NCBI RefSeq assembly: GCF_000155615.1
Contig: NZ_DS989915.1
Location: forward strand, 2,890,922 to 2,954,921
DNA from: Alcanivorax sp. DG881
GTDB lineage: Bacteria; Pseudomonadota; Gammaproteobacteria; Pseudomonadales; Alcanivoracaceae
Direction: 5' to 3'
Length of the DNA stretch: 64,000 nucleotides
Under the pieces are notes generated by a model that was given only the letters and a program-made list of their open reading frames with translations, was not told the DNA's origin and made no database searches. The position numbers were made by a program, and so were the translations under genes. This document shows positions 1-64,000 of the stretch, piece after piece (the first letter of the stretch is position 1; the number at the start of each line of letters is the position of its first letter).

Positions 1-513
1 CAGGGCGAATTTGTAGAGATCTCTGATGCCGACGTAAAAGGCAAGTGGGCGATCTTCTTCTTCTATCCCGCCGACTTCACTTTTGTTTGCCCCACCGAAC
101 TGGGCGACGTGGCTGACAAGTACGAAGAGCTGCAGAACATGGGCGTGGAAGTGTTCTCCGTATCCACCGATACCCACTTCACCCACAAGGCATGGCACGA
201 CACCTCCGACACCATCGGGAAGATCAACTACTACATGGTTGGCGACCAGACCGGCACCATCACCAACAACTTCCAGGTGATGCGTGAAGGCCAGGGCCTA
301 GCAGACCGCGCTACCTTCCTGATCGATCCGGATGGCGTGATCCAGGCCATGGAAATCACTGCCGAAGGTATCGGCCGTGATGCCGACGATCTGCTGCGCA
401 AGGTGAAAGCCGCCCAGTACGTTCGCAACAATCCTGGCGAAGTGTGCCCGGCAAAATGGAAAGAAGGCGAAGCCACTCTGGCCCCGTCTCTGGACCTGGT
501 CGGCAAGATCTAA
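1..513 (+). CDS. ahpC: Alkyl hydroperoxide reductase subunit C (2-Cys peroxiredoxin), 5' truncated by window edge
   Basis: The frame is open from base 1, so the N-terminus lies outside the window. The peroxidatic cysteine is in FVCPTE (codon 88-90) and the resolving cysteine in GEVCPAKW (445-447). They are 119 residues apart, the same spacing as C46 and C165 of E. coli AhpC, so only about 16 residues are missing. AhpC reduces hydrogen peroxide and organic hydroperoxides in the cytoplasm and is re-reduced by AhpF, whose gene follows after 98 bases. The family call is secure; control by OxyR would be usual but its site would be upstream of the window. Confidence 0.97.
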
Positions 514-527
514 ATCTGCCTCAGGTT

Positions 528-559
528 ACAACAGTCCGGCGGGATCGCCGGGCTGTTGT
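528..559 (+). terminator. Stable hairpin between ahpC and ahpF (attenuator or leaky terminator)
   Basis: ACAACAGTCCGGC pairs with GCCGGGCTGTTGT across a 6-base loop, a 13-bp stem with one G-U pair. It is followed by CCCCCC rather than a run of T, so it is a poor intrinsic terminator. It could lower ahpF expression relative to ahpC or protect the ahpC 3' end. Confidence 0.6.
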
Positions 560-611
560 CCCCCCGAATTTTTGACGTCACTGAATACGCTTTTACGTTA
601 AGGGAAGACTC

Positions 612-2234
612 ATGCTCACGAATGAAATTTTGCAGGCTCTCAAGGGCTACGCCGCCAACATGCAGAAGAAAGTCACTTTCGTGCTGCAAGCAGGCACCCA
701 CGACAAGCGCGATGAACTGGTCAGCTTTCTTTCCGACATCGCTGGTGTCAGTGACAACCTGGCGTTCGAAGAACGCGATATGGGCGACACCTTGCGTAGC
801 CCGATCAGTTTTCTGCTGGAAGCCGATGGAGAAGACACGGGTATCCGTTTCTCCGGTATTCCCGCAGGCCACGAATTCAATTCCCTGGTGCTGGCGTTTC
901 TGCATGCATCCGGGACAGACATCAAGCTGGACGACAGCCTCCAGCGCATGGTCGCCAATGCCAAAGGCGACATGCATTTCGAAGTGTTTATCAGCCTGAG
1001 CTGTCACAACTGCCCGGACGTGGTCCAGGCCTTGAACCAGTTCGCCTTGTTGAACCCGAACATTCGCGCGGAAATGATTGATGGCGGCCTGTTTCAGGAC
1101 GTGGTCAACGAGCGCGACATTCAGGGGGTGCCCAGCGTCTACCTGAATGGTGAGCTGTTCGCCAACGGCAAGGTGACCGCAGCCGAGTTGATCGACAAGC
1201 TGCTCGAACATGACCCGAGCATTGCCCAGGCGGGCGCTGGCGAAAAAATGCCATTGCAGGACGTGACCGTGATCGGTGGTGGGCCTGCCGGTGTGGCGTC
1301 TGCCATCTACAGTGCCCGCAAGGGGCTGAAAGTGACCCTGATCGCCGACCGTATCGGTGGCCAGGTGAAAGACACCATGGATATCGAAAACCTGATCTCC
1401 GTGAAGAAAACCACTGGCCCGGAATTGTCCGGTGCGCTGCAGGCGCACATGAACGATTACGAGGTGACGGTGAAAGAGCACCTGAAAGTCGCCCGTGTGG
1501 AAAAGGGGGATATCAAGACAGTGGTGCTGTCTTCCGGTGAAGAAATTGATACCAAGACCGTGATCGTGGCCACCGGTGCCAAATGGCGCGAGCTGGGTGT
1601 GCCCGGTGAGAAAGAAAACATCGGTAATGGTGTGGCCTACTGCCCGCACTGCGATGGCCCCTTCTTCAAGGGCAAGGATGTGGCGGTGATCGGTGGCGGT
1701 AACTCCGGCATTGAAGCTGCACTGGACCTGGCCGGTATCGTTAAATCCGTGAACGTGTTCGAGTTCATGCCGGAGTTGAAAGCCGACAAGGTGCTGGTGG
1801 ACAAGGCGGAGAGTAAAGCCAATGTCACCATCCACAGAAACGTGGCGACCAAACAGATCACTGCCAGCAATGGCAAGGTGGATGCCATCGAGTACGTGGA
1901 CCGCGAGACAGAGCAAGTGCATACCCTGCCGTTGCACGGTGTGTTCGTTCAGATCGGTCTGGTGCCCAACAGCGATTTTCTGGAGGGTGTGGTCGAGCGT
2001 AGCCGGTTTGGTGAAATCGAAATCAACGAGAAGTGCCAGACCTCAGAGGAAGGCATTTACGCCGCCGGTGACGTGACCACGGTGCCGTACAAGCAGATTG
2101 TCATCAGCATGGGTGAAGGTTCCAAGGCTTCCCTGGCGGCCTTTGAATACCTGATGACCCAGGGCGACCGACTGGATGCCCTGTATGAAAGTGAAAGCAA
2201 CACAGGCGAGCAGAAGGAATCTGCTGTCGCCTGA
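612..2234 (+). CDS. ahpF: Alkyl hydroperoxide reductase subunit F (NADH:peroxiredoxin flavoprotein)
   Basis: The 540-residue protein has the AhpF layout: an N-terminal pair of thioredoxin-like folds with the CHNC redox centre at Cys131/Cys134, an FAD-binding GGGPAG motif near residue 220, the thioredoxin-reductase-type CPHC centre at Cys344/Cys347, an NADH-binding GGGNSG motif and a C-terminal AAGDVT FAD motif. It moves electrons from NADH through FAD and the two disulfides to AhpC. E. coli AhpF is 521 residues, so this one is full length; the extra residues are mostly a polar C-terminal tail. It follows ahpC in the same direction and has its own terminator downstream. Confidence 0.97.
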
Positions 2235-2260
2235 CCCACTGGCGCTCACCAGTAGAAACG

Positions 2261-2288
2261 AAAAGCCACCGTTCGCGGTGGCTTTTTT
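2261..2288 (+). terminator. Rho-independent terminator of ahpF
   Basis: AAAAGCCACC, loop GTTCG, then GGTGGC type complement and TTTTTT: a short GC stem with a T run, directly after ahpF. Confidence 0.85.
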
Positions 2289-2322
2289 GTTTCAAGCGGC
2301 GCCGCTCGCGCAACGGTTTTCG

Positions 2323-2357
2323 GCGTGTTGCTTGCGGCGTGAAGCATGATGCGTCTA
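2323..2357. repeat. 7-bp-periodic degenerate array (heptad array), single arm
   Basis: Five units in exact 7-base register: GCGTGTT, GCTTGCG, GCGTGAA, GCATGAT, GCGTCTA. GC is kept at the first two positions of every unit while the other positions vary. It lies between the convergent ahpF and protease terminators. Confidence 0.7.
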
Positions 2358-2370
2358 TTTATCAGACACA

Positions 2371-2402
2371 AAAAAACCGGCGCACCAGGAGGTTGACGCC
2401 GG
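2371..2402 (-). terminator. Rho-independent terminator of the S8 protease gene
   Basis: Read on the minus strand, CCGGCG and CGCCGG enclose a 14-base loop and are followed by TTTTTT (plus-strand run of A at 2371-2376). Confidence 0.75.
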
Positions 2403-2423
2403 CGAAACCGTAGGCAGAAAAAA

Positions 2424-4229
2424 TTACGGGTTGGTGAGTAGCGTATAGGCACCGGAGCCACTCTGGGCCTGTACCTGCCAGCGGTAATACCCGCTGTTCA
2501 CATTGGTATGGATCTCGGCTACACCACCTTGTGGGCTGGCGGTGGTTACGTTGTTCCAGCCGCAGAAGAACAGGAAGCAGCTTTGTGCTTGCAGGGTCAC
2601 GGTGAAGCTGGCGCCCGCCGGGCTGTACAGCCAGGCGTCAATCTGCCCGCCGGAAAAGTTGAAACCGTTGGACGGCAGGATCGCAGAGCCACCGTTGTTC
2701 AGCTGGCCTTCATAGCGGGTGCAGTCCGGGCACGGGGAGGTGTCTGTTCCCACGCTCAGGGTCTGGTCGGTGCTGGCGGTCTGGTTGGCGGTGTCGGTAA
2801 CGGTCAGGGTCACGGTGAAATCGCCATCCACCCCGTAGTCATGGCTGATCTGCTCGCCACTGGCCACATTGCCGTCGCCCAGAGTCCAGTCCCAGGCCGC
2901 TACGGCCACATCATCACTGGAGCCGCTGGCATCCAGCTCACAGACTGTGCCTTGGCAATCAGCGGTGAAGGCTGCGGTTGGCAGGCGGTCGATCCCGGAG
3001 CCGTCTTGCTGCGTGATCTGCAGTAACAGGTTAGGCGACTGGCTGCCCGGGTTGCTGATGGCGCCTGCTGTGGCGTCGTTTACCAGAGCCAGATTGACCG
3101 CGTCAGGCGTAGCGCTGGGGTTGGCGGCCAAATACAGCGCGGCCGCGCCGGCAGCATGCGGAGCAGCCATGGAGGTGCCATCAATGCTGGACGTCTGTGT
3201 ATCGGATTGATACCAGGCCGAGGTGATGTCGCTGCCCGGTGCAAACAGGTCCACACAGGCGCCGTAGTTGGAAAAAGAGGAGCGCTGGTCCTGGCGAGTA
3301 GTCGCACCGACCGTCAGCGCTTCGGGCACCCGGTTAGGGGAGCCGTTACAGGCGTTGGTGTTGTCATTACCTGCAGCCACGACCATGGTCACGCCCGCTG
3401 TCACAGCGTTGGAAACGGCGGTATCCAGAGCGGTGGAAGTGAAGCCCCCGAGCGACATATTGGCGACGGCGGGTTTCTGGTGATTGCCGGCGACCCAGTC
3501 GATACCGGCGATAACGGCAGAGGTGCTACCGCTGCCGTTACAGTTAAGGACCCGTACTGGGATTACGTTGGCCTGTTTGGCCACACCATAGGTGCTGCCC
3601 GCTGCGGTGCCCGCTACGTGGGAGCCATGGCCGTTACAGTCTTCGTAATTGTCAGGGTCAACGCTGCCGCCGAACAGAAAGCCCAGCGCGCCGTCGGCGA
3701 CAAAGTTACGTCCGGGCACTATACGACCGGTAAACTCCTGGTGGGTGGTGCGCACCCCGGTATCCACCACGTAGATGTTTACGTCGCGGCCGCCGTTGTT
3801 AGGGTATTGGAAGCTGTTATCCAGTGGCAGGGCCGGTTGATCGACGCGGTCCAGCCCCCAGGTGGCGTTATTCTGCACTGCCACCGTGGTGACGATGCGG
3901 TCCGGCTCAACAGAGATGACGCCGGGCAGAATGCCAAGCAAAGACGCCTGCAGGCTGGTCAGCCTGACGGTCATGCCCAACAAGGCGTTGTCATAGGTAT
4001 AGAGCACCTCACCGCCACCAATGCCGGCCAGCAAGGTTTGAATGGCCGTGGTCAGGCTGTTAAGGCCCAGCTGTTCGGTGATGTTCGGAACCAGGGTGAC
4101 AATATACTGGTTTTGGATGATGTCCCCGGCTACGGGGCTTTCGGTGTTGTCGTCGGCCCAGGCGGGAGATAAGACACTGCCCCCCAGGATAGTGGCCAGC
4201 ACAGCGGCTTTGAATGTCGAACGCGGCAT
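2424..4229 (-). CDS. Secreted subtilisin-family (S8) serine protease with I9 propeptide and PKD domain
   Basis: A 601-residue precursor. Residues 1-25 form a signal peptide ending SPAWA. An I9-type propeptide spans about 38-118. The peptidase S8 domain carries the catalytic triad Asp156 (VDTG), His201 (GHGSH) and Ser353 (GTSMA). A PKD domain follows at about 415-495 and then a beta-rich C-terminal domain like the bacterial pre-peptidase (PPC) type, with two cysteines in the SCFLFFCG stretch. This layout is usual for extracellular proteases of marine gammaproteobacteria, probably used to take up peptides. A GGGGGT ribosome site precedes the ATG. It stands alone, convergent with ahpF. Confidence 0.92.
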   Translation of the reverse strand: MPRSTFKAAVLATILGGSVLSPAWADDNTESPVAGDIIQNQYIVTLVPNITEQLGLNSLTTAIQTLLAGIGGGEVLYTYDNALLGMTVRLTSLQASLLGILPGVISVEPDRIVTTVAVQNNATWGLDRVDQPALPLDNSFQYPNNGGRDVNIYVVDTGVRTTHQEFTGRIVPGRNFVADGALGFLFGGSVDPDNYEDCNGHGSHVAGTAAGSTYGVAKQANVIPVRVLNCNGSGSTSAVIAGIDWVAGNHQKPAVANMSLGGFTSTALDTAVSNAVTAGVTMVVAAGNDNTNACNGSPNRVPEALTVGATTRQDQRSSFSNYGACVDLFAPGSDITSAWYQSDTQTSSIDGTSMAAPHAAGAAALYLAANPSATPDAVNLALVNDATAGAISNPGSQSPNLLLQITQQDGSGIDRLPTAAFTADCQGTVCELDASGSSDDVAVAAWDWTLGDGNVASGEQISHDYGVDGDFTVTLTVTDTANQTASTDQTLSVGTDTSPCPDCTRYEGQLNNGGSAILPSNGFNFSGGQIDAWLYSPAGASFTVTLQAQSCFLFFCGWNNVTTASPQGGVAEIHTNVNSGYYRWQVQAQSGSGAYTLLTNP

Positions 4230-4401
4230 TGAGATACCCCCAGAATGTTTGGTTTGAAAACTAGGGAAACGCCGTGTATCTCTCCATGGGCAGGGTGTAG
4301 GTTTTTTGTTGCTATGAAAATGATTCAGGTGCGTGGAAGGCCCGTGCTCACTGGTGTGGGGTAAGAATGAGAACTGGTCGTGAAGATGCCCAGGAGGAGG
4401 C

Positions 4402-4758
4402 TTAAACCAGTCCGCTTAGCTGGGAAACGGTCTTCCAGACCAGCATCTGCATGCGCTGGGAGTTGATGGTTGGCTTCGCCAGGCAGGCAAACACCATATC
4501 TTTCACCGGCCAGATACTGATGCAGCCCTCCCGGCAGCGGATAAACACCTCCTCGCTATCCCCCAGTTTCAGCCCCTCCAGTACCCGGTCGCAGGCCTTT
4601 TTCATCTCAAAGAACAGTGCGCTCTGCTCATCAAAATCCAGCCCTTCACCAAAGTGCACCACCGGCATCCCGTCGCTGCTGATCAGAGAGACCAGAAGAA
4701 TCTCGTCGGAGGAAGCGTGGAGGGATTCCAGGGGAGGGGTTAGGGTGGTGAGCTTCAT
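4402..4758 (-). CDS. Roadblock/LC7-like domain protein
   Basis: A 118-residue soluble protein. The pattern of a central LISSDGMPV strand, a helix (about 43-62) and two later strands (EEVFIRCREGCISIWPV and a hydrophobic VFACLA strand) resembles bacterial Roadblock/LC7 (MglB-type) proteins, which dimerise and often modulate small GTPases. No GTPase gene lies nearby, so the partner is unknown. The family call comes from the visible pattern, not from a search, and could be wrong. Confidence 0.55.
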   Translation of the reverse strand: MKLTTLTPPLESLHASSDEILLVSLISSDGMPVVHFGEGLDFDEQSALFFEMKKACDRVLEGLKLGDSEEVFIRCREGCISIWPVKDMVFACLAKPTINSQRMQMLVWKTVSQLSGLV

Positions 4759-4877
4759 TGTTGTTATCCGTTCGTGGGGCTTTGGTTCAGCTTAGGGGGC
4801 GGGCGAAGATGGGTCAAAAAGAAGCTGACAGGCGCTTGTCAGAAAGGGTTGAAGGCGCGGATTAGGGGCTTTACTTT

Positions 4878-4897
4878 TACTGGCTTTATGTACAGTA
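4878..4897. promoter_or_regulatory. LexA (SOS) box before the 89-codon gene
   Basis: TACTG, ten bases, CAGTA: both 5-base half-sites match the gammaproteobacterial LexA consensus TACTGTATATATATACAGTA. It ends 20 bases before the ATG at 4918. A possible -35 (TTGAAG, 4849-4854) lies just upstream. The recN operon box at 19640 has the same spacing to its start codon. Confidence 0.75.
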
Positions 4898-4917
4898 TTC
4901 AGGGGAAGGAGGTCGCC

Positions 4918-5187
4918 ATGATCAGTGAAAAGGATATTCCTGACTGGAACGATGAAAGCAAAGCCGGGCTTTTTGAGTGGTGGCATGAGATGGCGAATAG
5001 AGGGATGGCTTTTCATCCCGATGATTCTCCCTCAACCATTGTGTTCATCGAGAGCGGAGAGCCGATGTTTACTGCTGGCGCCTGTCGCAAGCTCGAAAGT
5101 ATCCTTGTCCGGATGGAGCACCAACACGGGAACAGCATTTACGATGCCGGTTTTCAGGCGGTGTGGGAATGCCTGGCTACAAGTTGA
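4918..5187 (+). CDS. Small protein of unknown function, probably SOS-regulated
   Basis: An 89-residue acidic soluble protein with no signal peptide or membrane segment. The ATG at 4918 is chosen because AAGGAGGT stands at 4906-4913; a longer reading from 4774 would run through the promoter and the LexA box. I do not recognise the family. The sequence has a tryptophan-rich N-terminal half (DWNDE, EWWHEMANRG) and a helical C-terminal half. A LexA-type box directly upstream suggests induction by DNA damage. It lies between the Roadblock gene and the restriction island and may belong to either. Confidence 0.75.
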   Translation: MISEKDIPDWNDESKAGLFEWWHEMANRGMAFHPDDSPSTIVFIESGEPMFTAGACRKLESILVRMEHQHGNSIYDAGFQAVWECLATS

Positions 5188-5219
5188 TCAAGGATGATCG
5201 AGTGCGCCTGCGAGAACCA

Positions 5220-5711
5220 TCAATTTGGCCGACCAGCGGGTCTCTGTCTGATTTCGGCGTCATTTTCATCAAACTGCAGCCAGCGCACAGCGGTTTCTAT
5301 TGTTTCCTTGATACCCAGCTTGTTTTTGCCCTTGAGGACGCATTCCCAGATGGTGAGCGTCTTCCATCCGAGTTTTCGGTATTCGACAAGGTTGGCCGCA
5401 TCTCTCTTGCGAGTTTGTTCAATCTTCTGCTGCCAAAACTCCTGTCTGGTGCTGGGCCATTTAAATAGATGGCAATCATGGCCATGCCAAAAGCAGCCAT
5501 TGATCTGGATTATTGCCTTGTATTTGGGGAAAACCAGGTCTGGTTTGCCGGGCAGGCGTTTTTCATGAAGTCGGTAGCGGAAGCCACGCCTGTGAAGCTC
5601 GGATCGTATGATGAGCTCTGGCTTTGTGTTCTGCCCCTTGATGTTGGACATCATTCTTGATCGGGTTTTGGGCGGCACAATATCAGCCATTGAGAGCTCT
5701 CTCTTGCTCAA
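5220..5711 (-). CDS. vsr: Very short patch repair (Vsr) DNA mismatch endonuclease
   Basis: The 163-residue protein aligns along its length with E. coli Vsr. It has the N-terminal TRSRMM helix, PGKPDLVF with the catalytic aspartate, the zinc-site and active-site stretch GCFWHGHDC, FKWPSTRQEFW, and the GWKTLTIWEC strand. Vsr nicks 5' of the T in T:G mismatches made when 5-methylcytosine in CCWGG deaminates. It is transcribed divergently from the dcm-like gene, 58 bases away, which is the partner it would be expected to serve. A second start (MADIV, codon 8) resembles the E. coli N-terminus and could be the real one. Confidence 0.93.
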   Translation of the reverse strand: MSKRELSMADIVPPKTRSRMMSNIKGQNTKPELIIRSELHRRGFRYRLHEKRLPGKPDLVFPKYKAIIQINGCFWHGHDCHLFKWPSTRQEFWQQKIEQTRKRDAANLVEYRKLGWKTLTIWECVLKGKNKLGIKETIETAVRWLQFDENDAEIRQRPAGRPN

Positions 5712-5740
5712 TGCTTAAAGATGCTTCGATGCTACATGCT
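5711..5740. repeat. ATGCT direct repeats in the vsr/dcm divergent promoter region
   Basis: ATGCT begins at 5711, 5721, 5729 and 5736, with a further copy at the dcm start (5770). The spacings are irregular (10, 8, 7). They cover the vsr start region and the spacer and could be an operator for both genes. Confidence 0.35.
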
Positions 5741-5769
5741 TTTCAGGTATCCATGACTATGACTCGTTG

Positions 5770-7077
5770 ATGCTGGGTCAAAAAGCATGCAAAATGCACA
5801 AAAAATTCCCGCCGGAGGGCTTGAAGTTGGGTAATGCAACCGTATATGAACAGCTGGAAGAGGCCCTTCGGGTCTATACACGTCGTGATTTAGCGCAAGC
5901 TCTGGAGATCAACGGGAGTACCTTGGGGCGTTGGTTAACCCGAGAAAACGAGCCCAAACCCTATGTGGCTGATCGCCTGACGCAGCTAATGCTGCCTTTT
6001 AATAGAGAGCCGGTAGCAGGGGATTTCAAGTTTGTGGATCTCTTCGCCGGAATCGGTGGCCTGCGTATGGCCTTTGAGTCTGCCGGAGGGCAGTGTGTCT
6101 TCACGAGTGAGTGGGACAGCTATGCTCAGCGTACTTACCTCGGTAATTTTGGTGATAGCCATCAGCTTAATGGCGATATTACAGAGGTGAATGCTGCTGA
6201 TATCCCTGATCATGACGTTCTGCTTGCCGGGTTTCCTTGTCAGCCTTTTTCCATTGCTGGGGTATCCAAGAAAAATGCTTTAGGCCGTTCGCACGGTTTT
6301 GCGTGCGAGGCCCAAGGTACATTGTTTTTTGATGTCGCCAGGATCATTAAAGAAAAAAGGCCAAAGGCTTTCCTTTTGGAGAATGTGAAGAATTTAAAAT
6401 CACACGATAAGGGAAACACTTTTAGGGTAATAATAGATACCTTGGAAAAAGAGTTGGGCTACCAGGTTCACGTTAAAGTGATTGATGGCCAGCATTTTGT
6501 GCCCCAGCACCGGGAACGAATTGCTATTGTTGGTTTTCGTGAGCCTATGCCATTTTCATGGGATGCCATGAAAATGGCAGGTAAGGGTGAGAAGAGGATG
6601 CGAGAGGTTTTGCACCGAGAAGACGGTTCTGAACCCTATCTTGAATGGGATGGCGACCGTTTCTTTGACCACGGAAAGGGTGAGGTGAACGAAAAGTACA
6701 TTCTAACCCCGAAGCTTTGGAAATATCTGAAAGATTACAAGGCAAAACATCAGGCTAAAGGGAATGGTTTTGGGTTTGGCCTTGTCGGGCCTGATAGCGT
6801 TGCTCGTACCCTTTCTGCCAGATATTACAAGGATGGGTCGGAAATTCTTGTACAAAGAGGAAGGAAGAGACCGCGTCGGTTAACCCCTCGTGAATGTGCC
6901 AGATTGATGGGGTTTCCTGATGAATTCAGAATTCCTGTGTCTGATACCCGAGCATATAAGCAGTTTGGAAACTCTGTTGTGACGCTAGCTTTTCAGGAGG
7001 TGGCTCGGATCATGAGACCTTATATTGTCGAGCATGAATATTGGGCTTCTGAGCCTGATCTTCTGACAGTAAATTGA
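5770..7077 (+). CDS. dcm: DNA (cytosine-5) methyltransferase, Dcm type (predicted CCWGG)
   Basis: The protein is clearly homologous to E. coli Dcm. It has motif I DLFAGIGG (about residues 88-95), motif [10 protein letters not shown] with catalytic Cys157, [10 protein letters not shown] (motif VI), QHRERI (motif VIII), and a C-terminal [14 protein letters not shown] with FGNSVV (motifs IX-X). The target-recognition region shares KYILTP, LWKYL and GNGFG with Dcm, so CCWGG methylation is likely. The N-terminal ~75 residues contain a helix-turn-helix-like segment ([19 protein letters not shown]) that could bind its own promoter, as in SsoII-type enzymes. The start is uncertain: ATG 5770, ATG 5794, or TTG 5827 behind GGAGGG. 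GC content is visibly lower than in the flanking core genes. Confidence 0.95.
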
Positions 7078-7152
7078 ATAGAGGTGGGTGTTAAATTGTT
7101 TCTCTTCAGGTTTTGATGTCTCGCTAAAATCGCTCGCCCTTGTTTCAGAAAA

Positions 7153-7178
7153 GCACTTTCCGTCTGGACGGACTGTGC
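7153..7178. promoter_or_regulatory. 26-bp interrupted palindrome between dcm and the ATPase-restriction genes
   Basis: GCAC, 2 bases, TCCGTC, TG, GACGGA, 2 bases, GTGC: both inner and outer arms are perfectly complementary. No T run follows, so it is not a standard terminator. It is placed as an operator or 5' RNA structure for the downstream four-gene unit. A weaker pair (GTCCCT 7197, AGGGAC 7222) lies between it and the start codon. Confidence 0.5.
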
Positions 7179-7232
7179 TATTAATGCGAGATTAAGTCCC
7201 TAAATTGACTGGCTTGCATTAAGGGACGGCAT

Positions 7233-9137
7233 ATGGGGTTGCTGTGGAGGTTTTTGCGCAATGAGGCGGAGGAAGATGAAGGGCTTGCTGATGCAGGTGT
7301 TGAGACGTTTAGAGATGCCCCCTTCGCAGGCCTCGCCCGCGAATGTGGCCAGAACAGTATCGATGCAGCACGACATTCCGGGCCGGATGGCAATGCTGAA
7401 CGAGTAATCGTCCGCTTCTGGAAAGAAACCATATCGACAGAGTCTGTTCCTGATATAGCCGGATTCAGGGCAACGATTGAGGCCTGTCTGAGCCGAGCAA
7501 AGGACAGGGGGGATGATAAAGAAATTCAGTTCTTTGAGCGGGCCAAACGAATTGTCCGTGCCTCGGACATAGACCTGCTTCACGTGATTGATGAAGGAAC
7601 CATGGGACTTATCGGCCCATGCGAACCTGGTACGCCCTATCACGCGCTGATCAAAGCTAAAGGCGTAAGCAAAAAAGGCGATGATACGTCCGGAGGCTCC
7701 TTCGGTATCGGAAAAAACGCGGCCTACGCAGTCTCAGCCCTGAGAAGCGTCTTTTATTCAACGGTGTATACGGACTCATCTGGTAGCAGTCAGTTTCTGG
7801 CGCAGGCCAAAGCTATTCTTGTTTCCCACAATAAAGGTCCGGGGCAGGAATACAGCGCGACAGGGTATTGGGGCGAGGCTGAAAACTATATGCCGGCCAC
7901 GATTATGTCAGCGTTGCCCGAATGGCTGCAGAGGACTGAGCCGGGAACCACTGTGACAGCGCTAGGTTTTTTGTCAGAGGACGGGTGGGACTGGCGTATT
8001 GCTGAGTCACTGGTGCGAAATTTTTTCACGGCCGTCCACAACAGCAAAGTGGTTTTTGAGGTCGGGGATGGCCTTGTTATTGACCGGGACACCCTGCCAG
8101 CACTGTTTGTAAACGAAACGCTCCGTGAAGTTGCTTCTAGCCGTGGCTCTGATGAAGATCTAAAATTTAGTTATAACCTCTATCGTTGCCTGACTAGCCC
8201 GGAAAGCGCTCGCTATGAGGAGACCATTCAGGGGCTGGGAAGAGTAAGGCTATCAATTCTAATTGAGGACCGGCTCGAAAAGCAGGTTGGTCTAATTCGG
8301 AACGGAATGTTCATCACGTCCCGTTTCCGGCATTTCAAGGAGAAACTTGCCCGGTTTCCACTCCAAAAAGACTTCATTGCAGTTGTTGAGCCAATTGATG
8401 ATAGTGCTTCCTCGCACATCAGGGCTCTGGAGAATCCGAGGCATGATGAGCTTTCTCCCGAACGGATTGAAGATCCTGAACTGAGTCGCTCCCTGAGGGA
8501 AGCTGTGAACAAAATGAATGCTTGGATCCGGGAGAGGATAAAAAGCCACACCACGCTCCCTCCGGATGACGAAGTTCAGCTGGATGACCTCAATAACTTT
8601 TTCGCGGCTCCGGAAGATAAAGCCGACAGAATACAGAATACAGGCACAAGCGAAAAAGATCCCACATCGATAAAAGTTGAAATGCGAAAGAAACCGGAGA
8701 GCTCGGGTGCATCAGCGTCTGGAGGGTCAGAAGGCGGAAGTGGCGGAAAGAAACCCGGGGGAAGCGGGGGGGCAACCAGCGGCCCAGGAACCGGTAAAGG
8801 AAAGGGTGGAGTAGCTGGGCCTCGAGGAGGACAGGTCCCGATTAAGGGATTACGTAATACAGTCAAAGGTGGCGACACCCGGTCCAGAAAGATTTTTTTT
8901 ACACCGGAGAAATCGGGTACGGCACGACTGGATGTCATCGCCGCTGGTATTGCCGATGAAGAACGGCTGCCGGTTGTCGCGGCGCCGGGGCATACGGTAA
9001 CCAAGGGTGCATGTGAGATTGAGCTGAAGGAAGGTGATCGGATAGCGATTTTGGTTGAACTGGCTGAACCATATGAAGGGCCAATTGAAATCTCGCTCAG
9101 CCTGAAAGAGGAGAATAACAATGAAGCTCAAGGCTGA
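7233..9137 (+). CDS. GHKL ATPase (MutL/MORC-like) of a restriction-modification cluster
   Basis: The 634-residue protein begins with a GHKL ATPase fold. The N-box is ECGQNSIDA with Glu37 and Asn41, the G1 box DEGTMG has Asp120, and a long glycine loop GGSFGIGKNAA lies at 154-164. An S5-like second domain follows (to about residue 340). A very Gly/Ser/Lys-rich linker (about 490-540) leads to a beta-rich C-terminal domain. Such MutL/MORC-type ATPases are known from bacterial restriction operons, where they are thought to clamp DNA or drive remodelling. AAGGGA precedes the ATG at 7233. The last 17 bases overlap the next gene, so the two are translationally linked. Biochemical role here is inference. 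Confidence 0.85.
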   Translation: MGLLWRFLRNEAEEDEGLADAGVETFRDAPFAGLARECGQNSIDAARHSGPDGNAERVIVRFWKETISTESVPDIAGFRATIEACLSRAKDRGDDKEIQFFERAKRIVRASDIDLLHVIDEGTMGLIGPCEPGTPYHALIKAKGVSKKGDDTSGGSFGIGKNAAYAVSALRSVFYSTVYTDSSGSSQFLAQAKAILVSHNKGPGQEYSATGYWGEAENYMPATIMSALPEWLQRTEPGTTVTALGFLSEDGWDWRIAESLVRNFFTAVHNSKVVFEVGDGLVIDRDTLPALFVNETLREVASSRGSDEDLKFSYNLYRCLTSPESARYEETIQGLGRVRLSILIEDRLEKQVGLIRNGMFITSRFRHFKEKLARFPLQKDFIAVVEPIDDSASSHIRALENPRHDELSPERIEDPELSRSLREAVNKMNAWIRERIKSHTTLPPDDEVQLDDLNNFFAAPEDKADRIQNTGTSEKDPTSIKVEMRKKPESSGASASGGSEGGSGGKKPGGSGGATSGPGTGKGKGGVAGPRGGQVPIKGLRNTVKGGDTRSRKIFFTPEKSGTARLDVIAAGIADEERLPVVAAPGHTVTKGACEIELKEGDRIAILVELAEPYEGPIEISLSLKEENNNEAQG

Positions 9138-9951
9138 TACCCGCTTCCCTTACCCGGTGCTGGCCAGCTTTACGGATGACTATCCATCGGCAACATTCAG
9201 TTTGGACGTTGAGCCCGTCCGGGAAGTAACTGAAACCGGTGAAGTCGAGATTCGAGGCGAGCTCAGGCCCGGGGAGCGGTTTTTAGATCGTGTGCTCGCA
9301 GAAGGAAAGATGGCATGCGGATTGTACGTCACCTGCGAGCATACCTACTATTCGGAGTTTTTCCCGATCTCTCCCAGCAGCTGGAAGGTGTCCGTCAGCG
9401 GAGGGAATCTACGGGGCGTGGTTAAGCTCAGAGCTATCATCTATGTTGCTGTAGATACGCTATCGATGCCCGCAGGGTTAATTCATGAAGAGTTCGGGAA
9501 GCAGGATTTTCCGCTCAGAAAATACTCACTTGCTGGTGTAAGTGACGAGTTCGAATTTGATGCTGGCCTGGATAAGCTGGTTCCGATGGAGTCAGTCTTT
9601 CGTCTTGAATCGGCACGCAGTGTTGAGAATGGATTATTCAGGGTTGGTACGGATACTCAGGTCATTGTTATTCAGGTTCATCCAACGCTATACGAATCGT
9701 TGAATCTAGTTCGCAATAGCGGCCATGGGCGCCAGATACTGTTGTCCTCATTATACCTGCCATGTCTTATGGAGGTCCTTGATGTCGCTTCCAGAGAGAA
9801 GAGTGATCACCTCAGGTGGTACCGTGCAATTGAATCCCGTTGCCGTCAGGTAGGAGTGGAACTCGACGGAAAAGATCTCCTCAGAAAAGCACAGATGTTG
9901 CTCGACTGCCCGGTCGGCAAGGTGCATGAAGCGGTGGAGGCGCTGAGTTAA
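9121..9951 (+). CDS. Unknown protein of the GHKL-EcoRII cluster
   Basis: A 276-residue soluble protein that I cannot assign. The first ~150 residues look beta-rich (alternating hydrophobic strands, for example KVSVSGG and VVKLRAIIYVAVDT). The C-terminal ~100 residues look helical (ILLSSLYLPCLMEVL and a final LLRKAQMLLD helix). No nuclease or nucleotide-binding motif is visible. Its ATG lies inside the 3' end of the ATPase gene behind AGAGGAG, and its stop overlaps the next start (TAATG), so the three are probably made together. It may be an adaptor between the ATPase and the next protein. Confidence 0.85.
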   Translation: MKLKADTRFPYPVLASFTDDYPSATFSLDVEPVREVTETGEVEIRGELRPGERFLDRVLAEGKMACGLYVTCEHTYYSEFFPISPSSWKVSVSGGNLRGVVKLRAIIYVAVDTLSMPAGLIHEEFGKQDFPLRKYSLAGVSDEFEFDAGLDKLVPMESVFRLESARSVENGLFRVGTDTQVIVIQVHPTLYESLNLVRNSGHGRQILLSSLYLPCLMEVLDVASREKSDHLRWYRAIESRCRQVGVELDGKDLLRKAQMLLDCPVGKVHEAVEALS

Positions 9952-10697
9952 TGAGCTTGAAGAAAGTACTTTATGTTGGTCAGGCGGTTGCTGATCATCT
10001 AATCGATTCGATTGATGAAAATGTCGAGCGATATTGCTCGGAAGGATTTCGGGATCTCGCAGAACAGGGTAACTGGGAGATTGCAACCAGCCTTACCTAC
10101 GATCCCGGTCCCCTGAGAGAGCTTGACCCGGCCAGAACTGCTGAGGCGGAAATTAACAACTCAATACTGGTATGGCGGTCACTCAGTAGCTTAACCCCTT
10201 CTCTGGCAACGGAAAACAGAATCTGGATCCGGCTAACTCATCTTGAATGCCTTGGGTTCTGTCAGAAGCGCTGGCTTGAAGGAAAAACAGGGGAAGTTCT
10301 GGCTAAAGCGATTCGTGCTCACTTTTTTGCTGATACCCGGACGAGGTGGAGGGATGATAATGCTGTTTCGCGGCTCTGGTGGAACTACTGGATTGCTAAG
10401 CGACTAATGCCTGACGATCCTGAGAAGGCGCTGAGCATTATTTTTCGCTCGACTGACATGCGACTTAGCACCGTTGAACGCCCGGGGTTGTTTATCCGAC
10501 CGGCAATTTCTGCCGGTATACTTCGGGCGTTTTCCCGGGATGAGTGGGTTCTTGCTCGTGAAGAGCACTGGCGCAAATTCATGACTGAATTGAATAAAGT
10601 TGGCGCTGGCAAGGTTTTCGAGGCGATGAAAGAAATGGAGGTAGACCAGTTGATGAGCAAATGCTTGGATCGTGCCAAGTTGGTATTAGCGTCCTGA
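9951..10697 (+). CDS. Unknown protein of the GHKL-EcoRII cluster, possibly DUF6339-like
   Basis: A 248-residue, mostly helical soluble protein. A central block with RTRWRDDNAVSRLWWNYW recalls the family I know as DUF6339, but I could not search and hold that lightly. No catalytic motif is visible. The start overlaps the previous stop by one base (TAATG), typical of translational coupling, and a 66-base gap separates it from the restriction enzyme gene. Its constant company suggests a structural or targeting subunit. Confidence 0.8.
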   Translation: MSLKKVLYVGQAVADHLIDSIDENVERYCSEGFRDLAEQGNWEIATSLTYDPGPLRELDPARTAEAEINNSILVWRSLSSLTPSLATENRIWIRLTHLECLGFCQKRWLEGKTGEVLAKAIRAHFFADTRTRWRDDNAVSRLWWNYWIAKRLMPDDPEKALSIIFRSTDMRLSTVERPGLFIRPAISAGILRAFSRDEWVLAREEHWRKFMTELNKVGAGKVFEAMKEMEVDQLMSKCLDRAKLVLAS

Positions 10698-10763
10698 TTC
10701 GGTTTATAGGCGCCAGATTGTAGCTGTGTTCGGTTTCAGAATTTTCCGAGTGGAGATATTGCA

Positions 10764-11993
10764 GTGCTCGATTCAGTAAATGAGATCTTTGAGGGGGCGG
10801 CAGCGAAGTACTTGAGTGCTGTAGATGCCGATCCAGCTCGATCAAATCAACATGAGATCGGCGGGTTGCCCAGCGTGGGTTTTAAAAGCTATCTCGGGGC
10901 ACCCGGAAAATCCGACAGGTACCACTTCCCTGCGCTAATGGCATACATCAAAGATGAGGAAGATGTCGAACTCTGCCAGGATATGGTGACTTGGTACGAC
11001 GCACGCTGGAGAAACCCGAAACGCCCACCAGAGTATCGCCTTTACTATAAATCAAATCCTGTCACGGATTTGATCCAGCCGACAGATTTCTTGCTGGTAG
11101 CGAAGAAGCGTGACGGAAGTCTTCTCCTTCTTTTTTCCCCTGCCAGCTCATCCGTGGAATTTCAGCTGCGTCATCTTTTCGGTCTGTCGGGCGTCGACCA
11201 GAGCTTCACCTCTGCGTCCATGCCGTCACAGACCCTAATCCTTCCTATAAAGATGCTGCTGGAAGACCTTGGTGTCAGAGCATTCGACGTGAGTGAGGCT
11301 CAGAATGACCTCGATATGCTCTTGGCGAGATTTCCTGAAAAGTTTCCAAAAACAGCAGAATTTTCAGCAGTAGCTAGAGATGTGGCTGACTTTGATTGCA
11401 TCGCAGATCCCGACAATGCTCTGATTGGCTGGATGGAGCGTGAGGAAGCGCTCTTCAGAGCGTACGAACGGCATGTGGTGTCTGAAAGGCTACGCTCCGG
11501 TTTCGGTGCTGCAGGAGACGATGTAGATGAGTTTATTGCATTCTCTCTGAGTGTTCAGAACCGCCGAAAATCACGGGTTGGTCACGCCTTTGAGAATCAT
11601 CTGGGATTTGTTTTTCAGCAGAACAGGCTTCCATTTGAGAAGGGGGGTGGGGTGCGCGTAACAGAAAACAAGGCCAAGCCTGATTTTCTGTTTCCTGATT
11701 TCGGCGCCTACCACGACCCAGAATACCCTAAGGAAAAGATCTTTCTTCTCGGGGCCAAAACAACCTGTAAAGACCGCTGGAGGCAGGTTCTGTCTGAAGG
11801 TGACCTGCTGGACCGGAAATTCCTGGCCACACTAGAGGCTGGTATCAGTTCGTTTCAGACCGATGAAATGATAGCGAAGAATCTGCAGTTGGTCATCCCG
11901 GCGGCGATCCATGGAAGCTTTTCTGAAGCCCAGAAACGCTGGTTATACACCATGGCAGATTTTATTAAAGAGGTAAGGAAAGCAGCTCAATAA
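10764..11993 (+). CDS. EcoRII-type restriction endonuclease
   Basis: The 409-residue protein matches EcoRII (404 residues) throughout. The C-terminal PD-(D/E)XK domain (about 250-409) has FENHL, KPDFLFPDFGAYHD with Asp307, and AKTTCKDRWRQ with Lys332; these correspond to the EcoRII catalytic Asp299 and Lys324, a constant offset of eight. The N-terminal region (QHEIGGLPSVGF) resembles the EcoRII effector-binding domain that must contact a second CCWGG site (type IIE behaviour). The GTG start at 10764 has GGAG eight bases upstream. It is the last gene of the unit, downstream of the ATPase, so expression after the methyltransferase is plausible. Confidence 0.93.
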   Translation: MLDSVNEIFEGAAAKYLSAVDADPARSNQHEIGGLPSVGFKSYLGAPGKSDRYHFPALMAYIKDEEDVELCQDMVTWYDARWRNPKRPPEYRLYYKSNPVTDLIQPTDFLLVAKKRDGSLLLLFSPASSSVEFQLRHLFGLSGVDQSFTSASMPSQTLILPIKMLLEDLGVRAFDVSEAQNDLDMLLARFPEKFPKTAEFSAVARDVADFDCIADPDNALIGWMEREEALFRAYERHVVSERLRSGFGAAGDDVDEFIAFSLSVQNRRKSRVGHAFENHLGFVFQQNRLPFEKGGGVRVTENKAKPDFLFPDFGAYHDPEYPKEKIFLLGAKTTCKDRWRQVLSEGDLLDRKFLATLEAGISSFQTDEMIAKNLQLVIPAAIHGSFSEAQKRWLYTMADFIKEVRKAAQ

Positions 11994-12124
11994 ATAGTGG
12001 CCCTGGGCCTTAAGTGTTCGTATAAGGCTTGGAGGGGGCTTGCTCCGTGCCTGCTATCATTAAGATGATGGGAAGGCATAAAGAAAGTGCGCACAATCGA
12101 GGGTGCCTACTTTTCAGGTGCCTT
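11994..12124. other. Spacer after the restriction gene, no gene seen
   Basis: I see no gene and no clear terminator in this part of the 650-base gap between the restriction gene and ssrA. The rest of the gap holds the antitoxin relic, a dispersed repeat, a heptamer array and the ssrA terminator, listed separately. Confidence 0.5.
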
Positions 12125-12354
12125 TTATTGGCGAGGCGCCTGAAGCTCCTTCTTTTTGGCAATGCTAAGCAACTTCATCGACGCGCCGTTAGGTGCTTTT
12201 TCTCCCTGTTCCTACTGCCGAATCGTGGATGCACTGATGTCCAGGAATGCGGCAAATGCAGCCTGGCTGGCTTTTGTTTGTGTCCGGATAATTTTGATTT
12301 GTCCCAGTGTATATTTTTTACTTCAGGCAGGCAGAGTGCGTCGAATTCCCGCAT
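12125..12354 (-). pseudogene. Decayed HigA-like (XRE family) antitoxin
   Basis: On the minus strand one frame reads MREFDALCLPEVK from 12354, the well-known entry to HigA/YiaG-type antitoxin DNA-binding domains. After a frameshift near 12315 a second frame reads LGQIKIIRTQTKASQAAFA, then LDISASTIRQ, a TAG stop at 12212-12214 where the family has Trp, then EQGEKAPNG and KLLSIAKKKELQA, ending at 12125. One frameshift and one nonsense change leave it dead. No toxin gene is recognisable upstream. Confidence 0.7.
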
Positions 12355-12448
12355 GGAGCGGGCTTCGGGATCAGTCTTTCCCCGTGCGTCCGGTATTGGG
12401 TCAAGGGTCTTTCCTGGTTAACCAGCGAGGACTATCCCTTGCAGGCAA

Positions 12449-12516
12449 GTTATTCGCTGCGCTCAACCCTTCGGGGCCGCACTCCGTGCGTTATTCCGCT
12501 GCGCTACGTTCCTGCG
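12449..12516. repeat. Dispersed intergenic repeat, copy 1
   Basis: A 31-base stretch beginning GTTATTCGCTGCGCTCA and ending TTCGGGGCCG recurs with one mismatch at 20836-20866. In both places ACGTTCCTGCG follows, 27 bases after the shared stretch here and 7 bases after it at the second copy. Confidence 0.7.
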
Positions 12517-12530
12517 GAAGTTTGATTCTT

Positions 12531-12572
12531 GGCGTCAGGCGTCAGGCGTCAGGCGTCAGGCGTCAGGCGTCA
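12531..12572. repeat. Six perfect tandem copies of GGCGTCA
   Basis: Units start at 12531, 12538, 12545, 12552, 12559 and 12566 with no mismatch, followed by a partial GTCAG. It is the most regular of the 7-bp arrays in this window and lies 20 bases from the ssrA terminator. There are no spacers, so it is not a CRISPR array. Confidence 0.95.
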
Positions 12573-12591
12573 GTCAGCCGCCGCGCGGCAC

Positions 12592-12627
12592 AAAAAAAGG
12601 GCCACCCCATCGGGGTGGCCCTTTTTA
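12592..12627 (-). terminator. Rho-independent terminator of ssrA
   Basis: GGGCCACCCC and GGGGTGGCCC form a perfect 10-bp stem with a three-base loop. T runs on both strands make it potentially bidirectional. It follows the tmRNA 3' end by about 16 bases. Confidence 0.92.
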
Positions 12628-12643
12628 TTTGCTACTTGCTGTT

Positions 12644-13000
12644 TGGTGGAGCCGGCGGGAATCGAACCCGCGTCCGTCAGCAATCCATCTGCAGATCTAC
12701 ATGCTTAGCCATATTTATTAATTTAAGCCTTCACAGCCCAATTGGCAGGACGTGAAGGCCGGGCCCCTAAGAGTTTTAACAGCGCCATCCGGGGCGGACT
12801 TTGCTGCGAGCCTGTGTTGCGATGCTCGCCGCTCTTCCCCACAGGCAGGGTCGATTGGCGATAAGCAGGGTTTAAGCTGCTAGTGCGTAAGAATCGTCGT
12901 TTGCGATTGCTTTAATGTGCCACAAATGATTTACGAGACTCGTGACCTTCTCGGCATGCACCACAGAATTCAGTACCGGCGTCGAATCCAGGTCGGCCCC
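12644..13000 (-). ncRNA. ssrA: Transfer-messenger RNA (tmRNA)
   Basis: On the minus strand the RNA begins GGGGCCGACCTGGATTCGAC and ends with the T-arm GGTTCGATTCC and CGGCTCCACCA. The first seven bases pair with CGGCTCC as an acceptor stem with one G-U. The tag frame at 12872-12904 starts on resume codon GCA and reads ANDDSYALAA then TAA, close to the E. coli tag ANDENYALAA. With SmpB it rescues stalled ribosomes and tags the product for proteolysis. A possible -10 (TAGAAT on the minus strand, 13013-13018) lies upstream. The 3' end faces the accessory island. Confidence 0.97.
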
Positions 13001-13018
13001 TGTGATGGGTTCATTCTA

Positions 13019-13411
13019 AGGGATGGGGGTGGGGAAGTCGATTTCAATGTGCGGCCAGGGGATATGTCGGGCGACGGCGGAACTGACCATATATTGGTGG
13101 CGGGCGGCATGAAGGCTGTTCATTTTGTAATCAGAATGTGAAAAGTGTTACCTGAATACCCATTTCTTGTCCGACAATCCAACCTGATAACCTTGTGCTG
13201 TCATCTTTCGGGCGCACTATAGCGGTGTCATCACGGCAAAGTTACATCGGCCAGTGGTGAGGTTGAGCAAGCGATGTGCTGGCAGCCATAAGCGACCCAA
13301 GGGCATCGGGCTCAAATATTGTGTACCACACAATGGCTTTACAGCGAGCCTTGAGATTGACGTATCAAGAAGGCCGCTGATCAAAGCATTGTCGTTCATT
13401 GAAGGAGAAGG
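13019..13411. other. Non-coding spacer upstream of ssrA
   Basis: No credible coding frame is visible. The only structure I see is the ATTGTGT/ACACAAT palindrome at 13318-13334, listed separately. Confidence 0.5.
13318..13334. promoter_or_regulatory. 17-bp palindrome, possible operator
   Basis: ATTGTGT, ACC, ACACAAT is a perfect 7+3+7 inverted repeat about 80 bases before the possible small gene at 13412. Size and form would suit a dimeric repressor, but no regulator gene is adjacent. Confidence 0.35.
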
Positions 13412-13697
13412 ATGATGAACACGATCTTTCGGTCAGCAGGGCAAGTTTCCGAGAAGGCACTGTCGCCTTTGAAGGCTCAGCCGCTGCTCTACAGAGCGTT
13501 GCAATTGGTATTTGCGCTGGCTGCGTATGCAGCACGTATCTACTTGGTGAATATGGCGACTCCCGGAAGCACGTATTCCGGTGATTCTGTTCGCCGTTTA
13601 CTTCCTGCCTGCGGTGCTTCGCGCCTGGCTGCAATTGTATTGGCAGCTGCGTGGCGATAGCCGTGCACAGGATGTAAATACTCGCCACACGGCGTAA
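13412..13697 (+). pseudogene. Possible frameshifted small membrane protein gene
   Basis: GGAGAAGG precedes ATGATG at 13412. One frame reads a 44-residue N-terminal part with a hydrophobic helix (LQLVFALAAYAARIYLV). Another frame from about 13560 reads PVILFAVYFLPAVLRAWLQL, a convincing membrane helix, to a TAA at 13695. The first frame alone gives 82 residues ending at 13660 with a poor C-terminus. I read this as one small two-helix gene broken by a frameshift, or a sequence error; an intact 82-residue protein is the alternative. Confidence 0.35.
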
Positions 13698-13751
13698 TCA
13701 AGACAGCCTGAGACAGTGCCCGGCGGCAGGGCGTGACGCCTCTTTACGGCG

Positions 13752-14231
13752 TCATCTCTGCCGCAGTATGCGCTGCTTCTGGCGATTCCAGTCGCGCTCT
13801 TTCTCAGTGGCGCGCTTGTCGAATTTCTGCTTGCCTTTGGCCAGTGCGATGTCGCACTTGGCGAACCCTTTCTTCCAGTACAGGCTTACCGGCACACAGG
13901 TGAAGCCGTCTTTCTGTACGCCGCCAAATACTCGCCCCAGCTCACGACGGTGCAGCAGCAGTTTGCGCGTGCGCGTCGGGTCCGGGTTCACGTGGGTGCT
14001 GGCGGTGTTGAGTGGCTCGAAACGGGCACCGAACAGGAAGGCCTCGCCGTTTTTCAGCAAGACGTAGGCTTCTGTCAGGTTACCTTTGCCGGCACGCAGG
14101 GATTTCACTTCCCAGCCTTCCAATACCAGGCCGGCTTCAAAGTGCTCTTCCAGATGATATTCGTGGCGTGCCTTGCGGTTTTGCGCAATGGTGGCCGACG
14201 GTGCGTTGGCTTTCTTGTTGGCTTTTCCCAT
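13752..14231 (-). CDS. smpB: SsrA-binding protein SmpB
   Basis: A 159-residue basic protein with the SmpB signature: NRKARHEY near the N-terminus, [13 protein letters not shown], the LLLHRRE loop, and a basic C-terminal tail ([19 protein letters not shown]) that inserts into the ribosomal mRNA channel. It binds tmRNA and delivers it to stalled ribosomes. The start at 14231 gives the standard MGKANKK N-terminus; a longer upstream reading has no family similarity. Its partner ssrA lies about 750 bases away on the same strand. Confidence 0.97.
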
Positions 14232-14400
14232 AGGGCGGCGATTATAGAGCAAGGGGTGAGTGGCTGATAGCGGTTTGTCTGCTGTGGCTGTTGCGGGGGT
14301 GAGTGACTGCTTACCATCGTTTGCGCTGTTACTGGCCGTCACTTGAGCCGCCCTGCCAAAAAAAAGACAATACCGCCACGCGAACAAGAGTAATGGTGTT

Positions 14401-15969
14401 ATGAAGCAAGAAAACAAGTCGGTCCATGGAGTATGGGGCAGCCGCTGGGTGTTTGTTCTGGCGGCAACCGGGTCGGCAGTGGGGCTGGGTAACATCTGGC
14501 GGTTCCCGTATATCACCGGGGAAAACGGGGGCGGTGCCTTTGTGCTGCTGTATCTGTTGTGTATTGCCGTGGTGGGCATTCCCATCATGGCTGCGGAGGT
14601 CATGCTGGGCCGCAAGGGTGGACTGAGCCCGATCAACACCATGCGCAAGCTTGCCGGCGAGAGCAAGGTCACCCAGCGCTGGGCGGGCATCGGGATTATG
14701 GGGGCGCTGTCCGCGTTTCTGATCCTGTCGTTTTATTCTGCCGTGGCCAGCTGGGCGTTGTATTACACCTGGGAGGCGGCCCGTGGCGTGTTTGAGGGCA
14801 TCACGGCCACCCAGTCCGAGGCGCACTTTGACAGCATGTTGGCCGATCCCTGGCTAATGCTCGGTTTCCACTCCCTGTTCATGTTGCTCACCATGGTGGT
14901 GGTAGCTCGCGGGGTGAAGGGCGGGCTGGAAAAAGCCGTGCAGCTGCTGATGCCGCTGCTGTTTGTGCTGCTGCTGGTGCTGGTGGGGTACGCGGCGACG
15001 ACGCCTGGCTTCAGCGAAGGCATGAATTTCCTGTTTGCGTTTGATTTCTCCAAGCTGACCGGCAAAGCCGTGCTGGTGGCTGTCGGGCAGGCGTTTTTCA
15101 CCCTGAGCCTGGGGATGGGGGCGATCATGGCCTATGGGGCCTATATGCCCCGCGAAGTGACCGACCCGAAAACCGGCAAGAAGAAGCCGGTGTCGATTCT
15201 CTCTACCGTGGCCATTATTGCGGTGCTGGATACGCTGGTGGCGCTGGGTGCGGGCATGGCCATGTTTCCGCTGCTGTTTTCCGGGGGGCTGGAAGTGGGC
15301 CAGGGCCCGGGCATGATGTTCGTGACCCTGCCGCTGGCGTTCGGCAGTATCCCCGGTGGGGTGTTGTTCGGCACGCTGTTCTTCCTGCTGGTGGTGTGCG
15401 CCGCGTGGAGCTCGTCCATCAGCCTGGGTGAGCCGGTGGTGGCCTGGTTGGTGGAAAAGGGGCTGACCCGCGCCAAGGCCGCTATTGTGGTCGGGCTGGG
15501 GGCCTGGTTGCTGGGCGTGGGCTCGGTACTGTCCTTCAATGTCTGGAAGGACAATACGTTCCTGGCGGGAACCTTCTTCGACAATATGGAATTCCTGTCC
15601 ACCACGGTGATGTTGCCGTTGGGTGGCCTGCTGATCGCCATCTTTGCGGGCTGGGTGATGAAGGAGACCCATGCGCGCAAGGAGCTGGGGATCAAGAACT
15701 TCAAGCTGTACCTGGTGTGGCGCGCGCTGGTGCGGATTTTCTCTCCGGCGGCGGTGGTTGCCTTGTTTGTGTATTCCATCTGGAGTGCGGTGGCGCCTGC
15801 CGATGAGGTGGCCCCTGTGCAGGAGCCGGAGCCGGTTGCGCCGGCGGCATCGCAAGCGCCGGGTGTGGAGGCCGAAACCGAAGTGCCTGCGCCGGTGGCG
15901 GAGCCGGCGGATGATTCAGAGGGTTATGAGGTGCCACCAGCACCGGCCGCTGTGGAGCCTGCACCGTGA
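14401..15969 (+). CDS. Neurotransmitter:sodium symporter (NSS/SNF) family transporter
   Basis: A 522-residue inner-membrane protein with about twelve hydrophobic helices. The first helix carries the NSS signature [13 protein letters not shown], whose unwound part binds substrate and sodium in LeuT/MhsT. Bacterial members import amino acids with sodium. Unusually, the last ~65 residues after the final helix are a Pro/Ala/Glu-rich cytoplasmic tail (for example [13 protein letters not shown]) with no recognisable motif. The substrate cannot be told from sequence. It is divergent from smpB and its stop overlaps the rnfH start. Confidence 0.93.
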
Positions 15970-16274
15970 GCGATGCCATGATTCACGTGGAAGTGACCTA
16001 TGCGTTGCCGGAAAAGCAGCGTTTGATAGGCCTGGATGTGCCTGAGGGTACCACCATGCTGGAGGCCGCGCGGTTGTCAGGGATCGATGAGCAGTTTGCC
16101 GACCTGGAACTGGGCAAGGCGCCCATGGGGGTGTTCGGCAAGGTGGTGGCGAACCCGGCGGGGCATATACTAAAGGCGGGTGAACGGGTGGAGATCTACC
16201 GCCCGTTGACGGCCGATCCGAAGCTTAATCGCAAGAAACGAGCGAAAGAAAAAGCCTCTGCAGACAAGGGCTGA
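15966..16274 (+). CDS. rnfH: RnfH/RatB family ubiquitin-like protein
   Basis: A 102-residue protein with the family pattern: EVTYALPEKQRL at the start, a central SGI helix, and ERVEIYRPLTADPK then a basic RKKRAKEKA tail. The fold is beta-grasp; the function is unsettled (linked to Rnf complexes and to the RatA/RatB module). A GTG start overlapping the transporter stop (GTGA) is chosen; ATG 15978 is an alternative. Its position near bamE and smpB is conserved in gammaproteobacteria. A ratA gene is not present next to it here. Confidence 0.9.
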   Translation: MSDAMIHVEVTYALPEKQRLIGLDVPEGTTMLEAARLSGIDEQFADLELGKAPMGVFGKVVANPAGHILKAGERVEIYRPLTADPKLNRKKRAKEKASADKG

Positions 16275-16286
16275 GAGGCTTTTTTG
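16251..16286 (+). terminator. Rho-independent terminator of rnfH
   Basis: AAGCCTCT and AGAGGCTT enclose a 14-base loop and are followed by a T run. The stem begins inside the last codons of rnfH. Confidence 0.85.
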
Positions 16287-16319
16287 TGGCGTGGTCAGTC
16301 AGCCATGAAAGTGGTGCGT

Positions 16320-16727
16320 TTATTCGGCGTCATCCTTGCGATCCGCGGCTTTGCGCTGTAATTCCAGATCGTTGCGGCCGGACGTCTTGGCCTTGAAGTC
16401 GTCGATGACTTCGCCTTCGTAGCGGCTGTAGGCGCCGTTCTCGAAGTGGACGGAAATAGTCTGGCTAACGTTCTCACCCTTGCCGGGCCGGTAGGTCATT
16501 GGGTAGAGCCACAGGTCCGGAGTGAACGGGTCCACCAGGGTGGGGGCACCGAGAACATAGCGCACTTGCTCCGGCGACATGCCTGGCTGCAGTTCGCTGA
16601 GCATGTCTTCGGTGACGAAGTTGCCTTGCGGAATATCAATTCGATAGACGCCGGGGAAGCGCAGTGAGCTGCAGCCAGCGGTGGCCAGAAGAGATATCAG
16701 TGTCAGTGAAACAAGAATGCGGGGCAT
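16320..16727 (-). CDS. bamE: Outer membrane protein assembly factor BamE (SmpA/OmlA lipoprotein)
   Basis: A 135-residue lipoprotein. The signal peptide ends in the lipobox LATAGC with the acylated cysteine at about residue 19. The BamE domain shows YRIDIPQGN, LQPGMSPEQVRYVLGAP and LWLYPMTYRPG. BamE stabilises the BAM complex that inserts outer-membrane beta-barrels. It is divergent from fur, the usual arrangement in this class. Confidence 0.95.
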   Translation of the reverse strand: MPRILVSLTLISLLATAGCSSLRFPGVYRIDIPQGNFVTEDMLSELQPGMSPEQVRYVLGAPTLVDPFTPDLWLYPMTYRPGKGENVSQTISVHFENGAYSRYEGEVIDDFKAKTSGRNDLELQRKAADRKDDAE

Positions 16728-16914
16728 GATTTTCGACTTCGCTAAGTGTTCGGGCGATAATACAGACTTGGGAACCTATGACAAACTCCGGTCTGGCTGT
16801 CTGGACCTGTTCCATAGACAGCCAGCGGGGCGATGAGTTCGCCCTGGTGCCCCGGTGGTGCAGATTTCCCGCCCTTTTCAAAACCGCCATTGATTGGCAG
16901 ATGGAGCATACGCA

Positions 16915-17319
16915 TTGGATAATCAGGATCTCAGAAAAGCGGGCCTTAAAGTGACCCTGCCGCGGGTGAAAATCCTGCAGCAACTGGAAAAGTCTGAAGA
17001 GCGTCACTTGAGCGCGGAAGACATCTACAAGTCACTGATGGATTCCGGCGAGGATGTGGGGCTGGCCACGGTATATCGTGTGCTGACCCAGTTCGAGCAG
17101 GCGGGCATGGTGCTGCGTCATAACTTTGAAGGCGGCTCCGCCGTATTCGAGCTGGCCGATGAGGACCATCACGACCACATGGTGTGCATGGAAACCGGCC
17201 AGGTGGTGGAGTTCATGGATGACGTGATCGAGAAGCGCCAGCATGCCATTGCCGAGGAGCACGGTTACGAAATCGTGGATCACTCGCTGGTGTTGTACGT
17301 CAAGCCGAAGAAGAAGTAG
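16915..17319 (+). CDS. fur: Ferric uptake regulator Fur
   Basis: The 134-residue protein matches Pseudomonas Fur in length and sequence. It has the winged helix LKKAGLKVTLPR-type start (here DLRKAGLKVTLPR), the recognition region VGLATVYRVL, and the metal-binding HHDHMVC and downstream histidines. It is an iron-dependent repressor. I choose the TTG at 16915 because GGAG stands eight bases upstream and the N-terminus then fits the family; a reading from TTG 16894 adds seven unrelated residues. The usual second CxxC of enterobacterial Fur is absent, as in Pseudomonas. Confidence 0.96.
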   Translation: MDNQDLRKAGLKVTLPRVKILQQLEKSEERHLSAEDIYKSLMDSGEDVGLATVYRVLTQFEQAGMVLRHNFEGGSAVFELADEDHHDHMVCMETGQVVEFMDDVIEKRQHAIAEEHGYEIVDHSLVLYVKPKKK

Positions 17320-17321
17320 TA

Positions 17322-17392
17322 ACGCCTCACGCAGCACGCTTCATGTCGCACACGGGCGTGGTGCCTGTTGCGTGAAGCATGCTGCGTTTTTT
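17322..17392. terminator. Bidirectional fur/recN terminator built from inverted heptad arrays
   Basis: Left arm ACGCCTC, ACGCAGC, ACGCTTC (from 17322); right arm GTTGCGT, GAAGCAT, GCTGCGT (from 17367). The inner parts (17330-17343 and 17373-17386) make a 14-bp stem with one G-U pair, followed by TTTTTT. Both arms keep an exact 7-base period. Confidence 0.8.
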
Positions 17393-17393
17393 G

Positions 17394-19061
17394 TCATGCA
17401 GCCTGGGCTTTGCTCAGCATCTCTTTGGCGTGATTGCGGGTGGATTCGGTGATTTCCACGCCACCCAGCATGCGCGCCAGCTCTTCCACTCTGGCGGTTT
17501 CGTCCAGCCCCTGAATGCGGGTGTGGGTGGTGTCGTCCCCCTGAATCTTGTGTACCTGCCAGTGCTGATGCCCCTGGCTGGCAACTTGTGGCTGGTGGGT
17601 AATGCACAGCACCTGGGCGTGCTGGCCCAGCTCGCGCAGTAGCCGGCCGACGATCTCGGCGACGCCGCCGCCCACGCCCACGTCCACTTCGTCGAAGACC
17701 AGGCTGGGTACAGTCAGGTTGCGCGCGCAGATGACCTGAATGGCCAGGCTGACCCGTGACAGTTCGCCACCGGACGCCACCTTGCCCAGCGGTTTGAGCG
17801 GTTGGCCCGGGTTGGCAGAAAACAGGAATTCCACCTCTTCCAGGCCGTCGGGCGTGGGGCTGCACTCACTGAGGCGCGCATCCAGCTGGGCCGCTTTCAT
17901 GCCCAGGGCGGTGAGTTGTTTCTGGACTTGCTGGCTGAGGGTCTTGGCGGCGCTGCGGCGGGCCTTGCTGAGCTTGCGGGCGTTGTCCATGTAGTGTTGC
18001 TGGGCGCTGCTTTCCTGTTCGGCCAGGGCGTGCAGGTGGGCATCCACATTGCCCAGCGCGTCGGATTCGGCCAGCAGACTGCGATGGTGTTCCACCAGTT
18101 CTTCCGGGCGAATGCGGTGTTTGCGGGCCAGGGTGTAGCACTGGCTCAGGCGTTCTTCCACCTGGCTCAGACGGGCCGGGTCCAGATCCAGTTTTTCCAG
18201 ATAATGACGCAGATCATCGGCGGCGGCTTCCACTTGCAGACGGGCGGATTCCACGGTGTCGGCAATGCTGCCCAGGCCGTCGTCGTTGTTGCGGGCGTCA
18301 TCCAGCCAGTGGCTGACCTGGCTGAGGTGGTCGTTGCAGGTGCCGTCCTCGCCTTCATAAAGCGCGTTCAGGGATTGCTGGCAGACGCGGATCAGACTTT
18401 CTGCGTTGCCCAGCCGTTGCTGTTCCTGCTCTAGCTGTTCCAGCTCGCCGTCTTGCAGGGCGAGGGCATCGAGCTCCTCCAGCTGGAAGCGCAGCAGCTC
18501 TTCCTTTTCGTTCTGTTCGCGGGCCTGATTAAGGGCCTCGTCGTGGGCGCGGCGGGCTTTCTGCCAGTGGCGCCAATGCTCGCGCACGCTGTTGGCCAGG
18601 TCGCGGGCGTCGGCAAAGTTGTCCAGCAGCTGGCGGTGGGCGTCTTTTTTCAGCAGCGCCTGATGTTCGTGCTGGCTGTGGATGCTGATCAGGCGTTCGC
18701 CCAGCTCGCGGACTTCCGCCAGCGGGGTGGGGGTGCCGTTCACATAGGCCCGGGAGCGGCCGTCGGCACGCACGGTGCGGCGCAGCAGGCACTGTTCTTC
18801 ATCGTCCAGTTCCCGTTCGGCAAGCCATTGGCGGGCGGCCAGGTTGTTGCTCACATCAAAGGTGGCCAGCACCTCGGCGCGATCGTGCCCGTGGCGAACG
18901 ATGGAGGAGTCGGCGCGATCGCCGAGGGTGAGCCCAAGGGCGTCGATGATGACGGATTTGCCTGCCCCGGTTTCGCCGCTGATGACGGTGAGCCCGTTCT
19001 CGGGCTCCAGTTCCAGCTGGTCAACGGTGGCAAAATGACGAACGCTCAAGTGTGTCAGCAT
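17394..19061 (-). CDS. recN: DNA repair protein RecN (SMC-like ATPase)
   Basis: A 555-residue protein with a Walker A motif GETGAGKS near residue 30, a long coiled-coil middle (about 150-365, rich in Glu/Gln/Leu) and the C-terminal signature ASGGELSRVSLAIQV and Walker B VFDEVDVGVGG. RecN holds broken DNA ends during recombinational repair. It starts 30 bases after the stop of the RDD gene with AGGAACACC spacing, so it is probably the second gene of that unit. The LexA box for both lies at 19640-19659, which fits recN as a classic SOS gene. Confidence 0.97.
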   Translation of the reverse strand: MLTHLSVRHFATVDQLELEPENGLTVISGETGAGKSVIIDALGLTLGDRADSSIVRHGHDRAEVLATFDVSNNLAARQWLAERELDDEEQCLLRRTVRADGRSRAYVNGTPTPLAEVRELGERLISIHSQHEHQALLKKDAHRQLLDNFADARDLANSVREHWRHWQKARRAHDEALNQAREQNEKEELLRFQLEELDALALQDGELEQLEQEQQRLGNAESLIRVCQQSLNALYEGEDGTCNDHLSQVSHWLDDARNNDDGLGSIADTVESARLQVEAAADDLRHYLEKLDLDPARLSQVEERLSQCYTLARKHRIRPEELVEHHRSLLAESDALGNVDAHLHALAEQESSAQQHYMDNARKLSKARRSAAKTLSQQVQKQLTALGMKAAQLDARLSECSPTPDGLEEVEFLFSANPGQPLKPLGKVASGGELSRVSLAIQVICARNLTVPSLVFDEVDVGVGGGVAEIVGRLLRELGQHAQVLCITHQPQVASQGHQHWQVHKIQGDDTTHTRIQGLDETARVEELARMLGGVEITESTRNHAKEMLSKAQAA

Positions 19062-19091
19062 GGTGTTCCTCCGGAACAGGCAAAATCGTTG

Positions 19092-19619
19092 CTAAGCGGT
19101 GGTGCTCTGGGTCTGGATGACCTGGGTGCCGGCAAGGTGGTCGTGCAGGCAACGGCGATCGGACCGGAAAATCAGTAACGGGTCGAGAATCATGATCAGG
19201 TTGATGCCGGGCAGCTGGGCGAGCACGTGGAAAACAAAATAGCGCAGGCCATAGAGCTTGCCGGCGGGCACGTTGTCCTGCTCCATGCCGACGATGCGCA
19301 TGTTGAGAATTATTTTGCCGATGGTTTGCTGGCGGTTGAACAGGAGCCAGCCCTGCAGGGCCAGGAAGATCAGTTCCCCGGCGATGAACAGGCCGATGCT
19401 GGTGGTCAGGTTGATGTCGCCGTTGCCCTGCATCAGGGCGTCCCAGATGCCGGTGAAATAGATGATCGGGCCGATCACCAGTAACTGCACCAGGCCATCG
19501 ATGAGGGCGCCGAGCAGGCGGTACAGGCGGCTGGCCAGTTCCGGTGTGTCGGGCTTTGCCTGGCTCTGGATAGTGCTGTCCGGGGCCTGGTAGGGGTTGT
19601 GCGGGTTTTCGTCGGTCAT
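19092..19619 (-). CDS. RDD family membrane protein, probable first gene of the SOS-controlled recN operon
   Basis: A 175-residue protein with a polar N-terminal tail, then the RDD pattern: SRLYRLLGALIDGLVQ (first helix with the conserved Arg and Asp), a second and third helix, and GKIILNMRIVG, ending FRSDRRCLHDHLAGT. RDD proteins are small inner-membrane proteins of mostly unknown role, some thought to be ion exchangers. AAGGA lies eight bases before the ATG. The only promoter region for recN is upstream of this gene, with a LexA-type box 20 bases before its start, so this protein should be made during the SOS response. Confidence 0.9.
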   Translation of the reverse strand: MTDENPHNPYQAPDSTIQSQAKPDTPELASRLYRLLGALIDGLVQLLVIGPIIYFTGIWDALMQGNGDINLTTSIGLFIAGELIFLALQGWLLFNRQQTIGKIILNMRIVGMEQDNVPAGKLYGLRYFVFHVLAQLPGINLIMILDPLLIFRSDRRCLHDHLAGTQVIQTQSTTA

Positions 19620-19639
19620 GATGACATCCTTGTTACGAT

Positions 19640-19659
19640 GACTGCTCTTATGGACAGTG
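19640..19659. promoter_or_regulatory. LexA (SOS) box before the RDD-recN operon
   Basis: GACTG, ten bases (CTCTTATGGA), CAGTG: the CTG-N10-CAG core is perfect, with one further matching base on each side. It ends 20 bases before the RDD start codon. Confidence 0.75.
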
Positions 19660-19706
19660 TTGGTTAATGGTAGGGGATTCGCACGGAGAGTGTAAGCCCC
19701 TGCTCA

Positions 19707-19736
19707 ATGAAACCCGGCCGCGCTTCTCTATATAAT
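19707..19736 (+). promoter_or_regulatory. Sigma-70 type promoter of hrcA
   Basis: A perfect TATAAT at 19731-19736 with a weak -35 (ATGAAA, 19707-19712) 18 bases upstream. The hrcA start is 32 bases downstream, with AGGGAGGTG at 19737-19745. No CIRCE palindrome is visible here. Confidence 0.6.
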
Positions 19737-19767
19737 AGGGAGGTGATTTTCTGGTACATATACCCCC

Positions 19768-20817
19768 ATGACAAAGCTGGATCTTAACGAACGTAAACAA
19801 CGCCTGCTGATGACGCTGGTGGAGCGGCATATCCGTGATGGCCAGCCGGTGGGCTCGAAGACGCTGGCCAGTGGCAGCGGCCTGACGGTGAGCCCGGCCA
19901 CGGTGCGCAATATCATGTCGGAGCTGGAGGAGCTGGGGGTGCTGAGCAGCCCGCACACCTCGGCGGGGCGTATTCCCACGGAGCTGGGTTATCGCCTGTA
20001 CGTGGATTCGCTGCTGGCGACCAGTGTCATGGAGCGCCCGGATCACCGGCATCTGAAAAAAGAGCTGCGGCAGATGCTGGCGCCGGAGCAGTCCTCCCAG
20101 GAGTTGATCGCCCAGGCCTCAAAAACCCTGGCCGAGCTGACGCGCATGGCCGGGCTGGTGGCGGTGCCGCGCCGTGAGGTGTCAACGCTGCGGCAGGTGG
20201 AGTTCCTGCCGCTGTCGGGCAAGCGGGTGCTGGTGGTGCTGGTGATTAACCGCTCCGAGGTGCAGAACCGCATTATTCACACCGACCGGGATTACGATGA
20301 GGTGGAGTTGCGCCAGGCGGCCAATTACATCAATCACACCTATGCGGGTTGTGACCTGAACAGTATCTGCGATGGTTTGCTGAACACCATGAACGCCGAC
20401 CGTCAGCAGATGGATGCCCTGATGCAGACGGCGATGGCGGTGGCGGACAAGGCCCTGCGCACCGAGCGGCCCGATTCCGATTATGTGGTCTCCGGGGAGT
20501 CCAACCTGATTCAGTCCGCCGAGGCGGAAAACCTGGGCCAGCTGCGAAACCTGTTCGATGCCTTCAATCACAAGCGCGATATCCTGCATCTGCTGGAGCG
20601 CTCCATGAAGGCCGACGGGGTACAGATTTTTATCGGTCGCGAATCCGGCTTCCAGCCGTTCGAGGATTACTCGCTGATTTCCGCGCCCTACAAGGCGGAT
20701 AATGGCCCGGTGGGTGTGCTGGCGGTGGTTGGCCCCACCCGCATGGACTATGAAAAGGTCATCCCCACCGTGGATATCACCGCCAAGATCCTCTCGGCGG
20801 CGCTGACCCAGCTATAA
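19768..20817 (+). CDS. hrcA: Heat-inducible transcription repressor HrcA
   Basis: A 349-residue protein. The N-terminal winged helix has RQRLLMTLVERHI-like residues, PVGSKTLA and SPATVRNIMSELEELG; the conserved SSPHTSAGRIPTE follows. A central GAF-like part and the C-terminal IGRESGFQPFEDYSLI block complete the family pattern. HrcA binds CIRCE elements and represses chaperone genes; its folding depends on GroEL. Its position just before grpE is common outside the enterobacteria. Since grpE and dnaK here show sigma-32-type promoters and no CIRCE, its target is probably elsewhere, such as groESL. Confidence 0.96.
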   Translation: MTKLDLNERKQRLLMTLVERHIRDGQPVGSKTLASGSGLTVSPATVRNIMSELEELGVLSSPHTSAGRIPTELGYRLYVDSLLATSVMERPDHRHLKKELRQMLAPEQSSQELIAQASKTLAELTRMAGLVAVPRREVSTLRQVEFLPLSGKRVLVVLVINRSEVQNRIIHTDRDYDEVELRQAANYINHTYAGCDLNSICDGLLNTMNADRQQMDALMQTAMAVADKALRTERPDSDYVVSGESNLIQSAEAENLGQLRNLFDAFNHKRDILHLLERSMKADGVQIFIGRESGFQPFEDYSLISAPYKADNGPVGVLAVVGPTRMDYEKVIPTVDITAKILSAALTQL

Positions 20818-20835
20818 CCCGCTGTAGGAGTACCA

Positions 20836-20883
20836 GTTATTCGCTGCGCTCACCCCTTCGGGGCCGTCTTCGACGTTCCTGCG
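20836..20883. repeat. Dispersed intergenic repeat, copy 2
   Basis: The first 31 bases match 12449-12479 with one mismatch, and ACGTTCCTGCG recurs at 20873-20883. It lies in the 337-base gap between hrcA and grpE. In the rest of this gap I see no gene, only a heptad array at 21034 and the grpE promoter. Confidence 0.7.
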
Positions 20884-21033
20884 CTTCGCTTGGTGAGGCG
20901 CGAAAATGCCGCGTCGAGTTGCGAGAAGCGAGTGTCGAAAGGTAAAACCCTCGGTTGGCTCGTCTTCCCGGTTTTTGTGCTCTCTTGGCGCGGCCTCTTG
21001 CACCTCAGAAGCTGACCGGGGTATCCCGCGACG

Positions 21034-21061
21034 CTGTCAATTGCCCACTATCCACTGTCAA
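21034..21061. repeat. 7-bp-periodic array before grpE
   Basis: CTGTCAA, TTGCCCA, CTATCCA, CTGTCAA in exact 7-base register. The first and last units are identical. It ends 15 bases before the grpE -35 element. Confidence 0.6.
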
Positions 21062-21075
21062 CTGCCTTCCTCCCC

Positions 21076-21103
21076 CTTGAATCCCACCCGATAGTTCCCA
21101 TAT
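21076..21103 (+). promoter_or_regulatory. Sigma-32 heat-shock promoter of grpE
   Basis: CTTGAA at 21076-21081, a 14-base spacer, then TCCCATAT, one mismatch from the sigma-32 consensus CCCCATNT. The grpE start is about 50 bases downstream. Confidence 0.8.
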
Positions 21104-21154
21104 CTTTGCCGGCTTTCCTGAGTTAAGGCCCCGTTCGGGGATGTGGAGTGAGTA

Positions 21155-21733
21155 ATGAGTGAGCAGGAAAAAGAACAGAAGGGCGCCGAGCCGGAGCTGG
21201 AAACGGTGGAAGAGCAGCAGGCTGCTGCAGACGCCGACGCTGAGCAGGCAGAGCCCACCACGGAAGAGAAGCTGGCTGAGGCGGATGCCGAGCTGGCCAA
21301 GGTGAAGAAGGCGCTGGCTGAGGCGGATGTGCGCGCCCAGGCAGAAGTCCAGAACGTGCGCAAGCGTGCCGAGCGGGATGTGCAGCATGCCCGCAAGTTT
21401 GCCCTGGAGAAGTTCGCCGGCGATCTGCTGAGTGTGGCGGACAACCTGGAGCGCGGCCTGGCGGCACTGGATGCCGAGGACGAGGCCCTGAAAGGCGCCC
21501 GTGAAGGTATCGAGCTAACGCTGAAATCCCTGCTGGACGCGTTTGCCCGCTACAACCTGGAGCAGATCGCTCCGGCAGACGAGCCGTTCAATCCTGAATT
21601 GCATGAAGCCATGACCATGGTGCCGGTCCCCAATGTGGACCCCAATACCGTGATCGAGGTGCTGGAGAAGGGCTACCAACTTAACGGCCGCCTGATTCGC
21701 CCGGCGCGGGTGGTGGTCAGCAAGGCCCCCTGA
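21155..21733 (+). CDS. grpE: Nucleotide exchange factor GrpE
   Basis: A 192-residue protein. The first ~60 residues are very acidic (Glu/Ala/Asp), followed by a long coiled-coil helix ([19 protein letters not shown]), the [19 protein letters not shown] region and the beta-wing with ALEQIAP-like [20 protein letters not shown]. GrpE releases ADP from DnaK. It is the first gene of the grpE-dnaK-dnaJ chaperone set and has its own sigma-32 promoter. Confidence 0.97.
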
Positions 21734-21836
21734 TGATCAGGGCCGATGCCTGAGGCCGGTTGCGAACGCGGCTCTGGGCCCGGTTTTCAGCGTCAAGGCC
21801 GTTACAAAAGTGACGCACTCAAAATCAACAGGCTCC

Positions 21837-21864
21837 CTTGAAATGCCGGCAGCGACCGCCATAT
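21837..21864 (+). promoter_or_regulatory. Sigma-32 heat-shock promoter of dnaK
   Basis: CTTGAAA at 21837-21843, a 13-base spacer, then CGCCATAT (consensus CCCCATNT). It lies in the 209-base spacer between grpE and dnaK, 78 bases before the dnaK start, so dnaK can be transcribed apart from grpE. Confidence 0.8.
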
Positions 21865-21942
21865 AGGAGCCAGACGAATTAACAATTCAACTGCCTGGGG
21901 CGCCGACAGGGTCCCGGCTGGTGTGAAGGAGATAGAACGACT

Positions 21943-23868
21943 ATGGGTAAGATTATCGGTATCGACCTGGGTACGACCAACAGCTGTGTGGCCGTGCTGG
22001 AAGGTGACAAGACCAAGGTTATTGAAAACGCAGAAGGTGCGCGCACTACGCCGTCCATCATCGCCTACACCGACGACAAGGAAACCCTGGTCGGTCAATC
22101 TGCCAAGCGTCAGGCGGTGACCAACCCGGAAAACACACTGTACGCGGTGAAGCGTCTGATCGGCCGTCGTTTTGACGACAAGGTGGTTCAGAAGGACATC
22201 AAGATGGTGCCCTACAAGATCACCAAGGCTGACAATGGCGATGCCTGGGTGGAAGTGAAAGGCGAGAAAATGGCGCCGCCGCAAATTTCTGCGCAAGTGC
22301 TGAAGAAAATGAAGAAGACCGCGGAAGATTACCTGGGTGAGACCGTCACCGAGGCCGTTATCACCGTGCCGGCTTACTTCAACGATTCCCAGCGCCAGGC
22401 TACCAAGGATGCCGGTCGCATCGCTGGCCTGGACGTGAAGCGTATTATCAACGAGCCCACTGCGGCGGCCCTGGCCTATGGCCTGGACAAGAAGGGTGGT
22501 GATCGCACCATCGCCGTGTATGACTTGGGTGGCGGTACTTTCGATATCTCCATCATCGAAATTGCCGAAGTGGATGGCGAGCACCAGTTTGAAGTGCTGG
22601 CCACCAACGGTGACACCTTCCTGGGTGGTGAGGATTTCGACCTGGCACTGATCAACTTCCTGGCGGATCAGTTCAAGGCGGACTCCGGCATCGATCTGGG
22701 CGGCGACCCGCTGGCCATGCAGCGCCTGAAAGAAGCGGCCGAGAAAGCCAAGATTGAGCTGTCCTCTGCCGAGCAGACCGAAGTGAACCTGCCGTACATC
22801 ACGGCAGACAGCACCGGTCCCAAGCACCTGGTGGTGAAAGTGACCCGCGCCAAGCTGGAATCCCTGGTGGGTGATCTGGTGAGCCGTTCACTGGAGCCGT
22901 GCAAAACCGCGCTGGCCGATGCGGGCGTGAAAACCGCCGATATCACCGACGTGATTCTGGTGGGCGGTCAGACCCGTATGCCGATGGTGCAGAAGAGCGT
23001 TACCGAGTTCTTCGGCAAAGAGCCGCGCAAGGACGTGAACCCGGATGAAGCGGTTGCCATGGGTGCAGCGATTCAGGGCGCGGTACTGAGCGGCGACGTG
23101 ACCGACGTGCTGTTGCTGGACGTGACCCCGCTGACCCTGGGTATTGAAACCATGGGTGGCGTGATGACTCCGCTGATCGAGAAGAACACCACCATCCCGA
23201 CCAATGCGTCGCAGGTGTTCTCCACCGCGGACGACAATCAGACCGCCGTGACCGTGCATGTGTTGCAGGGCGAACGTAAGCAAGCAGCGCAAAACAAGTC
23301 GCTGGGGCAGTTCAATCTGGAAGACATTCCGCCGGCACCGCGCGGCATGCCGCAGATCGAAGTGACCTTCGATATCGATGCCAACGGCATTTTGCATGTG
23401 GGCGCGAAAGACAAGGCCACTGGCAAAGAGCAGACCATCCAGATTAAAGCCTCCTCCGGCCTGTCCGACGAGGAAGTGGAACAGATGGTGCAGGACGCGG
23501 AAGCTCACGCGGACGAAGACAAGAAGTTCGAAGAGCTGGTGCAGACCCGCAACCAGGCGGACCACCTGGTGCATGCGACTCGCAAGACCCTCGAGGAAGC
23601 CGGCGACAAGGCGACCGACGAAGAGAAAGAGTCCATCACCAAGGCTGTGGACGAGCTGGAAGAAGCCGCCAAGGGCAGCGACAAGGATGATATCGAAGCC
23701 AAGATCAAGGCGCTGTCCGAAGTGTCCGCACCGCTGGCCGAGAAGATGTACGCCGAGCAGGCCCAGCAGGCTGAAGGTGCTGCCGGCGCCGAAGGCGGCG
23801 AGCAGCAGAAAGGCGATGACGTGGTCGATGCCGAGTTCGAAGAAGTCGACGACGACAAGAAGAAGTAA
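21943..23868 (+). CDS. dnaK: Chaperone DnaK (Hsp70)
   Basis: A 641-residue Hsp70. The start [12 protein letters not shown] holds the first phosphate loop, [11 protein letters not shown] the second, and VGGQTRMP the adenosine motif. The substrate-binding domain begins near residue 390 ([14 protein letters not shown]) and the tail ends in acidic [10 protein letters not shown]. It folds and protects proteins in an ATP cycle driven by DnaJ and GrpE, both encoded beside it. Family length and motifs are standard. Confidence 0.99.
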
Positions 23869-23883
23869 GTAACGCCTGAAGTC

Positions 23884-23949
23884 TGACGCCGGACGTTGGA
23901 CGCGGATGCTCTTTGGCTTCTGCGTCTGGCCTCCGGCGTCGGGCGTCTG
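23884..23949. repeat. Inverted heptad arrays between dnaK and dnaJ
   Basis: Left arm TGACGCC, GGACGTT, GGACGCG; right arm GCGTCTG, GCCTCCG, GCGTCGG, GCGTCTG (from 23922). GACGCCGGA (23885) and TCCGGCGTC (23932) pair perfectly. The arrays fill most of the 101-base spacer. Confidence 0.75.
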
Positions 23950-23969
23950 GCTAAGCCAAAGGCTTATCT

Positions 23970-25097
23970 ATGTCCAAACGTGATTATTACGAAGTGCTGG
24001 GTGCGGCGAAGGATGCCAGCGCGCAGGATTTGAAGAAGGCTTATCGTCGCCTGGCGATGAAATACCATCCGGACCGTAATCCGGATGATGAAGAGGCGCT
24101 GGCCAAATTCAAGGAAGCAAAAGAAGCCTACGAAGTGCTGGCCGATGAGCAGAAGCGCGCGGCCTATGACCAGTTCGGCCATGCCGGCGTTAACGGTCAG
24201 GGTGGTGCCGGTGCTGGCGGCGGCTTCGGCGGCGGTGGTTTTGGTGACATCTTCGGCGATATCTTTGGCGACATCTTTGGTGGTGGCGGCGGCGGACGTC
24301 GTGGCCCTGCCCGCGGTGCAGACCTGCGTTATACGCTGGAGCTGACCCTGGAGCAGGCCGTGCGCGGCTGCGATGAAAAGATCCGTATCCCCACCTGGGA
24401 TGGCTGTGATGTCTGTCATGGCACTGGTGCCAAAGAAGGCAGTCAACCGGTAGCGTGTACCACCTGTGGTGGCGTCGGTCAGGTGCGCATGCAGCAGGGG
24501 TTCTTTACCGTGCAGCAGGCGTGTCCCACCTGTAAGGGTGAAGGCAAGATCATCAAGGATCCCTGTGGTAACTGCGGTGGCCAGGGCCGGGTGCAGAACA
24601 CCAAGACCCTGTCGGTGAAGATTCCGGCGGGCGTGGATACCGGTGACCGCATCCGTCTTGCCGGTGAAGGCGAGGCGGGCATGCACGGCGCGCCGTCCGG
24701 CGACTTGTATGTTCAGGTGGCCGTGCGTGAGCACGACATCTTCCAGCGCGATGGTGACAACCTGTTTTGCGAAGTGCCGATCAGTTTTGTCGATGCCTCG
24801 CTCGGTGGTGAGCTGGATGTGCCCACCCTGAATGGCAAGGTGAAGCTGAAAGTGCCGGCGGAAACCCAGAGCGGAAAAATCTTCCGTCTGCGTGGCAAAG
24901 GTGTGGCGCCGGTTCGTGGCGGTGCGCCGGGTGACCTGCTCTGCAAGGTGGTCATCGAGACCCCGGTGAAGCTGTCCGGTGAACAGAAAGAGTTGTTGCG
25001 CAAATTCCAGGAGTCTCTGGAGAGTGGCGGTAACCGCCACAACCCGCGCAAGAGCAGCTGGTTCGAAGGCGTTAAACGGTTTTTCGATACCAAGTAA
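23970..25097 (+). CDS. dnaJ: Co-chaperone DnaJ (Hsp40)
   Basis: A 375-residue type I Hsp40. The J domain has the HPD motif ([11 protein letters not shown]), then a Gly/Phe region (about 75-110), four CxxCxGxG zinc repeats ([32 protein letters not shown] at about 145-205) and the C-terminal substrate-binding domains. It presents clients to DnaK and stimulates its ATPase. It follows dnaK and is closed by a strong terminator. Confidence 0.98.
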
Positions 25098-25113
25098 GCG
25101 TTCTGGTCCGCTT

Positions 25114-25153
25114 AAAAAAGCCCGGCATGATGTCTCATGCCGGGCTTTTTTTT
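25114..25153 (+). terminator. Rho-independent terminator of dnaJ
   Basis: AAAAAAGCCCGGCATGA and its complement TCATGCCGGGCTTTTTT enclose a short loop; a run of eight T follows. Confidence 0.95.
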
Positions 25154-25220
25154 GGTTCTTCACGGATTAGAGTGAATAACTCGCTTTTCGCCGTCTGATG
25201 GGGTTATCGCGAATACCCGG

Positions 25221-25438
25221 CACTTTGCCAAACGCTCAACGCCGGATGCCTGACGTAAAACCCCATAGCCTGAGAGGTTGTCGTTCTTGTGGCATCTCCT
25301 TTAAGGGGTATTCAGGGGCATCATTCAGGCAATAATCGGGTAATGCATTCTGCGCAGAAAGCATGGCGGCCAAGGTTTTCAGGTTTTGAATTCAAGCGTC
25401 CGTCGTCCGGCATCCGGCGTTGAGCGTTTGGCAAAGTG
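25221..25438. repeat. 30-bp perfect terminal inverted repeat made of heptad arrays
   Basis: 25221-25250 is the exact reverse complement of 25409-25438, and the match continues to 35 bases with one mismatch. The arms keep a 7-base period: left ACTTTGC, CAAACGC, TCAACGC, CGGATGC, CTGACGT; right GCGTCCG, TCGTCCG, GCATCCG, GCGTTGA, GCGTTTG. The 158-base interior has no gene. The overall 218-base form resembles a MITE, but no target-site duplication is visible. It occupies much of the 443-base gap between dnaJ and the next gene. Confidence 0.9.
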
Positions 25439-25540
25439 AAGTATGTGCTCAGCCAATAGTATGAAATTTGATCGCCTTCGTTGCCGCTGAAAGCTTGCCT
25501 GCGATATTGTGCATAAAAACAACAATAATCAGAGGCAATT

Positions 25541-27641
<2,101 letters not shown>

Positions 27642-27761
27642 CCGCCTGCCAGGCCTGCCACTGGTCTATCGGCGGGATTGCCGCGTGACAGCGGGGCCAC
27701 AAAGCCCTAAAATAGCGCGCAGCCCGTGATGGGCGTGCGGGGCGCCGAATGAAGAATTTAG

Positions 27762-27796
27762 AAAAAGCGAGGTGGAGGAATCCATCTCGCTTTTTT
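27762..27796 (+). terminator. Hairpin with T run between dapB and carA
   Basis: GCGAG-G-TGGA and TCCA-T-CTCGC form a stem with one mismatch, followed by TTTTTT. It ends 53 bases before the carA start and could be a plain dapB terminator or an attenuator in the carA leader. Confidence 0.8.
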
Positions 27797-27848
27797 GCGA
27801 GCGCACCCGCCGCAGATCTCCCTATTCCCTATCAGCCTGGAGGTTGCG

Positions 27849-28973
27849 TTGACGGTTCCCGCCATTCTCGCTCTTGAAGACGGAAGCATCTTTCGGGGTG
27901 TTGCAATCGGTGCCACGGGTGAAACCGTGGGTGAGGTGGTGTTTAACACCGCCATGACTGGCTATCAGGAGATCCTGACGGATCCTTCCTATGCCAAACA
28001 GATTGTAACCCTTACCTATCCGCATATTGGTAACACTGGCGTCACTGCCGAGGACGAAGAGTCCTCCCGAATCTGGGCCTCGGGCCTGGTGATTCGTGAT
28101 CTGGCCATGACAGTGAGCAACTGGCGTAGTGAGCAAACTCTTCCGGACTACCTGCGTGAGCGCAACATCGTTGCCATCGCCGATATCGACACTCGCCGCC
28201 TGACACGCATTTTGCGTGACAAGGGTGCCCAGAATGGTTGCATTCTGGCCGGCGACAATGTGGATGAAGCACAGGCGCTGGCGGCGGCCAAGGGGTTCCC
28301 CGGCCTGAAAGGCATGGACCTGGCGAAGGAAGTGAGTGTTGCCGAGTCCTACAGCTGGACCGAGTCCACCTGGGATCTTGAGAAAGGTCACACCGAGCAG
28401 GGCGAGACCCGCTTCCATGTGGTGGCCTACGACTACGGCGTCAAGCGCAACATCCTGCGCATGCTGGCCGAGCGTGGCTGCAAGCTCACCGTGGTGCCGG
28501 CCCAGACGCCCGCGTCCGAGGTGCTGGCCATGAAGCCGGACGGTGTCTTCCTGTCCAACGGCCCTGGTGACCCGGAGCCTTGCGACTATGCCATTGCCGC
28601 GATCCAGGAGATCGTTGCCACCGGGTTGCCGGTGTTCGGTATCTGCCTGGGCCATCAATTGCTGGCACTGGCCAGTGGCGCCAAGTCCATGAAAATGGCC
28701 ACGGGCCACCACGGCGCCAACCACCCGGTGAAAACCCTGGCGGATGACACGGTGATGATCACCAGCCAGAACCACGGTTTTGCGGTGGATATCGATACCT
28801 TGCCGGACAACCTGAAAGTGACCCATGTGTCACTGTTCGACGGCACCTTGCAGGGCATCGAGCGCACCGATGTGCCGGCCTTCAGCTTCCAGGGGCACCC
28901 GGAAGCGAGCCCGGGGCCGCGTGACTGCGCGCCGCTGTTCGATCATTTCATCGAGCTCATGCAAGCAAAATAA
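27849..28973 (+). CDS. carA: Carbamoyl-phosphate synthase small subunit
   Basis: A 374-residue glutamine amidotransferase. The N-terminal domain starts [14 protein letters not shown]; the class I amidotransferase domain has the nucleophile in FGICLGHQL and the His/Glu pair in GHPEASPGP. It supplies ammonia to CarB through a tunnel, for arginine and pyrimidine synthesis. I choose the TTG at 27849 because GGAGG lies five bases upstream and the N-terminus then fits the family; an 18-codon upstream extension is unlikely. Confidence 0.97.
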
Positions 28974-28974
28974 G

Positions 28975-29030
28975 CGTCCGACGTCCGACGTTCCACGTCT
29001 GACGCCCTGGCAATTGAAATTAACGTCTGA
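28975..29030. repeat. Heptad array between carA and carB
   Basis: CGTCCGA twice, CGTTCCA, CGTCTGA and CGCCCTG run in exact 7-base register from 28975, and CGTCTGA recurs at 29024. The array begins one base after the carA stop. Confidence 0.75.
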
Positions 29031-29042
29031 CGGTTAGTGACT

Positions 29043-32000
29043 ATGCCGAAAAGAAGTGATTTAAAAAGCATCCTCATTATTGGCGCTGGCCCGATTGTGA
29101 TCGGCCAGGCCTGTGAGTTTGACTACTCCGGTGCGCAGGCGTGTAAGGCGCTGCGGGAAGAGGGTTTCCGGGTCATCCTGGTGAACTCCAACCCGGCCAC
29201 CATCATGACCGACCCGGCCATGGCGGATGCGACCTACATCGAGCCGATTACCTGGCAGACCGTGGCCAAGATCATCGAGAAGGAGCGCCCGGACGCGCTG
29301 CTGCCCACCATGGGTGGCCAGACCGCACTAAACTGTGCCCTGGACCTGGATCACAACGGTGTGCTGAAAGAGTTTGGCGTGGAAATGATTGGCGCCACCG
29401 AGGATGCCATCGACAAGGCGGAAGATCGCTCCCGCTTCGACAAGGCCATGAAAGCCATCGGCCTGGAATGTCCGCGTTCCGCCATTGCCCATAACATGGA
29501 AGAAGCCAGCGCGGCCCTGGAAGAGCTGGGTTTTCCCTGCATTATCCGCCCCAGTTTCACCATGGGTGGCTCCGGCGGGGGTGTTGCGTATAACCGGGAA
29601 GAATTCGAGGAAATCTGCCAGCGTGGTCTGGACCTGTCGCCCACCAACGAGCTGTTGATCGACGAGTCCCTGCTGGGCTGGAAAGAGTACGAGATGGAAG
29701 TGGTCCGTGACAAAAAGGACAACTGCATCATCGTCTGTTCCATCGAGAACTTTGACCCCATGGGCGTGCATACCGGTGACTCCATCACCGTGGCGCCGGC
29801 GCAGACGCTCACCGATAAAGAGCTGCAGATCATGCGTGACGCCTCTCTGGCGGTGCTGCGTGAAATTGGCGTGGAAACCGGTGGTTCCAACGTGCAGTTC
29901 GGCATCAACCCGGACAACGGTCGCATGGTAGTGATCGAGATGAACCCGCGGGTGAGTCGTTCCTCTGCGCTGGCCTCCAAGGCCACCGGCTTCCCGATCG
30001 CCAAGGTGGCCGCCAAGCTGGCGGTGGGTTACACCTTGGATGAGTTGCAGAACGAGATCACCGGCGGCAAGACCCCGGCTTCCTTCGAGCCATCCATCGA
30101 TTACGTGGTTACCAAGATTCCGCGCTTCAACTTCGAGAAGTTTGCCGAAGCGGATGCGGTGCTGACCACCCAGATGAAGTCCGTGGGTGAAGTGATGGCC
30201 ATCGGCCGTAACTTCCAGGAATCCGTACAGAAAGCACTGCGTGGTCTGGAAACCGAGTCCATCGGTTTTGATCCCCATGTGGACCCGGCGGCGCCGGATG
30301 CCCGTGAACAGGTGGCGCAGTTGCTGTCCACGCCGGGCCCGGAGCGCATCTGGATCGTTGGCGATGCGTTCCGTGTCGGTATGACCGTGGACGACGTGTT
30401 CAACATCACCAAGATCGATCGCTGGTACCTGGTACAGATCGAAGATCTGATTCGTGCCGAGCAGCAGCTGGCCGACAGCACTTTCAGCGGTCTGACCCGC
30501 GACAGCCTGTATGCGCTCAAGCGCAAGGGCTTTTCCGATGCCCGCCTGGCGCAGTTGCTGGGGGTGAAGGAAGCGGACGTACGTGGCAAGCGTGAAGAGC
30601 TGGGTGTGCTGCCGATCTACAAGCGGGTGGATACCTGTGCGGCGGAATTCGCCACGGATACGGCCTACATGTACTCCAGCTACGATGAAGAGTGTGAGGC
30701 CAATCCCACCGACCGTGACAAGATCATGGTCATCGGTGGTGGCCCCAACCGGATCGGTCAGGGTATCGAGTTCGATTACTGCTGTGTGCACGCGGCGTTT
30801 GCCATGAAGGACGACGGTTACGAAGCCATCATGGTCAACTGTAACCCGGAAACCGTGTCCACCGATTACGATACCTCCGATCGCCTGTACTTCGAGCCGA
30901 TTACGCTGGAAGACGTGCTGGCCATCGTGGCGAAAGAAAAACCCAAGGGTGTGATCGTCCAGTACGGCGGGCAGACTCCGTTGAAGTTGGCCCGTGCCCT
31001 GCAGGCTGCCGGCGTGCCCATTATTGGCACCCCGCCGGATGCCATCGATGAAGCGGAAGATCGCGAACGCTTCCAGCAGATGGTCAACAAGCTTGGCCTG
31101 AAGCAGCCACCCAACCGCACCGCCCGTTCCATGGAAGACGGTGTGCGTCTGGCGGAAGAAATCGGTTATCCGCTGGTGGTGCGTCCTTCCTATGTGTTGG
31201 GTGGTCGCGCCATGGAAATCGTGTACAGCGAAGCGGAACTGCGTAATTACATGATGAATGCGGTATCGGTTTCTAACGATTCCCCGGTGCTGCTGGATCG
31301 CTTCCTGGACGATGCCATCGAAGTGGATGTGGATGCGGTCTGTGACGGTACCGATGTGGTTATCGGTGGCATCATGCAGCACATCGAACAGGCCGGCGTG
31401 CACTCCGGTGACTCTGCCTGCTCCCTGCCGCCGTACTCGCTGGATGACGATGTCCAGGACGTGATGCGTCAGCAGGCTGCCGATATGGCGCTGGAGCTGG
31501 GTGTGGTCGGTTTGATGAATGTGCAGTTCGCCGTGAAAAGCGGTGAGGTGTATGTGCTGGAAGTGAATCCGCGCGCCTCCCGGACAGTGCCGTATGTGTC
31601 CAAGTGCATTGGCGTGTCCTTGGCGAAAGTGGCTGCCCGTTGTATGGCTGGCACCAGCCTCAAGGAACAAGGCTTCACCAAAGAGGTCAAACCGCAGCAC
31701 TATTTCGTGAAAGAAGCGGTGTTCCCGTTCGCCAAGTTCCCGAAAGTCGATCCGATCCTGGGCCCGGAAATGAAGTCTACCGGGGAAGTCATGGGTGTCG
31801 GTGCGACCTTCGCGGAAGCCTTTGGCAAGGCGTCGCTGGGCGCTGGAGAAAAGTTGCCGGAAACCGGCACAGCCTTTATTTCCGTGCGCGAAGTGGACAA
31901 GCCGGCGTCTGTGGAAGTGGCTCGCATGTTGATCGAGCGCGGCTTCAGCCTGGTTGCCACCAAAGGCACCGCCAAGGTGCTGGGTGAGGCTGGTCTTGAG

Positions 32001-32261
32001 GTGAAGGTGGTGAACAAGGTGCTGGAAGGGCGTCCGCATATTGTGGACATGATCAAGAACGACCAGATCGCCCTGATCGTGAACACCACTGAAGGCAAGC
32101 AGGCGACCCGTGATTCGTTCGCGATTCGTCGCTCGGCGCTGCAGCACAAGGTGTTCTACACCACTACCATCGCGGCCGCCCATGCGGTGTGTCAGGCGCT
32201 GGGGATCAGTGGTGAGCCCACGGTTCGTCGCTTGCAGGACCTGCACGCAGAAATGAAATAA
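29043..32261 (+). CDS. carB: Carbamoyl-phosphate synthase large subunit
   Basis: A 1072-residue enzyme, one residue from the E. coli length. Two homologous ATP-grasp halves are visible, starting [15 protein letters not shown] and [14 protein letters not shown] (about residue 558), with the C-terminal MGS-like allosteric domain from about 935. It makes carbamoyl phosphate from bicarbonate, ammonia and two ATP. The ATG at 29043 gives the family start MPKRSDLKS; the GTG at 29037 adds two residues. It forms an operon with carA. Confidence 0.98.
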
Positions 32262-32353
32262 ATCGTCGTCGGGAGCGCTCGGAGCAGAGTGCTCCGGGCG
32301 GTTCCGTTAACAGCGCCTGTTATTTGCGCCTGTTAAAAGATACGAGGATAACT

Positions 32354-32830
32354 ATGCAACGTGTACCGATGACCGCCAAGGGCGCCAAAGCCCTGCGCGA
32401 GGAACTGGAAAAACTGAAAAAAGAAGATCGCCCGCGTATTTCTGCTGCGATTGCAGAGGCCCGTGAGCACGGTGACTTGAAAGAAAATGCCGAGTATCAC
32501 GCTGCCCGCGAACAGCAGGGGTTTTGTGAAGGCCGCATTGGGGATATCGAAGGCAAGCTTTCCAATGCGCAGATCATCGATATTCAGACTATCGAAAATA
32601 CCGGCAAGGTGATTTTCGGTGTGACCGTGACCATCATTGATGTGGATACGGACGAAACCAAGGTCTACCAGATCGTGGGTGACGACGAAGCCAACATCAA
32701 GGAAGGCAAGCTGAGTGTGAACTCACCGATTGCCCGCGGTTTGATTGGCCGTGAAGAAGGCGATGTGGTGCAGATCGATACTCCCGGTGGTACCCGTGAG
32801 TACGAAGTCGATCAGGTGGAGCACATCTAG
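32354..32830 (+). CDS. greA: Transcription elongation factor GreA
   Basis: A 158-residue protein with the N-terminal coiled coil ([14 protein letters not shown]), the acidic tip [11 protein letters not shown] that enters the RNA polymerase channel, and the C-terminal FKBP-like domain ending in [16 protein letters not shown]. GreA stimulates transcript cleavage in backtracked polymerase. ATG 32354 is chosen for family fit and the GAGGATA site upstream. It follows carB, as in pseudomonads. Confidence 0.97.
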
Positions 32831-32834
32831 GCGC

Positions 32835-32938
32835 TTGATGCCCGATGCATGACGCCAGACGACAATAAAAAGGCGGCGTGATAACACGCCGCCTTTTTTG
32901 CTTTTAGCATCCTGCGTCGGGCCTTGGGCGTCAGGCAT
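32835..32938. repeat. Inverted heptad arrays around the greA/yhbY terminator
   Basis: Left TTGATGC, CCGATGC, ATGACGC, CAGACGA (from 32835); right GCATCCT, GCGTCGG, GCCTTGG, GCGTCAG (from 32907). The right arm runs into the yhbY stop codon. A normal terminator sits between the arms. Confidence 0.7.
32866..32899. terminator. Bidirectional terminator between greA and yhbY
   Basis: AAAAAGGCGGCGTG, ATAA, CACGCCGCCTTTTTT: a perfect stem with T runs on both strands, between convergent genes. Confidence 0.95.
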
Positions 32939-33245
32939 TCTGATAACGCAGGATATTCGACAGTTTGGCGCTGGGCTTTTGGGCCGGGCGGTAGAGCAGG
33001 GCGATGTTGCCGATGCGCTGGATCAGCTCGGCGCTGCCTTTCTCGGTCAAGGCTTGCACAATGGCGGCGCGGTCGTCGCGGGTTTCTGCGTTGACCTTCA
33101 CCTTGATCAACTCGTGATCTTCCAGGCGCAGGTTGAGCTCTTCCACGAAGTTGTCGCTGAGTCCCTTGTCGCCAAAGATCAGAACGGGTTTCAGGTGGTG
33201 ACCAATACGGCGTAACCGTTTGATGTCCTGGGTAGATAGCGGCAC
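32931..33245 (-). CDS. yhbY: Ribosome assembly RNA-binding protein YhbY (CRS1-YhbY domain)
   Basis: A 104-residue protein with the CRM-domain pattern: LRRIGHHLKPVLIFGDKGLSD, a central HELIKVKVN strand, and ALTEKGSAELIQRIGNIALLYRP. It binds pre-50S particles. It is divergent from rlmE, the usual neighbour. Confidence 0.94.
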   Translation of the reverse strand: MPLSTQDIKRLRRIGHHLKPVLIFGDKGLSDNFVEELNLRLEDHELIKVKVNAETRDDRAAIVQALTEKGSAELIQRIGNIALLYRPAQKPSAKLSNILRYQNA

Positions 33246-33391
33246 GGTGTAGCTCCAGAAAGGGTTGCTGTGCGCGTATTCTACGTATTACCCGGCCGAA
33301 AAGCAGCCGTCATGTGGGTTGGTCATGCGGGTTTGCCAGTGCGCGTTGCCTGCGCACATAGAGAGTACAGAGAATTCAGGAGAGAGGGGCC

Positions 33392-34018
33392 ATGGCGAAG
33401 TCCAGCCGTTCCAAGACCAGCAAGGCCTGGTTAAAAGAACATTTCAACGACCCGTGGGTGGCCAAGGCCCAGGAGCAGGGCTACCGCTCCCGGGCCAGTT
33501 TCAAGCTGCTGGAAATGCATGAAAAGGACCGCTTGTTCCGCCCGGGAATGACGGTGCTGGATCTTGGCGCCGCGCCGGGGGGCTGGAGCCAGGTGGCGGG
33601 CCAGCTGATTGGCGGCAAGGGGACGGTCATTGCCAGTGACATCCTTGCCATGGATGCCCTGCCGGATGTGACCTTCATTGAGGGGGATTTCCGTGAGGAT
33701 GCCATCTACGAGCAAATTCTTGCTTCTCTGGGGGATCGGCGGGCAGACCTTGTAATGTCCGACATGGCCCCCAATATGAGTGGTAATAGCGCGGTGGATC
33801 AGCCGCGGGCCATGTATCTGGCAGAGTTGGCGCTGGATATGGCTGAGCGGGTGCTGGAACCGGATGGCCTGTTTCTGGTCAAGGTATTCCAGGGTGAGGG
33901 GTTTGAAGACTACCGCAAGGCGCTGCAAAGCCGTTTCAAACGCGTGGTCAGCCGCAAGCCGGCGGCAAGCCGGGCTCGCTCCACAGAGGTCTATCAGTTG
34001 GGTTTTGGCCTGAAATAG
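33392..34018 (+). CDS. rlmE: 23S rRNA (uridine-2552-2'-O) methyltransferase
   Basis: A 208-residue FtsJ/RrmJ enzyme. [25 protein letters not shown] carries the first catalytic lysine, [12 protein letters not shown] the SAM site, SDMAPNMSG the catalytic aspartate, and VKVFQGEG the second lysine. It methylates the A-loop of 23S rRNA late in 50S assembly. GAGAGGGGCC precedes the ATG. ftsH follows, as in most gammaproteobacteria. Confidence 0.97.
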
Positions 34019-34142
34019 GCGGTGAAAAGCCGTAAAATGGCTATATTCCTGTCCGAACCGGCATTACGTTGCTTCTGGCAAATGGTGTAAGGTGTAAGTT
34101 CGTTAGTGTGCGCGTGAGCGCCCGGATTAATCGAGGTCTCCC

Positions 34143-36065
34143 TTGAACGACATGACCAAGAATATTGTGCTGTGGCTGGTGATTGCCGGCGTCCTGTACG
34201 TGGTGGCATCCAGTCTCAGTACCCAGCCTGCAACCACCGATGTGCCCTATTCCACCTTTATTTCACGGGTAGAAGACGGCAAGGTGCAGGAAGCGAAAAT
34301 CGGCGAAAGCACGATTACCGGGACCTATTCGGATGGTGGCCAGTTCCGCACGGTGAAACCGCCGACCCTGGACACCAACCTGATGCCCACCCTGATTCAG
34401 AACGACGTCAATGTGGTGGGGCTGGAGCCTCAGCGTCAGGGTTTCCTGACCCAGTTGTTCCTGTCCGTACTACCGATTCTGTTGATTCTGGCCATCTTTA
34501 TTTTCTTTATGCGCCAGATGCAGGGCGGCGGTCGTGGCGGCGGTGGCCCCATGACGTTCGGCAAGTCCAAAGCCAAACTGCTGGGTGAAGACCAGATCAA
34601 GACTACCTTTGCTGATGTAGCAGGGGTGGAAGAAGCCAAGGAAGAAGTGCAGGAGCTGGTTGAGTTTCTGCGTGATCCGGCCAAATTTCAGCGTCTGGGT
34701 GGCAAGATCCCCCGCGGCGTGCTGATGGTCGGTTCGCCCGGTACCGGTAAAACCCTGCTGGCCAAGGCCATTGCGGGTGAGGCCAAGGTGCCGTTCTTCA
34801 GTATTTCCGGTTCTGACTTTGTGGAGATGTTTGTGGGTGTTGGCGCTAGCCGGGTCCGCGACATGTTCGAGCAGGCCAAGAAGCATTCTCCGTGCATCAT
34901 CTTTATTGACGAGATTGATGCGGTGGGTCGCTCCCGTGGTGCCGGTGTCGGTGGCGGTCACGATGAGCGTGAGCAGACACTCAACCAGTTGCTGGTGGAA
35001 ATGGACGGTTTTGATGGCAACGAAGGCATCATCGTCATTGCCGCGACGAACCGTCCGGACGTGCTGGACCCGGCGCTGCTGCGTCCCGGCCGTTTCGACC
35101 GTCAGGTAACCGTGCCGCTGCCGGATATCCGTGGCCGTGAGCATGTACTCAAGGTGCACATGCGCCAGGTGCCGATTTCGGATGATGTGGAGCCTGCGTT
35201 GATTGCGCGGGGCACGCCTGGTTTCTCCGGTGCGGACCTGGCCAATCTGGTCAACGAAGCTGCATTGTTCGCCGCTCGCGCCAACAAGCGCATGGTGTCC
35301 ATGGAAGAGTTCGAGAAAGCCAAGGACAAGATCCTGATGGGCGCCGAGCGTCGCTCCATGGTGATGAGCGAGAAAGAGAAGCTGAATACTGCGTATCACG
35401 AGGCGGGTCACGCCATTGTTGGTCGTTTGGTGCCCGAGCATGACCCAGTCTACAAGGTGAGCATCATTCCGCGCGGTCGTGCGCTGGGTGTGACCATGTA
35501 TTTGCCGGAAGAAGATCGCTATTCCCAGTCCAAGCGCGGCTTGGAATCCTCCATCTGTTCGCTCTACGGTGGCCGTCTGGCCGAGGAAATGACGTTGGGC
35601 TTTGATGGTGTCACCACTGGTGCTTCCAACGATATCGAGCGTGCCACCAAGCTGGCCCGCGCCATGGTCACCAAGTGGGGCCTGAGCGAGAAATTGGGGC
35701 CGCTGGCCTACGAGGAAGAAGAGGGCGAGGTCTTCCTGGGCAAACAGATGTCTCAACGCAAGAGCATGTCCGAGCAGACCGCTGAAGAGATTGACCGTGA
35801 AGTGCGGGCGATCATCGACAGCTGCTATGGCCGTGCCAAGCAGATTCTCGAAGACAATCGCGATAAGCTCGATCTCATGGCGGACGCGTTGATGCAGTAC
35901 GAAACTATCGACGCTAACCAGATCGAGGACATCATGGGCGGCCACAAGCCGCGGCCGCCGAAAGACTGGCGTGACCAGGGCCCGGGTAACGGTGCCGCCG
36001 CCTCTGGCGATGGCGATCAGCCGTCCGGTGACGACCCCATTGGTGGGCCTGCCAACACGCACTGA
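34143..36065 (+). CDS. ftsH: ATP-dependent zinc metalloprotease FtsH
   Basis: A 640-residue membrane-bound AAA+ protease. Two membrane helices flank a periplasmic domain (about 8-26 and 102-122). The Walker A GSPGTGKT is near residue 198, followed by the [15 protein letters not shown] pore loop, and the zinc-binding HEAGH is near 419. It degrades misassembled membrane proteins and short-lived regulators such as sigma-32 and LpxC in E. coli. The TTG at 34143 has GAGG five bases upstream; ATG 34152 is an alternative. Confidence 0.97.
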
Positions 36066-36068
36066 TTC

Positions 36069-36935
36069 ATGATGCATCCAACAACGCTTAGCTGTGGGGC
36101 GCGGACACTAAACCTGTCCGCGCCTGTCGTTATGGGGATCCTCAATGTGACCCCCGACTCCTTTTCCGATGGTGGTCGTTACACCGAGCGTGATGCGGCG
36201 CTGCGTCAGGCGGAGCAGATGCTGCGTGACGGCGCCGCGATTCTGGATGTGGGTGGCGAGTCCACTCGCCCGGGCGCGGCGGCCGTGTCCGAGCAGGAAG
36301 AACTGGACCGGGTGGTGCCCATTGTCGAGGCCTTGAGTAATGAGCTCGATGCGCTGGTGTCCGTGGATACCAGTACGGCGGCAGTGATCCGTGACAGCGC
36401 TGAGGCCGGCGCCGGCCTTATCAATGACGTGCGCTCCTTGCGTCGCCCCGGCGCGATGCAGGCAGCCGCCGCCAGTCAGCTCCCGGTTTGCCTGATGCAT
36501 ATGCTGGGCGAGCCCGGCAGCATGCAGGATAATCCCCGCTACGATGATGTGACTGCCGAGGTGGTGGCGTTTCTGCGTGAGCAGGTTGCCGCCTGTGAGC
36601 AGGCGGGGATTCCTCGCGAGCGGTTGTTGGTGGATCCGGGGTTTGGTTTCGCGAAAACCGTGCAGCACAATTTGCAGCTTATGCAGGAAATGGCTGAGTT
36701 GCAGGCGTTGGCGTTGCCGATTTTAATCGGTGTATCGCGTAAATCCCTGTTCGGTAAAGTGCTTGATCGGGATGTCAGTGAACGATTGCCCGGCAGCCTG
36801 GCGGCTGCCGTTATGTGTGTGGAGCGCGGCGCGATGATCGTGCGTGCCCACGATGTCAAAGAAACCGTGGATGTGGTGCGTTTTGCCCATGCGGTTAGGG
36901 AATCACAGAGAGAATCACAAAAGGAGCTGTCATGA
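36069..36935 (+). CDS. folP: Dihydropteroate synthase
   Basis: A 288-residue TIM barrel. [16 protein letters not shown] and [11 protein letters not shown] bind the pterin, LINDVRSLR and DPGFGFAKT are the later signatures. It joins 4-aminobenzoate to the pterin diphosphate made by FolK and is the sulfonamide target. It follows ftsH by three bases and overlaps glmM by four bases (ATGA). Confidence 0.97.
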
Positions 36936-38266
36936 CGCGCAAATATTTCGGCACTGATGGGGTGCGCGGCACGGTGGGCGAGTTTCCCATTACCCCGGAT
37001 TTTGTGCTCAAGCTGGGCTGGGCCGCGGGCAAGGTGCTGGCCGCGCGGGGCGGCAGCAAGATCTTGATCGGCAAGGACACCCGTATTTCCGGTTATATGT
37101 TCGAATCAGCCCTGGAAGCCGGTATTTCCGCGGCCGGGGTGGATGTGCGCCTGCTGGGGCCGTTGCCCACGCCGGGGATTGCCTATTTGACCCGTACCCT
37201 GTCGGCCCAGGCCGGTATCGTGATTTCTGCCTCCCACAATCCTTATACCGATAACGGCATCAAGTTTTTCGGGGCGGATGGCCGCAAGCTCAATGACGAG
37301 ATCGAACTGGAAATTGAACGTCTTCTGGACGAAGAGATCTCCGTAGTGTCCACGGACCAGATCGGCAAGGTGCGCCGCATTGATGATGCCCGGGGGCGCT
37401 ACATCGAGTTTTGCAAAAGCACAGTGCCGGGGCTGGATCTCAGCGGCATGAAAATTGTGGTGGATACCGCTAATGGCGCCGCTTATCACATCGCCCCGGA
37501 CGTGTTTGAAGAGTTGGGCGCCACCGTGGTGCCCCTGGCCAACCAGCCCGACGGGTTCAATATTAATCGCGATTGCGGCTCCACCCATCCGGAAGCGCTG
37601 CAGCGCAGGGTGCTGGAAGAAAAGGCCGACCTGGGTGTGGCGCTGGACGGCGATGCAGACCGGCTGTTGATGGTGGATCATGCCGGCAAGCTGGTGGATG
37701 GTGACCAGCTGCTGTTCGTGGTGGCCCGTGACCGCAAGGATAATGGTGCGGACATGCCGGGTGTGGTCGGGACGCTTATGTCCAATTTTGGTCTGGAGCT
37801 GGCGCTGGAAGCCGAAGGTATCGAATTCGTGCGTGCCAAAGTGGGCGATCGGTACGTCATGGAGCAGCTGGACAAGCGCGGCTGGAGCATCGGCGGTGAG
37901 TCCTCGGGGCATCTGGTGTGCCTGGATTGCACCTCCACCGGGGATGGCACCGTGTCAGCCCTGCAGGTGTTGGCTGCCCTGTCCCGTCGCAAGCAGGGCC
38001 TGGCCGAGGCGGTGGCCGATGTGGCCATGCTGCCTCAGCAAATGATTAATGTGCGCGGGCCCAACCGGGATGGATTTATGCAGCACCCGGATGTGCAGGC
38101 GGCGATGGCCAGTGTCGAAGAGCGCCTGGCAGGCAACGGCCGTGTGCTCTTGCGGCCTTCCGGCACCGAGCCATTGGTGCGGGTGATGATAGAAGGTAAA
38201 GACGGCGATCAGGTGGCGGCGCTCTGCCGCGAGCTGGCCGATGTGGTTGAAAAAGCCATTGCGTGA
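36932..38266 (+). CDS. glmM: Phosphoglucosamine mutase
   Basis: A 444-residue alpha-D-phosphohexomutase. The start is [10 protein letters not shown], the phosphoserine is in [13 protein letters not shown], the magnesium site is ALDGDADR, and the sugar site is GGESSGH. It converts glucosamine-6-phosphate to the 1-phosphate for UDP-GlcNAc synthesis. Translation is coupled to folP. Confidence 0.97.
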
Positions 38267-38320
38267 CCGCGGTTGCGGTGCGGCTGATTGGCGCAAGAAA
38301 AGACTTCAAGGAATCCAACA

Positions 38321-39064
38321 ATGAAAAGAACCCCTCTGGTTGCCGGTAACTGGAAGATGAATGGCGGGCAATCTCTGGTGGCGTCCATGGCGACAGCCCT
38401 GGCGGAGTATCAGGGCGTGGCGGACGTGGTCGTCTGCCCGCCGTTTCCCTATCTGGCGTCTGCCCGCGAGCAGCTGCCGGCGGCCATCGGGCTTGGGGCG
38501 CAGAATGTCAGTGATCAGGCGGAGGGTGCCTTCACGGGTGAAGTGGCTGCGTCCATGTTGGCCGAAGCCGGTTGTGGCTATGTGATTATTGGGCATTCCG
38601 AGCGCCGGGCCTTGTATGCGGAAAGCGATGCACAAATTGCCGACAAATTTGCGCAGGTGCAGGCGGCGGGCCTGATTCCCGTCTTGTGTGTGGGAGAAAC
38701 CCTGGCAGAGCGGGAAGCGGGCAACACGGATGCCGTGGTCTGCGGGCAGCTGCAGGCAGTGGTGGATGCCGTGGGCGTCGCGGCGTTTGCCCGGGCAGTG
38801 GTTGCCTATGAGCCAGTCTGGGCCATTGGTACAGGCAAGACAGCCAGCCCGGAACAGGCCCAGGCGGTGCATGCCCGTTTGCGCCAGTCTTTGGCAGAAA
38901 ACGACCCGGATATCGCTCAATCGCTGCGGTTGCTTTACGGCGGCAGCGTAAAGGCGGATAATGCCGCCCTTCTATTTGCCCAGTCAGACATCGATGGGGG
39001 TCTGATCGGTGGGGCATCGTTAACAGCCGACAGCTTTATTGCGATCTGTCAGGCGGCGGAATAA
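38321..39064 (+). CDS. tpiA: Triosephosphate isomerase
   Basis: A 247-residue enzyme with the N-terminal catalytic lysine in GNWKMNG, the catalytic His in IIGHSERR, the catalytic Glu in [14 protein letters not shown] and the phosphate loop YGGSVK. It interconverts glyceraldehyde-3-phosphate and dihydroxyacetone phosphate. ATG 38321 is the family start; an upstream in-frame extension has no similarity. Confidence 0.98.
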
Positions 39065-39075
39065 TTAGAGACGTT

Positions 39076-39519
39076 ATGGATATTGTTGTTCATGTAGTGC
39101 ACGTGCTGGCGGCCCTCGGGCTGGTTGGTCTGGTGCTGATTCAGCACGGCAAAGGCGCGGATGCCGGCGCCTCCTTTGGTGGCGGCGGTTCGCAGACGGT
39201 ATTCGGGAGCGCCGGTTCGGCAAACTTCCTGACCCGTGCCACGGCGGTACTGGCGGCGGTCTTCTTCGTCACCAGCCTGGTGCTGGCCTGGATGGCGCGT
39301 CAGGAAGCGGATAGCACTCGCAGTTTCCTGCCGGAGCTGGAGACCGTTGAGCATCAGGATGTTCCTGTCGTTGACGAGCCTCAGTCCGACGTGCCCGCGG
39401 GCATGACGGAAGTGCCTGTGGCGCCAGAAGCCAATGAAGGGCAAAAAGAAGTTTCGGATGTACCTCAAGCTGAGGTAGAATCCCCGGCCCCGGCTGACGT
39501 GCCTCAGCCGGAGCAGTAA
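39076..39519 (+). CDS. secG: Protein translocase subunit SecG with long acidic tail
   Basis: A 147-residue protein. Helix 1 (residues 3-20), the conserved [15 protein letters not shown] loop and [10 protein letters not shown], and helix 2 (about 55-73) are standard SecG. It aids SecYEG preprotein export. The last ~70 residues form an acidic Pro/Val/Glu-rich tail longer than the E. coli protein (110 residues in total). It lies directly before tRNA-Leu, as in E. coli. Confidence 0.95.
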
Positions 39520-39533
39520 GTTAAGCGTTCTTT

Positions 39534-39619
39534 GCCGAAGTGGTGGAATTGGTAGACACGCTATCTTGAGGGGGTAGTGAGCTTCGCTCGTGCCGGTTCA
39601 AGTCCGGCCTTCGGCACCA
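39534..39619 (+). tRNA. tRNA-Leu (anticodon GAG)
   Basis: An 86-base tRNA from GCCGAAG to the encoded CCA; GCCGAAG pairs with CTTCGGC. The anticodon loop TTGAGGG sits on a CTATC/GGTAG stem and gives GAG. A long variable arm (TGAGCTTCGCTCG) and GGTTCAAGTCC T-arm fit a class II leucine tRNA. Confidence 0.96.
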
Positions 39620-39715
39620 ATTAGGGAACGTTTTGCTGGTGAGTGTTGTCAGTGAAACGTGTGAGAAAGATCGGCGAATTGGCCGCTTTTTTTCAGGATC
39701 AGCCTTTGCGCTGGT

Positions 39716-39747
39716 CAGCATCAGGTTCTGTGGCTTTTCCTGATGCT
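39716..39747 (+). terminator. Hairpin downstream of tRNA-Leu
   Basis: GCATCAGG and CCTGATGC enclose a 13-base loop. No good T run follows, so it may be a processing or attenuation structure. A weaker GGC/GCC hairpin with seven T lies just upstream (39671-39691). Confidence 0.4.
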
Positions 39748-39784
39748 AAGGCTTCGAAAAATAAATACTTTTTTCGATAATGCC

Positions 39785-39813
39785 TTGACAGAGTGAGCGC
39801 CTCTAAGTACTAT
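39785..39813 (+). promoter_or_regulatory. Sigma-70 promoter of the initiator tRNA-rimP-nusA operon
   Basis: A consensus TTGACA, a 17-base spacer and TACTAT, one of the best promoters in the window. The tRNA begins 17 bases downstream; a GCGCTC-rich discriminator suggests stringent control. Confidence 0.88.
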
Positions 39814-39829
39814 TTGCGCTCGATTTTGA

Positions 39830-39906
<77 letters not shown>

Positions 39907-39946
39907 CTTAGATGAACCAGAAAAACATCTCTGGTTCAAAGCGGAC

Positions 39947-39974
39947 AAAAAGCCCCTCTAGCAGGGGCTTTTTG
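39947..39974 (+). terminator. Terminator after the initiator tRNA
   Basis: AAAAAGCCCCT, CTAGC, AGGGGCTTTTT: a strong symmetric hairpin. A second hairpin (GAACCAG/CTGGTTC, 39914) precedes it. Some read-through or another promoter must feed rimP. Confidence 0.9.
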
Positions 39975-40095
39975 TTATCCGCAAACCGACCCGGTTAGTG
40001 GGAATGGGCGGTGGATACACGGTCGTTGTGCGGCAAAGCTGCAATCGCTGTGACATCCTCGGGCCCATTTTTTGTTTGTACCGTCGGAAAGTTTT

Positions 40096-40551
40096 ATGTC
40101 AAAACGCACGGAACAATTAACGGAGCTGCTGGCTCCGGTAGTGGAAGATCTGGGCTTCGTGCTCTGGGGTGTTGAATACATCCAGGGGCGCGGGGCTGTT
40201 TTGCGTGTGTTTATTGACCATGCAGACGGTATCTCGGTAGATAATTGCGCGGCCGTGAGTCACGAAGTCAGCGGCGTGCTGGATGTGGAAGATCCGATTT
40301 CCGGTGAATATAACCTTGAGGTGTCTTCACCGGGCATGGATCGGCCCATGTTCGAAATTGCGCAGTATGTCGATTACATCGGTGAAGATGTCCAGCTCAA
40401 GCTGCTGGCGCCGGTAAGCGGCAAGCGCAAAATGACGGCGGCCATTGTGGCCGTGGATGGCGATACGCTGGTGGTTGAGCTGGATGGCGAAACCTTGCGT
40501 GTTCCTTACAGTCAGGTAGATCGTGCCCGGTTGCAGCCTCGCTTCGACTGA
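40096..40551 (+). CDS. rimP: Ribosome maturation factor RimP
   Basis: A 151-residue protein. The N-terminal domain has [18 protein letters not shown] and [26 protein letters not shown] marks the joint to the C-terminal Sm-like domain. It is needed for 30S assembly. ATG 40096 (MSKRTEQ) is chosen; the ribosome site is weak. It is the first protein gene of the nusA-infB operon. Confidence 0.95.
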
Positions 40552-40591
40552 GCACGCCCTGAAGAACTTTAGTCTTTGTAAAGGCCTGGCC

Positions 40592-42100
40592 ATGAACAAA
40601 GAGATCCTGCTGGTAGCGGAAACAGTATCAAACGAGAAAGGTGTAAGCCGGGACGTAATCTTCGAGGCCATTGAACTGGCACTCGCGGCGGCCACCAAGA
40701 AACGTTTCAAGCAAGAAGACGTAGAGATTCGTGTGGATATTGACCGGGTGTCCGGCAATGCCAAGAGCTTCCGTGTGTGGCACGTGGTGCCGGACGAGGA
40801 GCTCTACGAATTTGGCAAGCAGCTGACTCTGGATGAAGCGCACGAGCAGGATACGTCGCTGCAGATCGGTGATATCTGGGAAGAGGAAGTCGAATCCGAA
40901 GCCTTTGGTCGTATCGCTGCACAGACTGCCAAGCAGGTTATCGTACAGAAGGTACGTGAAGCCGAGCGCCGTCAGATTGTTGAAGAATACCGTGATCGCA
41001 TCGGTGATCTGGTCAGTGGCACGGTGAAAAAAGCCAGCCGTGATTCCATTATTCTGGATCTCGGTGGCAATGCTGAAGCGCTGATTACCCGCGAGCACAT
41101 GATCCCGCGTGAAGCCGTTCGCCAGAACGATCGCATTCGTGCCTATTTGTTGGGCGTGAATGAAGAGAACCGGGGCCCGCAGCTGTTCGCCAGCCGTGCT
41201 TGCCCGGACATGCTGATCGAATTGTTCAAGATTGAAGTGCCGGAGATCGGTGAAGAGCTGATCGAAATCAAGGGCGCTGCCCGTGACCCGGGGTCCCGCG
41301 CCAAGATTGCCGTGAAGACCAATGATCAGCGTATCGATCCGGTGGGTGCCTGTGTGGGCATGCGCGGCGCGCGTGTTCAAGCGGTGTCCAATGAGTTGGC
41401 CGGCGAGCGTATTGATATCGTCCTGTGGGACGACAACCCGGCGCAGCTGGTGATCAACGCCATGCAGCCGGCGGAAGTGGCCTCCATCGTAATGGATGAA
41501 GAAAGCCATTCCATGGATATCGCCGTGGAAGACGAATCTGCGCTGGCTCAGGCCATTGGTCGCAGCGGGCAGAACATTCGTCTGGCTTCCGAGCTGACCG
41601 GCTGGGAACTCAACGTCATGACTATTGATGACGCTGAAACCAAGCAGGAAGAAGAAGCGGAACAGGCCCTGCAGACGTTCATCAATGAGCTGGACGTGGA
41701 CGAAGACGTGGCCGGTGTGCTGGTTGATGAAGGTTTCTCTACCCTCGAAGAAGTGGCCTATGTGCCTGAGGAAGAGATGCTGGCCATCGACGGATTTGAT
41801 GAAGAGATCGTGGAGCTGTTGCGCCAGCGCGCCAAAGACGCGCTGCTGACCAAGGCTCTGGTCTCTGAAGAGAAGTTTGAACAGGCCGAGCCTGCGGAAG
41901 ACCTTCTGAATATGGAAGGTATGGACCGTGAGCTGGCTGTTGAATTGGCTTCCCGTGGCATTGTCACGATGGAAGACCTCGCCGAACAGGCGGTGGATGA
42001 CCTGCTGGAAATTGAAGGCCTGAGCGAAGAGCGTGCAGCCGAGTTGATCATGACTGCACGGGCGCCCTGGTTTGAAGGCGAAGACGAAGCCGGGGCATAA
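40592..42100 (+). CDS. nusA: Transcription termination/antitermination factor NusA
   Basis: A 502-residue protein with the N-terminal RNA polymerase-binding domain, S1 domain (about 135-200), two KH domains ([15 protein letters not shown] and [11 protein letters not shown]) and two C-terminal acidic repeats (for example [16 protein letters not shown]). It controls pausing and termination. ATG 40592 gives [10 protein letters not shown], the family start. Confidence 0.98.
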
Positions 42101-42162
42101 CCGCCCCTTTTCAGGCTGATCAAGCAGGCACCATCAGAGACGGACAGGAGAGTGTTGCTGAC

Positions 42163-44865
42163 ATGGCAGAAACGACCGTAAAGAAACTGGCCGACATCGT
42201 AGGGACGCCCGTCGAGAAGCTGCTTACGCAGATGAAAGACGCAGGGTTGCCCCATGGCGATGCCAGCGAAGTGGTCTCCGATGAACAGAAGCAGCAGCTA
42301 CTGGCGCATCTGCGCAAGTCTCATGGTGCCCAGGACGAAAGCAGTGGAAAGAAAATTACGCTGAAGCGTAAATCCACCAGCACCATCAAGACCACCGGCG
42401 CTGCCGGCAAGTCCAAGACCGTGAACGTGGAGGTGCGCAAGAAGCGTACCTACGTGAAACGCGATGTGCTGGAAGCGGAAGAGCGTGAAGAAGCAGAACG
42501 CCTGGCGGCTGAAGAAGCTGCGCGTGCTGCGGAAGAAGAGAAACGCGCGGCAGAAGAGGCCGCGAAACGTGCTGCGGATGATGAAGCGGCACGCTTGAAG
42601 GAAGACGAAGCCCGCGCCAAGGCTGAGCAGGAACGCAAGGCTGCCGGCGAAAAAGCGGCGGAAGAAAAGAGTAAGCGCGTTTCTGTGCCAAAGGTTTCTG
42701 CAACCAAGAAACCGGCCAAGGAAGAAACGCCGGAAGAAAAAGCCAAGCGCGAAGAAGCCGAGCGCAAGCAGCGTGAAGCTGACGAAGCCAAGCGCAAGCA
42801 GGAAGCGGAAGCTCGCAAGAAAGCGGAAGAAGAAGCGGCTCGCCGCACGGCTGAAGAAGCGGCCCGCATTGCGGCCGAGTTGGAACAGCGTGGCGAGCAG
42901 GAAGAGAAGAAGCCTGCTGCGGAAGACGAAAAGGACAAGGGTTCGTCCATCGTTAATGCTGCCCAGGAAGCCAGCTACCAGCGTGAAGAGCGTCAGTCTC
43001 GCCGTCGTCGTCGCAAGCCCAAGGTTGCGGGTGTTGTGCACGGCAAGATGAAGAGCTCCATGAACAAGCAGCATGGCTTTAAAACGCCGACGGAGAAGAA
43101 AATCTACGAAGTCGAAGTTCCAGATACTATTACTGTGACCGACCTGGCCCAGCGTATGAACGTCAAGGCCAAGTCGCTGATCAAGTCCCTGATGAAGATG
43201 GGCGAGATGGTCACGGTTAATCAGCCGATTGATCAGGAAACCGCCTTCCTGCTGGTGGAAGAAATGGGGCACAAACCCATTGCCAGCAAAGGGCAGGAAG
43301 AGCTGCTTGAAGATCATCTGGCCGCGGATCTGGTTACCCGTGACAGCGTGGATTCCGAGCACCGTGCGCCGGTTGTTACCATCATGGGCCACGTGGACCA
43401 CGGTAAGACTTCCCTGCTGGACTATATCCGTAAAGCCAAGGTGGCAAGCGGTGAAGCGGGCGGCATTACCCAGCACATTGGTGCGTACCACGTTGAGCAC
43501 GAGAAGGGCATGATTACCTTCCTCGATACTCCTGGTCACGCGGCCTTTACCGCCATGCGTGCCCGTGGTGCCAAAGCGACCGATATCGTGGTGATTGTGG
43601 TGGCGGCCGATGACGGCCTGATGCCGCAAACCGAAGAAGCGATCAACCACGCGAAAGCATCCGGTGCGCCGATCATTATTGCGGTCAACAAGATCGATAA
43701 AGAGCAGGCGGATCCTGATCGTGTGCGTAACGAGATGGCGACCAAGGATGTGATCCCGGAAGAGTGGGGTGGCGAGTACCAGTTCATCAATGTGTCGGCT
43801 CATACGGGCCAAGGCATCGATGACCTGCTGGATGCCATTCTGCTGCAATCTGAATTGCTGGAGCTGCAGGCTCAGGCGTCTGGTTCAGCCACCGGTGTGG
43901 TGATTGAATCCCGCATCGAGAAAGGTCGCGGTACCGTTGCATCCATTCTGGTTCAGGGTGGTGAGCTGCAGATCGGTGACATGCTGCTGGCCGGTGCCCA
44001 CTTTGGCCGTGTGCGGGCGATGATCGATGAGAATGGTCAGCCAATCAAAAAAGCTGGCCCGTCTATTCCGCTGGAAGTGTTGGGCCTGAATGGCGCACCG
44101 GAAGCCGGTGAGCAAATCCAGGTTGTAACCGACGAGCGTAAGGCGCGGGAAGTGGCCGAGTTCCGTCAGGAACGTGACCGTGAGCTCAAGCTCAAGCGTC
44201 AACAGGCATCCAAGCTGGAAAACCTGTTTGAAAATATGGGCAGCGCAGAAACCAAAACCGTCAACATCGTGTTGAAGACCGATGTGCGTGGTTCACTGGA
44301 AGCGTTGACCAGTGCCCTGAATGATCTGGGCACTGATGAAGTGAAGGTAAATCTGGTCTCCAGCGGCGTGGGTGCGATCAACGAATCCGACGTCAACCTG
44401 GCCATGACCAGTGAAGGTGTGTTGCTGGGCTTTAACGTTCGTGCAGATTCCAAGGCCAAGAAAACCTGCGAGCAGGAAGGCATTGATCTGCGCTACTACA
44501 GCGTGATCTATGAGCTGATTGATGACGTGAAGCAGGCCATGAGTGGTTTGCTGGCGCCGGAAAAACGCGAAGAGATCCTTGGTGTGGCCCAGGTGCGCGA
44601 CGTGTTCCGTTCTTCCAAGTTCGGTGCGGTTGCCGGTTGTATGGTGGTGGAAGGTACGCTGTACCGGAACCGTCCGATCCGCGTTCTGCGCGACGATGTA
44701 GTGGTCTTCGAAGGCGAGCTGGAATCCCTGCGTCGCTTCAAGGACGATGTGCCTGAAGTGCGTAACGGCATGGAGTGTGGCATCGCGGTGAAGAGCTACA
44801 ACGACGTGAAAGAAGGCGACAAGATCGAAGTCTTCGAAGTGAAGGAGGTGGCGCGCTTCCTGTAA
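42163..44865 (+). CDS. infB: Translation initiation factor IF-2
   Basis: A 900-residue GTPase. An IF2-N helix domain opens the protein, then a charged Glu/Ala/Lys/Arg linker (about 85-290), a second IF2-N domain, and the G domain with GHVDHGKTS near 410, DTPGH, and NKID. The C-terminal domains bind initiator tRNA. It places fMet-tRNA on the ribosome; the gene for that tRNA is at the head of this operon. Confidence 0.98.
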
Positions 44866-44887
44866 AGGAGTGTGCCCGAACCCTGCT

Positions 44888-45301
44888 ATGAGCCGTCATC
44901 GCCGCCCCCAGGGCTTTAACCGCACGGACCGTATCGCCGACCAGATTCAGCGTGAACTGTCCCGGTTGCTGCAGTTTGAAATGAAAGACCCGCGGGTCAA
45001 TCTGGCGACGATTCAGGATGTCACGGTTTCCCGCGATCTGTCCTATGCCGAGGTGTATTTCACCTTGCTGGGGCAGGGTGAGGAAGCCGGCGTGGAAGCC
45101 GAAGAAGCGCTGGTCAAGGCCAGCGGCTTCCTGCGCAGCAGCCTGGCGAAGAGCCTCAATACCCGCACCACGCCCAAATTGCGTTTCCATTACGACATGA
45201 CCCCGGAGCGGGCGGCACATCTGTCGCAGTTGATTGATGATGCCCGTGCCGAAGACCGGGAGTTGCGTCCGGAAGACGACGAAACCGGAAACAACGAGTA
45301 A
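44888..45301 (+). CDS. rbfA: 30S ribosome-binding factor RbfA
   Basis: A 137-residue KH-fold protein: FNRTDRIADQIQRELSRLLQ, DPRVNLATIQDVTVSRDL, YAEVYFTLLG and LRFHYDMTPERAAHL are all family features. It helps 16S 5' end maturation in the cold. ATG 44888 fits the family; a GTG at 44870 lies on top of the only good ribosome site. Confidence 0.95.
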   Translation: MSRHRRPQGFNRTDRIADQIQRELSRLLQFEMKDPRVNLATIQDVTVSRDLSYAEVYFTLLGQGEEAGVEAEEALVKASGFLRSSLAKSLNTRTTPKLRFHYDMTPERAAHLSQLIDDARAEDRELRPEDDETGNNE

Positions 45302-45315
45302 CTCGGAGCTATCAG

Positions 45316-46242
45316 GTGGCAAAGCGTCGTCCCAGAGGCCGTGATCTCAACGGCATCCTGTTATTGGATAAATCGTCTGGCGTGAGCAGTAATGGCGCGC
45401 TGCAGATGGCCAAGAAAATGTTTGCCGCTGCCAAGGCCGGGCATACCGGTAGTCTGGATCCGCTGGCCACCGGCATGTTGCCGATTTGTTTTGGTGAAGC
45501 CACCAAGTTCAGCCAGTTTTTGCTGGAATCCGACAAGAGTTACCGGGTCACCGCCAAGCTGGGCGTGACTACGGAAACCGGTGACGCCGACGGCGATGTG
45601 GTGGAAACCACCGAGGTGAACGCGTCGCCAGACCAGATCGAGGCTGCTTTGTTGTCGTTCAAGGGCGACATCGAACAGATCCCCAGCATGTATTCGGCCA
45701 TCAAGCACGAGGGTGTGCCGCTGTACAAGCTGGCCCGCGAGGGCAAGACCGTGGAGCGCAAGCCGCGCCCGGTGACCATTTACGACCTGCGAATTTTGCG
45801 CATCGATGGTGATGAAGTGGAATTCGAGGTGGATTGCTCCAAAGGCACCTATGTGCGCTCTTTGGTGGAAGATACCGGTGCGATATTGGGGTGCGGTGGC
45901 CATGTAACGGCGCTGCACCGTCTGTCGGCCGGGCCTTATCCGTCGGAGCGCATGCTGACTCTGGAGCAGCTGGGCAAGATCAAGGAAACCGGCGGCTTCG
46001 AGGCAATCGACGAGCTGCTCTTGCCTTTATCTACCAGCGTGGCAGACTGGCCGCGCGTTGAACTGGGTGACAATGCTGCTTATTACCTGCAGCAGGGGCA
46101 GCCAGTGATGGCCTCAGACCGCCCTCTGGACGGCTGGGTCAGCGTTTATCAGGCATCCAGTGGTGAATTTCTGGGTGTCGGAGAAGTATTGGAAGACGGG
46201 CGGATTGCCCCCCGTCGTCTGATCGCAGGCGGAGCCTCCTGA
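45316..46242 (+). CDS. truB: tRNA pseudouridine-55 synthase TruB
   Basis: A 308-residue enzyme. NGILLLDKSSGVSSN opens the domain; the catalytic aspartate is in GHTGSLDPLATGMLP; YRVTAKLGVTTETGDADG and CSKGTYVRSLVED follow. It makes the T-loop pseudouridine of tRNAs. The start is GTG 45316, 14 bases after rbfA. Confidence 0.97.
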   Translation: MAKRRPRGRDLNGILLLDKSSGVSSNGALQMAKKMFAAAKAGHTGSLDPLATGMLPICFGEATKFSQFLLESDKSYRVTAKLGVTTETGDADGDVVETTEVNASPDQIEAALLSFKGDIEQIPSMYSAIKHEGVPLYKLAREGKTVERKPRPVTIYDLRILRIDGDEVEFEVDCSKGTYVRSLVEDTGAILGCGGHVTALHRLSAGPYPSERMLTLEQLGKIKETGGFEAIDELLLPLSTSVADWPRVELGDNAAYYLQQGQPVMASDRPLDGWVSVYQASSGEFLGVGEVLEDGRIAPRRLIAGGAS

Positions 46243-46323
46243 GGAGACTGGCCTGATTAATGACGGCAGCTATAAATATGCATGGCTGGCCGTGACCTTA
46301 ATTGAGCATATTGGAGAAGCAAC

Positions 46324-46593
46324 ATGGCGTTAACCGTTGAACAGAAAGCTGAGATCCTGAAAGAGCATGGCCGCAAAGAGAACGACACCGGTTCCCCGGA
46401 AGTTCAGGTGGCTCTGTTGAGCGCCAACATCAATGGCCTGCAGGATCACTTCAAAGGCCACAAGAAGGATCACCACAGCCGTCGTGGTCTGATCCGCATG
46501 GTAAACCAGCGTCGTAAGCTGCTGGACTACCTGGCCAAGAAAGACCGCACCCGTTACCTCCAGCTGATCGAAAAGCTGGGTCTGCGTCGCTAA
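46324..46593 (+). CDS. rpsO: 30S ribosomal protein S15
   Basis: An 89-residue protein with the standard length and motifs: [42 protein letters not shown]. It binds 16S rRNA early in 30S assembly. GGAGAAGC precedes the ATG. Confidence 0.99.
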
Positions 46594-46614
46594 CAGGCTG
46601 CAGATCGGGTAACC

Positions 46615-46654
46615 ACAACAGAAGCTCGGCATTTGCCGGGCTTCTGTTGTTTTG
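46615..46654 (+). terminator. Terminator of rpsO
   Basis: ACAACAGAAGCTCGGC pairs with GCCGGGCTTCTGTTGT over a four-base loop, then TTTT. As in E. coli, a strong rpsO terminator precedes pnp. Confidence 0.93.
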
Positions 46655-46737
46655 GGGCAAGCAATAAGTCCCTTGCCTCAGACAGCACGGGATGCAGGGA
46701 TGGGCCTGAGACTGTGGTGTTTCAGTGCCTGGGGCGC

Positions 46738-46758
46738 GATGCGTGATGCGTAGTGCGT
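46738..46758. repeat. Short heptad array before pnp
   Basis: GATGCGT, GATGCGT, AGTGCGT in direct register. Only one arm is seen. Confidence 0.65.
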
Positions 46759-46847
46759 TTCTGGTTATGATGCGCGAGCGGAAGAAGATTGTTTATTAGA
46801 GGCATGGGCCTCGAAGACTGTCGTGAAGAAGAGAGAAGAGACGAGAT

Positions 46848-48941
46848 ATGTTTAATAAAATCACCAAGCAAATTCAGTTTGGCCGTGACACCGTCACCCT
46901 GGAAACCGGGCAGATCGCCCGCCAGGCAACTGCCGCTGTCATGGTCCGTATCGGTGACACCGAAGTGCTGGTCACCGTAGTGGGCAGAAAAGAAGCCGAT
47001 CCGAGCAAGAACTTCTTTCCCCTGACCGTTAACTATCAGGAAAAGACCTACGCAACCGGCCGTATTCCCGGTGGCTTTCTGAAGCGTGAAGGCCGTCCCA
47101 GCGAAAAAGAAACGCTGACCTGCCGTCTGATCGATCGCCCGATCCGCCCCCTGTTCCCCAATGGCTTCATGAATGAAGTGCAGGTTGTGGCCACAGTAAT
47201 GTCTTCGGACAAGAACCGTGATCCGGATATCGCTGCCCTGATCGGTACTTCCGCTGCCCTGTCCATTTCCGGGATTCCGTTCAACGGCCCCATCGGCGCT
47301 GCCCGTGTGGGTTACAAGGATGGCATGTACATCCTGAACCCGAGCTACTCCGAACTGGCCGAGTCTGCGCTGGATCTGGTTGTGGCTGGCACCGAGCCTG
47401 CGGTACTGATGGTGGAATCGGAAGCGCAGGAGCTGTCTGAAGACCAGATGCTGGGCGCAGTATTGTTCGGTCATATGGAAATGCAGCCGCTGATCCAGGG
47501 CATCAAGGAATTCGCTGCCGAAGTGGGTACCGAGACCTGGGACTGGAAGCCGGCCGAGCAGAACGAGACCCTGAAAGCGGCCATCAAGGACAAGTTCGGC
47601 GCGGCACTGGGCGAGGCTTACACCATCACCGAGAAGATGGCCCGTTACGCCAAGGTCGGCGAGCTGCGCGAAGCCTGTGTGGCTGAGTTCGCCACCGGCG
47701 AAGAGGGTGCTCCGGAAGCCGGTGAAGTGAAAGAGCTGTTCGGCAAGATCGAAAAAAGCGTGGTACGTGAAGCCGTGGTATCCGGCAAGCCGCGTATCGA
47801 TGGCCGTGCTCTGGATGCTGTCCGTGCAATTGATTGCCAGGTGGGCACCTTGGCCAAAACCCACGGTTCTGCGTTGTTCACCCGTGGTGAAACCCAGGCC
47901 ATCGTGACGGCCACTCTGGGTGGCATGCGTGATGCCCAGTTCATCGATGCGCTGGAAGGCTCCCATCAGGACCACTTCATGCTGCAGTACAACTTCCCTC
48001 CGTACTGCGTGGGCGAAACCGGCTTCATCGGTTCCCCGAAGCGTCGTGAAATCGGCCACGGTCGTCTGGCGCGCCGTGGTGTGGAAGCGGTTGTGCCGAG
48101 CGTGCAGGACTTCCCGTACACGGTTCGTGTGGTCTCCGAGATTACCGAATCCAACGGCTCCTCTTCCATGGCGTCCGTGTGTGGTACTTCCATGGCGCTG
48201 ATGGACGCGGGTGTTCCGCTGACCGCGCCGGTGGCGGGTATTGCCATGGGCCTGGTGAAGGAAGAAGACGGCCGTTTCGCGGTATTGTCCGATATCCTCG
48301 GTGACGAAGATCACCTCGGCGACATGGACTTCAAGGTGGCGGGCACCGCCCGTGGTGTCACTGCCCTGCAGATGGACATCAAGATCGAAGGCATCACCGA
48401 AGAGATCATGGAGAAGGCGCTGAACCAGGCGAATGCCGGCCGTCTGCATATCCTGGGTGAAATGAACAAGGCGATCTCCGAGTCTCGTTCCGAGGTGTCT
48501 GACAACGCGCCGACCCTGCTGACCCTGAAGATCAACCCGGACAAGATCCGTGATGTGATTGGTAAGGGTGGTGCGACCATTCGTGCGTTGACCGACGAAA
48601 CCGGTTGTACCATCGATATCGAAGACGACGGTAGCGTGAAGATCTACGGCGAAACCCGTGAAAAAGCGGATGAAGCCGTGCGTCGTGTGGAAGAAATCAC
48701 TGCTGAAGCTGAAGTGGGCGTGATCTACGAAGGCAAGGTAACCCGTGTCGTCGATTTCGGTGCATTCGTGGCGATCATGCCCGGTACCGAAGGCCTGCTG
48801 CACATTTCGCAGATTGCTGAAGAGCGCGTAGAGAAAGTGACTGACTACGTGAACGAAGGCGAGATCATCAAGGTGAAAGTCCTCGACGTGGATCAGCGTG
48901 GCCGTATCAAGCTGTCCATGAAGGAAGCGAAGGAAGATTAA
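46848..48941 (+). CDS. pnp: Polyribonucleotide nucleotidyltransferase (PNPase)
   Basis: A 697-residue exoribonuclease with two RNase PH domains, the phosphate-binding [10 protein letters not shown] in the second, a [17 protein letters not shown] domain (about 565) and a C-terminal S1 domain ending [11 protein letters not shown]. It degrades RNA 3' to 5' with phosphate and joins RNase E in the degradosome. The 190-base leader after the rpsO terminator is where E. coli pnp autoregulates through RNase III. Confidence 0.98.
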
Positions 48942-48961
48942 TCTCTCCCTTTGTGTTTCTG

Positions 48962-48993
48962 AAAAAGGGCCGGCATTTGCCGGCCCTTTTTTT
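48962..48993 (+). terminator. Terminator of pnp
   Basis: AAAAAGGGCCGGC, ATTT, GCCGGCCCTTTTTTT: perfect stem and T run. Confidence 0.95.
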
Positions 48994-49103
48994 ATGCGCG
49001 GAAAAGGCGGGCACAACGATCCGTCATCCCGGGCGGTGCTGGTGTGTCCGTAAAGGCGAGCTGCTGACGTCAGGCAGGTGAGTGCAGCGTAACGGGAGCA
49101 GTA

Positions 49104-49117
49104 GTAAGCTTGCTTAC
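49104..49117. promoter_or_regulatory. Palindromic operator candidate before the MarR gene
   Basis: GTAAGC, TT, GCTTAC, 30 bases before the start codon. MarR proteins commonly bind such A/T-bounded inverted repeats over their own promoter. Confidence 0.55.
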
Positions 49118-49146
49118 AACAGGTTGGATCAAATAAAGGATTTGTC

Positions 49147-49590
49147 ATGGCCAAGGACACCACCGTGGGCATGGTGCTGCATGACGTGGCACGAATGATG
49201 CGCCGGGACTTTGACCGGCGAGCGCGAAGCGCGGGCCTGTCGCGGGCGCGCTGGCAAGTATTGTGGCACTTGTCGCGGCATGAGGGCATTCACCAGGCCG
49301 CTTTGGCGGAGCTGTTGGATGTGGCGCCGATCTCTTTGGCGCGCCAGCTGGATCGGCTGGAGGAGGAAGGACTGGTGCAGCGCCGTGCCGATCCTGGGGA
49401 CCGGCGTCGCTGCCTGCTGTATCTCACCGACGCGGCAACGCCTGCGTTGGAATCACTGCGGGGAAAAGCCGCGCAAACCCGTCAGCGGGCACTGGATGGC
49501 CTTACTGTTGAGGACGTGGAGGCATTGCAGCGGGTGCTGGAAACCATGCGCAGCAATCTCAGTGACCGTAATCCGGAGGAGGGAGAGTGA
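49147..49590 (+). CDS. MarR family transcriptional regulator
   Basis: A 147-residue winged-helix protein. The recognition part QAALAELLDVAPISLARQLDRLEEEGLVQRR and the wing DPGDRRRCLLYLTDAA are typical of MarR/SlyA. The N- and C-terminal helices would form the dimer. No efflux or enzyme gene is attached: a terminator for acs follows in the other direction, so targets are probably itself and distant genes. Confidence 0.92.
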   Translation: MAKDTTVGMVLHDVARMMRRDFDRRARSAGLSRARWQVLWHLSRHEGIHQAALAELLDVAPISLARQLDRLEEEGLVQRRADPGDRRRCLLYLTDAATPALESLRGKAAQTRQRALDGLTVEDVEALQRVLETMRSNLSDRNPEEGE

Positions 49591-49666
49591 GGTGGATCGT
49601 GGAGGTCGCCAAGCGGCGCGTTTTTTCTGATTGATTGGCTGGTTTGTCTTTAGTGGTGGGGAAAAC

Positions 49667-49705
49667 GAAAACGGCGCAGGGGGCTAATCGCCCGCTGCGC
49701 CGTTT
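49667..49705 (-). terminator. Terminator of acs
   Basis: AAACGGCGCAG and CTGCGCCGTTT form the stem, with a T-rich tail on the minus strand (plus-strand GAAAACGAAAA). Confidence 0.85.
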
Positions 49706-49722
49706 CTTGTTGCGGTTGTGGT

Positions 49723-51660
49723 TTATTTGTTCTGGCGGGTCTCAATAAGCTGATCCACCACGCCGGGGTCAGCCAGGGTGGAGGTGTCGCCCAGGCTGTC
49801 CAGTTCATCGGCGGCGATCTTGCGCAGAATGCGGCGCATAATCTTGCCGGAGCGCGTTTTCGGCAGGCCCGGTGCAAAGTGAATCAGGTCGGGCTTGGCA
49901 ATGGGGCCGATCTCCTGGGTGACCAGATCCCGCAGCGCCTGGACCAGTTCCTCGCTGCCTTCCTTGCCGGCCATCAACGATACATACGCGTAGATGCCCT
50001 GGCCCTTGACGTCATGCTGGTAACCGACCACAGCGGCTTCGGAGATGCTGGGGTGCAGCACCAGGGCAGATTCGATTTCGGCGGTGCCCAGGCGGTGCCC
50101 GGACACGTTGAGCACGTCGTCCACCCGGCCGGTGATCCAGTAGTAGCCATCTTCATCACGGCGGGCGCCGTCACCAGTGAAATAGCAGTCCTTGTAGGCG
50201 CTGAAGTAGGTGTCGATCAGGCGCTGATGATCGCCATACACGGTACGAATCTGGCTGGGCCAGCTGGACTTGATGACCAGGTTGCCGGAGGCCGCGCCGT
50301 CCAGTTCCTTGCCATCCGGGTCCATCAGGCCGGGTTGCACACCGAACATGGGCAGGGTGGCCGAGCCGGCTTTCAGGTCCACGGCGCCGGGCAGGGGGGC
50401 AATCATGATGGCGCCGGTTTCGGTCTGCCACCAGGTGTCCACAATCGGGCAGCGGGAATCACCCACCACTTTGTAGTACCACTCCCAGGCTTCCGGGTTG
50501 ATGGGTTCGCCCACCGTGCCCAGCAGCTTCAGGCTGGCGCGGGAGGTCTGTTCCACGGGGGCATCCCCCAGCCCCATCAGGGCGCGAATGGCAGTGGGGG
50601 CAGTGTAGAAAATATTGACCTTGTGCTTGTCCACCACCTGCCAGCAACGGGAGGCATCGGGATAGGTGGGTACGCCTTCGAACATCAGGGTGGTGGCGCC
50701 GTTGGCCAGCGGGCCGTAAACGATGTAGCTGTGTCCGGTGATCCAGCCCACGTCGGCGGTGCACCAATAGATGTCGCCGTCCTGATAGTCGAACACGTAT
50801 TTGTGGGTCAGGGCGCTGTTGAGCAGGTAGCCGGCAGTGGTGTGCACCACCCCTTTGGGTTTGCCGGTGGAGCCGGAGGTGTACAGGGTGAACAGCGGGT
50901 CTTCAGCGTCGACCCACTCCGGTTCACAATCGCTGGAGGCATCAGCCATGGCCTCGTGGTACCAGACATCACGCGGGGCCTGCCAGTCTACATCGCCGCC
51001 GGTGCGCTTCACCGTCAGGCAGGTGTGGACGCAGTCGACCCCGTCCAGCGCTTTGTCTGCATTCTCTTTCAGCGCAATCGTCTTGCCGCCACGCACCCCT
51101 TCGTCGGCGGTGATCAGCGCGCAGGCTTCGGCATTGAGGATGCGGTCTTTCAAGGCTTCCGGAGAAAAGCCGCCAAACACCACGGAATGAATGGCGCCGA
51201 TACGGGCGCAGGCCAACATGGCGTAGGCCGCTTCGGGGATCATGGGCATGTAGATAACGACGCGGTCGCCTTTTTTCACGCCCCGGTTCTTGAGCACGTT
51301 ACCGAACTTGCTCACTTCCTCGAACAGCTGTTGATAGCTGATGTGCTTGTCCTGATCGGGCTCGTCGCCTTCCCAGATGATCGCGGTTTGAGAGGCGCGC
51401 TCGGGCAGGTGGCGGTCTACGCAGTTATAGCAGGCATTAAGGGTGGCGCCCTTGAACCAGGCAGCCCGGCCTTCGCTGAAGTCCCATTCGCTGACGGTGT
51501 CCCAGGGGGTCTTCCAGTCCAGAAACTGTTTCGCGCGCTCGGCCCAGAACGTGTCCGGGTCATTGATGGACTGGGCGTACCAGCGGTCGTAGGTGTCGCG
51601 GTCCATCAGGGTCTGTTTTTTATACTCGGCGGGAACAGGATGAATGTGTACTTGGGACAT
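49723..51660 (-). CDS. acs: Acetyl-CoA synthetase
   Basis: A 645-residue AMP-forming enzyme. [12 protein letters not shown] is the ATP loop, DTWWQTETG the adenylate motif, [20 protein letters not shown] the hinge, and TRSGKIMRR the catalytic lysine that is acetylated in regulation. It activates acetate for the glyoxylate and TCA cycles. AAGGAGG lies before the ATG at 51660; a longer reading to 51777 adds an unrelated segment. Confidence 0.97.
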
Positions 51661-51873
51661 TTGGGCCTCCTTGGGATACTGCCTGCCAGTTTCCATCATT
51701 ATTATGGCTGCGCCTGCCCGGGGGTATTCCACCATGGTCTTATAGGGGCGCGAGCGGGTGTAAACGTTGTGTTCCAAGAGTAAACAAAGCGTTGCTTAAT
51801 GACCAATGCCCAAGCGGACAAAAGAGGCGACGTATAAAGGGAGAGTAAAGAGAGAGTGGTAAAAACGGCGGGC

Positions 51874-51905
51874 AAAAAAAACGCCGGCAGGGCCGGCGTT
51901 TTAGC
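51874..51905 (-). terminator. Terminator of panD
   Basis: AACGCCGGC, AGG, GCCGGCGTT, with a T run on the minus strand (AAAAAAA at 51874-51880). Confidence 0.9.
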
Positions 51906-51929
51906 AAATAATTCAGAGCGAGTTCGGGG

Positions 51930-52310
51930 TCAGGCAACCTGAACCGGAATCGCATCGCTGGTGCCTTTCACTTCATTGCCTTCGGCCATGTAAATCAGGC
52001 TGGGCTTGAAGTTGATCAGCTCCGCGCTGGAATAGCTGGCGTAAGCGCAAATGATCACACGGTCACCGGGCTGGGCCTTGTGGGCGGCAGCTCCGTTGAC
52101 GGAGATGATTTTGGAGCCCGCTTCGCCACGGATTGCGTAGGTTTCGAAACGCTCACCGTTGTCGATGTTGTAGATCTGGATCTGTTCGTATTCCAGGATA
52201 CCCGCCATGTCCATCAAATCGCCATCAATGGCGCAGGAGCCTTCGTACTCGAGCTCCGCGTGGGTGACACGAGCCTGATGGAGTTTTGCTTTCAGCATGG
52301 TGCACTGCAT
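51930..52310 (-). CDS. panD: Aspartate 1-decarboxylase (pyruvoyl enzyme)
   Basis: A 126-residue proenzyme. Self-cleavage is expected in YEGSCAID between Gly and Ser (about residues 24/25), leaving a pyruvoyl group; [20 protein letters not shown] is the second signature. It makes beta-alanine for pantothenate. It is downstream of panC, which needs that product. Confidence 0.97.
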
Positions 52311-52399
52311 GTTGGTTACCTCTCAAGCGACCCGAAACCTGCTGTAAACGCCGTATGGTGGGCATGCAGGCACTTCAAGGGGCCGGAAGTATGCATGAA

Positions 52400-53257
52400 T
52401 CACCGGTCACGCACAACGGCCAGGGATATATTGTCGATCAATCGGGTTGACCCTAATTTCGCGGCCACGGCGGCCACCAGGTCAGTGTCCTGCGGGCCCG
52501 CCGGCGCCAGGGTTTTGGTGTTGACGATGGTCAGATAGTCCACGCTGAACCCGGCAGTATTGAGCGATTGGCTGATGCGGCTTTCCAGTGCCCGGTAATC
52601 ACGCTCGCCGGCGTCGATGTCGGCTTTCAGCTGTTGCAGGTGTGCATAGAGCTGGGGGGCGAGTGTGCGCTCACTGTCGCTCAGGAAACCGTTTCGCGAG
52701 CTGCGTGCCAGGCCATCCGTTTCGCGGCTGGTGGCGGCGCCGACGATCTTCACCGGGAACAGAAGCTCTTCACACATACGGCGCAGAATAGCCAGCTGTT
52801 GAAAGTCCTTTTCGCCGAATACGGCTACGTCCGGTTGCACGATGTTCAGTAGCTTGGAGACCACGGTGGTGACGCCCCGGAAGTGCCCTTCCCGGCTGGC
52901 GCCACACAGGTAGTCGCCCAGCTGGTCCACGTCCACCCAGGTCTGGTTCTGGCCGAGCGGGTACATTTCCTCCACGGATGGCGCAAACAGCAGGTCGGTG
53001 CCAGCCTCGACCAGGGCGGCGGCATCCGCGTCCAGAGTGCGAGGATAACGATCGAAATCTTCGTTGGGGCCGAACTGGGTGGGGTTCACAAAGATCGATA
53101 CCACCACCACGTCGCAGCGCGCACGGGCCTCGCGAATCAGGCTGATATGGCCGTCGTGCAGGTTGCCCATGGTGGGGACAAAACCCACAGACAGGCCCTT
53201 GTTATGCCAGCCGCGGACATATTCACGGACCTGGGCGACGGAGTGAACGGTTTGCAT
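52400..53257 (-). CDS. panC: Pantothenate synthetase
   Basis: A 285-residue enzyme with PTMGNLHDGHISLI (HxGH nucleotide site), VSIFVNPTQFGPNEDF, GEKDFQQL and SRNGFLS. It joins pantoate and beta-alanine with ATP. The start at 53257 (MQTVHS) is chosen over one 11 codons upstream, which lies in the repeat region. Confidence 0.97.
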   Translation of the reverse strand: MQTVHSVAQVREYVRGWHNKGLSVGFVPTMGNLHDGHISLIREARARCDVVVVSIFVNPTQFGPNEDFDRYPRTLDADAAALVEAGTDLLFAPSVEEMYPLGQNQTWVDVDQLGDYLCGASREGHFRGVTTVVSKLLNIVQPDVAVFGEKDFQQLAILRRMCEELLFPVKIVGAATSRETDGLARSSRNGFLSDSERTLAPQLYAHLQQLKADIDAGERDYRALESRISQSLNTAGFSVDYLTIVNTKTLAPAGPQDTDLVAAVAAKLGSTRLIDNISLAVVRDR

Positions 53258-53274
53258 TGGGAACCTCATGAAAG

Positions 53275-53431
53275 ATGCGACACGCTGCACGCAACAGGCT
53301 GCAACGCGATGCTGGTGTTGTGGTGTTATTCAGTGTCGGGGCCGCGCTTGAGCTATGGGCGCGGGCCTCGACCTTGCAGAACCAAAATCCGCTGTCTCGC
53401 GTTGTGGCGTGAAGCGTGTCGCGTGCTGCGG
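53275..53431. repeat. Inverted heptad arrays filling the panB-panC spacer
   Basis: Left ATGCGAC, ACGCTGC, ACGCAAC, AGGCTGC; right GTGGCGT, GAAGCGT, GTCGCGT, GCTGCGG (from 53404). GCGACACGCT and AGCGTGTCGC pair perfectly. The arrays lie 17 bases from panC and 4 bases from the panB stop. Confidence 0.8.
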
Positions 53432-53435
53432 TCTT

Positions 53436-54224
53436 TTAAAAACAGTGCTCGTCGGCCGGGAAGCTGCCGTCTTTCACGGCGGCATCGTAGGCCTTGAAAG
53501 CGGCGCGCATGTCGCCGGTGTCCGCCATGAAATCGCGTACGAAACGGGCCGGTTTGCCGGGGCTGATGCCGAGCATGTCGTGCATCACCAGCACCTGGCC
53601 GTCGCATTCCGGAGCAGCGCCGATGCCGATCACGGGGGCAGCGACCTGACGGGTGATCTCCGCGCTGAGCGCCCGCGGCACGCACTCCAGTACAAACAGG
53701 GCTGCGCCGGCCTGGTCCAGTATTCTGGCGGCGTCGAGCAGCTCTGCGGCGCCGTCGTCATCTTTGCCCTGCACGCGGTAGCCGCCCAGTGAGTTCACCG
53801 CTTGCGGGGTCAGGCCCAGGTGGGCGCAGACAGGAATGCCGTTGCGGTTAAGGATCTCGATGGCGTCGGCCAGCCAGGCGCTGCCTTCCAGCTTGACCAT
53901 GTTGGCGCCGGCCTGCATCAGGGCCGTGGCGGCTTCCAGGGTACGTTCCAGGGTGGCGGCGCCCATAAAGGGAATATCGGCAATGATCAGGCTGCCCTGG
54001 TTGCCCCGGGCCACGCATTCGGTGTGGTAGACCATTTGTTGCAGGGTCACCGGGACGGTACTGGTCTGGCCCTGGATGACATTGCCCAGGGAGTCGCCGA
54101 CCAGAATGGCTTCCACGCCGGCCTCGGAAATCAGCCGAGAGAAACAGGCGTCGTAGGCGGTGAGCACGGAAAACTTTCCACCGTCCTGTTTGCGTTTTTG
54201 CAGGGTGCGGATGGTGATGGACAT
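53436..54224 (-). CDS. panB: 3-methyl-2-oxobutanoate hydroxymethyltransferase
   Basis: A 262-residue enzyme with the metal-site VGDSLGNVIQG, DIPFMG and GIPVCAHLGLTPQ. It makes ketopantoate from 2-oxoisovalerate and methylene-tetrahydrofolate. GGGAGG precedes the ATG at 54224. It is followed by panC and panD on the same strand, with repeat-filled spacers. Confidence 0.97.
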   Translation of the reverse strand: MSITIRTLQKRKQDGGKFSVLTAYDACFSRLISEAGVEAILVGDSLGNVIQGQTSTVPVTLQQMVYHTECVARGNQGSLIIADIPFMGAATLERTLEAATALMQAGANMVKLEGSAWLADAIEILNRNGIPVCAHLGLTPQAVNSLGGYRVQGKDDDGAAELLDAARILDQAGAALFVLECVPRALSAEITRQVAAPVIGIGAAPECDGQVLVMHDMLGISPGKPARFVRDFMADTGDMRAAFKAYDAAVKDGSFPADEHCF

Positions 54225-54248
54225 GGGAAACCTCCCAGGGAAATTCAA

Positions 54249-54400
54249 TTGAAAGTTGAAAGTTGAAAGTTGAAGCGCGGTCCAGTCTGTCGCTGCGTAC
54301 AGGCTGTGCCCGCGGTCATGTCAAAAGTTTCGCGGGCAGCGCGTCACCGTGTGGGGATGCGTTTGTCCGCGCTCTTGAACTTTCAACGTTAAACTTTCAA
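54249..54400. repeat. Inverted heptamer arrays (TTGAAAG) bracketing the panB-kinase spacer
   Basis: Three perfect TTGAAAG copies at 54249-54269 plus TTGAAG; the reverse complement CTTTCAA occurs at 54380-54386 and 54394-54400, ending two bases from the kinase stop codon. The word differs entirely from the GC-rich arrays elsewhere, but the period and inverted bracketing are the same. Confidence 0.85.
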
Positions 54401-54401
54401 C

Positions 54402-55103
54402 TCAGTCCACTAGTGGCCGGGGGTTAAAATAGTGGCGACCGGAGCGGATGTCCAGCAACTCGCTGATCAGTTGCTGGTAGTCACGGTCGTGGTTGACCAG
54501 GTCGATTTCCGCCGCATTGACGATGAGTAGCGGTGCGCGGTCGTAGAAATGGAAGAACTCGGTGTAAGCGTTGCTGAGTTTATCCAGATAATCGCTGGCG
54601 ATGCCTTGCTCGAAATCGTTGCCCCGGTGGCCGATACGCTGGCGTAGCACCTGGGGCGGTGCCTGCAGGTAAATCACCAGATCCGGCCTGGGCGCGTCCA
54701 CGGTCAGGTGATCGTCCACGTTGCGGTACAGCTCGAATTCGTCTTCGTCCAGGGTGACCTGGGCAAACAGCCGGTTCTTGTCGATCAGGAAGTCCGCGAT
54801 TCGTGGGCCGGCAAACAGGTCCTGTTGCTGGACCTGACGCAGCTGATCGGCGCGCTGAAACAGGAAGAACAGCTCGGTCTGCAGGGCGTAGCGGGCCGGG
54901 TCCTGATAGAAACGGGTCAGGAACGGGTTGTCGTCGGCCCGTTCCAGCAGCTGGTCATAACCAAAGGTCATGGCCAGGCGCTTGGCAAGGCTGGTCTTGC
55001 CGGCACCGATGGGGCCTTCCACGGCGATGAAACGGGGCAGGGTACCGGCGCTGCGGCGTTGTTCAATCCGTTCGGTGAGGGTCTTTTCGTTCAATGAGTG
55101 CAT
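54402..55103 (-). CDS. Deoxynucleoside kinase (dNK/dGK family)
   Basis: A 233-residue kinase. The P-loop EGPIGAGKTSLAKRL begins near residue 30, followed by the family ERADDNPFLTRFYQDP and RIADFLIDKNRLFA, and the LID-like RQRIGHRGNDFE. It probably phosphorylates deoxynucleosides for salvage. Its start lies inside the 3' end of folK (41-base overlap), and folK-dNK-panB order is found in pseudomonads. Confidence 0.9.
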   Translation of the reverse strand: MHSLNEKTLTERIEQRRSAGTLPRFIAVEGPIGAGKTSLAKRLAMTFGYDQLLERADDNPFLTRFYQDPARYALQTELFFLFQRADQLRQVQQQDLFAGPRIADFLIDKNRLFAQVTLDEDEFELYRNVDDHLTVDAPRPDLVIYLQAPPQVLRQRIGHRGNDFEQGIASDYLDKLSNAYTEFFHFYDRAPLLIVNAAEIDLVNHDRDYQQLISELLDIRSGRHYFNPRPLVD

Positions 55104-55590
55104 CGCGGTCCAGTTCTGCCAGCGGTGAAAGCGTTTGTTCGGCTACCTGACTGAGAAAGCTACCCAGTGCGGTGCCGTCGGGCAAGTGGCAGTGCGGTGC
55201 GATTTCCAGCAGTGGGTGCAGGACAAAGGCGCGGCGGCTCATCTGGGGGTGAGGTACCTGGAGGTCGGGGGTGTCGATAAGTTGATCGTCGATCAACAAA
55301 ATATCCAGGTCCAGGGTGCGTTCACCCCAGTGGCGCAGGCGTTGCCGGCCGGCGGCCAGCTCCAATGCCTGCAGGCTGTGCAGCAGGGCGTGGGGGGGCA
55401 GCGTGCTGTGTACTTCGGCGACCGCGTTGACGTAGTCGGGCTGGTCCTGGGGACCGATGGGGGCACTGCTGTACAGGCGGGAGTGGTGTTGCAGGGTCAG
55501 GCCGGGCAGGCGCTCCATGGCCAGCAGGGCGCTGGTCAGCCGTTGCACCGGCTGATCCAGATTACTGCCAAGCCCAATGAACGCCTGCAT
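55063..55590 (-). CDS. folK: 2-amino-4-hydroxy-6-hydroxymethyldihydropteridine pyrophosphokinase
   Basis: A 175-residue enzyme with GLGSNLDQP at the start and the signature RWGERTLDLDILLID (here HWGERTLDLDILL), then PHPQMSRRAFVLHPL. It makes the pterin diphosphate used by FolP. Its ATG overlaps the pcnB stop by one base (TGATG). Confidence 0.96.
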   Translation of the reverse strand: MQAFIGLGSNLDQPVQRLTSALLAMERLPGLTLQHHSRLYSSAPIGPQDQPDYVNAVAEVHSTLPPHALLHSLQALELAAGRQRLRHWGERTLDLDILLIDDQLIDTPDLQVPHPQMSRRAFVLHPLLEIAPHCHLPDGTALGSFLSQVAEQTLSPLAELDRDALIERKDPHRTD

Positions 55591-56969
55591 CAATTATCCG
55601 CGGCAGGCTTTGGCCGACGCCGGCGACGACGGCGTTTGTTGCCGCCTCCCCCCTGGTTGCCCAGTTGAGTGATCATGTCCCGGCGGCCGCTTTCGTCTTC
55701 TTCCTGATAGCGGGTCCACCAGTCGCCCAGTCCGGCCTTGATCTCTCCGCTCTGCTCACGCAGTAGCAGAAAATCGTAGGCGGCACGGAAGCGCGGGTGC
55801 TCCATCATGGCGTCCGCGCGGCGCCCGGCCCGTTTGTCCAGGCGCAGCTGCAATTCCCACATTTCACGCATCACGGTGGAGAAGCGACGGGGAATGGCGG
55901 TGTGCTTGATTTGCTGGTTGAGGGCCCGGGTGGCGGCTTTATGCAGTGCCTGGGCCGGCGGCAGACCGCTGGACAGGTAGCCACCGAAGCGTTGTTGAAT
56001 GACTGGCCACAGCAATACTGCATAGATAAAGGCCGGGGTCACCGGCTTGTCCATCAGCAGGCGGCGGTCGGTGTTGTCCATGGCAGCCAGCAGCATGGCT
56101 TCCCAGATCTCACCTTGATCGCTTTCCAGGGCTTGCTGGGTTTCCGGGAACAGAAAGCGGAACAGACCCAGTTCCTGCAACTGTTCGTAGGAGGCGCGGG
56201 CATGGCCGCTCAGGAACAGTTTGAGTACTTCATCAAACAGGCGAGCGGCGGGGACCTGCAGCAGCAGTTCCGCCATGTCGGGAATGCGACGGGCGGTGCT
56301 TTCTTCAATGTGGAAGCCCAGCTTGGCCGCGAAACGGGCGGCGCGCAGCATGCGTACCGGGTCTTCGCGGAAGCGTTGTTCCGGGTTGCCGATCAGGCGG
56401 ATCACTTCCTGATCGATATCGCCCATGCTGCCGACAAAGTCATGCAGGGTGAAGTCGGCAATATTGTAGTAGAGCGCATTGATGGTGAAGTCCCGGCGCA
56501 GGGCATCTTCCTCGATGCTGCCCCAGGTGTTGTCGCGCAGTACCAGCCCGGTTTCTTCGTGGGCGTGGTGTTTGTTCTGGTCCTGGTTGTCATCGCTGGC
56601 CTTGGCCCGGAAGGTGGAAACCTCAATGACTTCGCGGCCAAAGCGCACGTGCACGATTTGGAAGCGGCGGCCGATAATGCGGCTGCGCTTGAACAGACGG
56701 TTGACCTGCTCCGGTGTGGCGTTGGTGCTGACGTCGAAATCCTTGGGTTCTCTGCCGCAGAGGATGTCGCGCAGGCAGCCGCCCACCAGATAGGCCTCGA
56801 ACCCGCCTTTGTGCAATCCGTAGAGCACATCAAGTGCTGCTCGGGAAACTTGCTTGCGGGAGATCGGGTGTTGGTCGCGGGGAATCACACGCGGTTCTAT
56901 CGGTCCGGAAGATTTTGGGGAACCCGGAGTGAACCAGCGTGTCATATGTTCCAGAAGCTTGCAGGGCAT
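55590..56969 (-). CDS. pcnB: Poly(A) polymerase I
   Basis: A 459-residue class II nucleotidyltransferase: YLVGGCLRDILCGREPKDFDVSTNATPEQ contains the GG/DxD catalytic motif, then RRFQIVHVRFG, EEDALRRDFTINALYYN, and a C-terminal Arg/Lys-rich tail ending KRRRRRRRPKPAADN. It adds A tails that promote RNA decay by PNPase. ATG 56969 is chosen; 56945 (MTRWF) is possible. Further upstream the frame runs on through the RNA gene and is not coding. Confidence 0.95.
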   Translation of the reverse strand: MPCKLLEHMTRWFTPGSPKSSGPIEPRVIPRDQHPISRKQVSRAALDVLYGLHKGGFEAYLVGGCLRDILCGREPKDFDVSTNATPEQVNRLFKRSRIIGRRFQIVHVRFGREVIEVSTFRAKASDDNQDQNKHHAHEETGLVLRDNTWGSIEEDALRRDFTINALYYNIADFTLHDFVGSMGDIDQEVIRLIGNPEQRFREDPVRMLRAARFAAKLGFHIEESTARRIPDMAELLLQVPAARLFDEVLKLFLSGHARASYEQLQELGLFRFLFPETQQALESDQGEIWEAMLLAAMDNTDRRLLMDKPVTPAFIYAVLLWPVIQQRFGGYLSSGLPPAQALHKAATRALNQQIKHTAIPRRFSTVMREMWELQLRLDKRAGRRADAMMEHPRFRAAYDFLLLREQSGEIKAGLGDWWTRYQEEDESGRRDMITQLGNQGGGGNKRRRRRRRPKPAADN

Positions 56970-57095
56970 GCGAAAAATTCGGCCTCGAAATGAGCAATAA
57001 GGCGGCGATAGTAGCACTTTTTTTCGCCAGTTGAGATGTCTTTGGCCCGGAAGGGCCGACACGGGCCGACGCAATGGGATAAACTGCCTGGCCAG

Positions 57096-57131
57096 AAAGT
57101 AAAAAGGAGCCACAACCGAAGTTGTGACTCC
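57096..57131 (-). terminator. Terminator of the CrcZ-like RNA / cbrB transcript
   Basis: On the minus strand GGAGTCACAAC, TTCG, GTTGTGGCTCC, then TTTTTACTTT. The stable UUCG tetraloop and T run make a strong terminator. Confidence 0.92.
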
Positions 57132-57340
57132 CACATTTTGCGCTGATTCTGTTGTTATTATTGTTTGTGTTGTTTTCTGCCTTGTCGCTGCAATCATCAG
57201 TTGCAGCAGCACTGCATTGGCTCGTGAAATTATTGTTCTTCTTTCTTGTTGTTATTGTTTGAGCCGTTACGCCGCTGTTTTTGTTGTTTGCTGGCGTGGG
57301 ATTCATAGTGCCCGTCCACCCCCGCCAATGCAACACGCCT
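57097..57340 (-). ncRNA. CrcZ-like small RNA candidate (Hfq/Crc-titrating)
   Basis: The minus strand between cbrB and pcnB has no gene but carries three A-rich clusters (57276-57290, 57229-57260, 57149-57177) with many AANAANAA words such as AACAACAA, AACAATAA and AATAACAA. A GCTGCAA/TTGCAGC hairpin separates clusters two and three, and the strong terminator closes it. In Pseudomonas the RNA CrcZ lies at exactly this place, has repeated AANAANAA motifs, and titrates Hfq/Crc to relieve catabolite repression under CbrAB control. The 5' end is a guess: TTCACA (57381-57376) and a T/A-rich block (57357-57349) could be a weak sigma-70 promoter. No good sigma-54 site is seen just upstream of the RNA. 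Confidence 0.75.
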
Positions 57341-57408
57341 AATTTCCCTTTTAAATCATGTTGTTGCGAAGGTTTTGTGAAAACAGCCTTAGAATCTGCC
57401 TGATGGGG

Positions 57409-57446
57409 GTAACGCTTGTGTTACTTTCCTGTGTAGAGCGGTAACA
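57409..57446. promoter_or_regulatory. Candidate CbrB binding sites (GTAAC/GTTAC)
   Basis: GTAAC at 57409, GTTAC at 57420 and GTAACA at 57441 lie in alternating orientation, 70-100 bases upstream of the proposed RNA start. Pseudomonas CbrB is reported to bind TGTTAC/GTAACA pairs; here TGTTAC and GTAACA halves are 16 bases apart. Confidence 0.5.
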
Positions 57447-57577
57447 CTTGTGGGGTTTTTGGGTTATTTCGGGTCTTGCTCTCGATTTCGGTGTCCCGAA
57501 TTAACGTTTTTCCGTTTGACTCTAATGACAGGCGGATTGGGTTTGCCGGTCAATGGCAAGTGCTATTCCCTCTTGCT

Positions 57578-58906
57578 TCAGCGGCGTGAGCTGGCCTTTT
57601 TACGGGGGATGCCCAGCCGCTGACGCCGCTCCCACAGGCTTTTCCGGCTGATTCCCAGTTTCTGGGCCAGCTCGGTCTCGGTCATGCTGTCCTGGTTTTC
57701 CATCACGAAGCGGGTGAAATAATCTTCCAGTGACAGATCTTCGCTGGGATCCAGGCTGGCCCGGCTGACGCGCTGAGGGGTGCGGTTGGGGTTCAGACCC
57801 AGCTGAGCCGGGCCAATGCCGTCTTCTTCGGTGAGAATAATTGCCCGTTCAATCACGTTATCCAGTTCGCGCACGTTGCCGGGCCAGCTATAGCTGTGCA
57901 TGGCCTGCAGGGCTTCCGGGGTGAAGTGCAGGTCCGGGCGGTTGAGCTTTTCGCAGCCCCGGGCCAGCAGGGCATTGGCCAGGGGTTCCAGGTCTTCCTG
58001 CCGGCTGTTGAGCGGGGGCAGGGTCAGTTCCATCACGTTAAGCCGGTAGTAGAGATCCTGCCGGAAGCTGCCATCGGCGACCCGGCCGGGCAGATCCAGC
58101 TGGCTGCTGGCAAGAATGCGCACGTCCACCCGGCGGGGCGAGAGGGAGCCCTGACGGTGGATTTCGTGATGGGTGAGCAGGGTCAGCAGGCGGCTTTGTA
58201 CTTCGCTGGCCAGTTCGCCCACTTCATCCAGAAACAGGGTGCCGCCGTCGGCTTCTTCAATGCGGCCGGGCTGGTCGTCATCGCCGAACAGTTCGGTGAG
58301 TTGCAGGGCCTTGGGGAGCGCCGCGCATTGTACCGAGACCAGCGGACCGTTGGTGCGCTCGCTGTGTTCATGCAGGGCGCGGGCGGTGAGCTCCTTGCCG
58401 GTGCCGGCTTCGCCCATGATCAACACCGGGGTGTTGGTTGGTCCCACCCGGCTGATGCGGTGTTTCAGCTCTTCCATGGCCTCGCTGTTACCGATCATGT
58501 TGCGAACCGGGAAGCTGCGTTCCAGGTCCCGGCGCAGGGCCCGATTGCCGCGGTTCAGGCGGCCTTCTTTCAATACCCGGTCCACGGAGAGCAACATTTC
58601 GTCGTGGTCGAAGGGTTTGGGGATGTAGTCCACGGCGCCCAGGCGCATGGCGTCCACGGCGGAGCGCAGGCTGGCATAGCTGGTCATGATCAGCACCGGT
58701 GTATTGCCGGCGGTGGCGATGAGGCTGGTGCCGGGGTCGCCGGGCAGGCGCAGGTCGCTGATGATCAGGTCGAACTGATTGAGGCTGTATTCGCGGGCCT
58801 GTTCCACGGATTCCGCTTCTTCAACCGAGTGTTCGTGGCGCACCAGCAGTTTGCGCAGGGCGCCGCGAATAACCGGCTCATCTTCAACAATCAGAATGTG
58901 ACTCAT
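57578..58906 (-). CDS. cbrB: NtrC-family response regulator CbrB, lacking the GAFTGA loop
   Basis: A 442-residue protein: receiver domain with phospho-acceptor Asp51 (ISDLRLP), AAA+ domain with Walker A GEAGTGKE (165-172) and Walker B GGTLFLDE (221-228), and a Fis-type helix-turn-helix ending TETELAQKLGISRKSLWERR, nearly identical to Pseudomonas CbrB. Between ELFG (205-208) and GRIEEADGG (214) there are only five residues, DDDQP; the usual stretch with GAFTGA that touches sigma-54 is absent. The reading frame is intact, so this is not a sequencing slip of one base. It may act with sigma-70. It lies 36 bases after cbrA. Confidence 0.95.
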   Translation of the reverse strand: MSHILIVEDEPVIRGALRKLLVRHEHSVEEAESVEQAREYSLNQFDLIISDLRLPGDPGTSLIATAGNTPVLIMTSYASLRSAVDAMRLGAVDYIPKPFDHDEMLLSVDRVLKEGRLNRGNRALRRDLERSFPVRNMIGNSEAMEELKHRISRVGPTNTPVLIMGEAGTGKELTARALHEHSERTNGPLVSVQCAALPKALQLTELFGDDDQPGRIEEADGGTLFLDEVGELASEVQSRLLTLLTHHEIHRQGSLSPRRVDVRILASSQLDLPGRVADGSFRQDLYYRLNVMELTLPPLNSRQEDLEPLANALLARGCEKLNRPDLHFTPEALQAMHSYSWPGNVRELDNVIERAIILTEEDGIGPAQLGLNPNRTPQRVSRASLDPSEDLSLEDYFTRFVMENQDSMTETELAQKLGISRKSLWERRQRLGIPRKKASSRR

Positions 58907-58942
58907 GAATGACTTGATCCTGTCCTGTCTTGCAGTGGCGCC

Positions 58943-61885
58943 TTACACACCGGAGGTGGGGGCGTGCATGGGAAGCCGAATAATAAACCGGGTGCCGCCC
59001 TGGTCGGTGATCGGGCTTTCTACCCGAATCGCGCCCAGGTGTTCTTCGATAATACTGTAAACCAGCGCTAACCCAAGGCCTGTTCCTCGTCCCGGTGGTT
59101 TACTGGTGACAAAGGGTTCGAACAGGGCGTCGCGCAGTTCATCCGGAATGCCATGGCCCTGGTCCTCCACAATCACATCCAGTACCTCGTCGGCGGATTC
59201 GCAGCGAACCGTAACCGGCTGTTTATCGGCACTGGCGTCGGCGGCATTGCCCAACAGGTTGATGAAGACCTGCAGCAGGCGCTGCGGGTCGCCCTGCACC
59301 CAGTGTTCGGGTTCACACTGGTTGGTGAAGGGTTGCTGGCGATGGTCCGGGTCGAGCAACAACAGGGAAATGGCTTCGTCCACGGTGTCGCGGATATTCA
59401 CGGGCACATGCTGGCTATGCTTGATGCCGCCGGAATGGCTGAAGGTCACCAGTGATTCCACGATACGGGTGATGCGGCGGGTCTGTTCAAGGATTTGCTG
59501 GCTGGATTCCAGCTGTTCCTCGGCATCGGTTTCGCTGTCCAGGTTTTGTGCCAGGCAGGCGATGGCGGTCACCGGGTTGCCGATCTCGTGGGCCACCCCG
59601 GCGGCCAGCCGGCCGATGGAGGCAAGGCGTTCGTTGTGCGCCAGGTGGGCTTCCATGTGACGCAGCTCGGTAATGTCTTCGATGACCACTACCTGCCCGC
59701 CAGCCTGTTCCGAGGTGCCAGTGCCCAGTACTTCGGATTTATGCAGGCTGAGCCAGCGGGTCTGCCGGTCGACTTCCAGCGATTGTTGCGGTTGATGCGG
59801 GCTGTCGTCGTGGCTGAACTGCGTCAGGAATTCCCCCCAGGGCGGGTCCAGGTCTGCCAGCCGGGAGCCAATGGTGTCGGCGGCGGTAATGCCGGTGAGT
59901 TCTTCCATGGCCCGGTTCCAGCCAATAATTTCCCGGTCCGCACCCAGGGAAATGACCCCCATGGGTAGCTCCAGCAGGGTCTGGCGGTGGAAGCGTCGCA
60001 GGCCATCCAGCTCTGCGGCCAACCCGGAGAGGCGGTCCCGGTATTGCTCCAGTCGGGACTCGATAAACTGGATATCTTCGCTGGAGCTCTGCTCTTCTTC
60101 GGGCAGGTAAGGCAGATGGTCGTCCATCAACTGGTGCGAGACCGACGGGCCGAGCAGGCCCGACAGGTTGGTTTCCAGTTGGTCGCGCAAACGCCGCAGG
60201 GCGTAGGGCCGGGTTTCGGTGCGTGGCAGGCGCAAGTCGCGCAGCGCCATTTCCACTTCGCGGGTGGCGGTGATGGGGCCAAGCGGCTGGGTCAGTGCAT
60301 CAATGAAATCGTCTACGCTTTTGGCTTCCAGTTCCCAGCGGTAAGGGCGGCGCAAGCTGTCCACCGCACAGGCTTCCGCGGCGTTCTGTTCGGCCCGGGA
60401 CATGGGGGTAACGATGGAAACGATGGCGTAGATCAGGGTGTTGGCCGTGACCGAGGCAATGGCCACGTGGTGCCATTGGCTGGCGCCGGTCTGGAAACGC
60501 ATGCCCATCAATTCCATCAAGCCCTGGAATTGCCATTGTGGGTAGGTGATCGGCAGCAGCAGTAGCAGTAACCACAACAGGAAACCCACAACGAGACCAG
60601 CGAACAGGCCGTTGCGGTTGCCGGAGGGCCAGAACAGGGCGCCGATCAGGCCGGGAACAAATTGCAGTGTGGCCACGAACGAGAGTACACCCAGCTCTAC
60701 CAGGGTGTGCTCGGTGCCGGTGAAACGGTAGAACAGATAGGCCAGAGCGAGGATCGCGGCGATCAGAATGCGCCGGGTCCAGAGCAAATTACGGTACAGG
60801 TTCTGGCCCTGATGCAGTGGGCTGGCTGGCAGGACCAGGTGGTTCAGGCACATGCCAGACAGAGCCAGGGTGGCCACAATCAGCATGCCGCTGGCGCCGG
60901 CCAGGCCGGCGATATAACCGAGGATGGCGCCGTGCCCACCGGTGACCATGCCTATGCCCAGTGCATAGTAGTCCGGCGAGGTGGGGGCGTTGCTGGCCGC
61001 CGCCGCCCACAGGATGACCGGCACGCACAGGGCCATGACCAGGAACATCAGCGGCAACGCCCAGCTGGCAGTGATCAGGGCGCGGGGGTTCAGGTTTTCG
61101 GTGAACGCCATGTAGAACATGTGTGGCAGCACCACGGCGGATACGAAAAACGCCATGATCATGGAATGCCAGGTGCCATCCTGCAGGGGGTAGTACAGCC
61201 GTGACAGCATTTCCGGGTGCTCGTCGAGCCAGTTACCCAGGCTTTGCGGGCCATCAAAAACGCCATACAGGCCCAGCAGGGCCACCGCGCCAAAGGCCAG
61301 CAGTTTGATCAATGACTCCATGGCGATGGCCACCACCAACCCTTCGTGTTTTTCCCGGGCGGTGGCGTGGCGGGCGCCGAACAGGATGGCGAAGATCACC
61401 ATCATCAGGCAGAAACCGGCGGCCAGGTCGCGGGGGTCGGAGGTGCCGCTGAGGATCTGGATGGACTCCGCCACCGCTTTCAATTGCAGCGCCAGCAGTG
61501 GCAGTACCCCGATGAGCATGATGATGGTGGTCATGGCCCCGGCCAGGCGGCTGCGATAGCGAAACGCAAACAGATCGGCCAGCGAACTTAACTGGTAGGT
61601 AGCGGTGAGCCGCAGTATCGGGGCAAGCAGAATCGGTGCCAGCAGAAAGACGCCGGAGATACCGAGAAAATAGGACAGGAAGTTATAGCCGTACTGGTAG
61701 GCGTATCCCACCGAGCCATACACCGCCCAGGCGCTGGCATAGACGCCCAGGGAAAAAACATACACGGCAGGATGGCGTACCCAGCGTGCGGGCAGCCAGC
61801 CACGCTCGGTGATCCAGGCCACCATGAACAGAAAAAACAGGTAGCCACAGGCAATCAGGATGAGGTCGCTGACACTATAGACCAT
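58943..61885 (-). CDS. cbrA: Sensor histidine kinase CbrA with sodium:solute symporter domain
   Basis: A 980-residue hybrid. The first ~490 residues are an SLC5/SSS transporter-like domain with about thirteen helices; then a coiled linker, a PAS domain (about 615-720), the histidine phosphorylation site in AAGVAHEIGNPVTAI, and the ATPase boxes NLLGNAADAS, VEDQGHGIP and GRGTGLGLALV. In Pseudomonas CbrA (histidine uptake linked) signals carbon/nitrogen balance to CbrB. ATG 61885 has AGGA six bases upstream; 61891 is an alternative. The start overlaps cbrX. Confidence 0.95.
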   Translation of the reverse strand: MVYSVSDLILIACGYLFFLFMVAWITERGWLPARWVRHPAVYVFSLGVYASAWAVYGSVGYAYQYGYNFLSYFLGISGVFLLAPILLAPILRLTATYQLSSLADLFAFRYRSRLAGAMTTIIMLIGVLPLLALQLKAVAESIQILSGTSDPRDLAAGFCLMMVIFAILFGARHATAREKHEGLVVAIAMESLIKLLAFGAVALLGLYGVFDGPQSLGNWLDEHPEMLSRLYYPLQDGTWHSMIMAFFVSAVVLPHMFYMAFTENLNPRALITASWALPLMFLVMALCVPVILWAAAASNAPTSPDYYALGIGMVTGGHGAILGYIAGLAGASGMLIVATLALSGMCLNHLVLPASPLHQGQNLYRNLLWTRRILIAAILALAYLFYRFTGTEHTLVELGVLSFVATLQFVPGLIGALFWPSGNRNGLFAGLVVGFLLWLLLLLLPITYPQWQFQGLMELMGMRFQTGASQWHHVAIASVTANTLIYAIVSIVTPMSRAEQNAAEACAVDSLRRPYRWELEAKSVDDFIDALTQPLGPITATREVEMALRDLRLPRTETRPYALRRLRDQLETNLSGLLGPSVSHQLMDDHLPYLPEEEQSSSEDIQFIESRLEQYRDRLSGLAAELDGLRRFHRQTLLELPMGVISLGADREIIGWNRAMEELTGITAADTIGSRLADLDPPWGEFLTQFSHDDSPHQPQQSLEVDRQTRWLSLHKSEVLGTGTSEQAGGQVVVIEDITELRHMEAHLAHNERLASIGRLAAGVAHEIGNPVTAIACLAQNLDSETDAEEQLESSQQILEQTRRITRIVESLVTFSHSGGIKHSQHVPVNIRDTVDEAISLLLLDPDHRQQPFTNQCEPEHWVQGDPQRLLQVFINLLGNAADASADKQPVTVRCESADEVLDVIVEDQGHGIPDELRDALFEPFVTSKPPGRGTGLGLALVYSIIEEHLGAIRVESPITDQGGTRFIIRLPMHAPTSGV

Positions 61886-62051
61886 CGACATCCTTGCTCT
61901 TGGCAATCCAGTAGCTCAACGCGATCAGGCCCAGCCAGATCAGGTAGGGTCGATACCAGGCGCGGCCACCTTCGCTCCACCAGTCAATAATGGCCGGGGA
62001 CAGCAAGTAGGTGCCGAGAATAAAAATAATAAGCAGGCGATCGGTATACAT
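61875..62051 (-). CDS. cbrX: CbrX-like small membrane protein
   Basis: A 58-residue open frame from ATG 62051 to TAG 61875: MYTDRLLIIFILGTYLLSP starts it, with a first hydrophobic helix (6-20), then a WWSEGG loop and a second helix (about 37-50, YLIWLGLIALSYWI), ending KSKDVDGL. It overlaps the start of cbrA by 11 bases. A small two-helix gene, cbrX, overlapping cbrA is described in Pseudomonas, and position, size and overlap agree. It is too short for most gene callers. Confidence 0.8.
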   Translation of the reverse strand: MYTDRLLIIFILGTYLLSPAIIDWWSEGGRAWYRPYLIWLGLIALSYWIAKSKDVDGL

Positions 62052-62174
62052 AGGTGGTTAAGGCCCTCTGGTCGAAGAGCATACGTCAGCACCGATTCAC
62101 TGTAAAAGCGCGGCCGGACGCAGGGGCTGTCATTGCGGTCATAAACGTGGCGGCCGGGGGGAATCCCCATGCTG

Positions 62175-62198
62175 CTCTACGCCTCTACGCCTCTACGC
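62175..62198. repeat. Three perfect copies of CTCTACGC at the gluQ stop
   Basis: Octamers at 62175, 62183 and 62191. The gluQ stop codon (62193-62195, minus strand) lies inside the last copy. Confidence 0.9.
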
Positions 62199-63071
62199 GA
62201 GGATTGCCGGTAACGGTTGTGTCTGCCCGGGTGGCCAGTGGTGTTCGCTGTAATGGCTCATGCCCCAGTTCAGCAGCTCAGTGACCGGCGCGCCTGACAG
62301 TGCTTCGGGCACGGTTAAGCCCATGCCGAGGAAGGCAGCCCCCAGCAGGTGGCTGGCCTGGTCCGGGGCGAGCGCATCGCTGCCGGCGGATTTTGATAGC
62401 TTGGTGGCTCGGCCATCCAGGATGACCGGCAGGTGAGCGTAGCGGGGTACAGGGCGGCCCAGGCATTCCAGCAGCCAGCACTGGCGCAGGGTGGAATCAA
62501 GCAGGTCAGCACCGCGTAGCACATGGGTAATGTTGTCGTCGGCATCGTCCAGGGCGCAGGCCAGCTGGTAGCCGAACAGGCCGTCGCGGCGGCGAATCAC
62601 GAAGGCGCCGCCATCGCGGTGCAGGTTATTACAGACTTGCCCTTGAATGCCGTCCGGGTAACAAAGCTGACGGTCTGGTACATGCAGGCGAATGGCGGTG
62701 TCAGAGGCGGCGGGAACGGCCACGTCGATGCCCGGGTGACAGTGGCCCAGGGTGGCCAGTTGTTTGCGGGTCATGCGGCAATGAAAGGCGTGGCCAGTAT
62801 CGAGCAATTGAGTCACTGCTGCCTGGTAGGCCTCGCTGCGCTGGCTCTGGTAGCGCACGGTTTCGTCCCAGTGCAGCCCGAAGGCTTCCAGTTGCGTCAG
62901 GATATGATCAGCGGCACCGGGGGCTTCCCGGGGCGGATCCAGGTCATCAATGCGAACCAGCCACTGCCCTCCGTGATGACGGGCCTCCAGCCAGCTGGCC
63001 AGGGCCGCCACCAGTGAGCCGAAGTGCAACGGGCCAGAGGGGGTGGGGGCGAAACGTCCGCGATAGGTCAT
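62193..63071 (-). CDS. gluQ: Glutamyl-Q tRNA(Asp) synthetase
   Basis: A 292-residue enzyme: a GluRS catalytic domain without anticodon-binding part. GRFAPTPSGPLHFGSL holds the HIGH-like motif, RIDDLDPPRE follows, and ATKLSKSAG is the KMSKS-like motif. It attaches glutamate to queuosine in tRNA-Asp. It is found next to dksA in most gammaproteobacteria, as here. Its C-terminus ends in an octamer repeat. Confidence 0.96.
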   Translation of the reverse strand: MTYRGRFAPTPSGPLHFGSLVAALASWLEARHHGGQWLVRIDDLDPPREAPGAADHILTQLEAFGLHWDETVRYQSQRSEAYQAAVTQLLDTGHAFHCRMTRKQLATLGHCHPGIDVAVPAASDTAIRLHVPDRQLCYPDGIQGQVCNNLHRDGGAFVIRRRDGLFGYQLACALDDADDNITHVLRGADLLDSTLRQCWLLECLGRPVPRYAHLPVILDGRATKLSKSAGSDALAPDQASHLLGAAFLGMGLTVPEALSGAPVTELLNWGMSHYSEHHWPPGQTQPLPAILA

Positions 63072-63080
63072 AAGGCAATT

Positions 63081-63234
63081 AATAGTGAATAGTTAATAAT
63101 GAATAGCTGCGCGAGAGGTTGTGCTGGGTGCTGAAACGCAGGAAGCCGCGCAATAAGCATTGGCGCGGCCCCCTTGGTTGGCAGAGTTAACAGCCCGCGA
63201 CCGCGAGCCGTTAACTCTTCATTATTAATTATTA
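63081..63234. repeat. A/T-rich inverted heptad arrays between gluQ and dksA
   Basis: Left AATAGTG, AATAGTT, AATAATG, AATAGCT; right ATTATTA, ATTATTA (from 63221). TTAATAATGAA (63093) pairs with TTCATTATTAA (63218). An inner GAGTTAAC/GTTAACTC pair (63184, 63209) also exists. Confidence 0.75.
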
Positions 63235-63241
63235 ACGGCCT

Positions 63242-64000
63242 TTACCCTGCCAGCTGCTTTTCCTTGATTTCAGCGAGTTCTTTGCAGTCGATGCACATTT
63301 CCGCAGTAGGGCGGGCTTCCAGGCGGCGGATGCCGATTTCTACGCCACAGGCTTCGCAGAAGCCGTAATCGTCCTTGCCCACCAGATCGAGGGTCTTCTC
63401 GATTTTCTTGAGCAGTTTGCGCTCACGGTCGCGGGTGCGCAGTTCCAGAGCGAACTCTTCTTCCTGGGTGGCGCGGTCTGCCGGGTCGGGCAGGTTGGCC
63501 TGCTCGTCCTGCAGGTGGTGCATGGTGCGGTCCGCTTCTTCCATCAGTTCCTGGCGCCAGGCCAGCAGGATATTGCGGAAGTGTTCGCGTTGCTTTTCGT
63601 TCATGTATTCCTCGTCAGGACCGGGCTGGTAAGGCGTGAAGCCATGAACCTGGGCCTGTGATGCGGAGGAACTGGTGCTTTTCTTTTTCACTTTCGGATT
63701 TACCTGAGCAGAAGAGGGGGAACGGCTCGGCGAAGTCCTTTTGCCGGCAGTTGCAGTCCGTGCAGAACCTGCGGTTGCTTTCGCTGCGGCCGCACGGGCC
63801 GCTGCGGTGGCCTTGCCTGAGGCCGGTAATTTGGTTCTTGGTGCAGCTGCGGCCTTTTTGGCGGCAGCTTTTTTCGCAGCAGCTTTGGGCGCTGGCTTGG
63901 ACTGCGGCTTGCTGGCCGCAGCTTTAGCGGGCGCCTTTGGTGCAGCGGCTTTCTTGGCGGCCACTTTCTTGGGGGGTGTTGCCTTGGGCGTAGCGGTTGT
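63242..64000 (-). CDS. dksA: RNA polymerase-binding factor DksA with long Lys/Ala/Pro-rich N-terminal extension, cut by window edge
   Basis: The last ~130 residues are canonical DksA: the coiled coil with the acidic tip DPADRATQEEEF, RERKLLKKIEKTL, and the C4 zinc finger CEACGVEIG and CIDC. DksA and ppGpp adjust transcription of rRNA and amino-acid genes. Before it lie more than 100 residues rich in Lys/Ala/Pro/Ser (KAAAKKAAAKKAAA), like histone H1 or AlgP. The frame is open to base 64000 on the coding strand, so the start is probably outside; a GTG at 63964 is the first inside. Confidence 0.93.
   Translation of the reverse strand, partial: TTATPKATPPKKVAAKKAAAPKAPAKAAASKPQSKPAPKAAAKKAAAKKAAAAPRTKLPASGKATAAARAAAAKATAGSARTATAGKRTSPSRSPSSAQVNPKVKKKSTSSSASQAQVHGFTPYQPGPDEEYMNEKQREHFRNILLAWRQELMEEADRTMHHLQDEQANLPDPADRATQEEEFALELRTRDRERKLLKKIEKTLDLVGKDDYGFCEACGVEIGIRRLEARPTAEMCIDCKELAEIKEKQLAG

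Follow-up and report, generated by a model that had tools for sequence, protein, structure and literature searches.

The gap between cbrB and pcnB in the DNA analysed here (the window, a stretch of 64,000 nt from an Alcanivorax-type genome) contains the gene of a small RNA, and the locus is probably that of a CrcZ-type Hfq decoy under a rewired, sigma-70-type CbrB switch that works without Crc. Read along the minus strand, the gene order is gluQ-cbrA-cbrB-[RNA]-pcnB-folK, the outermost two being genes that we take, on our own reading, to be gluQ and folK. The RNA gene is situated between cbrB and pcnB on the same strand as both, and cbrA, cbrB and pcnB occur in equal order in Pseudomonas fildesensis with 51-54% identity, so that the place of CrcZ claimed for it by the original prediction holds. 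That prediction had given the interval 57097-57340; the gap was right, but the coordinates shift, with a promoter-like element at 57305-57333 followed by an RNA running from about 57298 to 57101. The genes concerned are:

58943..61906, minus strand: cbrA, sensor kinase with PAS, HisKA and HATPase domains, 54% identical to P. fildesensis CbrA over residues 5-981
57578..58906, minus strand: cbrB, with a receiver, a sigma-54-type AAA+ domain and its lid, and no GAFTGA loop
57101..57298, minus strand: CrcZ-like small RNA of about 198 nt, its 5' end predicted 7 nt after the -10-like element
55590..56969, minus strand: pcnB (TIGR01942, 517 bits), start predicted

The RNA is conserved throughout the Alcanivorax family, where it was matched in 45 of 46 genomes and in all eight genera (8/8); the sole genome without a match is 64% complete. 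Each genome has one match except G013, in which two pieces lie on two contigs and overlap in the query, and these are probably one gene at contig ends. An alignment was made of 38 of the 43 complete RNAs, leaving out five near-copies. Its invariant positions comprise A residues of the A-rich tracts, most of a box near the 3' end and some stem positions of hairpins 1 and 2, and the third hairpin is variable.

The A-rich motif of the RNA is strongly enriched. Twelve AANAANAA words occur in 57101-57299, against a mean of 1.4 and a maximum of 10 in dinucleotide shuffles of the RNA (n=2000), none of which reached 12; elsewhere in the window, the best of 6382 sampled 199-nt segments (both strands, step 20) holds 3. 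The three A-rich clusters described originally are real and lie on the minus strand. The words resolve into four (A-R-N)n tracts with n of at least 4, several such tracts being the build of a CrcZ-type Hfq decoy, and 2 to 5 of them are found per RNA among 43 RNAs of the family:

57274..57288, minus strand: A-R-N tract 1 (n=5), in the loop of hairpin 1, with several A residues invariant in the 38 aligned RNAs
57242..57259, minus strand: A-R-N tract 2 (n=6), in the loop of hairpin 2
57229..57240, minus strand: A-R-N tract 3 (n=4), in the loop of hairpin 2, with several A residues invariant in the 38 aligned RNAs
57148..57165, minus strand: A-R-N tract 4 (n=6), single-stranded and 5' of the terminator, with most A residues invariant in the 38 aligned RNAs

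The RNA folds at -51.1 kcal/mol (z = -4.3), and 0 of 200 shuffles were as stable. From 5' to 3', the predicted fold consists of hairpin 1, hairpin 2, the variable third hairpin, a single-stranded A-rich tract, the box AGAAUCAGCGCA and a terminator with a UUCG loop; both the internal hairpin and the UUCG terminator that had been read from this DNA are thus present. The elements named below make up its framework:

57269..57297, minus strand: hairpin 1, stem ACGCC/GGCGU with an A-rich loop
57219..57265, minus strand: hairpin 2, stem GGCUC/GAGCC with an A-rich loop
57101..57132, minus strand: intrinsic terminator, GGGAGUCACAAC-UUCG-GUUGUGGCUCC-UUUUU, also found by a terminator scan

Across the 38 sequences, six pairs of the terminator show two-sided compensatory changes, and these are all the pairs of the RNA that do so; no two-sided changes were found in hairpins 1 and 2 in this alignment. 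In single-sequence folds of the 5' part, the stem of hairpin 1 is made of other bases in L042-L046 and is longer in L038, and it comprises 4 pairs in several other loci.

The Rfam model of CrcZ (RF01675) matches 57079-57287 with 24 bits (E 2e-4 in a 601-base search), and the genome contains no other match at E <= 0.001. The covariance search that had been suggested for this region thus gives a match, but one far under the gathering cut-off of 95, and at gathering level Rfam reports no CrcZ in the window, leaving the RNA below the threshold of RF01675 membership. Place, build and motif make it CrcZ-like; the Rfam threshold does not. The original proposal, that a genome of the Alcanivorax type carries a CrcZ-like gene and that such genes are thus not limited to the pseudomonads, is supported. 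Elsewhere in the window, Rfam identifies a ribosomal S15 leader at 46262-46380 on the plus strand (44.6 bits).

Upstream of the RNA, we found a promoter-like element and sites resembling those of CbrB:

57419..57446, strand not assigned: CbrB-type paired site TGTTAC-N16-GTAACA, the only window match with at most one mismatch (chance mean 0.02)
57409..57413, minus strand: third GTTAC half-site, upstream of the RNA
57354..57366, minus strand: IHF-like site CAACAACATGATT
57328..57333, minus strand: -35-like element TTGCAT, part of a conserved family pattern
57305..57310, minus strand: -10-like element CACTAT (CAnnAT in the family), 3/6 to consensus

The pattern TTGC[AC]N-N17-CAnnAT is present in 45 of 45 family loci, a count that shows fixed spacing rather than an independent discovery, since the pattern was drawn from the same loci. 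Both hexamers of the window agree with the consensus at 3/6 positions by our own count, and a consensus promoter scan of the window did not find the element. The region might be only a 3' UTR of cbrB or a leader of pcnB with A-rich sequence, as its position in the gap between these genes on the same strand would permit; however, it has its own terminator, a conserved promoter-like element of its own that lies 244 nt past the cbrB stop (114-378 nt in the family), and an RNA conserved while its flanks diverge, as judged by eye. On these three grounds we reject that reading as highly improbable, and we continue with an RNA that is predicted to be transcribed independently.

The upstream sites keep a fixed distance to this element. 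TGTTAC lies about 113 nt 5' of the -35-like TTGC in 40 of the 45 family loci and about 102 nt, that is, one helical turn less, in the other 5; GTAACA follows 20-24 nt after TGTTAC in the former 40 and is missing in the latter 5. The IHF-like site, 33 nt 5' of the -35, is present in loose form in 27 of 44 loci and in the strict form YAANNNNTTGATW in 9 of 44. Sections of PMC8871633 give the rule for CbrB sites as TGTTAC-N12-14-GTAACA-N15-19-GTAACA; the sites here resemble it in that TGTTAC is followed by GTAACA, but the N16 of the window falls outside N12-14, the third half-site has another orientation and spacing, and the R2 subsite departs from the usual form. Assuming the usual start positions, the predicted distance from TGTTAC to the start is about 149 nt in the Alcanivorax family (113 + 36), and it would also be about 149 nt in Pseudomonadaceae loci (about 124 + 26), with other families varying.

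The regulator encoded upstream has the receiver, the sigma-54-type AAA+ domain and the C-terminal helix-turn-helix of CbrB, and its gene adjoins cbrA, but the GAFTGA-type loop is absent. We compared the 45 family loci with 51 from elsewhere, namely 40 loci of 29 among the 42 other family labels in our sample of the order, eight further loci, and those of Gilvimarinus gilvus, P. fildesensis and Dasania sp.; the 40 were taken from the best CbrB matches listed, which leaves families with weaker matches outside the comparison. The loop is present in 0/45 family loci and in 50/51 outside. In the family it is deleted or decayed, for example to GAFEGA in L040 and GAFAAA in L044, and the helix-turn-helix is kept despite its loss (alignment A1).

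The sigma-54 promoter is absent along with the loop. Downstream of cbrB, the pattern TGGCA[CT]-N6-[TC]GC[ATC] was found in 45 of the 50 loci that have a GAFTGA-type loop, in none of the 46 that lack it and, on the reverse strand, in 1/96 loci; the pattern was set after the sites had been seen, an earlier and stricter one having found almost nothing anywhere. Five GAFTGA loci lack it: an A-rich RNA region is missing there from L097, L103 and L121, and the sites of L096 and L099 are weaker. L142, with GAFTGA but neither a sigma-54 site nor A-rich words, would be a sixth exception, and was left out of the 96-locus table since its cbrB is followed by DNA other than the crcZ-pcnB region. When loci were scored against a sigma-54 consensus fixed beforehand (maximum 14.2), 31 of the 35 from outside the family reached at least 12.6, and none of the 44 family loci exceeded 11.2. 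We considered a sigma-54 promoter for the family RNA and rejected it: the pattern occurs in 0/45 loci, even though the best scores of three of the 44 loci (L028, L029 and L031, 10.8 each) slightly exceed the 95% mark of their own shuffles. A profile scan of contigs with alignment A1 returned mostly unrelated NtrC-type regulators, one of its patterns being generic, and four of its 80 loci (L140-L143) were examined.

In a CbrB tree with 12 of the 45 family rows, a branch with support 100/99 separates the Alcanivorax family from the other rows, and L046 forms a long branch. Outside the family, both the GAFTGA loop and the sigma-54 site are absent from L098 (family f8); L132 and L133 of the same family have both. 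In f8, the A-rich RNA region is very short. Because the compared loci are related, the counts above are not independent events, and we count two cases of paired loss, the second in one genome (L098). Passages of PMC10274813 describe NtrC proteins of Rhodobacter capsulatus and Caulobacter that have no GAFTGA and act at sigma-70 promoters.

The same loss could mean that the RNA binds Hfq and CbrB no longer activates it, the gene being constitutive or the TGTTAC sites serving repression, and according to sections of PMC10274813 the GAFTGA-less NtrC of Caulobacter also represses. We regard this as unlikely, given that TGTTAC is held at a fixed phase to the promoter-like element over 8 genera and that the -35 and -10 are weak, as expected of an activated promoter. 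Activation of the RNA gene by CbrB through sigma-70 is accordingly the reading that we keep as a proposal.

CrcZ-like genes extend beyond the Alcanivorax family. Of the 293 genomes sampled from the order, 258 encode CbrB-like proteins at E <= 1e-75, a cut-off chosen against paralogues that reach about 1e-70, and cbrB is followed by a codirectional pcnB in 33 of the 40 loci that were fetched. Three or more AANAANAA words lie after cbrB in 44 of the 51 loci from outside the Alcanivorax family, and in 25 of the 29 families sampled there (3/96 loci in the reverse-strand control). The Rfam CrcZ model matches at E <= 0.01 in 12 of the 38 order loci searched, a set to which L107 and L109 do not belong, and exceeds the cut-off in three (L106, L108 and L092). 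A review and a research paper (PMC8871633, PMC6296734) regard CbrAB, together with its crcZ gene order, as confined to Pseudomonadaceae, a view contradicted by cbrB with an A-rich RNA sequence behind it in 25 of 29 other families sampled. Putative CrcZ-like genes are thus widespread in the order and not special to the genome of the window.

Some of these loci depart from the single-gene arrangement. Two or three sets of A-rich clusters lie between cbrB and pcnB in L124, L125 and L135 (f36), L131 and L136 (f43) and L143 (Dasania), several with CbrB-type sites of their own, which suggests tandem CrcZ-like genes. In L126 (f37), CbrB-type sites and the sigma-54 site are kept, and the RNA region has one AANAANAA word only.

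The genome of the window encodes one Hfq, plus RpoN. This Hfq (L050) has Phe at position 25; the distal-face experiments in sections of PMC4063720 work with Tyr25. With P. aeruginosa Crc as query, no Crc orthologue was found in the 46 family genomes, the best matches being of 24-30% identity together with two short fragments; in 20 of the 46 nothing matched even at E 0.1, a level at which the search therefore lacks sensitivity. As a positive control, 242 of 293 genomes of the order have a Crc match at E <= 1e-20, and 0 of the 14 Alcanivorax-family genomes in that sample. The check for crc in the window's genome, as advised with the original prediction, yielded one match, which we rejected because the protein is XthA. 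Three PF03372 proteins are encoded in the genome and none is Crc-like; Crc itself would pass PF03372. Crc itself lacks catalytic residues, and among the best 30 Crc-type proteins of the order sample, 28 are without at least one catalytic residue and 2 look intact. Part of PMC9788540 states the same for Alcanivorax, namely no Crc homologue. The Hfq/Crc control proposed at the outset is therefore not supported. Crc is required for full Hfq repression in P. aeruginosa according to PMC5815094, and for this reason a Crc-less version may work differently.

A near-invariant box follows the fourth tract:

57139..57150, minus strand: near-invariant box AGAAUCAGCGCA, in 42 of 43 complete RNAs, AGCAUCAGCGCA in the other

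As DNA, the box is AGAATCAGCGCA in 42 and AGCATCAGCGCA in one of the 43 complete RNAs, and it is mostly unpaired in the predicted fold. These features would suit a seed, in which case the RNA would also be a base-pairing sRNA whose A-rich tracts only recruit Hfq. The 11-mer complement of the box occurs 8 times in the window's genome, 7 of them at other places, against 0 for the reversed control, and one genomic complement is a 17-nt exact match (L230). A 15-mer complement outside the RNA locus, however, is present in only 4 of 46 genomes (two in G000, one in G001, one in G009 and two in G018), so that no conserved pairing partner is seen; a quick look at the places of box complements gave no clear target, and the box is no better conserved than the A residues of tract 4. 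Base pairing is thus improbable as the main explanation, and a decoy of Hfq is still the reading that we prefer. The exact complements of 15 to 17 bases at few other places in the four genomes (L230 and L233 among them) are above control.

As for mRNAs that Hfq may repress, a link to alkane use did not emerge: 1 of 10 fatty acid desaturase-family genes has AANAANAA at its start, in a weak test with starts picked mechanically. At 25513-25541 (plus strand) of the window, ATAAAAACAACAATAAT contains three overlapping AANAANAA words just before the start of the gene 25541-26701, the 386-aa product of which has no Pfam or NCBIfam match. On this motif, its mRNA is a candidate for repression by Hfq.

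We propose the following mechanism. The RNA would be transcribed independently and ended by its terminator, and its A-R-N tracts would bind the distal face of Hfq. Hfq bound in this way would be titrated from the translation starts of A-rich catabolic mRNAs, lifting their repression as described for CrcZ in sections of PMC4063720, and would thereby exert catabolite control. CbrA-CbrB would set transcription of the RNA via the TGTTAC/GTAACA sites. CbrB would have lost its sigma-54 contact loop, with the -24/-12 promoter replaced in place by a weak sigma-70-type -35/-10, and would now probably activate via sigma-70, as do the GAFTGA-less NtrC proteins in the passages cited (PMC10274813). Since Crc is absent, we propose that the decoy works with Hfq alone.

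In a broader view, to which we incline, CbrAB-CrcZ would be an old, order-wide Hfq-decoy module and not an invention of the Pseudomonadaceae. In the Alcanivorax family it would have become Crc-less, with its activator converted to the sigma-70 type and the core promoter of crcZ swapped in place, the upstream sites and the predicted start distance of about 149 nt being kept; the conversion would have occurred on at least one further occasion (L098). In Pseudomonas, the extent to which Hfq depends on Crc is not settled, and a lineage that keeps the decoy without Crc makes it testable whether Hfq alone suffices. Moreover, GAFTGA and the sigma-54 promoter are absent together in two cases, which offer a natural experiment in turning an enhancer-dependent switch into a sigma-70 one. 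In oil-degrading marine bacteria, the RNA is a candidate for a master regulator of the choice of carbon source. By dRNA-seq, 549 small RNAs were reported from A. dieselolei B-5, and the main text of that study never names CrcZ (0 occurrences; PMC9788540). Our literature search, covering mostly open-access literature, found CrcZ reported neither for Alcanivorax nor for Marinobacter.

Among known systems, CrcZ of Pseudomonas is the closest. In PAO1 it has six (A-R-N)n tracts with n of at least 4, and such tracts are the basis of CrcZ-Hfq binding according to sections of PMC4063720. The RNA of the window resembles it in the place between cbrB and pcnB, the CbrB-type sites upstream, several A-R-N tracts and a 3' terminator hairpin. 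In contrast, it measures about 198 nt versus 407 in PAO1, has no sigma-54 promoter, and is accompanied by a CbrB without GAFTGA and by a genome in which no Crc was found. CrcX is a further CrcZ-type copy in Pseudomonas, and the window RNA is like CrcX and CrcY in being A-rich and lying under CbrB-type sites; unlike these further copies, it occurs once per Alcanivorax-family genome. CrcY is described as such a copy in part of PMC6296734. The CbrB of the family is, like NtrC of R. capsulatus and Caulobacter, an NtrC-type regulator without GAFTGA; those proteins differ in regulon and signal, and here the loss accompanies the missing sigma-54 promoter of an Hfq-decoy-like RNA. Finally, CsrR1 and CsrR2 of A. 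dieselolei, decoys of the CsrB/RsmZ type, are unlike the window RNA in being encoded at other loci and in being proposed, in passages of PMC9788540, to titrate CsrA via GGA motifs, but they share with it the principle of a decoy.
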